Source of the DNA: Pseudochrobactrum sp. sp1633
Lineage (GTDB): Bacteria > Pseudomonadota > Alphaproteobacteria > Rhizobiales > Rhizobiaceae
Length of the DNA stretch: 64,000 nucleotides
Assembly: GCF_030376605.1 (NCBI RefSeq)
Contig: NZ_JARRAE010000004.1
Location: 62,001 to 126,000 of the forward strand
Direction: 5' to 3'
Below the pieces are notes generated by a model, which was not told where the DNA came from, did no database searches, and saw only the letters and a program-made list of their open reading frames with translations. Below are positions 1 to 64,000 of this stretch, piece by piece; the first letter of the stretch is position 1, and the number at the start of each line of letters is the position of its first letter. Both the position numbers and the translations under genes were made by a program.

Positions 1-876
1 CGCATGGCACTGGATCACCTCTATTCGCTTTTGCAAAAGGGGCATGATCTGAGCAAGTCCGATGTCGATGGTGCATTGCGCATGGCCGCCACTGCCACAC
101 CGGTGAGTGACGATCAGCTGAGCCTGCCGACATTGGAATCCAAAGCGCGTCTCTCCGCAGCGCAGATCTCCACACGCAAAAAGACCATCTTTGCCCGCAC
201 GCCGACGCAGGATGCCTATATGCGTGCGATGGAGCGCTCGGAACTGGTGTTCGGCACCGGCCCTGCCGGTACGGGTAAAACCTATCTCGCCGTTGCTCAT
301 GCCGCTATGCTGCTGGAACGCGGTCTGGTGGAGCGTATTGTGCTTTCCCGCCCGGCGGTTGAAGCCGGTGAGCGGCTCGGCTTTTTGCCCGGTGACATGA
401 AAGAGAAGGTCGACCCTTATCTGCGCCCTCTCTACGATGCACTTTATGACATGATCCCTGCGGATAAAGTCGAGCGTGCACTGGCTGCCGGCGTGATTGA
501 AATTGCACCTCTCGCTTTCATGCGCGGGCGCACACTGGCACATGCTGCTGTCATCCTCGATGAGGCGCAAAATACGACAACCATGCAGATGAAAATGTTC
601 CTGACCCGCTTGGGCGAAGGGTCTCGTATGATTGTCACCGGCGATCCGAGCCAGATCGATCTGCCGATCGGTCAGAAATCCGGCCTTGTGGAAGCGCTGG
701 AAATTTTGGGTGATGTTGAGAATATTGTTACTGTGCGTTTCAGTGACAAAGATGTGGTGCGTCACCCGATGGTTGCTGCAATTGTCCGTGCTTATGAAAA
801 GCGCGGCGCTGCCCGAACACTCAGCCGCCAAAAACACATTGTTACTGAGGGTGAAAACACGCCTTCAGAAACCTAA
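1..876 (+). CDS. phoH: PhoH-family ATPase, 5' end cut by the window edge
   Basis: PhoH-like P-loop ATPase, a cytoplasmic protein often linked to RNA metabolism. Walker A GPAGTGKT lies about 86 residues after the Met at position 4, and a Walker B-like VILDEAQN follows, then the family motif around VTGDPSQIDLP. The reading frame is still open at base 1 (an Arg codon precedes the Met), and full-length relatives carry a further 50-60 N-terminal residues with a KH-like region, so the true start is outside the window. It heads a run ending with ybeY, corC and lnt, the usual rhizobial order. The stop is followed by a stem-loop at 907-940. The family is certain; the precise biochemical role of PhoH is not. 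Confidence 0.93.
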   Translation, partial: RMALDHLYSLLQKGHDLSKSDVDGALRMAATATPVSDDQLSLPTLESKARLSAAQISTRKKTIFARTPTQDAYMRAMERSELVFGTGPAGTGKTYLAVAHAAMLLERGLVERIVLSRPAVEAGERLGFLPGDMKEKVDPYLRPLYDALYDMIPADKVERALAAGVIEIAPLAFMRGRTLAHAAVILDEAQNTTTMQMKMFLTRLGEGSRMIVTGDPSQIDLPIGQKSGLVEALEILGDVENIVTVRFSDKDVVRHPMVAAIVRAYEKRGAARTLSRQKHIVTEGENTPSET

Positions 877-906
877 ATACATATTCTGACTATATCTGAT
901 CTGTTT

Positions 907-940
907 AACAGCCCGCCTTTTTTTGCACAGGCGGGCTGTT
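907..940 (+). terminator. Stem-loop after phoH with the T-run inside the loop
   Basis: A perfect 11-base inverted repeat (907-917 with 930-940, AACAGCCCGCC). Seven consecutive T lie in the loop and only a weak T-rich tail follows the stem. It may be a weak terminator or an mRNA 3'-end stabiliser before ybeY. Confidence 0.5.
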
Positions 941-971
941 ATCTTAGTTATTAGGCTCTCACGGAACTGAA

Positions 972-1466
972 ATGATAACAATCGACATCCTTACTGAAAG
1001 CCCGCTCTGGGGTGACAGTGAAACTTACGAAACACTTGCACAATCCTGCGTTGATGCTGTCTGGGCGCGGCTTGAACTGCCGAAAAAACCGACAGAACTG
1101 AGTCTTGTCCTGACCGATGACGCCTCGATCCGCACCATCAATGCGGAATGGCGCAATAAAGACAAAGCCACCAATGTGCTGTCTTTTCCGGCTTTTGACA
1201 TCGCGCCGGGCGACGCACCGGGGCCGATGCTCGGCGATATTATTATTGCGCGGGAAACAGTTGAACGCGAAGCACAAGAAGAAAACAAAAGTTTTGACCA
1301 GCACCTGCATCACATGATTGTGCATGGCCTGCTGCATCTTCTGGGCTATGACCATGAGGATGATGAAGAAGCGGAAGAAATGGAAGGACTGGAGCGCGAA
1401 ATTCTTCATGCTCTTGCCATACCTGATCCTTATACTGTACATTCAACCGATAATGAAAACGATTGA
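972..1466 (+). CDS. ybeY: Endoribonuclease YbeY (16S rRNA maturation)
   Basis: Single-strand-specific metallo-endoribonuclease acting in 16S rRNA 3'-end maturation and 70S quality control. The 164 residues match the usual family length. The UPF0054 zinc motif [11 protein letters not shown] is present with ligands His118, His122 and His128. The acidic C-terminal stretch after it is common in alphaproteobacteria. The gene lies between phoH and corC, the standard arrangement, and its stop sits just before the corC start (TTG overlapping, or ATG 2 bases downstream), suggesting translational coupling. Confidence 0.96.
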
Positions 1467-1468
1467 CC

Positions 1469-2506
1469 ATGGCTGATCAGACTAATCACAACTCTTCAAC
1501 GGGCGCTGTTAACAGCGACGCCGTTTCTCAGAATGATCCGGAAGCGCAGAGTACGGGGCAAAGTCCTGTACGGTCGGGGGGAGCCGAAAAACGCTCGCTC
1601 TTTGCCGGATTATTTCCGTTTCTCCGTTCCCGCCAGACCAGCTCGATCCGTGAGGATTTGACAGATGCATTGTCTGATGATGCCGGCGGAGACACCGCTT
1701 TTTCTGCAGAAGAAAAGGCAATGCTCAACAATATTTTGCGCCTGCGGGAGCTTCGCGTTGATGACGTGATGATCAGCCGCGCCGATATTGAAGCGATTGA
1801 ATATTCAACACCGCTTGGTGAACTGCTGGAACTGTTTGAATCGTCCGGCCACTCCCGTATGCCGGTTTATGTTGAGACGCTCGATGATGCGCGCGGGATG
1901 ATCCATATCCGCGATGTTCTCAACTACATTACCCGTATGAGCAGACAGCAAGCTTCCGATACGGAAACCGCTGCCGCTGCCAAGCGCTATGATCTTTCTA
2001 AAATTGACCTCACTACGCCGATCAGCGAACTGAACCTGATGCGCAAGGTGCTGTTTGTGCCATCTTCTATGCTGGCAAGCAGCCTGATGGCGCGTATGCA
2101 GGCCAGCCATATCCAGATGGCACTGGTGATCGACGAATATGGCGGCACAGACGGCCTCGTCTCGCTGGAAGATATTGTTGAAATGGTTGTCGGCGATATT
2201 GAAGACGAGCATGACGACGAAGAATTGTCGCTGATCCGCAGCCCTGACGGCTCCTACATCGTTGATGCGCGCGCGGAACTGGAAGAACTTGAGAAACTGA
2301 TCGGCCCCGGTTTTATGCAGGGCGAAGACAGTGAAGATGTGGACACACTCAGCGGGCTTATCATCTCGGCTCTGGATCATATTCCGGAAACCGGCGCTAT
2401 TGTTGATGCCTTGCCTGACTATGAACTGGAAGTGCTGGAAGCTGATTCACGGCGCATCCATAAAGTACGGATCACCCCGAAAAATTCGAATTATTTTCAA
2501 GGGTAA
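1469..2506 (+). CDS. corC: CorC/HlyC-family CBS-domain protein
   Basis: Cytosolic CorC-type protein, annotated in this family as hemolysin-like or linked to Mg/Co efflux. After a Ser/Gln-rich low-complexity N-terminus there is the conserved RVDDVMISRADI (around residue 97), two CBS domains (about 95-220) and a C-terminal CorC_HlyC transporter-associated domain (about 250-340). No DUF21 membrane domain is present, so it is the short CorC form rather than an integral membrane CNNM-like protein. ATG at 1469 is chosen; an in-frame TTG at 1463 would overlap the ybeY stop. It is cotranscribed with ybeY and ends at a strong terminator. Confidence 0.9.
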   Translation: MADQTNHNSSTGAVNSDAVSQNDPEAQSTGQSPVRSGGAEKRSLFAGLFPFLRSRQTSSIREDLTDALSDDAGGDTAFSAEEKAMLNNILRLRELRVDDVMISRADIEAIEYSTPLGELLELFESSGHSRMPVYVETLDDARGMIHIRDVLNYITRMSRQQASDTETAAAAKRYDLSKIDLTTPISELNLMRKVLFVPSSMLASSLMARMQASHIQMALVIDEYGGTDGLVSLEDIVEMVVGDIEDEHDDEELSLIRSPDGSYIVDARAELEELEKLIGPGFMQGEDSEDVDTLSGLIISALDHIPETGAIVDALPDYELEVLEADSRRIHKVRITPKNSNYFQG

Positions 2507-2527
2507 TGACCACACTCTGTTCAATAA

Positions 2528-2563
2528 AAAACACCGCCGCCATGCCGGCGGTGTTTTTGTTTC
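2528..2563 (+). terminator. Rho-independent terminator after corC
   Basis: A 13-base perfect stem (AAAAACACCGCCG at 2528-2540, partner 2547-2559) with a 6-base loop and a T-run on the 3' side. The A-run on the 5' side makes it usable from either strand. Confidence 0.92.
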
Positions 2564-2608
2564 TGTATTATCTTCTCAGTTTTTCTTAATCTTCGACTCA
2601 TAAACTAA

Positions 2609-2652
2609 GTAGAGCGCCGTGTGCCCTTTTGGGCGCACAAGACTCGCTCTAC
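2609..2652. repeat. Dispersed palindromic repeat, family A, copy 1
   Basis: A cruciform-like element: outer arms GTAGAGCG/CGCTCTAC (2609-2616, 2645-2652) and inner arms GTGTGCCC/GGGCGCAC (2619-2626, 2631-2638, one T-G wobble). A close relative lies at 43543-43586, and both are followed by ACACTTTA. It sits in the corC-lnt spacer. Confidence 0.75.
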
Positions 2653-2695
2653 ACTTTATATTTGCAGCCTTTTCCCTATTGAAAGACCGAACATA

Positions 2696-4321
2696 GTGAG
2701 CAGCTTTTATCAACGCCTGACTGAAACCATCACCGGCTGGCGTAAAGCGCTTCTGACGGTTTTTGCCGGTGCTGTTGTCACGCTGACATTACCGCCGTTT
2801 GATCTTTTGCCTGCCGGTTTCATCGGCTTTCCGCTGCTCGTGCTCCTCATTGACAGCGATACATCACTCGCGACCGGATGGAGACGATTACTCCCCGCTT
2901 TTCGCACCGGCTGGCTGTTTGGCTTTGGTTATTTTCTCGCCGGTCTGTGGTGGATCGGCATGGCATTGCTGGTTGATGCGGAAAACTTCGCATGGGCATT
3001 GCCGCTCGCCATTCTCGGCCTGCCTGCCTTTCTTGCGCTTTTCTTCGCTTTTGCAGTGGCGCTGGCACGGGTTTTCTGGGGAGCGGGCATCATCCGCATT
3101 CTGGTGCTGGCGATGGTGCTCGGCATCACCGAATGGTTCCGCTCCTTTATTCTTACAGGTTTTCCGTGGAATGCGCTCGGCTATACGCTGATGCCCTCTC
3201 CTTTGTTCATGCAGTCAGTCACCATTACCGGTCTTTACGGTATGAATATTCTGGCCGTCGTGATTTTCGCAATGCCGGCCTTGTTGTTCGGAAATGATGA
3301 GCAGCGTTTTGGCTGGCGTACCGGCATCATAGCCGCACTTGCCCTTCTCAGCGCCCATGCCGGATATGGCACATGGCGGTTGCATCAGGCACCATCCCTA
3401 CAGGATCAGGCAGCAAAAGATGCGCCAGTAATCCGGCTGGTGCAGGCCTCCATTGCACAGGATGCGAAATGGGATGACCAGCTGCGCCGTGCGATTTTCG
3501 ACAAGCATCTTGAGATCAGCACCCGCCCGCCTGCAAGCGGCCAGCCTTTGCCTGATGTGATTATCTGGCCGGAAACATCCGTGCCTTATGTGCTGCCGCA
3601 GGCAGAAGCGGCTTTGAAAGCCGTAGGGCAGGCACTGCAACAAAACCAGACAATCCTTGCCGGAGCGGTGCGGGCGCAGGAAAGATTGCCCGATAGCCAG
3701 AACGGCGATCAGGAACCGCTCTATTACAACAGTATTTTCGCGATCAACGCTTCCGGTCAGGTAGAGGCGACGGCCGACAAGGTTCATCTTGTGCCTTTCG
3801 GTGAATATCTGCCGCTGGAAGGCTTGCTGCGTTCCTTAGGTATGCAGGAAGTGGTGGAAATGCCCGGCGGCTTTACGGCGGCACCGGCACGCCATTCACT
3901 CACTGTCAGTCCGCATATGACACTGCTGCCACTGATCTGTTACGAAGCGATTTTTCCGTCTGAGCTTGGCTATCAGGGCAAGAGCGTAGATGCGATCATC
4001 AATATCACCAATGATGCATGGTACGGGAATACACCGGGCCCCTACCAACATTTCCGTCAGGCGCAAGTGCGCGCCGTCGAACAGGGGCTGCCGCTGCTGC
4101 GTGCAGCCAATAACGGCATTTCAGCAATTACTGATTCTTACGGTCGAATCACCGGTCAAATGAAACTGAATGAAATCGGCTATATTGATGGCCGTCTGCC
4201 GCCTAAGACGACAGGCTTCTGGGGTAAACCGGCCGGAGAAATGCAGTTCTTCGGTATTCTGTTCATCTTGCTCGTAATTTCATGTGGTTTACATGCCATC
4301 CGTACCGAGCGTTTCGGTTGA
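2696..4321 (+). CDS. lnt: Apolipoprotein N-acyltransferase
   Basis: Inner-membrane enzyme that transfers an acyl chain from phospholipid to the N-terminal Cys of apolipoproteins, the last step of lipoprotein maturation. An N-terminal block of about six hydrophobic helices precedes a nitrilase-type periplasmic domain. The triad fits: Glu293 in WPETSVPY, Lys362 in DKVHLVPFGEYLP and Cys415 in LICYEAIF, with spacing like the E. coli enzyme; a last helix ends the protein. The frame is open back to 2621, but the GTG at 2696 gives a typical 541-residue protein and follows a GAAAGA-like site; the upstream part overlaps the palindromic repeat at 2609-2652 and is not protein-like. Confidence 0.94.
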   Translation: MSSFYQRLTETITGWRKALLTVFAGAVVTLTLPPFDLLPAGFIGFPLLVLLIDSDTSLATGWRRLLPAFRTGWLFGFGYFLAGLWWIGMALLVDAENFAWALPLAILGLPAFLALFFAFAVALARVFWGAGIIRILVLAMVLGITEWFRSFILTGFPWNALGYTLMPSPLFMQSVTITGLYGMNILAVVIFAMPALLFGNDEQRFGWRTGIIAALALLSAHAGYGTWRLHQAPSLQDQAAKDAPVIRLVQASIAQDAKWDDQLRRAIFDKHLEISTRPPASGQPLPDVIIWPETSVPYVLPQAEAALKAVGQALQQNQTILAGAVRAQERLPDSQNGDQEPLYYNSIFAINASGQVEATADKVHLVPFGEYLPLEGLLRSLGMQEVVEMPGGFTAAPARHSLTVSPHMTLLPLICYEAIFPSELGYQGKSVDAIINITNDAWYGNTPGPYQHFRQAQVRAVEQGLPLLRAANNGISAITDSYGRITGQMKLNEIGYIDGRLPPKTTGFWGKPAGEMQFFGILFILLVISCGLHAIRTERFG

Positions 4322-4459
4322 CATCATATTTTTGATGTTATGATATACACATGAAACTGATGAAATTTCAGATTACCCTATAATTCTCCGAAAAATATGC
4401 TGATTTAAGCAAGCCATTTTTCATCAAGGAAAGCTCGCATAAGCGAGGAGCATTTGTGA

Positions 4460-4873
4460 ATGACCGAGAATAAAAAGAAACCCAATCCAATTGATGTTCA
4501 CGTAGGCAGCCGCATTCGCCTGCGCCGTAACATGCTCGGTCTTAGTCAGGAAAAACTCGGCGAAAATCTCGGCATCACCTTTCAGCAGATTCAAAAATAT
4601 GAAAAAGGCACCAACCGCGTCGGTGCCAGCCGCCTGCAAGCCATCTCATCAATCTTAAGTGTGCCGGTTGCCTTCTTTTTTGAAGATGCTCCCGAGCAGG
4701 CAGGCCAGCAGAATTCCGGCTTTTCAGAAGACAATGAAACAACTTATGTTGTTGATTTTCTTCATACAAATGAAGGTGTTCAGCTGACACGCTATTTCAC
4801 CAAAATCTCCGATCCGAAAGTACGCCGTAAAATCATTGATCTGGTAAAAACACTTGCCAATGATGATGAGTGA
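4460..4873 (+). CDS. XRE/Cro-CI family transcriptional regulator upstream of metK
   Basis: A 137-residue DNA-binding protein. An HTH of the Cro/CI type occupies roughly residues 14-70, with the recognition-helix signature LGITFQQIQKYEKGTNRV, then an acidic linker and a C-terminal region (YFTKISDPKVRRKIIDLVK) shared by a conserved rhizobial subfamily. GAGGAG lies about ten bases before the ATG. The gene sits between lnt and metK in many Rhizobiales, as I recall, but its regulon is not evident here. An inverted repeat at 4942-4974 just after the gene could be its own operator. Confidence 0.85.
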   Translation: MTENKKKPNPIDVHVGSRIRLRRNMLGLSQEKLGENLGITFQQIQKYEKGTNRVGASRLQAISSILSVPVAFFFEDAPEQAGQQNSGFSEDNETTYVVDFLHTNEGVQLTRYFTKISDPKVRRKIIDLVKTLANDDE

Positions 4874-4941
4874 CATCTGGAGTCGGTGTCAGCGCGAATT
4901 CAATTAAAACAGAATCCCTGAAACTGACCTATCTCATTGTT

Positions 4942-4974
4942 TTGTCGCATTATAGCAGGTGCTAAATGCGACAA
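4942..4974. promoter_or_regulatory. Imperfect nested palindrome between the XRE gene and metK
   Basis: A 10-base inverted repeat (TTGTCGCATT at 4942-4951, partner 4965-4974) encloses a smaller AGCA-GG-TGCT hairpin. There is no T-run, so it is a poor terminator. It could be a regulator-binding site or an RNA structure. Confidence 0.4.
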
Positions 4975-5108
4975 TTTGGCTGCTCTATGCGCTAAATCTC
5001 ACACATAAACACATGCAGATAGTTGTATATCTTATCGTTTCGTGCTGATTATACGCGAAAATAACGTCTGATATCTTTATAGAGCAAATGCTCCTCTTTC
5101 ATACCGTA

Positions 5109-5258
5109 GCGGACACGCTTTTCTGAAAGCGTCCGGAAACGGTTTGAAAACGGCGCGCAATGATTTATCAGCAGTTCGTGCGCAGAAACGCACAATGCTG
5201 AAAGCAACTGTTTCTCCGGAGAGCAAGGCACTCCGCAGATTTTCAAGAGGGGTTTCCC
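5109..5258 (+). promoter_or_regulatory. Structured leader of metK, type unknown
   Basis: The 385-base gap before metK has no credible gene. Its last 150 bases can fold into successive hairpins: 5111-5121 with 5126-5134 (9 pairs, 2-base bulge), 5178-5182 with 5189-5193 (GTGCG/CGCAC), and a CTCCGGAG palindrome near 5223. I compared it by eye with SAM-II and SAM/SAH riboswitches and did not find their conserved cores, so this is only a candidate cis-acting RNA. Confidence 0.3.
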
Positions 5259-6524
5259 GTGTCACGCAGTTCCTATCTTTTCACCAGTGAATCGGTATCC
5301 GAAGGTCATCCGGATAAGGTTTGCGATCGTATTTCCGATGAAATTGTAGACATGATCTACAAGGAAGCACGCAAAACCGGTGTTGATCCGTGGTCTGTGC
5401 GTATTGCCTGCGAAACCCTTGCCACGACAAACCGCGTGGTGATTGCCGGTGAAGTACGTGTGCCGGACACACTGCTGAAAAAAGACAAGAACGGCGAACT
5501 TATCCTTGACGCTAAAAATCACGTTCAGGTTAACCCTTCCCGCTTCCGCTCGGCTGCGCGTAAAGCCATTCGCGAGATCGGTTATGAGCAGGAAGGCTTT
5601 AACTGGCGCAATGTGAAAATCGACGTACTGCTGCATCCGCAATCAGCGGATATTGCGCAGGGCGTGGATAATGCCGCCGACCGTCAGGGTGAAGAAGGTG
5701 CAGGCGATCAGGGCATTATGTTCGGTTATGCCTGCCGTGAAACACCGGATCTGATGCCGGCGCCAATCTATTACGCCCATAAAATTCTTGAGCTTCTGTC
5801 TGCCGCGCGTCACGCCGGTGAAGGCGATTACGCCAAGCTCGGCCCTGATGCTAAAAGTCAGGTGACTGTGCGCTATGCAAACGGCAAACCTGCAGAAGTG
5901 ACCCAGATCGTGCTGTCGACCCAGCATCTGGATGCTTCATGGGATTCTGCCAAAGTGCGTCAGGTCGTTGAACCGGTGATCCGTGAAGCGCTCGGTGATC
6001 TGCCGGTTGCTGCAAATTGTAACTGGTACATCAACCCGACCGGTAAATTCGTCATCGGCGGACCGGATGGTGATGCCGGTCTGACCGGACGTAAGATCAT
6101 TGTTGATACTTACGGCGGTGCAGCCCCGCATGGCGGCGGTGCATTCTCCGGTAAGGACACCACCAAAGTTGACCGTTCCGCTGCCTATGCCGCGCGCTAT
6201 CTGGCTAAAAACGTGATTGCTGCCGGTCTTGCCGACCGCTGCACCATTCAGCTGTCCTATGCGATCGGTGTTGCCCAGCCGCTCTCGGTCTATGTTGATC
6301 TGCACGGCACCGGCAAAGTTGCCGAGAGCGATGTGGAAACAGCATTGCGTCAGGTGATGGACCTGTCCCCGACCGGTATCCGCAAGCATCTCGACCTCAA
6401 TAAACCGATCTATGCCAAGACCGCATCCTATGGCCATTTCGGCCGTAAAGCCGGTCGCGACGGTTCTTTCTCATGGGAAAAGACCGATCTCGTGAAGGCA
6501 CTGAAATCCGCTCTTAAAGTCTGA
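5259..6524 (+). CDS. metK: S-adenosylmethionine synthetase
   Basis: Forms S-adenosylmethionine from methionine and ATP in the cytoplasm. Diagnostic motifs are GHPDK (residues 16-20), [12 protein letters not shown] (ATP/Met site) and the glycine-rich [17 protein letters not shown]. The 421 residues include the longer insertions typical of alphaproteobacterial MetK. The start is GTG at 5259 with AAGAGGGG upstream, giving [20 protein letters not shown]. It has its own long leader and a strong terminator, so it is probably expressed alone, although trmB follows. Confidence 0.97.
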
Positions 6525-6547
6525 TTTCATTCTCAATATTCTAGATT

Positions 6548-6586
6548 TCAGGGCGCCATGTTTCTCTCATGGTGCCCTGATTTTTT
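6548..6586 (+). terminator. Rho-independent terminator after metK
   Basis: A 13-base stem (TCAGGGCGCCATG, 6548-6560, with 6568-6580, one G-T wobble), a 7-base loop and six T. Confidence 0.93.
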
Positions 6587-6687
6587 AAGTGCGCACCAAA
6601 AATCAGTAGACTTTCCGTCGCTGATTATGTGTAAAGCGGCTTCATTATTCCCATTCCGATTATCTGAACCATAAAGAAACGCACACG

Positions 6688-7446
6688 ATGTCTGATACTG
6701 AACGCAACTGTGACCTCAAGGATGAAGCCGTGAGCGCAGAGTCCTCTGAACAACAGATACGCGGCTCGCGTGCGACTGAAGCTTTTTATGGTCGCCGTAA
6801 CGGCAAGCCTTTGCGTCCGCATCAGCGTTTTCTGCGCGAAGATCTGTTGCCTCAGCTCAAGCTCGATCTGCTGAGCCCTGCGCCGCAGGATCTGCGCACA
6901 TTGTTTATGGCTGATGTTGCGAAAGTGCGCATGGAGATCGGTTTTGGCGGCGGTGAGCATCTGGTGCATGAAGCCACCCGCAAGCCTGAGGCCGGTTTTA
7001 TCGGCGTTGAGCCTTTCGTCAACGGTATGGCGAAAATGCTTGGCGCACAGGATGCCAATCCGCTGCCGAACCTGCGCCTCTATGATGACGATGCCACACT
7101 GGTGCTCGACTGGCTGCCGGATGCATCGCTCGACGGTATTGATCTGTTCTACCCTGATCCGTGGCCGAAGAAGAAACATTGGAAGCGCCGTTTTGTCAGC
7201 CAGAAAAACCTGACCCGCTTTGCCCGCGTTCTGAAGCCTGGTGCGCTGTTCCGCTTTGCCTCTGACATTGATACTTATGTCAACTGGACATTAGAACATT
7301 GCCATGAGCACGGCGCGTTTGAATGGCAGGCACAAAGTGCTGCCGACTGGCATACACCCTATGAAGCATGGCCGGGCACACGCTATGAAGCCAAAGCTTT
7401 CCGCGAGGGCCGCAAGGCTGCCTATCTGACATTTATACGACGTTAA
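6688..7446 (+). CDS. trmB: tRNA (guanine-N7-)-methyltransferase
   Basis: SAM-dependent enzyme making m7G46 in tRNA. Motif [10 protein letters not shown], is at residues 83-91, and the family signature [12 protein letters not shown] starts at Asp157. The C-terminal segment with [21 protein letters not shown], which contacts tRNA, is intact. At 252 residues it has the usual N-terminal extension of alphaproteobacterial TrmB. It follows metK, a common rhizobial pairing. Confidence 0.95.
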
Positions 7447-7521
7447 TCAGAGCTGCATGAGCAGTCTTGTCAATCTCTGCAGTTTTCTGTATAGTTGCTT
7501 CAAATTCTTGGTCGGTAGAAC

Positions 7522-7553
7522 AAGAGTGGGTCCCACCGGTCCCGCTCTTTTTT
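7522..7553 (+). terminator. Terminator between trmB and rimP
   Basis: AAGAGTGGG (7522-7530) pairs with CCCGCTCTT (7541-7549) through one wobble, followed by a T-run to 7553. The small palindrome GTGGGTCCCAC at 7526-7536 could compete with this fold. Confidence 0.8.
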
Positions 7554-7627
7554 GTTTGGTAGCACACTGATACCTGAACTACCCGACTGCAAACGATCTA
7601 GTACGAACGGATTTTAAGGAATACCGG

Positions 7628-8308
7628 GTGAACGAACAAACACAACAGGAACAGGTCATTACAGCGCTTGACGCGACACAGGATGAACCACGCATTATCC
7701 GTGAAACGGGTATTGATGCAAAAGTGGCATCGCTGATCGAACCTGCGATTAATGCGGCAGGTTTCCGTCTGGTTCGCGTCCGCCTTTCCGGCCTTAACGG
7801 CCTCACCCTACAGATTATGGCTGAGCGTCCGGACGGCACCATGACCGTTGAAGATTGCGAAATCGTAAGCCGCACCGTATCTCCGGTTCTCGATGTTGAA
7901 GATCCGATTGACGGCAAATATCACCTCGAAATTTCTTCACCGGGTATCGACCGCCCGATGGTTCGTAAATCTGACTTTTCCAACTGGCAGGGTCATATTG
8001 CCAAGCTTGAAACTTCAATGCTGCATGATAACCGCAAAAAATTCCGCGGCCGCATCATTAAAGTTGAAGCCGGTTCAGTCACACTGGAAGCCGATCAGGC
8101 GACTTACGGCGCCGAAGCTCAGACGGTTATTCCTTTTGAGCTCATCGTTGACGCAAGACTTATTCTGACCGATGACCTGATCCGTGATGCCCTGCGCAAG
8201 GATAAAGCCCTGCGTGAAGGCCGCATTCCCGGCGATGAACTGAGCGATGAAATCTCTGATCTGTCGGTTGATTCATCGGCACAGAGTGACGAATCAGAAA
8301 AAGAATAA
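7628..8308 (+). CDS. rimP: Ribosome maturation factor RimP
   Basis: Needed for late 30S subunit assembly. The N-terminal alpha/beta domain (about residues 36-120, including GLTLQIMAE and the conserved [13 protein letters not shown]) is followed by an SH3-like C-terminal domain (about 120-185), then an acidic Ser/Asp/Glu-rich tail. The start is GTG at 7628 after TAAGGA. First gene of the rimP-nusA-ylxR-infB unit. Confidence 0.95.
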
Positions 8309-8415
8309 ACAGATTTGAGGGCGCTCCTGTCATTAAGGCGACGGGATAGTCATTCAAGGTAAAAAAGCTTTCGCACCCAGAAGCAAAAAACGGGTGCTGC
8401 ACCAAGGAGAGACCA

Positions 8416-10029
8416 ATGGCAGTCAGTGCAAACAGGCTAGAGCTTCTTCAGATCGCTGATGCGGTTGCGCGGGAAAAATCCATTGACCGCGAGATCGTGA
8501 TTGCAGCGATGGCTGATGCCATTCAGAAAGCTGCCCGCTCGCGCTATGGTCTGGAAACCAACATCCGTGCCGACATCAACTCCAAGAGCGGTGAAATCAA
8601 ACTTCAGCGTCTGCTTGAAGTCGTTGAAACCGTCGAAGATTATGCCACGCAGATCGCGCTGGAATCCGCACGCGAACGCAATCCTGATGCGCAGATCGGC
8701 GATTTCCTTGCCGACCAGCTGCCGCCAATGGATTTCGGCCGTATTGCTGCCCAGTCCGCCAAGCAGGTTATCGTGCAGAAAGTGCGCGAAGCCGAGCGTG
8801 ATCGCCAGTATGACGAATTCAAAGATCGTCTTGGTGAAATCATCAACGGTACCGTCAAGCGCGTTGAATATGGCAATGTGGTTGTTGATCTCGGTCGCGG
8901 TGAAGCCGTTGTACGCCGTGATGAACTGATCCCGCGTGAAGCTTTCCGTTACGGTGATCGTATCCGCGCTTATGTTTATGACGTGCGTCGCGAACAGCGC
9001 GGTCCACAGGTTTTCCTGTCGCGTACCCATCCGCAGTTCATGGCTAAACTCTTCACGATGGAAGTGCCGGAAATCTACGACGGCATCATCGAAATTAAAT
9101 CGGTTGCCCGCGATCCGGGTTCACGCGCCAAAATGGCCGTTGTGTCCCGTGATAGCTCGATTGATCCTGTCGGTGCCTGTGTTGGTATGCGCGGTTCTCG
9201 CGTTCAGGCCGTTGTCGGCGAATTGCAGGGTGAAAAAATCGACATCATTCCGTGGTCGCCAGATGCAGCAACCTTCATCGTTAACGCCTTGCAGCCTGCG
9301 GAAGTGGCCAAGGTCGTTCTGGATGAAGATGCAGAACGTATTGAAGTTGTAGTTCCGGATGATCAGCTGTCGCTGGCCATCGGCCGTCGTGGTCAGAACG
9401 TGCGTCTTGCCTCTCAGCTGACCGGCTGGGACATCGACATCATGACTGAAAACGAAGAATCCGAACGCCGCCAGAAAGAATTCACTGAACGCTCCGCTTT
9501 GTTTATGGATGCGCTGAATGTGGACGAAATGGTTGGTCAGGTTCTGGCCTCCGAAGGCTTTGGCTCTGTTGAAGAAATCGCCTATGTCGAGAGCGATGAA
9601 ATCGCTTCGATTGACGGTTTTGATGCAGATACAGCCGCTGAAATTCAGGATCGCGCCAAGGAATATCTGGATCGTCTTGAAAATGATCTGAATGATCGTC
9701 GTCTTGAACTGGGCGTTAGTGATGAACTGCGCGATGTTCCGGGCCTGACCAGTGCAATGCTTGTTGCAGTTGGTGAAGACGGTGTGAAGACTATGGATGA
9801 TTTCGCCGGTTATGCGGTGGATGATCTCGTGGGCTGGCGTGAGCGTAAAGACGGTGAAACCGTAACGCATGCCGGTGTTCTGACGCCGTTTGAAGTTTCG
9901 CGCGCAGATGCCGAACAGATGGTTCTTACAGCCCGTCTTAAAGCTGGCTGGATTACAGAAGATCAGCTGGAAGAAGCAGCCAATGAACTGGCTTCGACAG
10001 GCGATGATGAAGAGCAGGCAGATGCTTAA
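8416..10029 (+). CDS. nusA: Transcription termination/antitermination factor NusA
   Basis: RNA polymerase-associated factor controlling pausing, termination and antitermination. The NusA N-terminal domain (about 1-125), S1 domain (about 130-200, GTVKRVEYGNVVVDLGRGEAVV) and two KH domains (about 200-345, including GACVGMRGSRVQ and LAIGRRGQNVRLA) are complete. The C-terminal acidic repeats (about 360-520) are present, ending in an Asp/Glu-rich tail. SD AAGGAGAG precedes the ATG. The 239-base spacer to the next gene holds several hairpins. Confidence 0.97.
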   Translation: MAVSANRLELLQIADAVAREKSIDREIVIAAMADAIQKAARSRYGLETNIRADINSKSGEIKLQRLLEVVETVEDYATQIALESARERNPDAQIGDFLADQLPPMDFGRIAAQSAKQVIVQKVREAERDRQYDEFKDRLGEIINGTVKRVEYGNVVVDLGRGEAVVRRDELIPREAFRYGDRIRAYVYDVRREQRGPQVFLSRTHPQFMAKLFTMEVPEIYDGIIEIKSVARDPGSRAKMAVVSRDSSIDPVGACVGMRGSRVQAVVGELQGEKIDIIPWSPDAATFIVNALQPAEVAKVVLDEDAERIEVVVPDDQLSLAIGRRGQNVRLASQLTGWDIDIMTENEESERRQKEFTERSALFMDALNVDEMVGQVLASEGFGSVEEIAYVESDEIASIDGFDADTAAEIQDRAKEYLDRLENDLNDRRLELGVSDELRDVPGLTSAMLVAVGEDGVKTMDDFAGYAVDDLVGWRERKDGETVTHAGVLTPFEVSRADAEQMVLTARLKAGWITEDQLEEAANELASTGDDEEQADA

Positions 10030-10052
10030 TCAGCATTTTGCTCCTGCCGTTC

Positions 10053-10170
10053 GCGCGGACGGATTTTGATGTCCGCGCATCGGCATCTGACTGGAAAGGC
10101 AACCTGTATCGGCATTTTTGATACAGGTCTGTTTTCCGACAACCTGCATATAGCCGGAGACAATCCGTCC
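10053..10170 (+). other. Run of hairpins in the nusA-ylxR spacer
   Basis: Three potential stem-loops within the operon: GCGCGGAC/GTCCGCGC (10053-10060, 10071-10078), ACCTGTATC/GATACAGGT (10102-10110, 10120-10128, followed by CTGTTTT) and an AGCCGG/CCGGCT pair near 10150-10175. The second resembles a weak intrinsic terminator, so this spacer could attenuate or process the nusA-infB transcript. Confidence 0.45.
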
Positions 10171-10268
10171 CCGGCTGTCATGCGCACACATTTTGCAGGG
10201 CGCCTTGCCCTTGCACTCATATTAAAGTAGAAAACAGTTCCTCTCCACCGGCGCTGTTTTCGAGCGAA

Positions 10269-10961
10269 GTGGAGTTCTGGTTGAAACCGGATAAAAACGA
10301 CAGGACCTGTATTGTTACGCGTGAGAGCGGCCCGGCTGTAGATCTGATCCGGTTTGTGGCTGCACCCGACGGTAGTGTTGTACCGGATCTGAAGCGCAAT
10401 TTACCCGGACGCGGATGCTGGATTAAAGCAGAACGGCATATTGTTGATGAAGCGGTTAAACGCAAACTGCTGCCCCGTGCACTGAAAACGCAAGTATCAG
10501 TGCCGGAGGATTTGGGCTCTCTGGTCGACAGACTATTGACAAAATCCGCGCTTGGCAGTCTAGCACTGGCCAGAAAGTCCGGTGTCGTGGTGACAGGATC
10601 GGCAAAAGTTGATTCTGCTGTGCGTACCGGCCGCGTTATAATGGTGCTTCATGCGACGACAGCGGCTGCCGATGGTATCCGCAAGCTGGATCAGGCGCGT
10701 CATGCGACAAAACTGGCTACGGCAAGAGATATAAAAGCCTATTCCCTTTTTACAGGGGATGAAATGGATTTGGCATTTGGCGGCGGAAATGTAATACATG
10801 CCGCCGTGATTGAAGGAACGGCAGCAACCGGGTTCGTCACGCGGGCGCTTCAACTGCATAAATATCGCGGCGAGAGCGCAGCGAACTTGGATAATCGGGC
10901 AACCAGTGCTGATAAGGAAACGCAATCGGCCAGTGCTGCGAAGGAAACGGAATCGGAATGA
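10269..10961 (+). CDS. YlxR-family RNA-binding protein with L7Ae-like domain
   Basis: A two-domain protein found between nusA and infB. The DUF448/YlxR domain (about residues 8-85) has [12 protein letters not shown] and the conserved GRGCWIK; an L7Ae/L30e-like fold (about 95-200) follows, and the C-terminus is Ala/Glu/Ser-rich. The GTG at 10269 is annotated, but an in-frame TTG at 10281 has a better placed AGTGGAG and would begin [10 protein letters not shown], so the start is uncertain by four codons. The stop overlaps the infB ATG (ATGA). Confidence 0.88.
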
Positions 10962-13900
10962 GCGACAGTAATTCAAACGACGACAAGACGCTGAGCGTCG
11001 ACACAAAAAAGACGCTGACCATCAAGCGGCCAGGAGTCGAACAGAGCACTGTGCGGCAAAATTTCAGCCACGGACGCAGCAAATCGGTTGTTGTTGAGAC
11101 GAAAAAACGCAAGTTTACCCGTCCTGACGAAAAGCCGGAAGCTGTAGCCGCTCCTGCTCCTGTCCAGCCAGCTGCGCCGGCTCCAGAACCGGCACCGGCA
11201 CCAGTTGCCGCACCGGTTGCAGAAAAGCCTGTTGTTGCTGCAGAAACAGCCCCGACACCGGCTCCTGTGAGTGAAGCTGTTGCTGCTCCTGTTGCTAAAA
11301 CAGAAAGCGCACCGGCTGCCCCACAGGCACCAAAACCAGTTGAAGCAGCGGTTGTAAAACCGGCTGCACCGAAGCCTGTTGCGCCTAAACCGGCTGCTCC
11401 TCAGGCTGCACGTCCTGCAGCTCCTGCTGCAGCAGCCCGTCCGGGTGCTCCTACAGGCGGTCGCCCTGCAGCTGGCGGTTACAACAAGCCACAGGGCTCA
11501 CGCCCGGGTGGTCGCAACGATCAGCGCAACCGTTCTAATGACCGTGGCGGCATGGTGCTCAACACCCTGTCCTCATCGGAAATGGACGCACGTCGCCGCG
11601 CACTTGAGGGTGCCGTCATCCGTGATGCGGAAGATCGTAAGCGCGCTGAAGCAGAAGCCATTCGCCGTGCGGAAGAAGAAAAGCGCCGTGAAATCGAGCG
11701 CCTTGAATCCGAACGCCGCCAGGCTGAAGAAGATGCACGCCGCAAAGCTGAAGCCGAAGTTAAAGCTAAAGCGGAAGCTGAAGCACGCAAGCGCGAGCCT
11801 GTGACTTCTGCCCGTCCGGCATCCCCGCGTCCAGCTGGTGATCGCCCTTCAGGTGATCGTGCGGGCGGTGATCGCTCTGGTGGCCAGAACCGTGGTCCTG
11901 CCGGTCAGAACCGCCCTAATCAGGGTGGCTACAACCGTACCGGCGGCGCACCTGCCCCGCGTGACATCAATGCCGAAGCACCGCTGGCCGATAAGAAACC
12001 GACCCAGCAGGTTCTCAACCGCAAACCGCAAAAAGATGATGAAGATGATCGTCGCGGTCCTGCAGGCGTTCGTCGCAATGTGGCAGCGAAACCAGAAGTG
12101 CGTGCGACCAAGCCTACAAAGGCTGAGGAAGACCGTAAGCGCGGCAAGCTGACACTGACAAGCAATCTGGAAGATGAAGGCCGTTCGCGTTCACTTTCGG
12201 CTATGCGTCGCCGTCAGGAAAAATTCAAGCGCTCGCAGATGCAGGAAACCCGTGAAAAGATTTCGCGCGAAGTGATCGTTCCTGAAACCATTACAATTCA
12301 GGAACTTGCACAGCGTATGGCTGAGCGTGCCGTTGACATCATCAAATACCTGATGAAACAGGGTCAGATGATGAAGCCGGGCGATGTGATCGATGCTGAT
12401 ATGGCGCAGCTTCTGGCTGAAGAATTCGGCCACACTGTTAAGCGCGTTGCAGAATCTGACGTTGAAGAAGGTATCTTCACCACTGAAGATGATCAGAGCG
12501 CAATGATCTCCCGCGCGCCGGTTGTGACCATCATGGGTCACGTCGACCACGGTAAAACATCGCTGCTCGATGCTATTCGTCAGGCGAATGTTGTATCCGG
12601 TGAATCCGGTGGTATTACCCAGCATATCGGTGCTTATCAGGTTGAACAAAACGGCCATAAGATCACCTTTATCGATACGCCTGGCCACGCCGCCTTTACA
12701 CAGATGCGTGCCCGTGGTGCGCAGGCGACCGATATTGCCATTCTGGTTGTTGCCGCAGATGACAGCGTGATGCCGCAGACGATTGAATCCATCAATCATG
12801 CGAAAGCAGCAGGCGTTCCGATCATCGTGGCGATCAACAAGATCGACAAACCGACTGCTGATCCGCAGAAAGTTCGCACAACCCTGCTGCAGCACGATGT
12901 GTTTGTAGAATCGATGGGCGGTGAAGTGCTTGATGTGGAAGTTTCCGCCAAGAACAAGATCAACCTCGACAAACTGCTTGAAGCCGTTCTGTTGCAGGCT
13001 GAAATTCTTGATCTGAAGGCAGATCCGACACGGACAGCTGAAGGTGTGGTTATCGAAGCTCAGCTCGACCGTGGTCGTGGTGCGGTTGCAACCGTTCTGG
13101 TTCAGAAGGGTACATTGCATCCGGGCCAGATCATTGTGGCCGGCAGTGCATGGGGACGTGTCCGCGCCCTCGTCAATGACCGTGGCGACCATGTTAAAGA
13201 AGCTGGCCCAGCTATGCCGGTTGAGGTTCTTGGTCTTGACGGTACGCCGCAGGCCGGTGATCGCTTTACCATTGTTGCCAATGAAGCTAAAGCACGCGAA
13301 ATCACTGAATATCGCCAGCGTCTTGCCCGTGATAAGGCAGTTGCCCGTCAGGCCGGTTCCCGCGGTTCGCTGGAACAGATGATGTCCAACCTGCAGGCCA
13401 CCGGACTCAAAGAGTTCCCGCTGGTTATCAAGGGTGACGTTCAGGGTTCGGTTGAAGCGATTATCGCTTCGCTCGATAAACTTGGTACAGATGAAGTTCG
13501 TGCACGCATCGTTCATTCGGGTGCCGGTGGTATTACCGAGAGCGATATTGCACTCGCTGAAGCTTCGAATGCCGCTATCATCGGCTTCAACGTCCGCGCC
13601 AATAAACAGGCACGTGATGCAGCAACACAGCAGGGCATCGAAATTCGCTACTACAACATCATCTACGATCTGATTGATGATGTGAAAGCAGCAATGTCCG
13701 GTCTTCTGCCACCAGAACGTCGTGAAACCTTCATCGGTAATGCTGAGATTCTCGAAGTCTTCAACATCACTAAAGTCGGTAAAGTTGCCGGTTGTCGTGT
13801 TGTTGACGGTAAGGTTGAACGTGGCGCCGGTGTACGTCTTATCCGCGACAGCGTGGTTATCCACGAAGGCAAACTCAAGACACTCAAGCGCTTCAAGGAC

Positions 13901-14020
13901 GAAGTGTCCGAAGTGCCGATGGGTCAGGAATGTGGTATGGCCTTTGAAAACTACGAAGATGTACGCGCAGGCGATGTCATCGAAGCGTTCCGCGTTGAGA
14001 TGATCACACGTACGCTGTAA
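10958..14020 (+). CDS. infB: Translation initiation factor IF-2
   Basis: GTPase that places fMet-tRNA on the 30S subunit. At 1020 residues it is the long alphaproteobacterial form: an N-terminal Ala/Pro-rich tract (about 60-190), a Glu/Arg/Ala-rich predicted coiled coil (about 210-275), a Gly/Arg/Asp-rich linker (about 280-345), then the IF2_N-type domain near 440-490. G motifs are G1 GHVDHGKT (527-534), G3 DTPGH (573-577) and G4 NKID (627-630). Domains II-IV are complete to the C-terminus. The start overlaps the ylxR stop by four bases. Confidence 0.97.
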
Positions 14021-14029
14021 TTAACAAGT

Positions 14030-14075
14030 CAGCGGCAGTGCCTGATAAACAGGCATTGCCGCTGTTTCCTTTTTA
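14030..14075 (+). terminator. Rho-independent terminator after infB
   Basis: A 15-base stem (14030-14044 with 14050-14064, one wobble), 5-base loop and T-rich tail. Confidence 0.9.
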
Positions 14076-14151
14076 AAAAAGCCGTTCAAGGCTTTGCGGT
14101 TATCGTGCATTTTTGCCCTTTCCGCCTCATCCAATATTTTTTGGAGTCCAC

Positions 14152-14595
14152 ATGTCCCGTTTTACCTCTACAGGACCGTCCCAGCGCCAGTTGCGCGTCG
14201 GCGAACAGGTTCGTCATGCAGTGGCTCAGGTGCTGTCACGCGGCGAAATCCGCGACGATGTTCTCAACAACACCGTTGTATCTATTACTGAAGTGCGCAT
14301 GTCGCCGGATCTTAAAATTGCGACCTGCTTTATCAGCATTGTCGGCAAGACAGATGTGCAAACCGTCATTAAAGCACTGGCAGCCAATGCGAAATTCCTG
14401 CGTGGCCGTGTTGCCCCGCAATTGCGCCAGATGAAATATATGCCGGAATTCCGTTTCCGTCCTGATACCAGCTTCGATAATTTCGCCAAGATTGATGCAT
14501 TGCTGCGCTCGCCGGAAGTTGCTCGCGACCTGCAGGATGACGACAGCGATGATAACGCTACCGATACAACAAACGACAACGAGAATAACGGCTGA
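14152..14595 (+). CDS. rbfA: 30S ribosome-binding factor RbfA
   Basis: Cold-shock-related factor binding the 30S subunit during 16S 5'-end processing. The KH-like fold covers about residues 10-115 (VRHAVAQVL and the [22 protein letters not shown] region), with an Asp/Asn-rich tail. The open frame reaches back to 14113, but the ATG at 14152 preceded by TTGGAG gives [13 protein letters not shown], the usual N-terminus. Its stop shares a base with the truB start (TGATG). Confidence 0.95.
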
Positions 14596-15581
14596 TGGCA
14601 CGCAGAGGTAAGAAAAAAGGCCGTCCGGTTTCCGGATGGGTGATTTTTGACAAGCCGAAAGGCATGGGCTCTACCGAGGCCGTTTCGAAAATCAAATGGC
14701 TATTCAACGCAGAAAAAGCCGGCCATGCAGGCACGCTTGATCCTCTGGCCTCCGGCATGCTGCCGATTGCTCTGGGTGAAGCCACCAAAACTGTGCCTTA
14801 TGTGATGGATGGTACCAAAATCTATGCCTTCACAGTGACATGGGGCGAAGAACGCTCGACCGACGATCTGGAAGGGCCTGTCACCAAAACCTCTGACAAA
14901 CGCCCGACAGAAGCCGACATTCTGGCATTGCTGCCAAAATATACCGGCGTTATTCAGCAGACACCGCCACAATTCTCCGCCATTAAAATTGACGGCGAAC
15001 GTGCTTATGATCTGGCGCGTGAAGGGGAAACAGTTGCCATCCCTTCCCGTGAAGTTGAAATTGACCGGCTTGAACTGGTTGAGATCAATGAAGCCGGACA
15101 AGCCCTGTTTGAAGTCGAATGCGGCAAAGGGACTTATGTGCGTTCTCTCGCCCGTGATATGGGACGTGATCTGAACTGTTTCGGCCATATTGCTGAGCTG
15201 CGCCGTTTGGAAGTTGCCCCGTTCAATGAAGATGATTTCGTAACGCTTCAGGAACTGGAAGCCGCATGGCCGCCACTGCCGCCTAAAGCGGAAGAAGGCG
15301 ATGCGGAAGCGGAAGCCGAAGTTGCTCCCGCTGCACCGCGTAACTTTGCTGCGATTGATGATCTTATCATTGATACCGGTGCTGCGCTGGAAGAACTTGT
15401 GCAGGTTGCCCTGTCCGATGATCAGGCGCATCGCGTCCGCATGGGTAATCCGGTTATTTTGCGTGGTCGTGATGCACCAGCGGAAGCTGATGAAGTCTGC
15501 GCCAATCATAAAAACCGCTTGCTGGCTATCGGCTATATTGAACAGGGTATGTTCAAACCAAAGCGGGTTTTCACGCAGTAA
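14595..15581 (+). CDS. truB: tRNA pseudouridine-55 synthase
   Basis: Makes pseudouridine 55 in the T loop of tRNAs. The catalytic Asp49 is in [13 protein letters not shown], and the KP box ([10 protein letters not shown]) and the [12 protein letters not shown] motif are present. Residues about 225-250 form an Ala/Glu-rich insertion, then the C-terminal TruB domain. Translationally coupled to rbfA by a one-base overlap; ends in a terminator at 15612-15638. Confidence 0.96.
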
Positions 15582-15611
15582 ACCTTATGCTTCCCGTTCA
15601 TAACGATTCTT

Positions 15612-15638
15612 AAAAAAGCCTGCCTTGCAGGCTTTTTT
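15612..15638 (+). terminator. Rho-independent terminator after truB
   Basis: A 12-base perfect stem (AAAAAAGCCTGC, 15612-15623, with 15627-15638), a 3-base loop and a 3' T-run. Confidence 0.93.
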
Positions 15639-15797
15639 GAAATGTGTCTGGAAATAAGCCACAGTTTCGATTATATGATCGTCAGGTTCCGTATCAGGCA
15701 TTACCCAATGCTGACAGTACTGAACTATATAAACGGCCCCGGCTGGACGACATCTTGGCCACGGGCGACTTTTCCTCTTAAACAAAAGGACATTTCG

Positions 15798-16067
15798 ATG
15801 TCGATTACTGCTGAACGCAAACAGGCTCTTATCAAAGAATATGCAACGAAAGAAGGCGATACCGGTTCTCCTGAAGTACAGGTAGCCGTTCTTTCAGAAC
15901 GCATTTCCAACCTGACCGGTCACTTCAAAGGCCACAAGAATGATAATCATTCCCGCCGTGGTCTTCTGAAAATGGTTTCTCAGCGCCGCACTCTGCTCGA
16001 CTACCTCAAAGGTGTTGACGAAGCGCGCTATCAGAGCCTGATCGGCCGTCTCGGCCTGCGCCGCTAA
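15798..16067 (+). CDS. rpsO: 30S ribosomal protein S15
   Basis: Primary 16S rRNA-binding protein of the 30S platform. The 89 residues include the full signature ([34 protein letters not shown]). The ATG at 15798 follows AAAAGGA; the longer open frame from 15642 runs through the promoter region and is rejected. Precedes pnp, as in most proteobacteria. Confidence 0.98.
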
Positions 16068-16075
16068 GCGCATTC

Positions 16076-16112
16076 TCCGGCGAAAATCTTTATGGTTTTC
16101 GCCGGAATTATT
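16076..16112 (+). terminator. Stem-loop after rpsO
   Basis: TCCGGCGAAAA (16076-16086) pairs with TTTTCGCCGGA (16096-16106), followed by ATTATTT. A weak terminator that may allow read-through into pnp. Confidence 0.7.
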
Positions 16113-16152
16113 TACCGGTACGGGCATATGCATCAAAACCGTCCGGAGAAAA

Positions 16153-16190
16153 CAGAGTATCAAAGGTCAGATGACCTGAAAAATACTCTG
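16153..16190 (+). promoter_or_regulatory. Two-tier hairpin in the rpsO-pnp spacer
   Basis: Outer stem CAGAGTAT/ATACTCTG (16153-16160, 16183-16190) and inner stem AGGTCA/TGACCT (16164-16169, 16172-16177). In enterics the pnp leader has an RNase III-cut hairpin used for autoregulation; this one lies in the equivalent spacer, about 250 bases before the start. The 330-base spacer shows no gene. Confidence 0.4.
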
Positions 16191-16439
16191 CAATTTCAAA
16201 AAACTGCATCATCTGTTTGAATTATCATCAAAGACAGCCGATGCAGCAGGGCTTTAACGCAAATGTCGCAAAAGCCCGATATGGAACTGTATTGAACAGG
16301 TCCTGCTGGCAGGATTGCAGGCAGCTCGTCATAGAATTCCGAGCTTCCCGTTGTCTTGCCCGCGCCCTGTTCCAAACCGGAATACTGCCCGCGCTCCAAT
16401 CAGCGCTGAAAATCAGATATTCCAAACCAAGGACAAGAT

Positions 16440-18581
16440 ATGTTCAACACTCATAAAGTTGAGATCGAATGGGGCGGCCGTCCGCTCATTCTGGAAACCG
16501 GCAAGGTCGCCCGTCAGGCTGACGGCGCGGTTATCGCCACATACGGTGAAACAATGGTGCTGGCCACTGTTGTTTCGGCCAAGGAGCCAAAGCCGGGTCA
16601 GGACTTTTTCCCTCTGACTGTAAACTATCAGGAAAAAGCCTATGCAGCCGGTCGTATTCCGGGTGGTTACTTCAAACGTGAAGGCCGTCCGAGCGAAAAC
16701 GAAACTCTGGTTTCCCGCCTGATCGACCGTCCGATCCGCCCGCTGTTTGCGGACGGCTACAAGAACGACACACAGGTTGTCATCACTGTTATTCAGCACG
16801 ATCTGGAAAATGATCCGGACGTCTTGTCGATGGTTGCAGCTTCTGCCGCTCTCACCCTTTCCGGCGTGCCTTTCATGGGCCCGATCGGTGGTGCGCGCGT
16901 TGGTTACATCAACGGCGAATATGTGCTGAACCCGCATCTCGATGAAATGGCCGAATCCAAACTGGATCTGATTGTTGCCGGTACGACTGATGCTGTTCTG
17001 ATGGTTGAATCAGAAGCACAGGAACTGTCGGAAGAAATCATGCTCGGCGCTGTTGTTTTCGGTCAGAAAGGCTTCCAGCCTGTGATCGACGCCATCATCA
17101 GCCTTGCTGAAGTTGCTGCGAAAGAACCACGCGACTTCCAGGCGGAAGATCTTTCCGCTGCTGAAACTGCAATGCTCGCAATCGTTGAAGACGATCTGCG
17201 TACAGCATATAAAATCATCGACAAGCAGGCCCGTTATACCGCTGTTGATGCTGCAAAAGCCAAAGTTAAGGCTCACTTCCTCCCGGAAGGCGCAGAAACA
17301 ACTGAATATACTGCTGAACAGATCGGCGCCGTATTCAAATCCCTGCAGGCGAAAATCGTTCGCTGGAACATTCTCGACACCGGCAGCCGTATTGACGGCC
17401 GTGATCTGTCGACTGTTCGCCGCATTGAATCGGAAGTCGGCGTTCTGCCACGCACACACGGTTCGGCTCTGTTCACCCGCGGTGAAACACAGGCTATCGT
17501 TGTTGCAACACTGGGCACCGGTGAAGATGAACAGTTCATCGACACACTGACAGGTCTGCGCAAAGAATCCTTCCTGCTGCATTACAACTTCCCGCCATAT
17601 TCCGTTGGCGAAACCGGCCGTATGGGCTCACCGGGTCGTCGTGAAATCGGTCACGGCAAGCTGGCATGGCGCGCGATCCATCCGATGCTGCCTGCCAAAG
17701 ATCAGTTCCCTTACACCCTGCGTGCGGTTTCTGAGATCACTGAATCCAACGGTTCATCGTCGATGGCAACCGTTTGCGGTACCTCGCTTGCGCTGATGGA
17801 TGCCGGTGTTCCTCTGACCCGCCCTGTAGCCGGTATTGCTATGGGTCTGATCAAAGAAGGCGAACGCTTCGCTGTTCTCTCCGACATTCTGGGTGATGAA
17901 GATCACCTCGGCGATATGGATTTCAAGGTAGCCGGTACAGAAAACGGTATCACTGCCCTGCAGATGGACATCAAGATCGACGGTATTACCGAAGAGATCA
18001 TGAAAATCGCTCTGGAACAGGCTAAAGGCGGCCGTATCCATATTCTCGGTGAGATGGCAAGAGCTCTGTCCGGCGCACGCGCTGAACTCGGTGAATTTGC
18101 ACCACGCATCGAAGTGATGAACATTCCGACCGACAAGATCCGTGATGTTATCGGTTCCGGCGGTAAAGTTATCCGCGAAATCGTTGAAAAGACCGGTGCT
18201 AAAATCAACATCGAAGATGATGGCACAGTCAAAATCGCTTCTTCTTCCAGCAAAGAAATTGAAGCGGCAAAGAAATGGATTCACTCCATTGTTGCAGAAC
18301 CTGAAATCGGCGAAATCTACGAAGGTACAGTTGTTAAAACTGCGGACTTCGGCGCATTCGTCAACTTCTTCGGTCCGCGCGATGGTCTGGTGCACATTTC
18401 GCAGCTGGCTTCAGACCGCGTTGCCAAGACCACCGATGTGGTTAAAGAAGGCCAGAAGGTCTGGGTTAAACTGATGGGCTTTGATGAGCGCGGTAAAGTG
18501 CGCCTGTCGATGAAAGTTGTAGATCAGGAAACCGGCAAAGAAGTCGTTGCCGAAAAGAAAGAAGAAACCGCAGCTGAATAA
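16440..18581 (+). CDS. pnp: Polynucleotide phosphorylase
   Basis: 3'-5' phosphorolytic exoribonuclease, core of RNA decay with RNase E. Two RNase PH-like domains (about 1-230 and 310-540), an all-helical linker between them, a KH domain (about 550-615, [15 protein letters not shown]) and an S1 domain (about 620-695, [17 protein letters not shown]) are all present in order; the total is 713 residues. The active-core DIKIDGI segment is intact. Its long leader may autoregulate. Confidence 0.98.
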
Positions 18582-18597
18582 GCTGGTTTCAAGCTCT

Positions 18598-18631
18598 GAA
18601 AAGCCCCGCATGGCAACATGCGGGGCTTTTC
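18598..18631 (+). terminator. Rho-independent terminator after pnp
   Basis: A perfect 15-base stem (18598-18612 with 18617-18631), 4-base loop, GAAAAGCCCCGC arm, usable in both directions. Confidence 0.93.
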
Positions 18632-18688
18632 ATTTCAATATTCCGCGAATGCATTCAGATGCTGAGCCAGCTTTCAGGGTAGCTTAGT

Positions 18689-18922
18689 TCAAACCGGCTC
18701 TGCTTGTATCTCCGGTTTTATGCCCTTTTGCAGCCAAGCCTCCTGATGGGCGCAATCAATAATCGCCTGCGCCTCACTGACAGCCATACCCAGCAAATAG
18801 GCAAAAAAATCCTGTCTGGTCTTATGTGCCTGCGAAATCATATTATTCAGTTGCATCAGGCGTTCCTGATGTTCCGGCAGGCATCTGGCATAACATTCCG
18901 GCTGACAACATTTGCGCGCCAT
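18689..18922 (-). CDS. Small Cys-rich protein of unknown function
   Basis: I do not recognise this 77-residue protein. It has four Cys near the start in a CC-x3-C-x3-C array (Cys5, 6, 10, 14) and a fifth at 57; the rest looks helical (residues 18-65), with no signal peptide. The ATG at 18922 has a strong GGGGGAGAG upstream, which is the best evidence that it is real; a TTG 24 bases further up is less likely. It is alone on the minus strand between pnp and an RsmC-like gene, whose start lies 134 bases away and diverges. The Cys cluster could bind metal, but nothing here shows that. Confidence 0.6.
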   Translation of the reverse strand: MARKCCQPECYARCLPEHQERLMQLNNMISQAHKTRQDFFAYLLGMAVSEAQAIIDCAHQEAWLQKGIKPEIQAEPV

Positions 18923-19056
18923 AATACCACTCTCCCCCGCGAGCAAAACCGAATTGCAGATAGTTTGAAACTTTAAACAATAACAAATTCAATATAATAT
19001 CTGCTAGAAACCACCTACTGTCATCCTTTTCAGGTAGCAAAGACCAAAGAAACTCC

Positions 19057-20079
19057 ATGATTACCGGCGCCCAAAATACACTCTTTCTACCCTTCGAGAA
19101 TGAAACGCTTGATCTGCCTCAGGCCGGAGAAAAATTTCTCTGCTTTGGCATCAGTGCCGACACTATGCTGAGCACAGAGTGGAAACAGGCACTGCATTGC
19201 ATTCAGCCATCCAGACCGGAGTGGCTGGCACTAAACAAAGCCGGTTTTCAGGTTACAGCGCAAATAACCGAGAATGAAACCTATGCCGGCGGCATGATTT
19301 TGCTCGGCAAACATCGCGGCCGCAATGAGGAATGGCTGGCATCCTTGCTAAGCCAAGTGAAGCCAGGAGGGCTGATCGTGATTGCCGGCGATAAAAAGCT
19401 CGGCATCGACAGCTTCCGCAAACGCAGCGATCAGATCGCAACCTCACTCGACCGCATGTCCAAAAACCACGCTGTGACCTACTGGATGATGCGCCCTGAG
19501 GCGATTGAGGCTGAAACCATACAAGACCTCATTCCGGAGAGAAAACGCGTAGATGAGCGTTTCTGGACGAAACCGGGCATGTTTTCACATGGTGAAATCG
19601 ACCGCGGTTCCGCTTTACTGGTGCCGCACCTCAAAAACGTCGCCTTTGGTCATGTAGCGGATTTGGGGGCTGGCTGGGGTTATCTCACCGCATGCTGTCT
19701 CGACAATCCGGCCAAAATCAGCCGTATTGATCTTTATGAAGCGGATTTTGAAGCGCTGGAAATTGCCAAAAGCAATCTGGCTGAACTCAACAGTTCAGTA
19801 CCGCTGCACTACTACTGGCATGATGTGGCTTCCGAGCCGATGACAGAAATTTATGACACGGTCATCAGCAATCCGCCGTTTCACACCGGCCGCAATACCG
19901 ATATTTCGCTTGGTCAAAGCTTTATCACCTCTGCTGCGAAACGTCTTAAATCCGGCGGCCGCCTGCTGATGGTGGCAAACCGCCAGCTACCCTATGAAGC
20001 TGTGCTGAAACAGCATTTCCGACAGGTCATGCCGCTGACCGATAAAGATGGTTTCAAAGTCATCGAGGCCCGCAAATAA
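19057..20079 (+). CDS. rsmC: RsmC-like SAM-dependent methyltransferase
   Basis: Probable 16S rRNA m2G1207 methyltransferase or close relative. It has the two-domain RsmC/RlmG architecture: a degenerate N-terminal methyltransferase-like domain (about 1-165) and a catalytic MTS domain (about 170-335) with SAM motif DLGAGWGYL from Asp202 and N272PPFHTG, the NPPF motif of N2-guanine or amino methyltransferases. At 340 residues it fits RsmC. Annotation as RlmG cannot be fully excluded. Followed by a bidirectional terminator shared with fabI. Confidence 0.85.
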   Translation: MITGAQNTLFLPFENETLDLPQAGEKFLCFGISADTMLSTEWKQALHCIQPSRPEWLALNKAGFQVTAQITENETYAGGMILLGKHRGRNEEWLASLLSQVKPGGLIVIAGDKKLGIDSFRKRSDQIATSLDRMSKNHAVTYWMMRPEAIEAETIQDLIPERKRVDERFWTKPGMFSHGEIDRGSALLVPHLKNVAFGHVADLGAGWGYLTACCLDNPAKISRIDLYEADFEALEIAKSNLAELNSSVPLHYYWHDVASEPMTEIYDTVISNPPFHTGRNTDISLGQSFITSAAKRLKSGGRLLMVANRQLPYEAVLKQHFRQVMPLTDKDGFKVIEARK

Positions 20080-20083
20080 AAAC

Positions 20084-20112
20084 AAAAAAGCCGCGCAATG
20101 CGCGGCTTTTTT
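20084..20112. terminator. Bidirectional terminator between rsmC-like gene and fabI
   Basis: AAAAAAGCCGCGC (20084-20096) pairs with GCGCGGCTTTTTT (20100-20112), loop AAT. A- and T-runs on the two sides suit the two convergent genes. Confidence 0.93.
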
Positions 20113-20130
20113 ATATCATATTCAGCAAAA

Positions 20131-20949
20131 TTATTCAGTGCCGGTCGCATCCGAGCTTTTCAGCTCATCAAGCGTTGGCATTGACACGATATTATAACCG
20201 GAATCCACAAAATGTACTTCACCGGTTACACCGCTCGACAGGTCAGACAGCAGATAAAGGGCTGACTTGCCCACATCATCAATATCAACCGTGCGGCGCA
20301 ATGGCGAATTGCGGCGCTGATACGAGAAGATTGCGCGGGCATCACCGATACCGGCACCAGCCAGCGTGCGCACAGGACCTGCGGAAATCGCGTTAACGCG
20401 AATACCCTGCGGACCAAAATCAGCCGCCAGATAACGAACCATAGCTTCAAGAGCGGCCTTGGCCACACCCATCACATTGTAATTCGGAATTGTACGGGTT
20501 GAGCCGCCATAGGTCAGCGTCAGGATCGAGCCACCGTCTTTCATCAGTTTTTCAGCGCGTTGAGCAACTTCTGTGAAAGAATAGGCTGAAATCACCATCG
20601 TGCGGCTGAAATTTTCGCGGGTGGTGACATCCGCATAACGGCCTTTGAGCTCCGTCTTGTCGGAAAAACCAATGGCGTGAACGATAAAATCGAGCTTGCC
20701 CCACTTCTTTTCGATCTCGTCAAAAACCGCATCAACCGTTGCAATGTCTTCAACATCGCAAGGCAGAACCAGATCAGAACCGACCTGCTCTGCCAAAGGT
20801 TTTACGCGCTTACCAAGTGCATCACCCTGATAGGTAAAAGCCAGCTCGGCGCCCTGATCGGAGAGTTGTTTTGCAATACCCCAAGCGAGAGAATGGTTGT
20901 TCGCGACACCCATAATCAGGCCGCGTTTGCCCTTCATAATACCCTGCAT
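20131..20949 (-). CDS. fabI: Enoyl-[acyl-carrier-protein] reductase (NADH)
   Basis: Last reductive step of the type II fatty acid elongation cycle. SDR fold with the FabI signature GVANNHSLAWGIA for the cofactor and catalytic Tyr157-x6-Lys164 in PNYNVMGVAK; Tyr147 is also conserved. 272 residues, the usual length. GGAGAGAGAG precedes the ATG. Twelve bases downstream of fabB, so part of the fabA-fabB-fabI unit on the minus strand. Confidence 0.96.
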   Translation of the reverse strand: MQGIMKGKRGLIMGVANNHSLAWGIAKQLSDQGAELAFTYQGDALGKRVKPLAEQVGSDLVLPCDVEDIATVDAVFDEIEKKWGKLDFIVHAIGFSDKTELKGRYADVTTRENFSRTMVISAYSFTEVAQRAEKLMKDGGSILTLTYGGSTRTIPNYNVMGVAKAALEAMVRYLAADFGPQGIRVNAISAGPVRTLAGAGIGDARAIFSYQRRNSPLRRTVDIDDVGKSALYLLSDLSSGVTGEVHFVDSGYNIVSMPTLDELKSSDATGTE

Positions 20950-20961
20950 ACTCTCTCTCCG

Positions 20962-22185
20962 TCAGCCCTGATAACGCTGGAAAACCAACGTTGCGTTTGT
21001 TCCACCAAAACCGAAGGAGTTGGACAGTACCGTGTTAATTTCAGCATTATCAATGCGCTTGAGCACAATCGGCATATCCGCAAAATCCGGATCAAGTTCA
21101 TCAATATGTGCGCTCTCGCAAATGAAGTTATTATGCATCATCAGCAGCGAATAGATTGCTTCCTGAACGCCTGTGGCGCCCAGCGAGTGGCCGGTCAGCG
21201 ATTTGGTGGCCGCAATCGGCGGGCAGGCATCGCCTGAGCCGAAAACTTTACGGATCGCTTCAATTTCCGGTGCATCGCCCGCAGGGGTCGATGTGGCATG
21301 CGGATTGATATAGTCAATCTTGCCCTTCACAGTTGAAAGCGCCATACGCATGCAGCGCTCCGCACCTTCACCGGATGGCGCAACCATATCGTAGCCGTCA
21401 GAAGTGGCGCCGTAGCCCACAACTTCACCATAAATTTTGGCACCGCGCGCCAGCGCTGTTTCCAGATCTTCCAGCACCAGTACACCGGCACCACCGGCAA
21501 TCACAAAACCGTCGCGGTTTTTGTCATAGGCGCGGGATGCACGTTCCGGCGTATCATTATATTTCGATGACATGGCGCCCATAGCGTCAAACAGCACCGA
21601 CAAGGTCCAGTCGAGATCCTCACAGCCACCGGCAAACATACGATCCTGTTTGCCGTACTGGATCATCTCAACCGCGTTGCCAATACAATGATTGGACGTC
21701 GCACAGGCCGAAGAGATCGAGTAGTTAATACCCTTGATCTTGAAGAAAGTGGCCATTGTTGCAGAAGCCGTGGAGCTCATGGCTTTCGGCACGGCAAAAG
21801 GACCAACGCGCTTCGGGCCCTTTTCACGGGTGATATCAGCGGAATCAACAATCGTGCGTGTTGATGGACCGCCGGAACCCATGATAATGCCGGTACGCTC
21901 GTTGGAAACCTGCTCTTCGCTCAGGCCCGCATCGGCAATCGCCTGATCCATAGCCACATGATTCCATGCAGTGCCACGGCCATGAAAACGCATTGCACGG
22001 CGATCAACCAGCGCTTCAACATCGATCTGCGGCGCACCGGAAACCTGACAGCGGAAGCCAAGTTCGGCCTGATCTTCAGCCCGACGGATACCCGATCTGG
22101 CTTCGCGCAAGGAGGTCAATACCTCATCGGTATTATTGCCAATTGAGGATACAATCCCCATTCCGGTAACGACAACACGCCGCAT
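20962..22185 (-). CDS. fabB: 3-oxoacyl-[acyl-carrier-protein] synthase I
   Basis: Condensing enzyme that elongates the unsaturated branch made by FabA. The Cys-His-His triad is Cys161 ([10 protein letters not shown]), His296 ([11 protein letters not shown]) and His333 (GHSLGATG). 407 residues. SD AAAGGAG precedes the ATG. Fixed order fabA-fabB-fabI next to irr supports FabB rather than FabF. Confidence 0.96.
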
Positions 22186-22370
22186 TGAAATCTCCTTTGC
22201 ACCAATGCCGTAGGTGACGGCCCGCTTTCAGGGCTGCCCCTATTTGCGGTAACATAGGTGCGATCTTTGCATATTTTGAGTGCGACCACATGAAATCTGT
22301 TAAATTTAATGTGGTCGCAGCCGTGAATGATAGATGTTCAGCGCCTTATTGTCCGTCGCTGTCTTTAGAC

Positions 22371-22886
22371 TTACGCCTCGCTGTCTTTCGACAGGCCAAC
22401 GCGCAGATCAGAAGCTTTATAGATTGTTTCGCCGTCTGCTTTCAACCAGCCGTCAGCAGTGCCCAGAACAAGGCGACCGCGCATCACGCGCTTGAAGTCG
22501 ATACCATATTGCAGAAGCTTGGTATGCGGACGCACCATGCCTTTGAACTTCACTTCACCGGTGGACAGCGCCATACCGCGACCCGGCTCACCGAGCCAGC
22601 CGAGGAAGAAGCCGGTCAGCTGCCACATGCCGTCGAGGCCGAGACAGCCAGGCATGATCGGATTGCCCTGAAAATGGCAAGGGAAATACCAGTCGTCCGG
22701 GCTTACATCGTATTCAGCACGGATATAGCCCTTATCAAACTCACCACCGGTTTCGGAGATTTCGGTGATGCGGTGCACCATCAGCATCGGCGGCAGAGGC
22801 AGCTGGGCATTGCCCGGGCCAAACATTTCACCGCGAGCGCAGCTGAGAAGCTCCTCATATCCGTAACTAGACTTCTGCTCTGCCAT
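22371..22886 (-). CDS. fabA: 3-hydroxydecanoyl-ACP dehydratase/isomerase
   Basis: Introduces the cis double bond at the C10 stage of anaerobic unsaturated fatty acid synthesis. Hot-dog fold; active-site His71 and Asp85 in [19 protein letters not shown]. The ATG at 22886 ([14 protein letters not shown]) has GGAG at the right distance and gives 171 residues; the track of the frame runs 12 bases further. A 184-base spacer separates it from fabB, and a palindrome at 22933-22948 lies in its leader. Confidence 0.96.
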
Positions 22887-22932
22887 TACCGACTCCAATC
22901 ATTTATCTGTCTGTTGTCTGTTTGGCCCTGAG

Positions 22933-22948
22933 CGAACATCCATGTTCG
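22933..22948. promoter_or_regulatory. 16-base palindrome in the fabA-irr divergent region
   Basis: CGAACAT-CC-ATGTTCG, perfect, 47 bases before fabA and about 210 before irr. It is either an operator or a leader hairpin for fabA. The half sites do not have the alphaproteobacterial LexA spacing. Confidence 0.4.
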
Positions 22949-23158
22949 TCAGGTTCAGACAAAATCTTTGCACACCCCTAACACAGAGTGTTTCCTGCTG
23001 TAAAATACCCGCAAGAAACTATTTGCCTGTCAAGATATACAGGAATAGCTATTGCCAGTCATTCGTTCAGCGCATATATCAATCTTGTGACAGGATGGGC
23101 AACAGCCCTTAAGCATTAAATTTGAACGAATTTGACACAAGCTTCTGACAGGTCAGTG

Positions 23159-23596
23159 ATGAATATTCATTCCTCCCATGCCAGCAACGCTTCGATTGAG
23201 GAGCGCCTAAGGGTCGCCGGTCTCAGACCGACGCGCCAGCGGGTTGCGCTTGCCAGCCTGATTTACGCTCACGGCGACCGCCATCTTTCCGCAGAAGAAC
23301 TGCATGAAGAAGCCGTTTTCGCTGCCGTTCCGGTCTCGCTTGCCACCGTTTATAATACGCTGCACCAGTTTACAGAAGCCGGTATGCTACGCATTATTTC
23401 GGTTGAAGGTTCGAAAACCTATTTCGACACCAATATTTCCGATCACCATCACTTCTTTGTGGAAGGCGAGAATATTGTTTTCGATATTCCCGATGGTGAG
23501 GGCGGTCAGCCAGTGGTCAGTAATCTTCCAAAAGCCCCTGAAGGCATGGAAATCGTCAATGTTGACGTCATTGTGCGGTTACGTCGTAAGGACTGA
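23159..23596 (+). CDS. irr: Iron response regulator Irr (Fur family)
   Basis: Haem-responsive Fur-family regulator that controls iron and haem genes in Rhizobiales. Winged-helix domain about residues 12-90 (LRPTRQRVALASLI, VSLATVYNTLHQF), dimerisation domain after it. The three-His haem-linked motif is at 96-98 (SDHHHFF). The ATG at 23159 gives 145 residues; a GTG at 23156 and a TTG at 23132 are also in frame. Location opposite fabA is the usual rhizobial one. No obvious ICE box was seen in front of it. Confidence 0.9.
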   Translation: MNIHSSHASNASIEERLRVAGLRPTRQRVALASLIYAHGDRHLSAEELHEEAVFAAVPVSLATVYNTLHQFTEAGMLRIISVEGSKTYFDTNISDHHHFFVEGENIVFDIPDGEGGQPVVSNLPKAPEGMEIVNVDVIVRLRRKD

Positions 23597-23650
23597 TACC
23601 ACACGGGTAGACGCGATTGCGCACCTACGCCACAAAGACTGACACCGGAT

Positions 23651-24466
23651 TTATTTTTCCGTCTCTGATGTATTGATATCGCGTCCCAGCAAAGAGCTGT
23701 GCAGCATCTCTGCCACGCGCTCTTCCATAATACGCGCCAGTTCCTTGCGGCTGGTTCCGGCCGTCACGCTTACCGGCTCACCGAAGCGTATCTCCACATC
23801 AATCGCGCCCTCTTTGAGCACCCCTTTAAGATGCGGCATCAATTGTACATCACCCGGCCATGAAGCGATCGGCCGATGGAACCGTCCCATCGGCATGCCG
23901 TGAATTCCCGTATAGGCAATCGAGACCGGCTGCACGATCACCTTTTCTTCACCAGTCTCGCGGATTGCCGCATGGGCGGCACCAAACAGCGATGTTTTGA
24001 ACGGCAGCACACGGTTACCGTCTGAAGTGGTTCCTTCGGGAAACAGTACCATCGCATCGCCGCCCGCCAGACGCAGGGCAATATCCGAGGCCTGTTGCGC
24101 TGTCCGGCCCTTTTTCTCACGCTCGACAAAGACAGTACGTTGTAGAACCGCGAATGTGCCAAAAACAGGCCATTTGCGCACTTCAGATTTGGCGATGAAG
24201 CAAACATTGGCAACGGAGGATAAAACGACAATATCGCTCCACGACACATGGTTTGAAACCAGCAGTAACGGGCGTTCCTTTACAATGTCGCCGTGTACTT
24301 TTACCCGAAAGCCGAGCAACCATGCCGCAATCCGATGGAAAAACCGTGGCAAACTCTGCTGCCAGCCAAGCCGTGCTTTAACAAAGAGATACTGAAACGG
24401 TACCAGCGACACGACAAGGCTGAAAAACAGACCGAGAATAATCGTAATACGGATAAGGCCGATCAT
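23651..24466 (-). CDS. 1-acyl-sn-glycerol-3-phosphate acyltransferase family (PlsC/OlsA-like)
   Basis: Membrane-anchored acyltransferase for phosphatidic acid or ornithine lipid synthesis. An N-terminal hydrophobic helix (about 5-30) is followed by the catalytic NHxxxxD motif (His73, Asp78 in SNHVSWSD) and the glycerol-phosphate-binding FPEGTTSDGN. 271 residues. In several Rhizobiales the protein at this position, near tsaB and rimI, is OlsA, so lyso-ornithine lipid acylation is as possible as phosphatidic acid formation. Starts within the last bases of rimI (4-base overlap). Confidence 0.85.
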   Translation of the reverse strand: MIGLIRITIILGLFFSLVVSLVPFQYLFVKARLGWQQSLPRFFHRIAAWLLGFRVKVHGDIVKERPLLLVSNHVSWSDIVVLSSVANVCFIAKSEVRKWPVFGTFAVLQRTVFVEREKKGRTAQQASDIALRLAGGDAMVLFPEGTTSDGNRVLPFKTSLFGAAHAAIRETGEEKVIVQPVSIAYTGIHGMPMGRFHRPIASWPGDVQLMPHLKGVLKEGAIDVEIRFGEPVSVTAGTSRKELARIMEERVAEMLHSSLLGRDINTSETEK

Positions 24467-24963
24467 GGCAGCACAATTTTTTGCTGAAACTGCCGGCGCA
24501 AAACCAATGCACCGCTGCGCCCCTGCTCAGTCTCATAATAAGCCGGACGATGACCGACCTGAATGAAACCAAGACGCCGGTACAATGCCTGCGCTGCCAC
24601 ATTGCTCTCGTCAACTTCCAAAAACAGGCTTTCAGCCCGTTCATGATGCAAATGTCGTAATACGGCTTCCATCAGTTCGCGCCCGATGCCGCGGCGCTGA
24701 AAGGCGGAAGAAACAGCAATGGTCAGAATTTCCGCTTCGCCTGCAACCAGCCGCGCCAGCACAAAACCGGCACTTTGACCGGGCTTACCCACAGGGCGGG
24801 CAATAAAGCCGAATATATTGCCCTGCGAGAGCATACCCGCAAAATCTTCCTCGCTCCATGCATGGTGAAAAGCCGGTGCGTGCAAGTCCGCAAGTTCAGG
24901 GCAATGCGCCTGCACCAGCGCTTCCAAGGCAAAACTTTGCCGCGAGAAAGGAAGACTAATCAT
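24463..24963 (-). CDS. rimI: Ribosomal-protein-alanine N-acetyltransferase RimI-like
   Basis: GNAT acetyltransferase, in E. coli acetylating the N-terminus of S18. Acetyl-CoA loop FQRRGIGRELMEAVL with the R/QxxGxG/A pattern is at about residues 88-102; C-terminal VDESNVAAQALYRRLGF is characteristic. 166 residues. Overlaps tsaB upstream and plsC downstream by 4 bases each, indicating one coupled transcript. Confidence 0.88.
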   Translation of the reverse strand: MISLPFSRQSFALEALVQAHCPELADLHAPAFHHAWSEEDFAGMLSQGNIFGFIARPVGKPGQSAGFVLARLVAGEAEILTIAVSSAFQRRGIGRELMEAVLRHLHHERAESLFLEVDESNVAAQALYRRLGFIQVGHRPAYYETEQGRSGALVLRRQFQQKIVLP

Positions 24964-25676
24964 TCATGCTCCTGATTCTTCTGCCCGTTATTACCAGACT
25001 GAAGGCGGGGCAGTGCAAATCCGGTTTGCGGTTTCACATCAGGCCCGCGCATGTAAAGCGGCTCAGGCGGTATGCCCGCATCCCGCCCGGCTGCAAGGTG
25101 TGCAAATGTGCTGATGGAAGCGGAAGCACTGGTTCCCGTAATCTTACGCTCACGGCCTTCCGCAGCGCTGAGCTGCTGCGCGGCACTGCCATACAGCGCA
25201 TAATCTGCTCCCAGCTGCTCCAAGACCTGCAACAATTCCGTCTCACTGCCAGCAACCGGATTGGTTGCCGGAGAGCCGTCTGCCGCAAAACCCTGCGCAT
25301 AAATATCACCGCGATAGGCAGACAGTGCAATCAGCACCGGCTGCGCCTGCGCAACGGCCTGTGCCTCACAGGCAAGCGCTTCAAAACCGCTCACACCGAC
25401 AACGGGACAAGACAGCGCCAGACCAAAACCGCGCGCAGCAGAGACACCAACACGCACCCCTGTAAAGGAACCGGGGCCGATATTAACCGCTACACGGCTC
25501 ACAGTATTGCGGGCAATTTTTGCGGTCTCAAAACACTGCGCAACATAGTCCAGCAGAACCTCTGCATGGCCTTTGCCAATGTCATGGCTGACCTCAGCAA
25601 GAATCTGCTGTGTATGCGGGTCATAGAGGGCAACGGCGCACATGCTGCCGGCGGTATCGAGCGCGAGAATAGTCAT
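24960..25676 (-). CDS. tsaB: tRNA threonylcarbamoyladenosine biosynthesis protein TsaB
   Basis: Partner of TsaD in t6A37 modification of ANN-decoding tRNAs. ASKHA-fold: LALDTAGSMCAVAL at the N-terminus and the family motif VAVNIGPGSFTGVRVGVSAARG around residues 63-85. 238 residues, with a variable C-terminal tail. First gene of the tsaB-rimI-plsC unit. Confidence 0.92.
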   Translation of the reverse strand: MTILALDTAGSMCAVALYDPHTQQILAEVSHDIGKGHAEVLLDYVAQCFETAKIARNTVSRVAVNIGPGSFTGVRVGVSAARGFGLALSCPVVGVSGFEALACEAQAVAQAQPVLIALSAYRGDIYAQGFAADGSPATNPVAGSETELLQVLEQLGADYALYGSAAQQLSAAEGRERKITGTSASASISTFAHLAAGRDAGIPPEPLYMRGPDVKPQTGFALPRLQSGNNGQKNQEHE

Positions 25677-25843
25677 GATTTACGACCTAAAGCAGATTGC
25701 ACGCTCCGGCAAGTACAGGCAGATCAGCAGTGCTAAAATTTCATGCCGGAGCCCTGTCACGATCACGCCCATCTCCCTGCATTATAACGCAAAATATTCC
25801 TTCAAGCCCTTTAAAACACAGGGAACAACCCTACCTGTAAGAC

Positions 25844-25857
25844 GTTATGTACATAAC
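25844..25857. promoter_or_regulatory. Perfect 14-base palindrome upstream of dps
   Basis: GTTATGTACATAAC, centred about 100 bases before the dps start. Candidate binding site for a dimeric regulator of dps; it does not look like a Fur box. The rest of the 274-base tsaB-dps gap shows nothing else I can name. Confidence 0.45.
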
Positions 25858-25950
25858 AGCATTTTACTGCATCCAGTTTCTTACACTGTCCTCTCCCGAC
25901 AGTTTTTCAGACGAATGAAGAGTTTGTCCCTTCGATAAAAGGAAATTGCT

Positions 25951-26448
25951 ATGTCTGCACCAAAACTTAAAAATCATCCGACAAAAAATAATCTGCCGAC
26001 CAATGCCAAAACTACGGTCATTGCCCTGCTGAACAAAAATCTGGCTGCGATCATTGATCTTGCGCTGATTACCAAGCAGGCACACTGGAACCTCAAAGGC
26101 ATTCAGTTCATTGCCGTGCATGAAATGCTGGATACATTCCGCACCGATCTTGATGAGCATTCTGACACGATTGCAGAACGTATTGCCCAGCTTGGCGGCA
26201 CAGCGCTCGGCACCACGCAGAATGTTGCTGAGGCGAGCATTCTCAAACCTTATCCGGATGATATTTATGCGATCAAAGATCATCTCAACGCCTTGATCAC
26301 ACATTACGGTGAAGTAGCAAATCTGGTGCGGCAATCCATCAAAGATGCAGCGGAAGCCGGAGATGATAACAGTGCCGACATTCTGACCGGCGCATCCCGC
26401 AGCCTTGATAAAGCGCTATGGTTTCTCGAAGCGCATATTCAGGAATAA
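25951..26448 (+). CDS. dps: DNA starvation/stationary phase protection protein Dps
   Basis: Ferritin-like dodecamer that oxidises and stores iron and can coat DNA. The intersubunit ferroxidase ligands match E. coli Dps in spacing: His45 (KQAHWN), His57, Asp61, Asp72 and Glu76. The Lys-rich N-terminus (SAPKLKNHPTKNN) fits DNA binding. SD AAAAGGAAA precedes the ATG; 165 residues. Divergent from the tsaB unit and ended by a terminator. Confidence 0.95.
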   Translation: MSAPKLKNHPTKNNLPTNAKTTVIALLNKNLAAIIDLALITKQAHWNLKGIQFIAVHEMLDTFRTDLDEHSDTIAERIAQLGGTALGTTQNVAEASILKPYPDDIYAIKDHLNALITHYGEVANLVRQSIKDAAEAGDDNSADILTGASRSLDKALWFLEAHIQE

Positions 26449-26466
26449 TCAGAACAGACTTACCAC

Positions 26467-26497
26467 ACACCGCCTGTCCCAAAACAGGCGGTGTTTT
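26467..26497 (+). terminator. Rho-independent terminator after dps
   Basis: ACACCGCCTGT (26467-26477) pairs with ACAGGCGGTGT (26484-26494), loop CCCAAA, followed by TTT. Confidence 0.9.
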
Positions 26498-26511
26498 AAA
26501 TTGGCGGTAAT

Positions 26512-27729
26512 TTAAAGCGCGTCCGCAATGGCCTGAAAGACAACAATGCTTTCATCTTTCATTTTCTGGCCATCTTTATTGTAATCCGCATAGGCGGAAG
26601 TTTTGGCAATCACCACTTTGTGCTCAGGATTGACGTAGATAAACTGCCCGTAAATACCGACAGCGACAAAATCCCCCTGCGGTTTCCCCGGTATCCACCA
26701 CTGATAGCCATAGCCCAGCGGCTTGCCCTGCACAGGATCATCCCTGCCCGGCATCAGATGCGGCGCATCCGGCGTGACAGAGGCATGTACCCATTCGGCC
26801 GGTACCAGTTGCTCGCCTTTGAAATTGCGCCCTTCATTCATATAAAGCAGGCCGAAACGCGCGTAATCGCGCAAAACAGCATTCAGCCCGCCTGCCGAGA
26901 CTGCATCACCCTTTGCATCAGCCAGCCAATAGACATCAGCCTCTGCTCCCAGATGCGACCATAATTTTTCCTTGAAATAATCAGTCATCGGTTTACCGGT
27001 TGCGCCCTCCAGAACCATGGACAGCACCTGCGTATCGGCGGACACATAAATATTGACCGTGCCCTGCTGCCTCACTTTCTGCAGATGAGCAGTGAAATCT
27101 TTCACCGAACCGGTCAAAATCTGGATAATGTAGCGCACAATATCGGATGAGAGATCGCCATAATCCTCGTTAAACCCGATGCCTGAAGACATTTGCAGCG
27201 CGTTCTTGACGCTCACCCCTTTATAGCCGCCCTCCGCCAGTTGCGGTGCGTAATGATCGACGGTCTGATGGATATCGATCAGACCATCCCGCACGGCATT
27301 GCCGATCAGAAATGAAATCGTGGATTTCGACATCGACATGGCGATTGCCTGCGTTGCAGCCGTATTGCCCCGTTCATAGCGCTCATAGGCAACTGCACCG
27401 TCCTTCAGCACGATGAAGCCGGTTGTCTGTGTGCGTTCCAGCCAGTCAGCGACCCGTTTTGTCTCTCCCTGATAAAGATAGGTTTCAGGCAAAGGTTTTT
27501 CATTCTGCGGCAAGGGGCTGACTTCGCCGCTCTGTTCTACACGGATAGACGGGTAGATTTTATAAAGTGAGCGAAAATTAGCATCAATCACATCGGGCTT
27601 GAATGTATTGGCATATTGATAGACCGCATAATATTCGTGAATTTGCTTACGGAAAACAAAGCCCACACCTGCCGCGATAATCAGCAACAGAGCCAGGCTA
27701 TATAAGCTAATGCGCAGCGATCTTTTCAT
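26512..27729 (-). CDS. Membrane-anchored serine hydrolase, beta-lactamase class C fold
   Basis: Serine hydrolase of the beta-lactamase/penicillin-binding family (also 6-aminohexanoate-dimer hydrolase-like). An N-terminal membrane helix (about 8-27) places the rest in the periplasm. The nucleophile motif SxxK is Ser132-M-S-Lys135. The second motif looks altered (YVSADTQVLSMVLE where many family members have YSN), and the KTG-equivalent is probably GIYGQ near the C-terminus. ATG at 27729 is chosen, 405 residues. The substrate cannot be told from sequence; it need not confer drug resistance. Confidence 0.82.
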   Translation of the reverse strand: MKRSLRISLYSLALLLIIAAGVGFVFRKQIHEYYAVYQYANTFKPDVIDANFRSLYKIYPSIRVEQSGEVSPLPQNEKPLPETYLYQGETKRVADWLERTQTTGFIVLKDGAVAYERYERGNTAATQAIAMSMSKSTISFLIGNAVRDGLIDIHQTVDHYAPQLAEGGYKGVSVKNALQMSSGIGFNEDYGDLSSDIVRYIIQILTGSVKDFTAHLQKVRQQGTVNIYVSADTQVLSMVLEGATGKPMTDYFKEKLWSHLGAEADVYWLADAKGDAVSAGGLNAVLRDYARFGLLYMNEGRNFKGEQLVPAEWVHASVTPDAPHLMPGRDDPVQGKPLGYGYQWWIPGKPQGDFVAVGIYGQFIYVNPEHKVVIAKTSAYADYNKDGQKMKDESIVVFQAIADAL

Positions 27730-27890
27730 GATGCAGCCCCTCTCGACACAATTATCAGCCCGCATACGATAAACCGGATTATCGCTCCGGCAAGCTGCAA
27801 TTCCCGAAATGCTTTTAAAAATAAAATAGCCGCCGCTTGTTAAAAAAAGCGGCAGCTATTGTTATGAAAATATCGGGAATTCAGATTTTA

Positions 27891-29156
27891 TCAGGCAACC
27901 CATTCGCCTTTGCGCATCACAGGCACTGATGTGCCATCCTGCGCGATACCATCCACATCAATGCGGTCTGAGCCGATCATCCAGTCAATATGAATGAAGC
28001 TCTTATTACCGCCCTGTGCCGCAATCTGTTCCGGCGTAAGATCAGCACCATTGATGAAACATTTGGAATAGCACTGACCAAGCGCAATATGGCTGGCGGC
28101 ATTTTCATCAAACAACGTGTTATAAAACAGCAAGCCGCTCTGTGAAATGGGCGAGGAATGCGGCACCAGTGCCACCTCCCCCAGACGCCGTGCACCTTCA
28201 TCCGTATCCAGCACCTTGTTCAGAACAGCCTCACCCTTGCTGGCTTTGGCCTCAACAATCCGCCCGCCTTCAAAACGCACGCGGATATCATCAATGATCG
28301 TGCCCTGATGCGACAATGGTTTGGTGCTTGAAACAGTGCCTTCAACGCGCAAAGCATGCGGGGTTGTGAAAACTTCCTCGGTCGGAATGTTCGGATTACA
28401 GGTAATCCCGTTTTTAGCGGTGGATGCGCCGCCATGCCATTCATGGCCGTCTGCCAGACCAACGGTCAGGTCAGTATCCGGTCCGGTGAAACGCAGCGCA
28501 CGAAAATTACGCTCATTGAGAATTTTTGTGCGCTTGCGTAATTGCGCATTATGGTCTGCCCATGCAGCCACAGGATCAGCATTATTCACGCGTGATGCGG
28601 CGAAAATCGCTTCCGCCAGTTTGCGGGTCGCCACATCCGGCGCATCATCCGGAAAGACCAGCTTCGCCCATGACGGATTCGGGTATGACACGATATTCCA
28701 GTTGATGTCGAAACCGGCTATTTTTTCCAGAGCCGGCTGATAGGCCATCGAAAGCGCCTTATTGGCACGGGCAACTTTATTCGCGTCCTGTGCCGATAAC
28801 AGCATCGGATTGTCACCTGAAATAGCAAGACGCGCCGCACCCTGACTATAGGCTTTCGCCATGCCCTGATAGAGCCAGTCACTTGCATGATCAAAGCTCT
28901 CATCCGGCGCATACTGAAAACGCGACAGCGCCATGTCTTCATCGGCAAAAAACGGCGTTACCAAACCCGCACCGGCTTTATAGGCATGCTCCGCAATACG
29001 GCGCACCAGCGGCAGCGCGACAACCGGCGCTGTAATCACCAGATCCTGCCCTTTGCGCAATTGCAGACCAACCTTAACAGCCACTTCAGCCAGCTTGTCC
29101 AGCTTAACCGGATCAATAATTGCGCCTGCGTGATTGTTATCAGATGAAACCGACAT
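27891..29156 (-). CDS. M29-family metalloaminopeptidase
   Basis: Aminopeptidase T/AmpS-like cytoplasmic peptidase with a two-metal centre. Conserved M29 features are EVALVPHSSPI, the LFDENAASHIALG segment with Glu and His, and the C-terminal HIDWMIGSDRIDVDG, where His and Asp are metal ligands. 421 residues from the ATG at 29156, preceded by GGAGAG. Apparently a single-gene unit. Confidence 0.92.
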   Translation of the reverse strand: MSVSSDNNHAGAIIDPVKLDKLAEVAVKVGLQLRKGQDLVITAPVVALPLVRRIAEHAYKAGAGLVTPFFADEDMALSRFQYAPDESFDHASDWLYQGMAKAYSQGAARLAISGDNPMLLSAQDANKVARANKALSMAYQPALEKIAGFDINWNIVSYPNPSWAKLVFPDDAPDVATRKLAEAIFAASRVNNADPVAAWADHNAQLRKRTKILNERNFRALRFTGPDTDLTVGLADGHEWHGGASTAKNGITCNPNIPTEEVFTTPHALRVEGTVSSTKPLSHQGTIIDDIRVRFEGGRIVEAKASKGEAVLNKVLDTDEGARRLGEVALVPHSSPISQSGLLFYNTLFDENAASHIALGQCYSKCFINGADLTPEQIAAQGGNKSFIHIDWMIGSDRIDVDGIAQDGTSVPVMRKGEWVA

Positions 29157-29337
29157 AGATACTCTCCGCTTAATTATGCTCTGCCTACACAGATACTCCC
29201 GCATCCTTATGCAGGCCAGCCCTTATCACCAATTTTTGGATCGTAGCGTGTCTGTTATAATAATATTTCTGCATATGGTCAGGAACAGTGAACAGCGTTA
29301 ATATGTCAGTTGAAGTCATATTTATCGGAACAAACCC

Positions 29338-29625
29338 ATGAACCGAAACTCCAAAAACGCGCGATCCTTCCGGAAGCTAAGCCTTGTTGCAGGGTTGTTT
29401 GCAATGACGCTGGCGGGCTGCACGACACTCACACCAGAGCAGCAACGTGCGGAGGATCAGAAAACCTGCACGAGCTATGGGTTTAAACCCAATTCAGAGG
29501 CAATGGCCAATTGCCTGCTCCAGATTCATCTGGACCGGCGGGCAGATATTCGCGCATGGCAAAATGACCGTCCGCAATTCTCAACACCGATGGTGATTTA
29601 TCAGCCTGTTGTCGTGCCGCGCTGA
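29338..29625 (+). CDS. Small putative lipoprotein
   Basis: A 95-residue protein with a type II signal peptide: basic N-terminus, hydrophobic helix and lipobox LAGC, with the lipidated Cys around residue 28. The mature part has Cys residues in TCTSYGF and ANCLLQ that could pair, a DRRADIRAW motif and a Pro/Val-rich end. Short lipoproteins with this CTSYGF...NC pattern are known in Rhizobiales without a function. Single gene ended by a strong terminator. Confidence 0.8.
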   Translation: MNRNSKNARSFRKLSLVAGLFAMTLAGCTTLTPEQQRAEDQKTCTSYGFKPNSEAMANCLLQIHLDRRADIRAWQNDRPQFSTPMVIYQPVVVPR

Positions 29626-29641
29626 TAATAAGTGCTCAGTG

Positions 29642-29680
29642 ATAACAAAAAAGCCCGCTATATGCGGGCTTTTTTGTTAT
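29642..29680. terminator. Strong bidirectional terminator between two convergent genes
   Basis: A 17-base perfect stem (29642-29658 with 29664-29680) with loop TATAT and six A/T on each side. Confidence 0.94.
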
Positions 29681-29697
29681 CAACATTTGCTAGTGAA

Positions 29698-30663
29698 TTA
29701 TAATACAGGCTCAGGACGATCCTGTTTCAGCAACAATGCGCCGATTGCATCAACCTTGTGCGGATCCATCTCTTCGGTGCTTGCGGCAAACGCATTTTGC
29801 GAAGCAGACGCAGCGACAGGCTTGGTTTCAAACGGCAAGCGGGAAGGTGCCTGCGGCGCGGCCTGCGATGCATGGTAAGCAACCTGTACCGGCGCTTCAG
29901 CCACAGCAGCTTGTGTTGCAGTCGGATCAGCCGGTGCCGGTGCAAAACGCTGCTGATCTGCCGATGCAACCATGACCGGTGCGGCCGCAGGGATCCGATC
30001 GCCCTTGCCACTCGCAGCCGTATTGGTCACGTCGTAAACACTCTCGGGCATAGAGCCGTTTTTAGGCTCATAGGCTGCAGCAAGATTATAAGGTGTTTCC
30101 GGCAGCGGTGATTCCAGCGAGCCGTCTTTACGGCGCTTTTCATAGAAAGAATTACCGCCGGCAACCAGCACATAATGCATATTTCTATACGGGAATTTCA
30201 AACCAGCCGTATGGAAGAACATTGCGTTTTTCAGCTTCGGATGACGTTCGCCCTTCAAAACAGAATCGGCGGCCTCTTTGACATCCGGCAGAGCTTTGGA
30301 ATTCATAGCGCGGGTCATAACGCCCGGCGCAAACTGATTTTTCTGTCCGACAACACCGCAAACGGTTTCAGGATATTTTTCCGAAACCAGACGGTTCATC
30401 ACAACCGTGCCCACTGCAACAAGACCATCACGGCTGGAGCGGGCAGATTCAAAGAACATTGCGCGCTCAAGGCATTCGCGGTCTTTGGACGTGTAAGTGT
30501 AGGTTTTCTTGCCGTTACGGACGGTAACGCCCGATTCCTTGGCACCCTGTGCAACTTTAGCTGATTTTGAACCGGTCGAGGTGGTTGTGCAGCCCGCTAA
30601 AATGAACGGTGTGGCAACCAGAGCACCGATAAACAGTGTTTTCGCTAAATATGAGCGTTTCAA
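29698..30663 (-). CDS. Lipoprotein cell-wall hydrolase, SleB-like
   Basis: A 321-residue envelope protein. Lipobox LAGC (Cys about 25) indicates membrane anchoring. The Hydrolase_2/SleB-CwlJ domain lies at about 58-190 (ECLERAMFFESARSSRDGLVAVGTVVMNRL, with the catalytic Glu in FES, and NQFAPG). The rest is a Pro/Ala/Gln-rich tail. Probable lytic transglycosylase or amidase acting on peptidoglycan. A CtrA-type site lies about 200 bases upstream. Confidence 0.85.
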   Translation of the reverse strand: MKRSYLAKTLFIGALVATPFILAGCTTTSTGSKSAKVAQGAKESGVTVRNGKKTYTYTSKDRECLERAMFFESARSSRDGLVAVGTVVMNRLVSEKYPETVCGVVGQKNQFAPGVMTRAMNSKALPDVKEAADSVLKGERHPKLKNAMFFHTAGLKFPYRNMHYVLVAGGNSFYEKRRKDGSLESPLPETPYNLAAAYEPKNGSMPESVYDVTNTAASGKGDRIPAAAPVMVASADQQRFAPAPADPTATQAAVAEAPVQVAYHASQAAPQAPSRLPFETKPVAASASQNAFAASTEEMDPHKVDAIGALLLKQDRPEPVL

Positions 30664-30859
30664 CGGTTCATCCTTATCAACAATTCCTCTTCACACCCAA
30701 GCCACACATCCAAACCTGCAGACAGACTCGCTATGGTAGAAGGCCACGCGAAATTCGTGGCGCATTGGGGCTAAATGAAGGCGCAGGGCCGACTTTATAT
30801 GAGAGTTAGGATTAGCAATAACGGGTTAATATTTACCCCAAGAAAATGCGCCCCAATAG

Positions 30860-30875
30860 TTAACGAATTGTTAAC
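30860..30875. promoter_or_regulatory. CtrA-type box upstream of the SleB-like gene
   Basis: TTAA-CGAATTG-TTAAC matches the alphaproteobacterial CtrA consensus and reads as a match on the other strand as well. It lies in the 572-base gap between phoB and the hydrolase gene, about 200 bases before the latter's start. No gene is credible in that gap. Confidence 0.5.
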
Positions 30876-31180
30876 GCATTCTTTTGAGCACTCACTAAAA
30901 TACAAAACCATCAAGAATAAACGGTCAGAATGCTCTGAAAACCGGTCATTCTGCACTTTAGCGGATCATCAGTTTGCAACATTTCCGGTGAGATATTGCC
31001 TTATTTTCAAACGAAAAAACGCTGAAGCACCGGCGCATCATGCAATTCGAAGGTCAATCACGTTAGTAATATTTCATTACAATCCGTTACAAACAGGCAG
31101 GTTTTAGTGAGGTAGACAGGTTCGCTGCGCTCAACTCATTGCTAAAAAACAGAATTTGCAAGAATCGTCCTAAATGAAAA

Positions 31181-31206
31181 GCCGGTGTGAAGTTTCTCAC
31201 ACCGGC
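31181..31206 (-). terminator. Terminator after phoB
   Basis: A 10-base perfect stem GCCGGTGTGA (31181-31190) with TCACACCGGC (31197-31206), followed on the minus strand by TTTTCATTT. Confidence 0.85.
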
Positions 31207-31235
31207 CTGACAAATCTTCAAATATGGATGAATTC

Positions 31236-31922
31236 TCAGCCGAAAGCGTAACCGGCACCGCGAACAGTACGAATCGGATCGATTTCACGGCCTGTATTAA
31301 TCGCTTTGCGCAGACGGCCGATATGCACATCCACGGTGCGGTCATCGACGTAAATGTCACGTCCCCAAATACCATCCAGCAACTGCGTGCGTGAGAAAAC
31401 CCGCCCCGGTGCCATCATGAAATATTCCAGCAAACGGAACTCTGTCGGCCCGAGCTTGATTTCACGTTCTTTGCGATAAACACGATGCTGTTGGCGGTCG
31501 AGAACAATCTCGCCGACTTTCAGAACATGAGACAAAACACTCGGATTGGCACGGCGCAGCATCGCCTTGATACGTGCCAGCAGTTCCGGTGTGGAGAAAG
31601 GCTTGACCACATAGTCATCGGCACCCACGGCCAGACCACGCACACGCTCGGACTCTTCACCGCGGGCTGTCAGCATGATGATCGGCAGACGCTCCGTTTC
31701 AGCGCGCTGGCGCAGGCGGCGGCACAGCTCAATGCCGGAAACACCTGGCAACATCCAGTCCAGCACCAGAAGGTCAGGTACGTTTTCACGCAAATGAATT
31801 TCAGCTTCATCGCCGCGCAGTATCGTATCAACCTGATAACCTTCAGCCTCCAGATTATAACGCAGCAATTCGCTGATGGCTTCTTCGTCTTCAACAACCG
31901 CTATTCTAGGCGTGTGTGACAT
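31236..31922 (-). CDS. phoB: Phosphate regulon response regulator PhoB
   Basis: OmpR/PhoB-type regulator. Receiver domain about 1-120 with phospho-acceptor Asp55 in LVLDWMLPG and the VKPF Lys; winged-helix DNA-binding domain about 130-226 ending in RTVRGAGYAF. Last gene of the pst-pho cluster. Binds Pho boxes such as the one before pstS. Its usual kinase PhoR is absent from the window. Confidence 0.97.
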   Translation of the reverse strand: MSHTPRIAVVEDEEAISELLRYNLEAEGYQVDTILRGDEAEIHLRENVPDLLVLDWMLPGVSGIELCRRLRQRAETERLPIIMLTARGEESERVRGLAVGADDYVVKPFSTPELLARIKAMLRRANPSVLSHVLKVGEIVLDRQQHRVYRKEREIKLGPTEFRLLEYFMMAPGRVFSRTQLLDGIWGRDIYVDDRTVDVHIGRLRKAINTGREIDPIRTVRGAGYAFG

Positions 31923-32060
31923 TGCGTATCCACTATTCGTTTAGACATAAGGGGGCATTTGCATTCCGGTCCCACCGGAATGCATGACTTCTTCATTCTG
32001 ACATGCAAGCTCTGAAAGCAGCATATCCTGCGGCCGCAAACGGCCGTTGATCAGAACAGT

Positions 32061-32783
32061 TTAATTTTTATGCAGTTCGTCGAGAACGACATCATGGCTG
32101 AAATCGTCTTTCGGACGATCCGGCGGCATCTGATTGCCAGTGACAATGTAATACACTGTCTCGGCAATATTGGTTGCATGGTCACCGATACGCTCAATAT
32201 TCTTGGCGCAGAACAAAAGATGCGTACAGGCCGTAATATTGCGCGGATCTTCCATCATATATGTCAGAAGTTCGCGGAACAGCGATGTGTACATCGCATC
32301 AATTTCATCGTCGCGGTCACGCACGATATTAATCTGCGTCACAGAGCGGGTTGCATAGGCATCCAGCACATCTTTGAGCTGGGTGCGGGCCAGCTCAGCC
32401 AGCGTTTCCAGTCCGCGATACAGTTTAACGGACTGACGGGTTTCAGAAACGGCGACGACACGCTTGGCAATGTTCTTGCCCATATCACCCACGCGTTCCA
32501 GATCAGCTGAAATACGGATCGCACCGATAATTTCGCGCAGATCCACCGCCATAGGCTGACGTTTGGCGATAATCATAATCGCCTTGTCATCAATTTCACG
32601 TTCGCCCGCATCAAGGATCAGATCCTCGGAGATGACACGCTGTGCCAGAGCATTATCGGCAGTAACAATCGCCTTGATGGACTGCTCCACCATACGTTCC
32701 GCGTGACCGCCCATTTCAGCGATTTTGCGTGCGAGAAACTTCAGTTCTTCATCATAGGATGTAACCGTATGCTGTGACGGCAT
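32061..32783 (-). CDS. phoU: Phosphate signalling protein PhoU
   Basis: All-helical negative regulator linking the Pst transporter to PhoR/PhoB. Two PhoU repeats of three helices (about 20-105 and 120-210) with the family's metal-site patterns ERVGDMGKNIAKR and ERIGDHATNIAE. 240 residues. 113 bases from pstB. Confidence 0.96.
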   Translation of the reverse strand: MPSQHTVTSYDEELKFLARKIAEMGGHAERMVEQSIKAIVTADNALAQRVISEDLILDAGEREIDDKAIMIIAKRQPMAVDLREIIGAIRISADLERVGDMGKNIAKRVVAVSETRQSVKLYRGLETLAELARTQLKDVLDAYATRSVTQINIVRDRDDEIDAMYTSLFRELLTYMMEDPRNITACTHLLFCAKNIERIGDHATNIAETVYYIVTGNQMPPDRPKDDFSHDVVLDELHKN

Positions 32784-32805
32784 GGAAATTTCCTTATCCT
32801 GAATT

Positions 32806-32856
32806 TAGAGCATAATCCCGAAAACCTGTTCGACGTTTCCATTGAGATTATGGCTT
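32806..32856. repeat. Palindromic repeat, family B, variant between pstB and phoU
   Basis: AGCATAATC (from about 32808) pairs with GATTATGG(CT); the core CCCGAAAA is shared with the repeat at 42060-42101. Confidence 0.5.
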
Positions 32857-32897
32857 ACAAACATGCTAACCGGCTGGCCGGACACCATTTGGCAATA

Positions 32898-33719
32898 TCA
32901 GCCGAAACGACCGGTAATATAATCCTGCGTGCGCTTTTCTTTCGGCGTGGTGAACATCATATCCGTATCACCAACCTCCACCAGATTGCCTAAGTGGAAC
33001 ATCGCTGTGGTCTGAGAAATACGCGCCGCCTGCTGCATGGAATGCGTTACGATGACAATCGTATAGTCACGGCGCAACTCATCGATCAGCTCTTCAACCT
33101 TTGCGGTTGCAATCGGATCAAGCGCCGAGCAAGGCTCATCCATCAGAATGACTTCAGGGCTCACCGCAATCGCGCGGGCAATACAAAGACGCTGCTGCTG
33201 GCCACCGGAAAGACCGGTGCCTGCATCATTGAGGCGATCTTTAACTTCTTCCCAGAGGCTGGCACCGCGCAGACTTTTTTCGACGATCTCATCCAGTTCC
33301 GCGCGGGTTCTGGCCAGACCGTGAATACGCGGGCCGTAAGAAACATTTTCATAGATGGATTTCGGAAACGGATTTGGCTTCTGAAACACCATGCCAACAC
33401 GGGCACGCAGTTCAACCACGTCGATCTTCGGATCGTAAATATCTTCACCGTCGAGCGTGATCAGTCCTTCGACTCGACAACCCTCAATCGTATCATTCAT
33501 ACGGTTGAGCGAGCGCAGAAAAGTAGACTTGCCGCAGCCGGAAGGACCGATCAGCGCGGTTACGCTGTTTTCTTCAATATCCAGATCAACGCCGTGCAAA
33601 GCCTGTTTTTCGCCGTAGAAAACTTTGACCTTGTCCCCGCGCATTTTGATTTTCTTAGGCAAGGCGTTCATCTTTTCTCCGAGTGTTTTTTCTAACGTAT
33701 AATCATTCATCAGGTTCAT
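32898..33719 (-). CDS. pstB: Phosphate ABC transporter ATP-binding protein PstB
   Basis: ATPase of the high-affinity phosphate importer. Walker [10 protein letters not shown], signature LSGGQQQR, Walker B VILMDEP and the switch His in THSMQQA are all present. 273 residues from the ATG at 33719 with AAGGAA upstream; in-frame Met at 33671 would shorten it by 16. Directly follows pstA. Confidence 0.97.
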
Positions 33720-33736
33720 GGCCGGTTCCTTCGGAT

Positions 33737-35053
33737 CTACCAGCGACGCTCAAAGCGGCGACGCAGAATGATTGCGGCAATATTCATTACAGCGAGGAAC
33801 AGGAGGAGCACGATAATCGCACCCGATGTCCGCTCTACAAAAGCACGTTCTGCTTCATTCGCCCACATGAAAATCTGTACCGGCAATGCAGTCGCAGGAT
33901 CCATAGGCGTAACAGGAGCATTGGCAACAAAGGCAACCATACCAATCAGCAGCAGCGGCGCGGTTTCACCCAGAGCCTGTGCCAGACCGATGATGGTACC
34001 GGTGAGAATACCGGGCGCTGCAAGTGGAAGCACATGATGGAACACCACTTGTGTTTTAGAAGCACCAAGGCCGAGCGCCGCAGCGCGGATCGACGGTGGC
34101 ACCGCACGCAACGCCGCGCGTGTTGCAATGATGATTGTTGGCAGTGTCATCAGTGTCAGCACCAGACCACCAACCAGCGAGGCTGAACGTGGCATGCCGA
34201 AGAAGTTGATGAAAACCGCCAGGCCCAGCAAACCGAACACAATGGACGGTACGGCAGCCAGATTGTTGATATTCACTTCAATAATATCGGTGAAGCGGTT
34301 TTTACGCGCATATTCTTCCAGGTAAATCGAGGCAGCCACACCAATCGGCAGAGCGAAAACCAGCACGATGAGCATCATGTAGAGCGAGCCGATCAGCGCC
34401 ACGCCCAGACCGGAAGTTTCCGGACGGCTGGAAGCGCCCATCGTGAACAGACCGGTATTGAAAGACTGGCGCATAACGCCCTCATCCTTCAGGGTCTTCA
34501 TCCAGCCAACCTGCAAGTCTGAGACTTTACGTTTGCTCTGGTCAACGGTCAGGTCAATCTGGCCTTTATTGGCAGAATCAATATCGGCCGCGGCGAGGAA
34601 CTTAATCGTCTGTGTGGTACCGATCAGTTTCGGATCGCCTGTCACCATTTCACGCAATTGCAGACGCACGCCGTCAGAGTAGAAACGTGTCATGTCGCGC
34701 ATGGCCGGACGATTGGATTTCTCCACACCAAGCTTGTCCGCCAAAGCATTGCGCACCAGCAGCGGATAATTCGCGGTGATCAGCACATTCGGATTGGTTG
34801 CACGCTCATTGGACGGATCAATCACCTTCTCATCCAACAGTACCGGTATTTCAATCGTTGTCTGCCAGAAGGCTGTGTAACCTTTGGAAAACACCGAGAA
34901 AAACAGCGCACAGAGAAAGAAAATACCAATGCCAATCGCAATCACGCCATACATGCGGAAACGGCGTTCGGCAGCGTAGCGGCGCTTGATGCCAATATCA
35001 CGGCGGGCCGGTGCGGTTGAAGTTGTCTTGGGAGTGAAAACAGCGTCGGTCAT
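33737..35053 (-). CDS. pstA: Phosphate ABC transporter permease PstA
   Basis: Inner-membrane permease subunit. One N-terminal helix (about 35-58), a periplasmic insertion of about 140 residues, then five or six helices and the EAA-type cytoplasmic loop [34 protein letters not shown]. At 438 residues it is the long rhizobial form. Four-base overlap with pstC. Confidence 0.96.
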
Positions 35054-36537
35054 TCATATTGCTCCCGATATTTGCGCACAATGTAGAGAGCGAAAATATT
35101 CATCAGCAGGGTCAGGAAGAAGAGTGTGATACCCAGCGCGAAAGCGACCAGTGTTTGCGGTGAGTTGAACTCAAGGTCACCGGTCAGCTGGTTGACGATC
35201 TTAACAGTAATCGTCGTCATCGCTTCAAACGGGTTAAGCGTCAGATTGGCGGCCACACCGGCAGCAAGCACCACGATCATGGTTTCACCGATCGCACGCG
35301 ATGCTGTGAGCAACAGCGCGCCGACAATACCAGGCAGAGCAGCTGGCAGGATCACGCGCTTGATGGTCTCAGAGCGGGTGGCACCCAGTCCCAGCGAGCC
35401 GTCACGCAGGGAGCGTGGTACGGCAGTAATAATATCGTCAGAGAGCGAGGATACGAACGGGATCAGCATCACGCCCATCACCAGACCGGCAGTGAGCACG
35501 CTCTGCGCCATGATGAAGCCCTGACCACCCGAAAGTGCAGCACTCAGGTCACGCAGGAACGGTCCGACTGTGACCAGCGCGAAGAAACCGTAAACAATGG
35601 TCGGAATACCGGCCAGCACTTCCAGCAACGGCTTGACGATGGCACGGGTGCGGGCACCGGCATATTCCGACATATAAATAGCGGCGAACAGACCAACCGG
35701 AACAGCAAAGACCATTGCGACCAGCGCGATATAAAGCGTACCGGCAAGCAGCGGGATCAGACCGAACTGACCGTGCGAATCGGTGGCACCGGCTGCCGCA
35801 AAACGCGGATCCCAAACGGTTCCGAAGAAGAACTCATAGGCCGGAACATCGCTGAAGAAATTGATGGTCTGAAACAGCATTGAGAAAACAATGCCGACAG
35901 TTGTGAGAATGGCGATGGTAGATGCAGCAATCAGCCCCCACAGCACAATGTTTTCCACATTGTTGCGCGCACGCACGCGCGGTGCAATCGTCATCCAGCC
36001 AAAGATAAATCCGGCAATCGCCAGTGCGATGGTAAGAGCTGCGCGAATGTTTGAGGAAAAAGCTGCCGCTTTATTCCACTGCACAGCAACCGGAACCATC
36101 ACATCGTGACCTTCGGTTGCCAGCGCGACGCCTTTATCAGCCATCAGCGCACGGACTTCACCGTAGGTTTGCGGCAGGTTTTCACGTTGCTGCGGATCAA
36201 GTCTCTCCAGCCCGTTTGCGAGGCTTTTTACCACGCCGAGGGTGAGGCTTTCACTGTAATTTTCGGTATTGCCGAGAGCATCCTGCAACTGCGACTTGGC
36301 AGTTTGCTCAAGATAGACGGTTGCGCTCAGAGACCAGATGACAAACAAAATGATTGCCGGCATCACGGTCAGAGAAAACACCCACCATCCATGATAATGC
36401 GGACGGGAATGCGGTTTTTCTTTCTTATCAGCCACATTTTTTACGGCATTCAATTGTGAAACCGCTTTTGCGCGACCAAGGAGATACCCTGCCACGCCAA
36501 GTAGGAGCACAATTGTTAAGACCAGCATGATCGACAT
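35050..36537 (-). CDS. pstC: Phosphate ABC transporter permease PstC
   Basis: Partner permease of PstA. N-terminal helices, a periplasmic segment (about 75-155), then the PstC core with the EAA-type loop around SLGLGATRSETIKRVILPAALPGI. 495 residues, again the long alphaproteobacterial form. A hairpin in front of it (36575-36601) may reduce read-through from pstS. Confidence 0.96.
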   Translation of the reverse strand: MSIMLVLTIVLLLGVAGYLLGRAKAVSQLNAVKNVADKKEKPHSRPHYHGWWVFSLTVMPAIILFVIWSLSATVYLEQTAKSQLQDALGNTENYSESLTLGVVKSLANGLERLDPQQRENLPQTYGEVRALMADKGVALATEGHDVMVPVAVQWNKAAAFSSNIRAALTIALAIAGFIFGWMTIAPRVRARNNVENIVLWGLIAASTIAILTTVGIVFSMLFQTINFFSDVPAYEFFFGTVWDPRFAAAGATDSHGQFGLIPLLAGTLYIALVAMVFAVPVGLFAAIYMSEYAGARTRAIVKPLLEVLAGIPTIVYGFFALVTVGPFLRDLSAALSGGQGFIMAQSVLTAGLVMGVMLIPFVSSLSDDIITAVPRSLRDGSLGLGATRSETIKRVILPAALPGIVGALLLTASRAIGETMIVVLAAGVAANLTLNPFEAMTTITVKIVNQLTGDLEFNSPQTLVAFALGITLFFLTLLMNIFALYIVRKYREQYE

Positions 36538-36563
36538 TTAAATTCCCTGATCACCGTCCACGA

Positions 36564-36601
36564 CAAAAAACAATCCGGAAGCAGAAAATCTCTGCTCCCG
36601 G
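36564..36601 (-). terminator. Attenuator-like terminator between pstS and pstC
   Basis: On the minus strand CCGGGAGCAGA-GATTT-TCTGCTTCCGG (36575-36601, one wobble) is followed within 7 bases by six T. Would let PstS be made in excess over the membrane subunits. Confidence 0.75.
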
Positions 36602-36613
36602 ATCATACTCAAA

Positions 36614-37660
36614 TTATTTAACCTGCATCACAGTACCGGCTGTAAATGCATCACGCTGGGCTTTGCGCTCTGCGTCCGGTGCCGGAACCAGACCATAGTC
36701 TGCCAGCGGGCTTTCATCACCAACCATCTGGTCAGCAAGGAAGAATTCCACATATTCTTTCAGGCCAGGGATCACACCGATATGGGCTTTCTTCACGTAG
36801 AAGAACAGCGGACGCGATACCGGATATTCGCCCTTGGCGATTGCATCAACTGTCGGCACAACATCATTAACAGTTGCAACCTTCAGCTTGTCAGCATTGT
36901 TTTCATAGAAAGACAGACCGAATACGCCAACGCCGGTTTTGTTGGCGCTGATGCGAGCGAGTGTTTCGCTGTAGTCGCCATCAATATCAACTGCCTTGCC
37001 GTCTTTACGTACAGCAATACAGGTCTTTCCGGCTGCTTTATCATCTGCACCACCGGCTTTGATGACATCCAGCGCGCCGCTTTCTTTACAACCGTCTGCA
37101 AGCAACTTTTCTTCAAAAACTTCACGGGTGCCGTGCTTTTCGCCCGGAATATAAGCTGCGATATCCCAATCCGGCAGAGCGGCGTTAACCTGATTCCACT
37201 TGGTGTTTGGATTATCTACGAGCTTGCCGTCTACAACGATTTTAGCAGCAAGTGCCTTGTAAACATCAACTGGTGTCAGCTTCCAATCCGGACCGTTAAT
37301 GTCTGTTGCAAACACGATACCATCATAACCGATGCGCACTTCCTGCACATCCTTCACGCCTGCATCAATGCAGGACTGGAGTTCTGAAGACTTCATCGCG
37401 CGGGATGCATTGGCGATATCGATTGTGTTTTCGCCTACACCTTTACAGAAGTCTTTGATGCCTGCGCCCGAACCGCCGGATTCAATAACAGGGGTTTTGA
37501 AATCCGGGTAAGTTTCGCCGAAAGTTTCAGCAACGATCTTGGCATATGGCAGAACGGTTGACGAACCGGCAACCTGAATCTGGTCGCGAGCCTGAGCGGC
37601 AGTAGCACCGGCTACAGCAGCAATTGCCAATGCAGCAGTCGTTGTAATCAGCTTGTTCAT
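36614..37660 (-). CDS. pstS: Periplasmic phosphate-binding protein PstS
   Basis: Solute-binding protein. Signal peptide with cleavage after AQA (about residue 24), then IQVAGSSTVLPYAKIV and ESGGSGAGIKDFC, which make the phosphate pocket. 348 residues. It is the first gene behind the Pho box. Confidence 0.96.
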   Translation of the reverse strand: MNKLITTTAALAIAAVAGATAAQARDQIQVAGSSTVLPYAKIVAETFGETYPDFKTPVIESGGSGAGIKDFCKGVGENTIDIANASRAMKSSELQSCIDAGVKDVQEVRIGYDGIVFATDINGPDWKLTPVDVYKALAAKIVVDGKLVDNPNTKWNQVNAALPDWDIAAYIPGEKHGTREVFEEKLLADGCKESGALDVIKAGGADDKAAGKTCIAVRKDGKAVDIDGDYSETLARISANKTGVGVFGLSFYENNADKLKVATVNDVVPTVDAIAKGEYPVSRPLFFYVKKAHIGVIPGLKEYVEFFLADQMVGDESPLADYGLVPAPDAERKAQRDAFTAGTVMQVK

Positions 37661-37686
37661 AGGAGCAGCTCCAGTTTGAAGAATGA

Positions 37687-37707
37687 GGTAACGTTTTGGA
37701 CGTTACC
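37687..37707. promoter_or_regulatory. Inverted repeat between the Pho box and pstS
   Basis: GGTAACGT-TTTGG-ACGTTACC, perfect 8-base arms, 20 bases downstream of the Pho box, inside the probable pstS leader. RNA hairpin or second operator. Confidence 0.4.
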
Positions 37708-37726
37708 AGCCATCTACGCGCTCTAT

Positions 37727-37755
37727 ATAACAGCTATATGACACTAATATTACAG
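37727..37755 (-). promoter_or_regulatory. Pho box with three repeats
   Basis: On the minus strand CTGTAAT-ATTA-GTGTCAT-ATAG-CTGTTAT: three 7-base units near the consensus CTGTCAT, each separated by 4 bases. The last unit would double as the -35 region. 67 bases before pstS. Confidence 0.85.
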
Positions 37756-37865
37756 GTTTGTATCAGTCCGCAATTCAGCATTTTATAATAAAAACTTGCC
37801 GTCTCCCGCAGAAGAAACACAGTCTCAAAACCGAGAAACGAAAAAACAATAAAGATGACAATGTG

Positions 37866-39071
37866 TTAGGAGATGGTCGCTTTTTCCTCACCCGTCTCGC
37901 TCTCATCTTCCGTGGTCTGCGCCGATAAAAAATTACCGACATGACGTAATGTTTCAAAATGATCGCAGAAAACTTTTATGACAACCAGAAGCGGCACCGC
38001 TATCAGCGCACCGATGAAGCCCCACAGCCATGACCAGAAGGCAACAGCGACAAAAACCGCAACCGTGTTCAGCTCCAGTCGACGACCGATAATTGTCGGT
38101 GTCACAATCTGCCCTTCGACAATATTACAGGCCAGCACAAAGGCCGGTGCGAGCAAGGCATAGGCAATCTGGTCGAAAGAAACGATCGCAATAATACCCA
38201 CTACCACAATTGTCGTCATCGCACCGATGTAAGGCAGGAAATTAAACAATGCAGCCATGACACCGAAAACGAATGGTGTCGGCATATCCAGCGCCCAAAG
38301 ACCGAGTCCGACCGCCAGCCCCAGAAGACCATTGATGATTGTAATGGTCAGCAGATAGCTGGAAATGACCTGCTCCACATCATAAACCACGCGCAAGGCG
38401 CGCTTCTTTTCACTCAGCTTGCCGAAGGACTGAACAATTTTTTCATAAAACATCGTGCCGGATGCAAGAATGAAAAGGGTCAGGATAAAAGTCACAGCAA
38501 TCGTCGTTCCGCCGGACAACACATTGCCCGCGGCTTGCGAGAGAATACCGGGCTGGGCAAGAGAGACCGTTTGCACTTTAGGGTCCTGCCCCATCTGCGC
38601 AACCTGATCGACCTGCTTGCTGATACTCAGCAAATGCTCCACCGGTGCCTGCAGTCTGTGGAGCTTTTCTGTCAGTTCGCGGCCAATCTCCGGTGCCTCG
38701 CTCACCATTTCCGTGACAGGGCCGCTTAGAAGATAACCGGTCACCCCAATGAAAGAAAAAGAAAACACCACAAGCAGTGTTGCCGAGATTGCCTCAGAAA
38801 TCCCCAGCCGCTTCTTTAAAAAGCGGACAATCGGCGTCAGCATCAGTGCCAGTAAAATAGCCAATGTCACCGGCATGAAAAAATCACGGGCAAAATACAG
38901 GGCGTAGACCAGCATCATCAAAAAGATACCGACCAGCATTGCGCGCCCCGTGCGCACATATTTGATCAGGGTCTGAAAACTCACGTTTTCAGACGACAGC
39001 GTTGAGGCAGGATAAATCAGGTCATTGTCTGCCGCTGCGTCTGAACCGGTATTGTTTTGATCATGCGGCAT
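37866..39071 (-). CDS. AI-2E family transporter (PerM/TqsA family)
   Basis: A 401-residue inner-membrane protein with about eight helices: two hydrophobic pairs near the N-terminus, a hydrophilic region (about 135-185), then five or more helices including the conserved FLPYIGAMTTI and EGQIVTPTIIGRRLELN of the family. Members export AI-2, sodium or other solutes; the substrate is unknown here. ATG at 39071 with GGGAGGCGG upstream. It occupies the position before pstS where phoR might be expected. Confidence 0.88.
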   Translation of the reverse strand: MPHDQNNTGSDAAADNDLIYPASTLSSENVSFQTLIKYVRTGRAMLVGIFLMMLVYALYFARDFFMPVTLAILLALMLTPIVRFLKKRLGISEAISATLLVVFSFSFIGVTGYLLSGPVTEMVSEAPEIGRELTEKLHRLQAPVEHLLSISKQVDQVAQMGQDPKVQTVSLAQPGILSQAAGNVLSGGTTIAVTFILTLFILASGTMFYEKIVQSFGKLSEKKRALRVVYDVEQVISSYLLTITIINGLLGLAVGLGLWALDMPTPFVFGVMAALFNFLPYIGAMTTIVVVGIIAIVSFDQIAYALLAPAFVLACNIVEGQIVTPTIIGRRLELNTVAVFVAVAFWSWLWGFIGALIAVPLLVVIKVFCDHFETLRHVGNFLSAQTTEDESETGEEKATIS

Positions 39072-39150
39072 AGATATCCGCCTCCCCTCATTGATTGTGC
39101 GGATTTCTTCCGGCCATTGCCGGTAAATTAAGGGAGGACAGACAGGCGTC

Positions 39151-39184
39151 AATATAAAGCGATAAATATATATCGCTTTATATT
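39151..39184. repeat. Perfect 14-base AT-rich inverted repeat
   Basis: AATATAAAGCGATA (39151-39164) and TATCGCTTTATATT (39171-39184), loop AATATA. Lies between the eamA stop and the AI-2E start. May end the eamA transcript or act as an operator; it lacks a T-run. Confidence 0.6.
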
Positions 39185-39192
39185 GAGAAGGT

Positions 39193-40041
39193 TTAGTTCA
39201 GAACGAGCCAGCCGGAAATCAGAATGACGACGGCACCTGCCAGCATATGAATTTCTACCGGTGCGTTAAACAACAGCGCCCCGTAAAACAGCCCCCAGAT
39301 AATCTGGCTATACTGAACCGGGGCCACAACAGAAGCGGAGCCCAGACGGAACGCCTTAACGATCATTGTCTGTGCAAAAGCAATCAGCCCGCCCCCCAGC
39401 GCGGCCAACCCCAGATCCTGCCATTGCGGTGTAATCAATCCGTTATAAAGCGCCAGCAATCCGGCAAAGCAGGACTGGACAATCAAAAGTGCAACAACCA
39501 GCGCCTTGTCGGATTCATCGCTTTTTGCACGACGCAGCATGACCTGTGCGATCGCAAAAAACAATGCGGAGCCCAAAGCGGCCAGATGCCCTGCGGATAA
39601 TGGTGCAGCGCCCGGCTGCAAAATCCAAAGCACACCGGCAAAGCCGAGAAGAACGCCGAACCAACCCCGCAAGGAGAGACGCTCTCCCACCATGATGAAA
39701 GCGACAATCGCGACAAAGATCGGCGACAGGAAGCCCAGTACATAGGCTTCAGCCAGCGGCAAAGCCGAGAATGCATAATAAATCAGCAGCGTGTTCATCG
39801 ACAAAAGCAAGGCGCGTCCAAAAGCAAGCTTCGGATAGACCGGCAGCAATTGTTTCGCCTGCCCGCTGAGAACTCCGTGACCTGTAATGAAAGACAGCGC
39901 AAAAACCGACAGCAAGAATGTTGTCTCATAAACGCCGATCCGCGCGCTCAAAGTTTTTACGATTGTGTCCGCCCCGGAAAACGCCGTAAAAGAAATAAAG
40001 GCGATCAGAGCTGCGCGAAGATTATTCGTTTGCGTATTCAT
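39193..40041 (-). CDS. EamA-family (DMT superfamily) transporter
   Basis: Ten-helix permease made of two EamA repeats (about 8-138 and 150-280), 282 residues from the ATG at 40041. Features such as PLAEAYVLGFLSPIFVAIVAF and the APVQYSQIIWGLFYGALLF segment are typical of the drug/metabolite family. The substrate cannot be inferred. Its frame is open further upstream, but the segment before the ATG is not hydrophobic and has no clear start site. Confidence 0.88.
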   Translation of the reverse strand: MNTQTNNLRAALIAFISFTAFSGADTIVKTLSARIGVYETTFLLSVFALSFITGHGVLSGQAKQLLPVYPKLAFGRALLLSMNTLLIYYAFSALPLAEAYVLGFLSPIFVAIVAFIMVGERLSLRGWFGVLLGFAGVLWILQPGAAPLSAGHLAALGSALFFAIAQVMLRRAKSDESDKALVVALLIVQSCFAGLLALYNGLITPQWQDLGLAALGGGLIAFAQTMIVKAFRLGSASVVAPVQYSQIIWGLFYGALLFNAPVEIHMLAGAVVILISGWLVLN

Positions 40042-40147
40042 AGGGTCACTGCCGTCAATGTGCGGGGTCGTCAATGTGCGGGTTTTCGGAGAGTATTCCG
40101 GCAGGCTGGTGCTCTCCCACACTTAGCCCCCTTCACATCGGCCCTCT

Positions 40148-40164
40148 TCACATGCGGCATGTGA
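40148..40164. promoter_or_regulatory. 17-base palindrome in a 690-base intergenic region
   Basis: TCACATGC-G-GCATGTGA, perfect, about 107 bases before eamA. The gap between eamA and the MFS gene (40042-40731) otherwise holds AACGT-GCGCG-ACGTT (40220-40234) and CTTTCG-N5-CGAAAG (40357-40373), and no credible gene. Confidence 0.4.
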
Positions 40165-40731
40165 CAGCAGGTCATCAATGACTGGTAACAGTTCAAATCA
40201 GGAAAACTGACCTTACTGCAACGTGCGCGACGTTACTGTTTCCTGAGAAGAAAGCAAGAGAACCTCTCAGATTTCAACAATCCGCATTGGTGTATTCTTG
40301 CGACAGACAACATCCGGACAATTTTATAACATTTTAAACTTCTCATACGCACGAAACTTTCGCATTTCGAAAGAATGCAACCCTCGCCCTCATAAATTGC
40401 CCCTCTCCCTGTAGACAAAGCCGGTTTATCAGCATAGGCCGTTTACGTTAAAGTCAAAAAACCTCTCTGATACAGGCATTTTCAGGCGGCATCTCCCGTT
40501 TAGTCAGGCTCCGTTTCATTATGGCCTGCTATTATGCGCCGGATATTTGCAGCAAGCAGCGAGTGTTTTTTCGTTTCCTTTTCAGAAGAACAGCAAACCG
40601 GATACAGCGCATCATTCAGAGCAGAGCGGAAATTACGTGTCTCCCAAGACGTATCCGCCATCAGATACTCAGAGTGATATCCGCGCTTAAATTAATCCGG
40701 CTTTGCTTCTTGATGTAAGATTGGATTTGAA

Positions 40732-42054
40732 ATGTCGCCTAAAGACAATGCTTCGCCGGCTCATTCGCCGGCACCGGAACTCGACCGAAAAACCCGCATA
40801 AAATCTATTCTCGGTGGTTCTGCCGGTAATCTTGTTGAGTGGTATGACTGGTATGTCTATGCTGCTTTTACGCTTTATTTTGCGCCTAAATTTTTCCCGT
40901 CAGGCAACCAGACAGCCGAGCTGCTGAGTGCTGCGGCTGTTTTCGCCGTCGGCTTCCTGATGCGCCCGATCGGCGCATGGATCATGGGTATCTATGCTGA
41001 CCGCAAAGGTCGCAAAGCTGGTCTGACCCTTTCCGTTACCCTGATGTGTATCGGCTCGCTGATGATCGCGGTTACACCGGGCTATGAAACAATCGGCGTG
41101 ATGGCACCCGCATTGCTGGTTTTCGCCCGCCTGTTGCAGGGGTTGAGCGTGGGTGGCGAATATGGCGCCAGCGCAACTTATTTGAGCGAAATGGCAGGCA
41201 AAAGCCGTCGCGGCTTCTTCTCCAGCTTCCATTATGTGACACTGATTGCCGGTCAGCTGACCGCACTCGGCGTATTGCTGATCCTTCAGCGTCTTCTCAC
41301 ACCGGAACAGCTCGGTGACTGGGGCTGGCGTATTCCGTTCTTCATCGGCGGTCTGCTGGCGATCTTCGTCTTCTGGGTACGCCGTGGCCTTGTTGAAACA
41401 AAATCATTTGATAATGCCAAAGGCGGCGACAAACCACGTTCGAGCGGTTTTGCCCTGTTCACGCAATATCCGAAAGAAGCCTTCACCGTTCTGGCACTGA
41501 CAGCCGGTGGTACGCTGGCTTTCTATACCTACACAACCTACTTGCAGAAATTCCTCGTCAACACATCCGGTTTCAGCAAGGAATCCGCCAGTGAAATCAC
41601 CGCTCTCGCGCTGCTGATTTTCATGCTGATCCAGCCGCTGGCCGGTGCTCTGTCTGATCGTGTTGGCCGCAAGCCGCTTATGATCGGGTTTGGTGTGATG
41701 GGCGTGCTGTTTACCTATCCGATCTTCTCCACCCTTTCGACAACAACCGATCCTTATGTGGCTTTCGGTTTGTCGCTGGCAGGTCTGATTATCGTGACCG
41801 GTTACACCTCGATCAATGCGGTAGTGAAGGCAGAAATGTTCCCGGCGCATATTCGTGCGCTTGGTGTGGCTCTGCCTTATGCGCTGGCTAACACGATTTT
41901 CGGCGGTACAGCCGAATGGGTGGCGCTGAAGTTCAAGCTCTCCGGCTATGAAACCTGGTTCTTCTGGTATGTGACAATCATGATCGGTCTTTCACTGATT
42001 ATCTATATCCGTATGAAAGAAACCCGCGATCACAGCCTGATCCACGAAGACTAA
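40732..42054 (+). CDS. MFS transporter, metabolite:H+ symporter (MHS) family
   Basis: A 440-residue 12-helix permease of the KgtP/ShiA/proline type. GNLVEWYDWYVYA near residue 37 and the loop motif ADRKGRKAG are diagnostic, as is RLLQGLSVGGEYG. These proteins carry dicarboxylates, alpha-ketoglutarate, citrate or proline with protons; alpha-ketoglutarate is a reasonable first guess. Convergent with guaD, and ends before a palindromic repeat. Confidence 0.9.
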   Translation: MSPKDNASPAHSPAPELDRKTRIKSILGGSAGNLVEWYDWYVYAAFTLYFAPKFFPSGNQTAELLSAAAVFAVGFLMRPIGAWIMGIYADRKGRKAGLTLSVTLMCIGSLMIAVTPGYETIGVMAPALLVFARLLQGLSVGGEYGASATYLSEMAGKSRRGFFSSFHYVTLIAGQLTALGVLLILQRLLTPEQLGDWGWRIPFFIGGLLAIFVFWVRRGLVETKSFDNAKGGDKPRSSGFALFTQYPKEAFTVLALTAGGTLAFYTYTTYLQKFLVNTSGFSKESASEITALALLIFMLIQPLAGALSDRVGRKPLMIGFGVMGVLFTYPIFSTLSTTTDPYVAFGLSLAGLIIVTGYTSINAVVKAEMFPAHIRALGVALPYALANTIFGGTAEWVALKFKLSGYETWFFWYVTIMIGLSLIIYIRMKETRDHSLIHED

Positions 42055-42059
42055 AGCAA

Positions 42060-42101
42060 GTGCATCCCGAAAAGTGTTTGCGGTTTTCGGACAAGATGCA
42101 C
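42060..42101. repeat. Palindromic repeat, family B
   Basis: Outer arms GTGCATC/GATGCAC (42060-42066, 42095-42101), inner CCGAAAA/TTTTCGG (42067-42073, 42084-42090). Of the type common between Rhizobiales genes. Confidence 0.75.
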
Positions 42102-42120
42102 GTTTTAAAAAGACACGATG

Positions 42121-42155
42121 AAAAACGGCCGGAAATTACTTTCCGGCCAGTTTTT
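42121..42155. terminator. Terminator between the MFS gene and guaD
   Basis: AAAAACGGCCGGAA (42121-42134) pairs with TTCCGGCC-A-GTTTTT (42141-42155, one bulged base). Serves both convergent genes. Confidence 0.85.
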
Positions 42156-42180
42156 CTTTAAGCAGGCTTTACCGACACCG

Positions 42181-43506
42181 TTAATTAGCCGGTTTTACCG
42201 GCTGACCAGCCACATAGGTTTCCACAATCGCGCGGTCATCGCCGAGCGTCTGCAACAGGAATAATTCCTGTGCCAGATTGGAACCTGCATCCATGCGCAA
42301 CCGCATGGCAGAGGTTGCACGACTGTCCAAAATCACAAAATCCGCTTCCGTACCTGCATTCAGCGTACCGATCCTGTCCTCCATCGACAGCGCGCGCGCA
42401 TTGCCCAAAGTCATCATATAGAATGAACTCAGCGGGTTGAGCCGCTGGCCGCGCAATTGAAGCACTTTATAGCCCTCATCCAGCGTTTTCAGCATCGACC
42501 AGCTGGTGCCGCCGCCAATATCGGTTGCTACACCAATACGCACACCGGCATCACGCAAACCATCGCGGTCAAACAGCCCGCTGCCGAGAAACAGATTGGA
42601 GGTCGGGCAGAACACCGCCACCGAACGACTTTCAGCCAGCACTTTCACTTCCCGCTCTGACAAGTGAATGGAATGCCCGAGCAATGTCTTGTCCCCGAGC
42701 AGACCGTAATGCTCATAAATGCCGGTATAATCCGGCGCATCGGGATAGAGGGAACAGGTGAAGTCAATCTCGGCATGGTTCTCAGACAGATGGGTCTGCA
42801 CATAGCATTCCGGATGTTCGCGAACCAAAGCCTGCGCTGCTTCCAGCTGTGCCGGTGTCGAAGTAATCGCAAAGCGTGGCGTGATCGCATAATCCAGACG
42901 GCCTTTGCCACGCCAGCGGGCAATCAGCGCCTTACTGTCATCATAGGAAGATTGCGCTGTATCGCATAAAGCCGCAGGTGCATTGCGATCCATCATCACC
43001 TTACCGGCAATATTGCGCATATTCAGCCGCTCGCTGGCGCGGAAAAACGCATCCACGCTTTGCGGATGCACAGAGCCATAAGCCACGACAGTCGTAGTGC
43101 CGTGACGCAGCAATTCATCAATAAAGCGCTCGGCAATATGCTCGCCGAATTGTTCATCGGCATATTTCTGCTCTTCAATGAAAGTGTAATCATTGAGCCA
43201 GTCCAGCAGTTCCGCCGCATAAGACGCGACCACCTGACTTTGCGGAAAATGGATATGTGTATCAATAAAACCGGGCAGGATCAGATGCGGACGATGATCG
43301 GTTTCCGGTGTATCCGGTGATTTTTGCGCCACAACAATCGCATAGTCACCAACGGCCTTAATCATCCCGCCTTCAACAAGCAGTGCGCCGTTCTCATGAT
43401 AGATATAGGATGATGTATCGCTGATATCCTGCGGTTCATTGATAAAACTCAGGACCCGTCCGCGGATAAGACGCTGATTATGCTTTTGTGTCATATTCAC
43501 AGACAT
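42181..43506 (-). CDS. guaD: Guanine deaminase
   Basis: Zinc amidohydrolase turning guanine into xanthine. HxH metal motif His84/His86 in PGFIDTHIHFPQ, then HLSENHAEI and GHSIHLSE with further His ligands and the ATDIGGG Asp. 441 residues; a second Met at position 5 (43494) is also possible. Neighbour of puuD, which acts further along the purine route via urate. Confidence 0.95.
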   Translation of the reverse strand: MSVNMTQKHNQRLIRGRVLSFINEPQDISDTSSYIYHENGALLVEGGMIKAVGDYAIVVAQKSPDTPETDHRPHLILPGFIDTHIHFPQSQVVASYAAELLDWLNDYTFIEEQKYADEQFGEHIAERFIDELLRHGTTTVVAYGSVHPQSVDAFFRASERLNMRNIAGKVMMDRNAPAALCDTAQSSYDDSKALIARWRGKGRLDYAITPRFAITSTPAQLEAAQALVREHPECYVQTHLSENHAEIDFTCSLYPDAPDYTGIYEHYGLLGDKTLLGHSIHLSEREVKVLAESRSVAVFCPTSNLFLGSGLFDRDGLRDAGVRIGVATDIGGGTSWSMLKTLDEGYKVLQLRGQRLNPLSSFYMMTLGNARALSMEDRIGTLNAGTEADFVILDSRATSAMRLRMDAGSNLAQELFLLQTLGDDRAIVETYVAGQPVKPAN

Positions 43507-43542
43507 GAAAATACCCTCGCTGAACAGCAGAAATAACCAATA

Positions 43543-43586
43543 TTAGAGCGCCGTGTGCCATACGCGGCACACAAAGGTCGCTCTAA
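43543..43586. repeat. Dispersed palindromic repeat, family A, copy 2
   Basis: Outer arms TTAGAGCG/CGCTCTAA (43543-43550, 43579-43586), inner GTGTGCC/GGCACAC (43553-43559, 43566-43572), followed by CACTTTA. It shares TAGAGCGCCGTGTGCC with 2609-2652. Sits in the puuD-guaD spacer. Confidence 0.75.
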
Positions 43587-43613
43587 CACTTTAAAATTAG
43601 AGCATAGATTCGA

Positions 43614-44846
43614 TCAGGGTTTAGCGGCTGATGCCGTTTCATACCAGCGCCGCAGCAGTAAACGTTCCTCTGCACTCATGCCTGTGAGATTGGCCGGTGG
43701 CATGGCATGAGAACGCGCTGCATGGAGATAAATCTCTTTGGCATGAGCTGCAATCGCAATATCGCTGTCCAGTATCACGCCTTTCGGCGGCACCAATATA
43801 CCCTCCCATGACGGTTCTGCCGTATGACACATGGAACAGCGCCCCAGCACCGTATCGCGCACCGTGTCAAACTCCGGAGTATTGATAAATTTCTGCTGAA
43901 TAGTTGACGCCTGCGCTTCACCGGCATTGTCCAGCTGTTTCGGCTCTGTGGACAGCCACATAATCACGATAAACAGCAGCACTGTGGCCAGCCATGTCCA
44001 GGTCGGACTGCCCTTGCGCGCGTGGCGTGTATTGAACCAATGGCGGATTGTTACCCCCATCAGAAATACCAGCGATGCGATAATCCAGTTATATTTTGTG
44101 CCGAATGCCAGAGGATTATGGTTCGACAGCATCAGGAAGATAACTGGCAGCGTCAGATAATTATTATGGGTCGAGCGCTGCTTGGCGATGACGCCATATT
44201 TTGGATCAGGTGTGCGTCCGGCAATCAGATCCGCAACCACTTTCTTCTGGTTCGGAATGATAATCATGAACACATTGGCGGACATGATGGTGGCTGTGAA
44301 AGCGCCCAAATGCAGAAAAGCCGCGCGTCCTGTAAACAGCTGCGTATAGCCCCATGCCATAAGAACCAGCACGAAGTAGAGGATCACCATCAACTGCGTG
44401 GTATTGCGCCCGAGTGGGGATTTGCACAGCAGATCATAAATGATCCAGCCACCGGCAATGGAAGCCAATGAAATGATGATCGCCGTGGTGCGGGAAACAT
44501 TGAGCACCTGCGGATCAATCAGATAGAGATCAGCACCGCCGTAATAAACAATAGCCAGTAGCGCAAAGCCCGACAGCCATGTGGCGTAGGATTCCCATTT
44601 GAACCAGATCAGGTCTTCCGGCATCCGCGACGGCGCCACCAGATATTTCTGAATGTGATAGAAACCGCCACCGTGAACCTGCCATTCCTCACCATAGGCA
44701 CCGGGCGGCAGATCGGGCGCTTTGCGCAAGCCCAGATCAAGGGCAATAAAATAGAAAGATGAGCCGATCCACGCGATTGCGGTGATAACGTGGAGCCAGC
44801 GGGCAGCAAAGCCAAGCCAGTCCCACGCGATTGCCAGTTCAAACAT
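43614..44846 (-). CDS. puuD: Membrane urate hydroxylase (urate oxidase) PuuD
   Basis: Converts urate to 5-hydroxyisourate with electrons passed to a fused cytochrome c. About eight membrane helices (residues 10-315) with many His, then a C-terminal cytochrome c domain with haem motif CSMCH and a likely axial Met in SHAMPPANLTG. 410 residues from the ATG at 44846 behind GGGGAGGA. Enzymes for the steps xanthine to urate and beyond are not in the window. Confidence 0.93.
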   Translation of the reverse strand: MFELAIAWDWLGFAARWLHVITAIAWIGSSFYFIALDLGLRKAPDLPPGAYGEEWQVHGGGFYHIQKYLVAPSRMPEDLIWFKWESYATWLSGFALLAIVYYGGADLYLIDPQVLNVSRTTAIIISLASIAGGWIIYDLLCKSPLGRNTTQLMVILYFVLVLMAWGYTQLFTGRAAFLHLGAFTATIMSANVFMIIIPNQKKVVADLIAGRTPDPKYGVIAKQRSTHNNYLTLPVIFLMLSNHNPLAFGTKYNWIIASLVFLMGVTIRHWFNTRHARKGSPTWTWLATVLLFIVIMWLSTEPKQLDNAGEAQASTIQQKFINTPEFDTVRDTVLGRCSMCHTAEPSWEGILVPPKGVILDSDIAIAAHAKEIYLHAARSHAMPPANLTGMSAEERLLLRRWYETASAAKP

Positions 44847-44940
44847 GCATTCCTCCCCGATATGCAGCAGACCGTCTGCCACTATAGGGGAAGAATCAGC
44901 TTAAGCGCCAGATGGTTATATGCGGCACAATGAACAGCAA

Positions 44941-46149
44941 TTAAAACCGCAGCGCTGCCACACGTTCCGGCAGCATCGTAATGGTTTCAGCATCCACATT
45001 GGCAAAGGCAAAGCGCAGGAAGTCCTGCTGCCCTTCACCAAAATACGCTCCCGGAATGGTGATAATCCCGCAGGTCTTTGCCAGTTTCTCCGACACAGCC
45101 GCAGATTCCACACTATGTCCCCTGCCTCCAGAGGAGGCGGTAAACGGATGACGCACAAAGGCGAAATAGGCACCAACGGAAATGGCCTCCCAGCCTTCCA
45201 TCTGCGCAATTGCATCGCGCAAAGCCTGCGCACGATGTGCGATTTCACGACGGTTTTCATTGCGCCATTCTGTCAGCGGCTCAATCGCCTGCGCAATTGC
45301 AGCCTGCGGCGGCAGAGGTGCGCAGATCTGCAGATTGTCCATGATCTTGGCGATTTCTGAAATCACAGCTTCCGCCGCAATAATCGCGCCGAGACGATGC
45401 CCCGGAATACAGAAGGATTTGGAAAAGCTGTAGAGCTGGATCAGATAATCATTCCAGTCAGCCTCATCAAAGAGATGATGCGGCACCGCATCTGCATCTT
45501 CAAGAAAGTCGCGATAGGTCTCATCGAGAATCAGCCATGTGCCATTGGCGCGGCAAATTTCATAAATCTGTTTCAGCACGTCCGGCGAATAGACTGCACC
45601 GGTCGGATTATTCGGGGTGACCAGTGCAAGAACTTTAATACCGGCATGGAGAACCTGTTTCAGTTCCTGCGGATCGGGCACAAAACCGTTTTGCGCACGG
45701 CATGGCATCAGCTCCAGTTTGATGCCCAGCATAGCCAGCGAGGTCTCGTGGTTGAAATAGAGCGGATTGCTCAGCATCACCGCATCACCGGCACCCGCCA
45801 GCGCCATCACCGCAGCGATAAAAGCCTGATTGCAACCGGCTGTAATCTGCACCTGTGTAGCATTGAGTTTGGCTTTATAAAGCTGGCTCACATGCGCGGC
45901 ATAGGCCTCACGCAAAACTGGCAGACCTTCAATAGCCCCGTAATTGGCAAAAGCTTTGGAAGATGCCGCTTCGCCGGAAAGACGCAGCATTTCATCATGG
46001 GGCGGATAACCGGGAACGGCCTGAGATAAATCAATCAGCGGCCCCAAAGCACCGTCATAGGCCTGCGCCCATGCTTTAACAGCAGGAATTGGCGGCAAAG
46101 ATAAAGCAGAAACTGCCGGATTAATCCGCGGCGCAGCATTGTCACTCAT
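44941..46149 (-). CDS. PLP-dependent aminotransferase, class I/II
   Basis: Fold-type I aminotransferase. The PLP Lys is in YSFSKSFCIPGHRLG, with TPNNPTGAVY for the conserved Asn/Pro and LDETYRDF for the cofactor Asp/Tyr; the C-terminal Arg lies in LRFAFANV. 402 residues from the ATG at 46149 preceded by GGGAG. The substrate is uncertain. Confidence 0.9.
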   Translation of the reverse strand: MSDNAAPRINPAVSALSLPPIPAVKAWAQAYDGALGPLIDLSQAVPGYPPHDEMLRLSGEAASSKAFANYGAIEGLPVLREAYAAHVSQLYKAKLNATQVQITAGCNQAFIAAVMALAGAGDAVMLSNPLYFNHETSLAMLGIKLELMPCRAQNGFVPDPQELKQVLHAGIKVLALVTPNNPTGAVYSPDVLKQIYEICRANGTWLILDETYRDFLEDADAVPHHLFDEADWNDYLIQLYSFSKSFCIPGHRLGAIIAAEAVISEIAKIMDNLQICAPLPPQAAIAQAIEPLTEWRNENRREIAHRAQALRDAIAQMEGWEAISVGAYFAFVRHPFTASSGGRGHSVESAAVSEKLAKTCGIITIPGAYFGEGQQDFLRFAFANVDAETITMLPERVAALRF

Positions 46150-46203
46150 AATAGGCTCCCAGATATTATGCATCCGGCAGCACCATCAGATATGCGCCGG
46201 ATT

Positions 46204-46677
46204 TTACTCCTCTGGTCGGGATACCACATAGTACGCGCAAGCCAACATAAAAAGCGCAACGCCTAAGCTCAAATATAATCCGGGCTGCGCACTCCAGAGA
46301 AAAATCGCGTAGCCGATCATCATGCCGCCGCAGGCGAATTTCTTGGCGCGGCGCGGAATCGCCCCGCGATCCCGCCATTTAATGACCAAAGGCCCGAATT
46401 GCGGATGTGCCAGAATGCGCTTTTCAAGCTTGGGCGAAGAACGGGCAAAGAACCATGCAGCGAGAATAATGAAAATCGTCGTCGGCATAACCGGCAATAT
46501 TGCGCCGATAACGCCCAGCCCCAGCATCAGAAAACCGAGACAAAAATAAAGCACACGCTGCGGCCCCGACAAAACAACCGGCGTATCACCCGTCAACTCT
46601 TCCTGCGCATGGTGCTGCACATCAGCCGGTTCTGGTTTCGGCTTATCCGCAATGTGATCAGATGGAGGAAGCGACAT
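46204..46677 (-). CDS. DUF454 (YbaN family) inner-membrane protein
   Basis: 157 residues: a hydrophilic N-terminus (about 1-40), two close helices (about 45-85) around the conserved GAILPVMPTTIFIILAAWFFARSSP, a basic loop and two further helices (about 110-150). YbaN-type proteins have no settled function. ATG at 46677 chosen over a TTG at 46695. Confidence 0.88.
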   Translation of the reverse strand: MSLPPSDHIADKPKPEPADVQHHAQEELTGDTPVVLSGPQRVLYFCLGFLMLGLGVIGAILPVMPTTIFIILAAWFFARSSPKLEKRILAHPQFGPLVIKWRDRGAIPRRAKKFACGGMMIGYAIFLWSAQPGLYLSLGVALFMLACAYYVVSRPEE

Positions 46678-46799
46678 AGATTTAACCCGATACAATCTTC
46701 AGCATAGCAATGTTATGGGCAAGACCTGTCCGTTTTCAAGCGCAGAACCATCCTCCCCGATTCTGCCAACGCATCATTTTAGCTGTCTTAAAACCCTTC

Positions 46800-47165
46800 C
46801 ACAGAGCTCTAAACCCAAAAGATGAGACAAGCAATCAGCTTTCAAAAACGTGATCAGGGCACAAAATCACAATTTTGCCACAAATTTTACACCTTGGCCG
46901 TCACCGTTTTACACTTGCAATACAAACACAGATTGCAAAACCATACCATCAGATTCAGTTTTGAATCCACGATTCAACATGTCCACTTCTTAGAACACGA
47001 CCACCTCATCAACAATAATTGCAAAAATATAAATCAATATATGTATAAATAAAATAAATTTAAGACAAATTATAAAATTCTATAGAATAAACTACAGAAT
47101 AATATTCAATATAACGAAATTTTACAGATTGTTAACCTAAAATTTAATCCAAAATATATTCAATT
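46800..47165. other. AT-rich non-coding stretch
   Basis: Markedly more A/T than anywhere else in the window, with a 12-base palindrome ATTCTATAGAAT (47077-47088) and many short A/T tracts. The frames here encode low-quality, biased proteins, and I see no gene. The rest of the gap to rlpA (47166-47361) has nothing I can name. Such regions are typical targets of MucR-like silencers in Brucella relatives. Confidence 0.5.
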
Positions 47166-47361
47166 TGTCACCATTTCACTGCCACATTTCCATTGCAGTT
47201 GAGCACCTGAACTTCTGTTATTTCAGAATATCAATTAACGACAGACCGATGACTGACTGCTGCTTTATCTGCAAAGCCTGTTCCCGCTCTGACACAACCG
47301 TCGTGCCTTGCTTGACGCATATTCATTATGCAACCGCAGGGTGCTGACCACGGTACGATCT

Positions 47362-47739
47362 ATGACGACAATCCGCGCCAAGCGCCTGCCTGCATTCTTC
47401 GCATTTTCCGCCGCTGTATTTATGCTTTCCGCTTTTGCAAGCACCCATGCAGAAGCCGCCGCCGCCAATTGCGGCCGCGCCTCATGGTATGCACTGACCT
47501 CCAAGACCGCATCCGGCGAACGCATGAACCCTGCCGGTATGACTGCCGCCCACCGCACCCTGCCGCTCGGCAGCAAAGTACGCGTGACCAATCAGAACAA
47601 CGGAAAATCGCTGGTCGTGCGTATTAATGACCGCGGCCCGTTCATCAAAGGCCGTGTTCTTGACTTGTCAAAAGGTGCAGCACAAAAGCTGGGCTTTATC
47701 GGCGCAGGCCATACCAAAGTTTGCTACAACAAACTTTAA
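47362..47739 (+). CDS. RlpA-like secreted protein with double-psi beta-barrel
   Basis: Septal-ring lytic-transglycosylase-family protein without SPOR domain. A signal peptide (cleavage near HAEA, about residue 32) is followed by the RlpA core: [34 protein letters not shown] and VRINDRGPF...[10 protein letters not shown], including the Asp/Arg of the barrel motif. 125 residues from the ATG at 47362; an in-frame GTG at 47341 behind GCAGG is a possible alternative. Confidence 0.85.
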
Positions 47740-47749
47740 TCAGCGCCAG

Positions 47750-47811
47750 AGCATTTCCTGTTCATCCTGAAACATCGAAAATGCTTAAGGGGCGATTTAT
47801 CGCCCCTTAAG
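47750..47811. repeat. Palindromic element and terminator-like stem after rlpA
   Basis: AGCATTT/AAATGCT (47750-47756, 47779-47785) resembles the rhizobial AGCATTTCC repeat. It abuts a 12-base perfect stem CTTAAGGGGCGA/TCGCCCCTTAAG (47784-47795, 47800-47811) that may end the rlpA transcript. Confidence 0.55.
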
Positions 47812-47816
47812 GCTTG

Positions 47817-47831
47817 TTAACCATTCTTTAA
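47817..47831 (+). promoter_or_regulatory. CtrA-type box 1 before the BTLCP gene
   Basis: TTAA-CCATTCT-TTAA, the N7 spacing of the CtrA site, about 95 bases before the start. Confidence 0.45.
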
Positions 47832-47883
47832 TAAACTCGGGCGTAGCGCGCTCCGCACAATTGACTCTTACCCGTTACAGATA

Positions 47884-47898
47884 TTAACATTTCGTTAA
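47884..47898 (+). promoter_or_regulatory. CtrA-type box 2 before the BTLCP gene
   Basis: TTAA-CATTTCG-TTAA, 27 bases before the start, second copy within 70 bases. Confidence 0.5.
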
Positions 47899-47925
47899 TA
47901 AGTAGCTGTGGCTGAGGCGTTGTGT

Positions 47926-48561
47926 ATGTTCAGTTTTGTAAACTTTAAAAATCTGACACTGTCAGCCGCAGGCTTGGTCTTAGCGCTCGGATCATCTGTC
48001 TTTATGCCTCAGGCAGTTCAGGCAGCACAAACCGGTAATCCTTTCATGGCCACCGGCGGCTTGACATCGCAGCCAATCGGTCACTACGAATTCTGCAAAC
48101 GCATGCCGAATGAATGTAACCTCACCTCTGCCCAGACAGCGCCAATCAAACTTGACCAGGCCACATGGGCAAAAATCGTGCAGGTCAATATCGAGGTCAA
48201 TGCACTGATCCAGCCAATGACTGACATGGAAATCTATGGTCAGGAAGAATACTGGACCTATTCGACCACTGTTGGTGATTGTGAAGAATATGTGCTGCTC
48301 AAGCGCCGTGAACTGGCTGAAGCCGGTTTGCCGCTCAGCTCATTGCTCATCACCGTTCTGCGTAAACCTGATGGTGAAGGCCATGCCGTACTGACAGTGC
48401 GTACAGATCGCGGCGACTTTGTTCTCGACAACCTGACCGATGCCGTTAAAAACTGGCAGGAAACCGATTACACCTACCTCAAACGACAGGCTGCCAATCA
48501 CACCGGCCGCTGGGTATCGATTGAAACACCAGGCAATCTGGTGGTCGGCGCGGTTAAATAA
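47926..48561 (+). CDS. BTLCP family transglutaminase-like cysteine proteinase
   Basis: Secreted protein of the bacterial transglutaminase-like cysteine proteinase family. Signal peptide (cleavage near VQA, about 33), then the triad Cys in VGDCEEYV, His in GEGHAVLTV and Asp in FVLDNL. 211 residues. Related proteins in proteobacteria are often tied to surface adhesion or cell-envelope processing; no partner lies adjacent. ATG 47926 after TGAGG. Confidence 0.85.
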   Translation: MFSFVNFKNLTLSAAGLVLALGSSVFMPQAVQAAQTGNPFMATGGLTSQPIGHYEFCKRMPNECNLTSAQTAPIKLDQATWAKIVQVNIEVNALIQPMTDMEIYGQEEYWTYSTTVGDCEEYVLLKRRELAEAGLPLSSLLITVLRKPDGEGHAVLTVRTDRGDFVLDNLTDAVKNWQETDYTYLKRQAANHTGRWVSIETPGNLVVGAVK

Positions 48562-48580
48562 CTCCCCTTATAAAACTCTT

Positions 48581-50116
48581 TCAGGCGGTCACTCCTTCTG
48601 AGGACGTACGGTAAGCCACAGCTTCCGCAAGGTGGTGACGCTCCGCATGCACCGATCCGTCGAGATCGGCCAAAGTCCGTGCCACTTTCAACACTCTGTG
48701 GTAGGCGCGTGCTGAGAGCCTGAGCTTGTCACTCACATCATAGAGCAGTTTACGTCCTTCAGCACTCATTGAGGCTACATCCTCGAGCAAATGCGGCGGG
48801 CATGCTGCATTGGTCAGAACATGAGCGCAGCCCATCCGGCTATAGCGTTCTTCCTGTATTGCCCGCGCCCGTGCCACGCGTCCGGCCACAGTGACACTGG
48901 CCTCTGCAGCGCCGGTCAAAATCAAATCAGACGGCTTGAGTGCGGCCACCTCCACACGCAGATCAATACGGTCGAGCAAAGGCCCCGATATCCGCGCCTG
49001 ATAATCGCTGCGGCAACGCGGGCCACGAGCACAGGTAAAGCCCGGCTCACCGGCCATACCGCATTTGCACGGGTTCATCGCCGCCACCAGCTGAAACCGC
49101 GCCGGATAGCTGACACGGTGATTGGCACGAGCGATCATACATTCACCGGTTTCCAAAGGTTGGCGCAAAGAATCCAGCACTTGAGGCGAAAACTCCGGTA
49201 ATTCATCCAGAAACAACACACCATGATGTGCCATAGAAATCTCACCGGGCTTTGCCCTGTGACCGCCGCCAACCATCGCCGCCATAGAGGCCGAATGATG
49301 GGGGCTGCGAAATGGCCAGCGGTCTGTGAGCCTGCCGCCAGACAAGGTTCCCGCCACAGAGGCAATCATTGAAACATCCAGCATTTCGCGCGCGGACAAG
49401 GGCGGCAGGATACCGGACAAGCGCTGTGCCAGCATGGATTTTCCGGAACCCGGAGGCCCCGAAAAAAGCAAATTATGGTTGCCCGCAGCCGCAATCTCCA
49501 GTGCCCGTTTTGCCGTTTCCTGCCCTTTTACATCTGCCAGATCAGGAATCGCCTCAAACCCCTCGCTGAAACTCTGTAACGCAGGCTTGGGACGGGACAA
49601 CACCTGCGTGCCACGAAAATGATTGGCAAGGGCAATCAGGCTGCGCGGATTGAGAATATCCATATCCGCCCCCGCCCATGCGGCCTCACTACCGCAAGCC
49701 TGCGGGCAGATCAGGCCAAGCTCCTGCATATTAGCGGCAATAGCCGCAGGCAACACGCCGGCAACAGGAGCGATCGTGCCATCCAGCCCCAGCTCCCCCA
49801 GCACCACATAGGATTGCAGACAATCTTCCGGCAAGGCACCGACCGCCACCATCAGCCCCATAGCAATCGGCAGATCATAGTGGGAGCCTTCTTTCGGCAA
49901 ATCCGCCGGTGCCAGATTGATGGTCACTTTCTTCACCGGCATCGACAGGCCGGATGCATGCAATGCCGCCTGTACACGCTCGCGGCTTTCAGCCACCGCT
50001 TTGTCCGGCAGGCCGACAATCGACATACTCATCTTGCCCGGCGCAGCCATCACCTGCACATCAACAAGCTTGGCCTCAATCCCCTGAAAAGCAACCGTAC
50101 TGACCCGTGCAATCAT
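48581..50116 (-). CDS. comM: ComM/YifB-family AAA+ ATPase
   Basis: Mg-chelatase-like AAA+ protein; ComM is a hexameric helicase aiding branch migration in natural transformation. Lon-type N-terminal domain (about 1-165), Walker A GPPGSGKSM (about 219), Walker B VLFLDELPEF, a zinc-like insertion CKCGMAGEPGFTC...RC, and C-terminal domain. 511 residues. Convergent with the BTLCP gene across 19 bases. Confidence 0.94.
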   Translation of the reverse strand: MIARVSTVAFQGIEAKLVDVQVMAAPGKMSMSIVGLPDKAVAESRERVQAALHASGLSMPVKKVTINLAPADLPKEGSHYDLPIAMGLMVAVGALPEDCLQSYVVLGELGLDGTIAPVAGVLPAAIAANMQELGLICPQACGSEAAWAGADMDILNPRSLIALANHFRGTQVLSRPKPALQSFSEGFEAIPDLADVKGQETAKRALEIAAAGNHNLLFSGPPGSGKSMLAQRLSGILPPLSAREMLDVSMIASVAGTLSGGRLTDRWPFRSPHHSASMAAMVGGGHRAKPGEISMAHHGVLFLDELPEFSPQVLDSLRQPLETGECMIARANHRVSYPARFQLVAAMNPCKCGMAGEPGFTCARGPRCRSDYQARISGPLLDRIDLRVEVAALKPSDLILTGAAEASVTVAGRVARARAIQEERYSRMGCAHVLTNAACPPHLLEDVASMSAEGRKLLYDVSDKLRLSARAYHRVLKVARTLADLDGSVHAERHHLAEAVAYRTSSEGVTA

Positions 50117-50178
50117 TGCCGTTCCCCACCTTGTTAGCTGTCACTTTAAACAGCAGAATTGCGAGGCTGCAACAAACA

Positions 50179-50214
50179 AAAACACCGGAACTGCAAATGA
50201 GTCTCCGGTGTTTT
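50179..50214 (-). terminator. Terminator after gshB
   Basis: AAAACACCGGA (50179-50189) pairs with TCCGGTGTTTT (50204-50214); T-run on the minus strand. Confidence 0.85.
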
Positions 50215-50247
50215 ATTAATTATATCAATTAGTTATAAAGATGTAAA

Positions 50248-51189
50248 TCAGACGCGCTTGGCCTCGACAACATCCCAGAACAGCTGCGCAATATCCGCAC
50301 CGCCGAAGCGCTTGATCTCACGGATGCCAGTCGGCGATGTCACGTTAATTTCGGTCATGTAATCACCGATCACATCAATACCGACGAGAATAAAGCCGCG
50401 TTCTTTCAGCGATGGTCCGATGCGTGCGCAGATTTCTTTTTCACGTGGCGTCAGTTCCGTGGCTTCCGCACGACCGCCAACATGCATATTGGAACGGGCA
50501 TCGCTCTCCGCAGGCACGCGGTTGATGGCACCCACCGGCTCACCGTCGATCAGAATGATGCGCTTGTCGCCGGAGCGCACATCTTTCAGATAACGCTGGG
50601 CGATGAACGGTTCACGATACATCTGCTCGAACATTTCCAGAAGCGAGGTCAGATTACGGTCATCTGTCGTCAGATGAAACACGCCTGCGCCACCATTGCC
50701 GTAAAGCGGCTTGATGATGATATCGCCGAACTCCTTGCGGAATTTAAGCACTTCCTGCAGGTCTTTGGTGATCAGTGTTTCCGGCATCAGATCCGGAAAC
50801 TCTGTCACAAAGATTTTCTCAGGACTGTTGCGCACCCATGCCGGATCATTCACCACGAGTGTCTTCGGATGAATACGCTCCAGAAGATGGGTTGTGGTGA
50901 TGTAATTCATGTCAAAAGGCGGATCCTGACGCAGCAGGATAACATCCATTTCCGACAAATCCGTATGCACGGCTTCGCCGAGCGTGAAATGATCGCCTTC
51001 AATATCACGCACCTGCAACGGCTCCAGAGCCGCGCTGACCACACCGTCACGCATCGACAGGCGATCCGGTGTGTAATGATAAAGCTCATGGCCGCGCTCT
51101 GCTGCCGCAAGGCACAAAGCAAAGCTGGTATCACCCGCGATACGAATGGAATTGATATGGTCCATCTGAACCGCAATTTTCAAAGCCAT
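50248..51189 (-). CDS. gshB: Glutathione synthetase
   Basis: ATP-grasp ligase joining gamma-glutamylcysteine and glycine. N-terminal domain with [17 protein letters not shown], the ATP loop [14 protein letters not shown] and the C-terminal [24 protein letters not shown]. 313 residues; SD AGAGGG before the ATG. Confidence 0.96.
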
Positions 51190-51242
51190 AGTGCCCTCTG
51201 TCTCATAATTTCAGTAACTGCTACGCATATTTAATACAAAAT

Positions 51243-51267
51243 ACCGGCCAGTAAAGGCCGGTTTTTA
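51243..51267. terminator. Terminator after the pyrF-DUF1330 pair
   Basis: ACCGGCC (51243-51249) pairs with GGCCGGT (51256-51262); A/T runs on both sides. Confidence 0.75.
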
Positions 51268-51290
51268 TAATGCTAACTACATTAATGTGA

Positions 51291-51584
51291 TCAGGCCGCA
51301 TTGCCTTCAACAATTATAACCTCACCATCGGCAACAGTCTGACGAATTACTACTGCTGCCTGATATTCCGGTGAATTATAGCAGTCCAATGCATGCTGCA
51401 TGGTCGGGAACTCGATGATGACATTGCGTGCACGACCTTGCCCCTCAACCGCGTGAGAGATACCACCACGGGCAATGAAATTCGCGCCGAAGCGCTCGAA
51501 AGCAGGTTTGGCAGTGCTGATATAATCTTTATAGCGCTCAGCATCGCGCACATCCACACGTGCAATCCAATAGGCTTTTGTCAT
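51291..51584 (-). CDS. DUF1330 family protein
   Basis: A 97-residue dimeric alpha/beta-barrel protein: WIARVDVRDAERYKDYI at the start and FPTMQHALDCYNSPEYQAA in the middle are the DUF1330 signature. No known function. Starts 20 bases behind pyrF, so cotranscribed; a GTG one codon upstream is also possible. Confidence 0.9.
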   Translation of the reverse strand: MTKAYWIARVDVRDAERYKDYISTAKPAFERFGANFIARGGISHAVEGQGRARNVIIEFPTMQHALDCYNSPEYQAAVVIRQTVADGEVIIVEGNAA

Positions 51585-51605
51585 CACCCTCTCCCACTCA
51601 TTGTT

Positions 51606-52322
51606 TTAAACGGCAGATGCCATTTCTTCCAAAATGCTTTGTGCTGCGGCTTTGCGATCTGTCGCACCGACAATCGGACGCGCCACAACCAGATGGCTCG
51701 AACCGGCACGCAGAGCATCTGCAGGTGTCATAACACGCTTCTGATCGCCTGCTTCACTGCCTGCTGGGCGAATACCCGGCGTAACAATTGCCATATCTTG
51801 ACCAATAATTTTACGAATTGCGGCCGACTCAGCGGCGGAGGCAACAATGCCGCCCATGCCTGCATCACGCGCCTGCTGCGCACGGCGCAGCACCAGCTCT
51901 TCCGGTGTCATGCTGTAACCGGCTTCCAGCATATCCGCCTGATCCATCGAGGTCAGCACAGTCACGCCAAGCAGGCAAAGATCAGAGCGTTTGGCGGCTT
52001 CCACAGCCGCACGCATGGCTTTCGGATAGGCATGGAGCGTCATCATGGTCACACCGCGCTTGGCGATATTTTCCACGCCTTTAGCGATGGTATTGTCGAT
52101 ATCCAGCAGCTTCACATCGAGAAAGACTTTTTTACCCATCGAGAGCAGGCGTGAAGCAAAATCGAGACCACCACCCTGTTCAGTTTGTGAGAAGACCAGC
52201 TGATAACCGATCTTATAGAAGGAAACTGTATCGCCCAGTTCCTCAACGATCTTTTCCGCCGCAATCACATCCGGCACATCAAGGCCGACGATCAACCGGT
52301 CGCGTACGCTGCTCACATCCAT
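51606..52322 (-). CDS. pyrF: Orotidine 5'-phosphate decarboxylase
   Basis: Last step of de novo UMP synthesis. The catalytic DxKxxD motif is in [12 protein letters not shown], and VTPGIRPAG near the phosphate site is intact. 238 residues; GGAG before the ATG at 52322. Forms a unit with the DUF1330 gene. Confidence 0.96.
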
Positions 52323-52391
52323 ATCCGTCTCCGCACTTCATTCTGATCTGAAATTTATCCCTCATCGCACAACACGACTTTGCAGGAAAGC

Positions 52392-52952
52392 TCAGATTTT
52401 GTTGATCAGGCTGCGGCAAACACGCGCCAAGGTCTGTGCGGTACGTTCATCACGCAAAGCACCGTCTTCATTAAACGCCTGATGGGCATGGGGAACAGAA
52501 CATTGCTCGGAAATAATCTGGGTATTGAGCATCATCATCACGGAGCGCAGATGATAAAGACCGCGCATGCCGCCAAAGCCGCCCGGTGAAGAGGAGCACA
52601 GCGCAACAGTCAAATGCGCTGTCGGGTGAAACGGTTTGCCGCCGTCTTCATTAATACGGCTCACCCAGTCCAGCGTGTTCTTCAACAAAGGCGGGATCGA
52701 GGAGTTATATTCCGGTGAAGCAATCAGCAGGCCTTTGTGTGCCGCAAACAGCCGTGCAAGACTGTAGACGTTTTCAGGAATGCCCTCCTCCGCTTCCAGA
52801 TCCTGATCCATAATCGGCAGCGGATAATCTTTCAGCGAAATGAACGTCACCTCAGCGCCCTGTCGTGTCAGTTCCTGCACAGCAGCACCGGCAAGCTGAC
52901 CGCTATAGGCATTCTTACGGGTTGATCCGGCAAAAACGAGTACTGAGGCCAT
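52392..52952 (-). CDS. NADPH-dependent FMN reductase family
   Basis: Flavodoxin-like reductase. FMN phosphate loop FAGSTRKNAYSGQLA, then ASPEYNSSIPPLLKNTLDW and SSSPGGFGGMRGL, the complete NAD(P)H:FMN reductase (chromate/azo/quinone reductase) pattern. 186 residues. Physiological substrate unknown. Confidence 0.92.
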   Translation of the reverse strand: MASVLVFAGSTRKNAYSGQLAGAAVQELTRQGAEVTFISLKDYPLPIMDQDLEAEEGIPENVYSLARLFAAHKGLLIASPEYNSSIPPLLKNTLDWVSRINEDGGKPFHPTAHLTVALCSSSPGGFGGMRGLYHLRSVMMMLNTQIISEQCSVPHAHQAFNEDGALRDERTAQTLARVCRSLINKI

Positions 52953-53023
52953 GAGGGCTATCCTTTCAGAGAATGCGGCAAAACAAATATCCAGAACAGC
53001 ATCACTATTTAGCGCCTTTTATA

Positions 53024-53060
53024 AAAAAGCAACGCCGCATCAACATTCTGATACGGCGTT
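53024..53060 (-). terminator. Terminator after pmtA
   Basis: AACGCCGCATCA (53031-53042) with TGATACGGCGTT (53049-53060), one wobble on the minus strand, followed there by GCTTTTTT. Confidence 0.85.
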
Positions 53061-53089
53061 CTGTGCTGCGTTTTAAGGATGGCCGCAAT

Positions 53090-53689
53090 CTATACTAAAA
53101 TCCGGCGGTAAACCCACAGGCGTGCAGGCGGCAGATTACGCAAAATGAAATCGAATCCTTCAACGCTATAGGCTCCGCGCCCGACAGGCAGTGGTGAAAC
53201 AGCGCCATAGGAAATCTGCATCACCGGACGACCGACAGGAATACGGTTCAGCAAATCTTCAAGAAATGCCAGCCGCTTTTCCATCGGAAAATTCAGCAAC
53301 GGCACAGCAGAAATAACGCTGTCAAACTGCTGATCGCGCTTGTCGCCAAGCACAGTATCGAGATCAAAGGCATCGCCCTGCAGGAAATTCACACCGGCAT
53401 AAGTGCTGGTCAGATGCTGAAAAAACGCAGCAGAATATTCCACCGAAAACAGATTTTGCGGCTCAATCCCGCGTTCCAGAATGGCCTTGGTGATCACACC
53501 GGTACCGGGCCCGAGTTCCAGAACCGGCAGTCCGGATGAGGGATTAACAATACTGGCCATACGGCGCGCTGTGATACCACTTGTCGGCAGGATAGCACCG
53601 ACAGCCTTCGGCTTATCGATCCAGCCTTTGAAAAAGCGTATCTCTTCATCAAATTTTTGTGCAAGTTTTTTTGGTATCAGCCCAGCCAT
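53090..53689 (-). CDS. pmtA: Phosphatidylethanolamine N-methyltransferase, PmtA (Rhizobium/Brucella type)
   Basis: Soluble, membrane-associated SAM-dependent methyltransferase making phosphatidylcholine from phosphatidylethanolamine. SAM motif LELGPGTGVITKAIL at about residues 57-71 and the start IRFFKGWIDKPKAVGAILPTS are typical of the rhizobial group. 199 residues; GGGAG before the ATG. Resemblance to rRNA adenine dimethylases is a family feature, so the lipid role rests on those N-terminal residues and length. Confidence 0.85.
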   Translation of the reverse strand: MAGLIPKKLAQKFDEEIRFFKGWIDKPKAVGAILPTSGITARRMASIVNPSSGLPVLELGPGTGVITKAILERGIEPQNLFSVEYSAAFFQHLTSTYAGVNFLQGDAFDLDTVLGDKRDQQFDSVISAVPLLNFPMEKRLAFLEDLLNRIPVGRPVMQISYGAVSPLPVGRGAYSVEGFDFILRNLPPARLWVYRRILV

Positions 53690-53820
53690 TCAACACTCCC
53701 AATGTCGCCAGTAGATAAAAGATTGACGCGTTTCGCGGCGGAAGCAAGGCAAAAACGTAAATAGCCATCATTTTTCTTGAGGCAAAGGCAGAAATTGAAC
53801 AGTAACCCCATAAATAAAAA

Positions 53821-53851
53821 GGCGGCATTTGCGTTTCACACAAATGCCGCC
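53821..53851 (-). terminator. Terminator after dnaJ
   Basis: GGCGGCATTTG (53821-53831) pairs with CAAATGCCGCC (53841-53851); TTTTTATTT follows on the minus strand. Confidence 0.9.
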
Positions 53852-53878
53852 TCAAAGCTTCAAAATTCAGGCCGGAAA

Positions 53879-55027
53879 TTAATCGCGGATACCTTCAAAA
53901 AAGTCTTTCATCCGCGAGAAGAAACCCGTCGATTGCGGGCTGTTTTCCGTAGACGAAATCTTCTCAAACTCTTCCAGCAATTCGCGCTGACGTTTTGACA
54001 GATTTTGCGGTGTTTCAATCGCAATCTGAATATAGAGATCACCCGTCATCTGCTGACGCAGAACAGGCATACCCTTACCCTTCAGGCGGAACTGTTTACC
54101 GTTTTGCGTGCCTTCAGGCACTTTCACACGGGTCTGGGTGCCGTCAAGTGTCGCCACTTCAAACTGACCGCCCAGAGCAGCAGTTGCCATTGAGATCGGC
54201 ACCTTGCAATAAAGGTCAGAGCCGTCGCGCTGGAAAAACTCATGCGGTTTGATCGACAGGAAAATATACAGATCACCGCTCGGACCACCGCGTGTTCCGG
54301 CTTCACCTTCACCGGTCAGGCGAATGCGCGTGCCATCTTCAATACCGGCAGGAATATTGACCGACAGGTTACGTTCCTGACTGATCCGGCCCGCACCATC
54401 GCATTTAGGGCACGGATCTTTGATCATCTGGCCGCGACCGTTACAGGTATGACAGGTGCGCTCCACGGAGAAAAAGCCCTGCGCCACACGCACGCGGCCA
54501 GCGCCGCCACAGGTCGTGCATGTCACGGGCTGTGTGCCTTTTTTGGCACCGGTGCCTGTGCACTCTTCGCAGGACATTGAGCTCGGAACACTGATCTGTG
54601 CCGTTTTACCGGCATAGGCCTCTTCGAGTGTCACTTCCATATTATAGCGAAGATCAGCGCCGCGTTCGCGACCGCCCGAACGGCGATTACGTCCGCCACC
54701 CATAACATCGCCGAAAATATCTTCGAAAATATCGGCAAAACCGCCAGCGCCAAATCCGCCACCGCCAAAGCCATTGAAGCCGCCACCGGCACCGCCGCCG
54801 CCGTTTTCAAAGGCAGAATGGCCAAAACGATCATAGGCCGCACGTTTTTGCGGGTCCTTCAGAACGTCATAGGCTTCGCCCAGCTCAAGAAACTTGCGCT
54901 CTGCTTCTGTATCATTCGGATTGCGATCCGGATGATATTGCATTGCCAGTTTGCGATAGGCTGTTTTAATAACCTTATCATCCGCAGTTCTGACAACGCC
55001 AAGCGTTTCGTAATAATCCACTTTCAT
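53879..55027 (-). CDS. dnaJ: Chaperone DnaJ
   Basis: Co-chaperone of DnaK. J domain about 1-70 with HPD at 32-34, Gly/Phe-rich linker (about 74-110), four zinc repeats ([32 protein letters not shown]) and C-terminal substrate domains. 382 residues. Separated from dnaK by 359 bases and a terminator, so it probably has its own promoter, which I could not define. Confidence 0.97.
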
Positions 55028-55343
55028 AAACCATTCGTCCCGATGGCTGTTGTCTGATGATGTCGCCCCGATCAGAACATTTTCAGACAGTCATTGAAGG
55101 TTGTCGCGGCCTTTGTTGTTAAAACAAATATCTGGCGCTGACACTTTTTTCACCGCATTTCCAAGGCAAATCGTTATATATTTTTAGCCCGGAAATACTT
55201 CATGTACCCGTCCGGTTTATGTGGTGACACCGGAATTCAATGTCCAGAGACGGGCAAAAATCATCAGTTCCCTGACAAACAGGCCGCCGGATTGCTTGCA
55301 AAGCAGGCTCACCACAGCCGGAGTTCAGGTAACTGAATGGACA

Positions 55344-55368
55344 AAAGCCCGGCTTAATGCCGGGCTTT
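55344..55368 (-). terminator. Terminator after dnaK
   Basis: AAAGCCCGGC (55344-55353) pairs with GCCGGGCTTT (55359-55368); T-run on the minus strand. The rest of the dnaK-dnaJ gap (55028-55343) shows nothing clear. Confidence 0.88.
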
Positions 55369-55386
55369 GCCTTTCAACCTGAAAAA

Positions 55387-57294
55387 TCAGGATTTCTTTT
55401 TGTCTTCGTCGATTTCTTCGAAATCGGCGTCAACAACATCGTCTTTATCAGCACGGGCATCCGCAGTGTCGTCGCCGTCTTCTGCATTCTGCGCTGATTC
55501 ATACATAGCCTGGCCAAGTTTCATAGAAGCTTCGGCAAGAACCTGTGTTTTAGCTGTGATGTCTTCAGCATTTTCGCTTTCAACAACAGCCTTCAGATCG
55601 GCAAGAGCTGTTTCAATCGCAGCCTTGTCATCACCGGTAACCTTATCGCCGTATTCCTTCATCGACTTTTCAGTCGAGTGGATCAGCGCTTCAGCCTGGT
55701 TCTTTGCTTCAACCGCAGCACGGCGTGCCTTATCGGCATCCGCATTGGCTTCAGCATCCTTGACCATCTTTTCGATGTCAGCGTCAGAAAGACCACCGGA
55801 AGCCTGAATACGGATCTGGTGTTCTTTGCCGGTGCCTTTATCTTTCGCGGTCACGTTCACAATACCGTTCGCGTCGATGTCAAAAGTCACTTCAATCTGC
55901 GGTACGCCGCGCGGTGCCGGCGGAATACCAACCAGATCAAACTGGCCGAGCATTTTGTTATCGGCAGCCATTTCGCGTTCGCCCTGTGCCACACGAATGG
56001 TCACAGCAGACTGATTGTCATCAGCGGTCGAGAAAGTCTGCGACTTCTTGGTCGGGATCGTCGTGTTACGGTCGATCAGTCGGGTAAACACGCCGCCAAG
56101 GGTTTCGATACCCAGTGACAGTGGGGTTACGTCGAGCAGCAGAACGTCTTTAACATCACCCTGCAGAACGCCGGCCTGAATTGCAGCACCCATCGCAACC
56201 ACTTCATCAGGGTTCACACCCTTATGTGGTTCCTTGCCGAAAAAAGCTTTAACAACTTCCTGAATTTTCGGCATACGGGTCATACCGCCAACCAGCACAA
56301 CTTCATCAATTTCACCGGCTTTAAGACCGGCGTCTTTGAGTGCAGCCTTACAAGGGCCGACAGTGCGCTGTACCAGATCATCAACAAGGCTTTCCAGCTT
56401 CGCACGCGAAAGCTTGATGGCCAGATGCTTAGGTCCGCTTGCATCAGCAGTGATGAACGGCAGGTTGATTTCAGTCTGCTGAGCCGAAGACAATTCGATC
56501 TTGGCTTTTTCAGCAGCTTCCTTCAGGCGCTGCAGAGCAAGCTTGTCGTTTTTCAGATCAATGCCCTGCTCTTTTTTGAATTCTGCTGCCAGATATTCAA
56601 CCAGACGCATGTCAAAGTCTTCACCGCCGAGGAAAGTATCACCATTGGTGGACTTCACTTCAAACACGCCATCGCCGATTTCGAGGATGGATACGTCGAA
56701 CGTACCACCACCAAGATCGTAAACAGCAATGGTTTTGGCTTCGCTCTTGTCGAGACCATAGGCCAGAGCAGCAGCAGTCGGTTCGTTGATGATACGCAGA
56801 ACTTCCAGACCGGCAATCTTACCGGCATCTTTGGTTGCCTGACGCTGAGCATCGTTGAAGTATGCAGGAACTGTAATAACAGCCTGTGTTACATTTTCAC
56901 CAAGGTAAGATTCAGCGGTTTCCTTCATTTTCTGAAGGATCATCGCGGAAACCTGCGAAGGCGAATATTTCTTGCCGTGGGTTTCTACCCAGGCATCGCC
57001 GTTGTCGCCCTTGACGATCTTGTACGGAACCAGATCTTTGTCCTTTGTTACCATCGGATCATCAAAACGGCGGCCGATCAGACGCTTCACAGCGAACAAT
57101 GTGCCTTCCGGATTGGTAACAGCCTGACGTTTCGCAGGCTGACCAGCGAGACGTTCGTCACTATCGGAAAAAGCGATAATCGAAGGGGTTGTACGCGCAC
57201 CTTCAGCATTCTCAATGACCTTCGCAGTCTTACCGTCCATAACGGCGACGCAGGAGTTGGTCGTTCCCAGATCGATACCAATTACTTTAGCCAT
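55387..57294 (-). CDS. dnaK: Chaperone DnaK (Hsp70)
   Basis: ATP-driven chaperone. Nucleotide-binding domain about 1-380 ([35 protein letters not shown]), linker [19 protein letters not shown], substrate-binding domain, then a helical lid with an Ala/Asp-rich tail ending in [12 protein letters not shown]. 635 residues. Preceded by a heat-shock-type promoter. Confidence 0.98.
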
Positions 57295-57417
57295 ACTTAT
57301 TCTTCTCCATTCAGCGAACTGCCGGGACCTCTGCCGAGCATTCCATGTGGCAGCCCCTATCGGGTTTTTGACAAAACGAACCGGCTTTTAAACGCCTGAT
57401 CGTCACGAGTCGAGGGG

Positions 57418-57447
57418 TATATAAGAAGGGGGGATTTTCACTGCAAG
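57418..57447 (-). promoter_or_regulatory. Heat-shock (RpoH-type) promoter of dnaK
   Basis: On the minus strand CTTGCA - 16 bases - CTTATATA, close to the alphaproteobacterial RpoH consensus (CTTG...CYTATNT). About 125 bases before dnaK. No CIRCE element was seen. Confidence 0.7.
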
Positions 57448-57564
57448 TCACAACACTATGGTTGCGACAAAAATCCCACATTTTGCTCACTTTTTCATGT
57501 GTTTTGATCGTTTTTGACGGTTTTTACAGAATTTAAAAATTTTATTACAGCACGAAGCATGTCA

Positions 57565-57605
57565 CGCATCTTATCCAAAAACCGGTTTCCGCTTTTTAGG
57601 ATGCG
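57565..57605. repeat. Palindromic repeat, family B, minus-strand variant
   Basis: Arms CGCATC/GATGCG with inner AAAAA/TTTTT around CCGGTTTCCGC. Lies downstream of the Gfo/Idh gene in the dnaK upstream region (57295-57612), which otherwise holds only the dnaK promoter. Confidence 0.6.
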
Positions 57606-57612
57606 CTTTATG

Positions 57613-58584
57613 TCACTGCTTTTCTGCTGCTGCATAAATCCTGTCAATAACATGTTGGTTAGCCTTTGAGTTTTCAAGGCTGAACAGCATTTCTTGCCCA
57701 CCGCGTGCAAAGCGGACAAAGGCATCAGCCTGCAGGCTATATTGATTGATATTGGCAAAAGTCCATTCCTGTGCAGCACTATGGGAACGGTCGTGCCAGG
57801 TGACCCGCGCATGATCATATTTTCCGGCGTTAAACGGCGCATGAACCGTGATCATACCCTGATCGCCGTGGAAGGTCATTTGCTGGCGTCCAGCAAGCTG
57901 CGTTGCCACATAAAAACTCAGATCAAAATCCGCAAACCGTGCCAGTACAGACGCAGTGCGGTCAGTACCGAAAACCGGATCGCGCTCAATGCGGGCAAAA
58001 ATCTCCTGCGGTTCCTGCTCTGTCACCATGCGCGTCACCACTGTCGGATAAACACCGATATCCGGCAGAGCACCGCCACCTAATGCCACCTGATTGCGCA
58101 TATTCGCCGGATCATCATTAAAATAAGTGAAGCAGCCCTGCACCATACACAATGTGCCGATTGCCCCTGAGGTGATCAGCTCACGCACTTTCGCCCATTG
58201 CGGATGGTAATAGACCATGAAGGCTTCCGAAATCACGACCTGATGGCGGTCACGCGCTGCGATCAGGCGGTCAATCTCTTCGGCTTTCAAGGCAATAGGC
58301 TTTTCGCAAAGCACATGTTTGCCTGCCTCTGCCGCCTTCAAAGACCATTCGATATGCTGGGATGTCGGCAACGGAATATACACACCATCAATCTGATCAC
58401 TTGCCAGTAATTCCTCATAGGAGCCGAAGCTCAAAGGTGCATTAAAGCGGTCGGCAACAGCACGGGCACGCGTTGCATCACGGCTGGCAATGCCCTGAAC
58501 CACGCCGGTCTCAGATGCCGCGATTGCGGGAATGACCTGCGTGATACCAATATTGGCGGTCGATAAAATACCCCAGCGGAACAT
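57613..58584 (-). CDS. Gfo/Idh/MocA-family oxidoreductase
   Basis: NAD(P)-dependent dehydrogenase of sugars, inositols or related compounds. Rossmann start WGILSTANIG, the conserved CEKPIAL with the catalytic Lys (about 95-101) and GGGALPDIGVYP. 323 residues. Fifteen bases after the nucleotidyltransferase gene, third gene of a LysR-led unit. The substrate is unknown. Confidence 0.9.
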   Translation of the reverse strand: MFRWGILSTANIGITQVIPAIAASETGVVQGIASRDATRARAVADRFNAPLSFGSYEELLASDQIDGVYIPLPTSQHIEWSLKAAEAGKHVLCEKPIALKAEEIDRLIAARDRHQVVISEAFMVYYHPQWAKVRELITSGAIGTLCMVQGCFTYFNDDPANMRNQVALGGGALPDIGVYPTVVTRMVTEQEPQEIFARIERDPVFGTDRTASVLARFADFDLSFYVATQLAGRQQMTFHGDQGMITVHAPFNAGKYDHARVTWHDRSHSAAQEWTFANINQYSLQADAFVRFARGGQEMLFSLENSKANQHVIDRIYAAAEKQ

Positions 58585-58599
58585 GAGGATACCTTTCCG

Positions 58600-59226
58600 T
58601 TATGAATGAGATGCAACTGCTTCGTGCCACGGAACAACTGTCACTTCCGGCCAGTTTTTCTGCGCACGCAGTGCTTTTTGGTGATGGGTTATACGATTAT
58701 CAATCACCGGATTGGGTGTGATGCGCAATGAGAAAATATCGTCCAGACCAAACGGCGCATAGAGTTTCAGCTGACCATCAGGCTTCAGCCTTATCCCCAC
58801 AGCATGGGTCTTGGATGCAAATCGGGCGATACCCTCTTCACTGGATTGCAAGGGCGCATAAGTTTGGCCAAAATGCTTTTCAAACCACAAATGCACCCGC
58901 GCCTGATTGCGGATTTCCACCGGCAAGGGCACACCGGAAAACACCTCGTCGCCTGCCTTGATAATCCGGTCTTCCGCTTCATAGGAAAGATCAGCGCCAT
59001 CATAATAAAACAGGTCAATATCTTTGATACCATGCGTTTCCGGCCTGCCCGTCAGCACATTCCAGACCAGATTATAGAGCGCACCTGAAACAATATACCA
59101 GTCCGGTAAATTCAGCTGCTGCGCACGGCTCAGCACATCATTCAGAAGCGAACTGTTGCGGATAATACCCAGAAAGACATCTTGCTGCTCCTGTGCGGGC
59201 AGTCCGGAAAAACGCAAATGGGACAT
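58600..59226 (-). CDS. Nucleotidyltransferase-family protein (NTP_transf_6, COG3575)
   Basis: A 208-residue protein of a family with a minimal nucleotidyltransferase fold: VSGALYNLVWN, HGIKDIDLFYYDGADLSYEAED (the paired acidic residues in DIDLFYYD are the presumed metal site) and EIRNQARVHLWFEKHFG. The substrate is not known for the family. Lies 14 bases after the LysR gene. Confidence 0.85.
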   Translation of the reverse strand: MSHLRFSGLPAQEQQDVFLGIIRNSSLLNDVLSRAQQLNLPDWYIVSGALYNLVWNVLTGRPETHGIKDIDLFYYDGADLSYEAEDRIIKAGDEVFSGVPLPVEIRNQARVHLWFEKHFGQTYAPLQSSEEGIARFASKTHAVGIRLKPDGQLKLYAPFGLDDIFSLRITPNPVIDNRITHHQKALRAQKNWPEVTVVPWHEAVASHS

Positions 59227-59240
59227 AGGATTTCCGACGG

Positions 59241-61206
<1,966 letters not shown>

Positions 61207-61210
61207 ACAA

Positions 61211-61245
61211 AATGACGCTGTTTCAACAAATGAAACAGCGTCATT
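61211..61245. terminator. Stem-loop between convergent genes
   Basis: A 15-base perfect repeat (AATGACGCTGTTTCA, 61211-61225, with 61231-61245), loop ACAAA. Weak T content, but the only structure between the convergent reductase and MFS genes. Confidence 0.7.
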
Positions 61246-61259
61246 CAATCACATCCCAA

Positions 61260-62471
61260 TTACAAACGGCGCAATGAGCGGGGTGCCAGTGTCAGCAATG
61301 CTGCCAGTGCCATGCCAAAACCAACCCAGAGCGGGGCATGAAGACCATAACCGCTCTCCAGCGCCAGACCACCTGCCCAGGGGCCAAAGCTCAGGCCGAT
61401 ATTAATCACCGACGCATGCATGGCATTAACCAATGCACCGGGATGGGCAATGCGCATAATACGGGCAACCAGCGGAGGATTAAGCGCAATCCCCGTCAGG
61501 CCGATCAGAACAACAGAAAATAATGCCGCCGGTTTTGATTCTGCAAAACACGCAAAAATCAGCATTGCAACAACCATCACTGCAATACCGCCAATCAGAA
61601 GCGGCATTGTATAACGATCAGCAAAACGGCCGTTCAGAAAGTTTCCCGCAATATTGGCAATGCCATAGAGGGCAAGCAGAAACGGCATAAGATGAACCGG
61701 AAACTGCGCTAGATCAGTCATAATCGGTGAGAAATAGCTGTAAAAAGCAAAAGACGAGCCGATTGCCAATGCGCTGGTCGCGTAAGCTGCCCAAAGAGCA
61801 GGATTGCGCATATCCTGAAGCTCGGACTGCAATGTTGCTGAATGACCGGCAGGGCTTTTCTCAATTTTCAGCGCAACAATCAGAGCGCAGAATAATACAA
61901 CCAGCACAATCAGCCAGAAGCTGACCCGCCAGCCGAACAGGCTGTCTATCCATGTTGCCAGCGGCACACCCAGCGCGGTTGCCAGCATCAGCCCTGCAAA
62001 AACCAGTGATACGGCACGCCCCCGCATATTGGCTGCCACCAGACGCGCGGTTATGGCCAGCATCAGGCCAAATCCTGCTGCCGCTGCAATGCCGGTCAGC
62101 ACGCGGGCAACCATCATCACCTCAAAACTTGTGGTCGAGGCTGCAACGCTTTGGGCAACGGCATAGAATATCAGGAGGCCCAACAACCCGTTTTTATGTT
62201 CAACGCGTAAAGCCAGAAACAGCAGCGTCACCACCGGCCCGCCAAAGACCATACCTAAGGCATAAAGGGAAATAAGATTGCCGATATCGGCAATGGAACG
62301 GCCAAAGGCCTGCTGCAGCGACGGCAACAGACCGGAAATCATCAGTTCAGATGTTGTTAAAGCAAAAACACCCAGCGCCAGACTATAGACAACCAGCGGT
62401 ATTGCTGGCTTATCAAGGGAAGCAATTATCGTTCGCTCCGCTGGTAAAGCGGAATCGCAAATATCATTCAT
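61260..62471 (-). CDS. MFS transporter, DHA1 family
   Basis: A 12-helix exporter of about 403 residues (AraJ/YdhP-like). Motif A region TSELMISGLLPSLQQAFG and the loop RVLTGIAAAAGFG are recognisable. Met at 62471 is preferred; the next Met upstream (62483) overlaps the inverted repeat starting at 62482. Divergent from a TetR gene, an arrangement typical of a drug or metabolite exporter under local repression. Confidence 0.88.
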   Translation of the reverse strand: MNDICDSALPAERTIIASLDKPAIPLVVYSLALGVFALTTSELMISGLLPSLQQAFGRSIADIGNLISLYALGMVFGGPVVTLLFLALRVEHKNGLLGLLIFYAVAQSVAASTTSFEVMMVARVLTGIAAAAGFGLMLAITARLVAANMRGRAVSLVFAGLMLATALGVPLATWIDSLFGWRVSFWLIVLVVLFCALIVALKIEKSPAGHSATLQSELQDMRNPALWAAYATSALAIGSSFAFYSYFSPIMTDLAQFPVHLMPFLLALYGIANIAGNFLNGRFADRYTMPLLIGGIAVMVVAMLIFACFAESKPAALFSVVLIGLTGIALNPPLVARIMRIAHPGALVNAMHASVINIGLSFGPWAGGLALESGYGLHAPLWVGFGMALAALLTLAPRSLRRL

Positions 62472-62481
62472 CGTGAATCTC

Positions 62482-62534
62482 ATTATGTAGTGATGATTAC
62501 ATAATTCATATCAACTTGAATGCTGCGGTCAAGT
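62482..62534. promoter_or_regulatory. MFS promoter with candidate TetR operators
   Basis: A perfect palindrome ATTATGTA-N8-TACATAAT (62482-62505) and a smaller ACTTGA-N9-TCAAGT (62514-62534) fill the 97-base divergent region. On the minus strand TTGACC - N16 - TATGAA gives a good sigma-70-type promoter for the MFS gene, with the first palindrome just downstream, suited to TetR repression. Confidence 0.6.
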
Positions 62535-62568
62535 GAATTATATAAGACATACTAAAGAAAGGTATGAA

Positions 62569-63177
62569 ATGGCTTTACGCGGCAGACCGCGCAGCTTTGA
62601 TCGTGAAGATGCGCTGGACAGAGTTATGAAAGTTTTCTGGGAAAAAGGCTATGAATGCGCCCAGATTAACGACTTTACTGCGGCTATCGGCATTACTCCG
62701 CCAAGTTTTTACGCCGCATTCGGCTCCAAGGAACAAGCGTTCCGGGAGGCTGTGGACTATTACAGTGCAACAATCGGTGGCGCGCCTCTGGATGCGCTCG
62801 ATGAAGCTACGACCATTCAGCAGGGCATCCGCGCCATGCTGGAAACCCATGCAGACAAGACCTATGCCTGCCCTGCGGGTGGATGCATGGTCAGCGTCAG
62901 CAGCATTCAATGCAAACCGGAAAACAAACCGGTCAAAGAGTTTCTCAAAACTATCCGGCAAACTTCATTTGAGCGGATTTTTGCCCGTTGTGAACGCGCG
63001 CTGAAAGACGGCGACCTGCCGGCAGGCACAGACCTGACGCAGATGGCAGAATTCTATCATGCCATGTTGCAGAGCCTGTCTTATGAAGCACGGGATGGCG
63101 GCACCAGAGAATCTGTGCAAAGTATCATTGAGATGGCAATGCGTGCCATGCCGCAGCGCGTTGTGGTAACAGCCTGA
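62569..63177 (+). CDS. TetR-family transcriptional regulator
   Basis: HTH domain about residues 8-55 (ALDRVMKVFWEKGYECAQINDFTAAIGITPPSFYAAFGSKE). Ligand-binding C-terminal half has several Cys (CPAGGC, Cys in SSIQCKPE). 202 residues from the ATG at 62569. First of a TetR-GFA-VOC unit, divergent from an MFS gene it probably represses. Confidence 0.92.
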   Translation: MALRGRPRSFDREDALDRVMKVFWEKGYECAQINDFTAAIGITPPSFYAAFGSKEQAFREAVDYYSATIGGAPLDALDEATTIQQGIRAMLETHADKTYACPAGGCMVSVSSIQCKPENKPVKEFLKTIRQTSFERIFARCERALKDGDLPAGTDLTQMAEFYHAMLQSLSYEARDGGTRESVQSIIEMAMRAMPQRVVVTA

Positions 63178-63206
63178 TCCCGTAACCTCCGGACTTCAGA
63201 AAACAA

Positions 63207-63593
63207 ATGTTGAAAACTTACAGCGGTGGCTGCCTGTGCGGTTCAATAAAATTTGAAGCGAAGGGAAATCCTTTATCGCTCAAGCCCCACGGTTGCTGCT
63301 GTAAAATTTGTCAGCGACACACAGGGGCCTTAACCGCAACCTGGGTGGAATTTGCTGCTCAGGCCGTGCGCTGGACCGGTGAAGGCGGTAAGCCAGCCAC
63401 CTACCGCTCATCCTCCTATTCCAGTCGCGCTTTTTGCCCTGCTTGCGGCAGTTCCATTGGTGCGATTGACGATGAACCGGTCATTGCGCTGCTGCTTGGT
63501 TGTTTTGATGATAATAACCAGCCGGAATTTGCGTCGGAATATACGTCTTTTGAAGATATGCAGCCCGATTGGTGGCATCCGGAACGCAGATAG
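63207..63593 (+). CDS. GFA-family zinc protein
   Basis: Glutathione-dependent formaldehyde-activating-enzyme (GFA/CENP-V) fold. Zinc ligands lie in GGCLCGSIKFE, CCCKICQRHTG and FCPACGSSIG. 128 residues. The family name overstates the function; most members have no tested substrate. Lies 29 bases after tetR. Confidence 0.88.
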   Translation: MLKTYSGGCLCGSIKFEAKGNPLSLKPHGCCCKICQRHTGALTATWVEFAAQAVRWTGEGGKPATYRSSSYSSRAFCPACGSSIGAIDDEPVIALLLGCFDDNNQPEFASEYTSFEDMQPDWWHPERR

Positions 63594-63599
63594 AACCAC

Positions 63600-63953
63600 A
63601 TGCCCCATCAGACAATCGCCTCCGTCCTAATCCATGTCAGTGATGTTGCTCAAGCCCTGCAGTGGTATCAGCGGGCTTTTCCGCAGGCTGTCGCCTGCCG
63701 ACTAGATGAGTTTGATTTCGACTATCTCAGGATCGGCACGATTGATCTTGAAATTGTCCCTGCTGATGAAAAAGTCGCCTCAGGTGCTGCGGGTTCTGTT
63801 GTCTATTGGCAGGTTGAGGATTTCGATCAGGCTGTCGCGCATCTGCTGTCAGTCGGCGGTGTTCTCTATCGCGGCCCTTTAAACATTCAGGACGGATTAC
63901 TCATGTGCCAGATCCGTGACCCGTGGGGCAATTGCATCGGCCTTCGTGGCTAA
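63600..63953 (+). CDS. VOC-superfamily (glyoxalase/bleomycin-resistance-like) protein
   Basis: A 117-residue betaalphabetabetabeta-module protein: SVLIHVSDVAQALQWYQRAFP at the start and CQIRDPWGNCIGL at the end. No clear metal-site set, so glyoxalase activity is not assured. Six bases after the GFA gene, hence cotranscribed. Confidence 0.85.
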   Translation: MPHQTIASVLIHVSDVAQALQWYQRAFPQAVACRLDEFDFDYLRIGTIDLEIVPADEKVASGAAGSVVYWQVEDFDQAVAHLLSVGGVLYRGPLNIQDGLLMCQIRDPWGNCIGLRG

Positions 63954-63958
63954 TATAA

Positions 63959-63990
63959 AAAAAACCCGCCGGAATGGCGGGTTTTTTATT
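63959..63990 (+). terminator. Rho-independent terminator at the right end
   Basis: AAAAAACCCGCC (63959-63970) pairs with GGCGGGTTTTTT (63976-63987), loop GGAAT. Confidence 0.93.
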
Positions 63991-64000
63991 TTCGCGATTA

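Follow-up and report, generated by a model that had tools for sequence, protein, structure and literature searches.

A conserved composite promoter with two CtrA-type boxes follows one lineage of rhizobial BTLCP proteases and predicts repression by CtrA

The window, by which we mean the whole stretch of 64,000 nucleotides analysed from Pseudochrobactrum sp. sp1633, carries a gene for a BTLCP cysteine protease between an RlpA-type gene and a convergent ComM/YifB-type gene, which we take to be comM (Table 1). The Peptidase_C93 domain and the C-H-D triad (C119/H153/D168, spacing 34 and 15) by which BTLCPs are recognised were both found, in agreement with a reading made from the sequence alone (the sequence-only reading) that had described a BTLCP proteinase behind two CtrA-type boxes. 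Judged by eye the protein begins with a signal-like stretch, and it is probably periplasmic. It resembles PDB 4u65_E (E 3.4e-5), annotated as a putative cystine protease and presumably LapG, a periplasmic protease; identity with LapG was however rejected, as the protein reaches 31.4 bits against an equivalog cut-off of 320 (NF045674, E 1e-7).

Table 1 Features of the BTLCP locus, in window coordinates
Feature	Position	Strand	Remarks
RlpA-type DPBB lytic transglycosylase family protein, upstream neighbour	47308..47739	+	PF03330; TIGR00413 above cut-off
Box 1, CtrA-type, TTAACCAT-N3-TTAA	47817..47831	+	TTAACCATTCTTTAA; TTAACCAT half-site at 47817-47824
-35-like hexamer TTGACT	47861..47866	+	TTGAC retained in relatives
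GANTC site (GACTC), overlaps -35	47863..47867	.	Recognition sequence of the CcrM methylase
Box 2, palindromic CtrA-type, TTAAC-ATTTC-GTTAA	47884..47898	+	TTAACATTTCGTTAA
Predicted -10, TAACAT, overlapped by box 2	47885-47890	+	Predicted
Shine-Dalgarno-like GAGG	47914..47917	+	8 bases before ATG 47926; by eye, position checked across the promoter class
BTLCP cysteine protease (Peptidase_C93), 211 aa	47926..48561	+	PF06035, E 1.2e-68
ComM/YifB-type Mg-chelatase family protein, downstream, convergent	48581..50116	-	PF01078, PF13541, PF13335; synteny

Both TTAA-N7-TTAA boxes are exact matches at the positions that had been claimed for them, and the 27 bases said to separate the second from the start codon were recounted as 47899-47925, directly before the ATG at 47926; an in-frame GTG at 47908 offers an alternative start. 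Box 2 is preceded at a distance of 17 bases by the -35-like TTGACT, and within this hexamer lies a GANTC that the sequence-only reading did not include. The resulting layout, with a GANTC near the -35 and a CtrA motif over the predicted -10, corresponds in sequence to that of the Caulobacter ctrA P1 promoter and was found in the window and in most, not all, of the relatives.

The box pattern was counted in the window and across the genome. In the window TTAA-N7-TTAA occurs three times against 0.43 expected, a count of at least three being reached in 2 of 100 shuffles, and genome-wide it occurs at 69 places as compared with 86 for the backward pattern. Given this lack of enrichment the motif by itself is no evidence of function, and the evidence lies in its conservation. 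The third full box in the window (TTAACGAATTGTTAA followed by C, 30860-30874) lies about 197 bases upstream of a minus-strand SleB-type hydrolase ORF (29698-30663; TIGR02869 at 38.8 bits, under the cut-off of 236.5) and is also near an ORF resembling a PhoB-type response regulator. Upstream of the RlpA-type gene an AT-rich stretch (47121-47147) holds TTTACAGATTGTTAACC and two-mismatch matches to a CtrA-like pattern. In 600 bases scanned upstream of ctrA in the same genome we found half-sites and GANTCs and no full TTAA-N7-TTAA.

The two boxes had been proposed for a comparison across Brucella, Ochrobactrum and Pseudochrobactrum, and when this was carried out the idea survived. In each of the seven Pseudochrobactrum genomes examined the two boxes stand at unchanged positions, with GACTC in between. 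Among the best 80 of at least 578 confirmed relatives, which form our set of named loci and in which the classical pathogenic Brucella species are absent, both full boxes were present in 19/19 Brucella/Ochrobactrum, 3/3 named Pseudochrobactrum, 3/3 Falsochrobactrum and 2/2 Paenochrobactrum loci. We divided these 80 loci into a Brucellaceae-type group (32) and the rest (48), a grouping of our own in which some isolate labels were assigned here. Within the same best 80, the Brucellaceae-type loci have both full boxes in 32/32, TAACCAT in 29/32 and GANTC in 30/32, and the other loci a full box 2 in 47/48, TAACCAT in 45/48, a full box 1 in 18/48 and GANTC in 26/48. The two boxes are thus not equivalent, as outside the Brucellaceae-type group the complete box 1 survives in no more than 18 of 48 loci, against 45 for TAACCAT. 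A locus of the Pseudochrobactrum type, with 91% protein identity and the same neighbours, stands on JAHREI010000001.1, which is titled Bacillus subtilis strain SK6B4 and is probably a mislabelled assembly.

A composite score was calculated from TTGAC and TTAAC-N5-GTTAA, with a maximum of 15. Among the best 80 of at least 578 relatives 68 loci scored 15, 11 scored 14 and one scored 13, so that 79 reached at least 14. Over 190 BTLCP loci, a set that includes all paralogs and duplicates, 109 scored 14-15, as compared with 1 of 950 dinucleotide shuffles of those regions. In order to describe the anatomy of the promoter we used 109 distinct promoters from 131 loci with a score of at least 14, a selection through which the conservation of TTGAC, TTAAC and GTTAA in this set is partly built in. 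The conserved unit consists of TTAACCAT, then a -35-like ATTGAC (often ATTGACTC, which contains GANTC), then TTAACnTTTyGTTAA at the place of the -10. TTGAC is present in 106 of the 109 (the other three are off by one letter), with an A before it in 94%, and the spacer from TTGACT to box 2 measures 17 bases in 82 promoters, 18 in 21, 16 in five and 15 in one. A GANTC overlaps the -35 in 66/109 and is missing from it in 43/109; in the Bartonella loci TTGAC is retained although the GANTC is lost. Box 2 follows the consensus given above, its central TTT being conserved at 88-95%, and the -10, which we infer to be TAACnT inside box 2, would be a poor match to a -10. A Shine-Dalgarno sequence and ATG were recognisable in 85 promoters, the remaining 24 having none by our crude rule.

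A search for TAACCA, which played no part in the selection of these promoters, over positions -46 to -30 relative to TTGAC found it in 99 of the 109, at 42-44 bases upstream in 64 and at 32-33 in 35. These two registers lie about one helical turn apart, with no occurrence elsewhere between -46 and -30; in the rest of the 90 bases examined TAACCAT appears nine times (seven at -90, one at -13 and one at -11). TTAACCAT is a known CtrA half-motif. Either TTAA-N7-TTAA or TTAACCAT at a conserved position, the sequence signature expected of a CtrA-bound promoter, is found here.

A search of 151 genomes from the family for the composite pattern (TTGAC, 15-20 bases, TTAAC-N5-GTTAA) gave 85 matches, in 74 genomes, against eight for the backward pattern; the 77 genomes without an exact match include some in which degenerate forms escape it. 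This search supersedes a smaller one with 24 matches in 22 of 61 genomes. BTLCP genes follow 69 of the 85 matches (45 among those listed, 22 when 37 of the 40 other places were read and two from BTLCP coordinates), one match reads such a promoter in antisense, and 15 lie elsewhere. Four of these 15 (L262, L263, L267 and L271) have a TTAAC-N5-GTTAA box on the other strand, its beginning 56 bases ahead of an ORF with the N-terminus MTKVLTD; the one such ORF scanned matched MinC_N; L270 is similar to them, with no ORF start found there. The minC leaders share the box and not the full layout, the TTGAC facing the other way. In S. meliloti minCD is reported as directly controlled and repressed by CtrA, so by analogy the minC-leader boxes are an independent sign that boxes of this kind can be CtrA sites in the family. 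No minC was found in the window's own genome with a 93-residue fragment as query, and the minC comparison therefore rests on other genomes. Two genomes of one genus (L246 and L247) have TTGACTCCAGTGTGCGCTCAGATGC-TTAACAAnTGGTTAA and flanks in common, at a place that does not precede a BTLCP.

Because the 81 loci that do not belong to the class, including the window genome's second BTLCP (L188), score at most 13, we rejected the idea of a promoter shared by every BTLCP paralog. The distribution was examined on a tree with 128 BTLCP rows, of which 57 carry the composite promoter and 71 do not; it was built by a quick search without bootstrap and without HvyA or any named Sinorhizobium sequence. 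The composite label requires four changes on this tree compared with 42.1 in shuffles, none of 500 shuffles being as low. The window gene falls in a set of 59 rows (SH-aLRT 95), of which 56 have the composite and three lack a good one; the second BTLCP of its genome falls outside, and the only composite row outside, L021, is weakly placed. The promoter follows one orthologous BTLCP lineage. In six of the 71 rows without the composite (five genes; upstream regions L012, L158/L235, which are one gene, L200, L202 and L222) and in none of the 57 composite rows we noted TTTGANTCRAA, a palindrome-like motif centred on GANTC.

The neighbourhoods of the lineage differ, with comM-gshB in one group and infC-hydrolase-MbfA-like in another, and the promoter is kept in both; because gene order varies in this way, the promoter travels with the gene. 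Hitch-hiking with the rlpA-comM neighbourhood was rejected, since the promoter has a different neighbourhood in Agrobacterium and in a genome of 6.9 Mb (G101). In A. tumefaciens B6 the BTLCP with the composite promoter (L148), which belongs to the window gene's clade, adjoins a Rubrerythrin-VIT1 protein, presumably the domain make-up of MbfA. As Atu0251 is named MbfA, L148 is very probably Atu0252 and an ortholog of the window gene. In S. meliloti mbfA is SMc00359, from which we would expect the mbfA-linked member of the lineage there to be numbered near SMc00359 and not to be SMc00998. The Atu0252-type lineage is probably distinct from those of HvyA, SMc00998 and NGR_c12490, and in the open-access literature searched we found no study of its promoter. 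In three Agrobacterium-type genomes (L174, L175 and L176) there is also a BTLCP copy that is divergent and has a TAG in frame.

Besides the papers cited below, PMC4433202, PMC8656257 and PMC7540006 were drawn on. The window's genome encodes CtrA (G000:C53:209065-209667, 98% identical to a CtrA query across 201 residues) and two proteins of the ROS/MucR family. CtrA control of BTLCP genes is already published for HvyA, SMc00998 and NGR_c12490; at PhvyA CtrA activates and MucR1/2 represses, SMc00998 of S. meliloti has a CtrA site and peaks in G1, and NGR_c12490 of S. fredii has a CtrA ChIP signal (PMC4241560). HvyA (CCNA_00166) of Caulobacter crescentus shares with the window gene the BTLCP domain, the triad spacing of 34 and 15, a promoter linked to CtrA (by prediction in the window gene) and an organism that encodes ROS/MucR-family proteins. 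HvyA is CtrA-activated, G1-specific and part of a capsule-export cluster; the window gene differs in its setting, with rlpA and comM as neighbours, and in the CtrA-type box that covers its predicted -10. SMc00998 and NGR_c12490, compared by description, resemble the window gene as BTLCP genes of rhizobia that have a CtrA site or ChIP signal. Atu0252, very probably the ortholog, has the composite promoter and a place in the same clade, although its neighbours are infC, a hydrolase and an MbfA-like gene instead of rlpA and comM. Among other promoters, CtrA motifs in Caulobacter activate near the -35 and repress over the -10, and in ctrA P1 a GANTC stands at -28/-29 and a TTAA motif for CtrA at -14 (PMC4287350); the promoter in the window has, relative to its predicted start, a GANTC between -35 and -10 and a TTAA motif over the -10, but with a full palindrome at box 2 where P1 has a half-site, and with an additional TTAACCAT upstream. 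In Caulobacter CtrA is found in G1 and in late S phase; MucR is able to protect GANTCs from methylation, and hypomethylation was seen at a synthetic promoter that carries CtrA boxes, a result read as competition between CtrA and CcrM (PMC5172544). In S. meliloti the depletion of CtrA is described as altering ctrA P1/P2 only mildly. Francis et al. reportedly performed CtrA ChIP-seq in Brucella; in the open-access literature searched we found no CtrA ChIP data for Brucella or Pseudochrobactrum.

The near-unchanged promoter in many relatives suggests that CtrA controls the BTLCP gene. The cell-cycle control by CtrA put forward in the sequence-only reading is supported in so far as the boxes are conserved, CtrA is encoded and BTLCP genes under CtrA have a precedent (PMC4241560), and needs revision in that the boxes are unequal and the position of box 2 predicts repression. 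The reading that we consider somewhat more probable than all others taken together is that this is the promoter of one BTLCP lineage, with both TTAA boxes as CtrA sites and phosphorylated CtrA repressing through box 2. Repression rather than the activation known from hvyA is predicted because box 2 occupies the place of the -10; this would follow the scheme published for Caulobacter ctrA P1, and the repression of minCD in S. meliloti is in keeping with it. Phosphorylated CtrA on box 2 would shut off the core promoter, assisted from box 1 for as long as CtrA is present, and the drop in CtrA at the start of S phase would open the promoter. The methylation state of the GANTC (GcrA/CcrM) would tune the time of opening, the site perhaps acting as a timer, and the activity of the protease on envelope or surface proteins would be confined to one part of the cycle. 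Counting against this reading are the mild effect of CtrA depletion on ctrA P1/P2 in S. meliloti, the poor -10, the promoters with no recognisable Shine-Dalgarno sequence and ATG or with the Shine-Dalgarno sequence 39 bases or more from box 2, the GANTC missing in 43 of 109, the 77 genomes lacking an exact match and the three lineage members lacking a good composite.

The nearest studied promoters, those of hvyA and of the G1-peaking SMc00998, point to activation by CtrA in G1 and argue for the opposite sign. If this held here, CtrA opposed by MucR would activate as at hvyA and yield a G1-phase protease, with box 1 as an upstream activator site phased to touch RNA polymerase. Besides those promoters and the ChIP signal at NGR_c12490 (PMC4241560), the two ROS/MucR-family genes and the spacing of the two TAACCA registers, as expected for a polymerase-facing site, speak for activation, which we nevertheless regard as unlikely, at about one chance in four. 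Activating CtrA motifs in Caulobacter sit near the -35 and those over the -10 repress (PMC4287350), and here box 2 covers the predicted -10 and the predicted start is some 60-80 bases away from box 1; moreover Atu0252, to whose lineage the gene apparently belongs, did not complement an hvyA deletion. Were box 2 an activator site at the -35, transcription would start at about 47919-47923, past the GAGG at 47914-47917. In 71 of the 85 scorable loci fewer than 39 nt lie between the 5' end of box 2 and the start of the Shine-Dalgarno sequence (39 bases or more in 14); in the window and in those 71 a box 2 at the -35 would place the transcription start past it, which counts for box 2 as the -10.

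That box 2 serves as core promoter or operator for a different regulator and resembles TTAA-N7-TTAA by coincidence is improbable in our estimation: the box is palindromic and its central TTT is conserved beyond the CtrA consensus, but the first central T could be explained by -10 function alone, TTAACCAT, a known CtrA half-motif, is kept upstream at fixed spacing, and like boxes precede minC, which CtrA controls directly in S. meliloti. Two functionless motifs in an AT-rich intergenic background would agree with the missing genome-wide enrichment, yet the fixed spacing and strong conservation over 109 distinct promoters, the single shuffle in 950 that reaches the score and the 69 of 85 composite matches before one gene family leave this hardly credible, and as an account of the conservation chance was rejected.

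CtrA control of BTLCP genes is of a known kind; what appears new is a lineage with its own deeply conserved promoter layout and a predicted opposite sign. More speculatively, rhizobia may have two CtrA-linked BTLCPs in opposite phases, a HvyA/SMc00998 type activated in G1 and an Atu0252 type repressed at the -10 and released in early S together with GANTC methylation; we hold this as a tentative idea that is more probably wrong than right. If it were true, periplasmic proteolysis would alternate through the rhizobial cell cycle and the two-register TTAACCAT site would be part of a two-site repression module. Across the genomes sampled, the composite promoter belongs almost exclusively to one gene lineage, and it has outlasted rearrangement of its neighbours, which suggests that the timing of the protease is under selection. 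The promoter offers a ready test of whether CtrA sites at the -10 repress in Rhizobiales, and it draws attention to a little-studied, probably periplasmic protease of Brucellaceae, Bartonella, Phyllobacterium and Agrobacterium.
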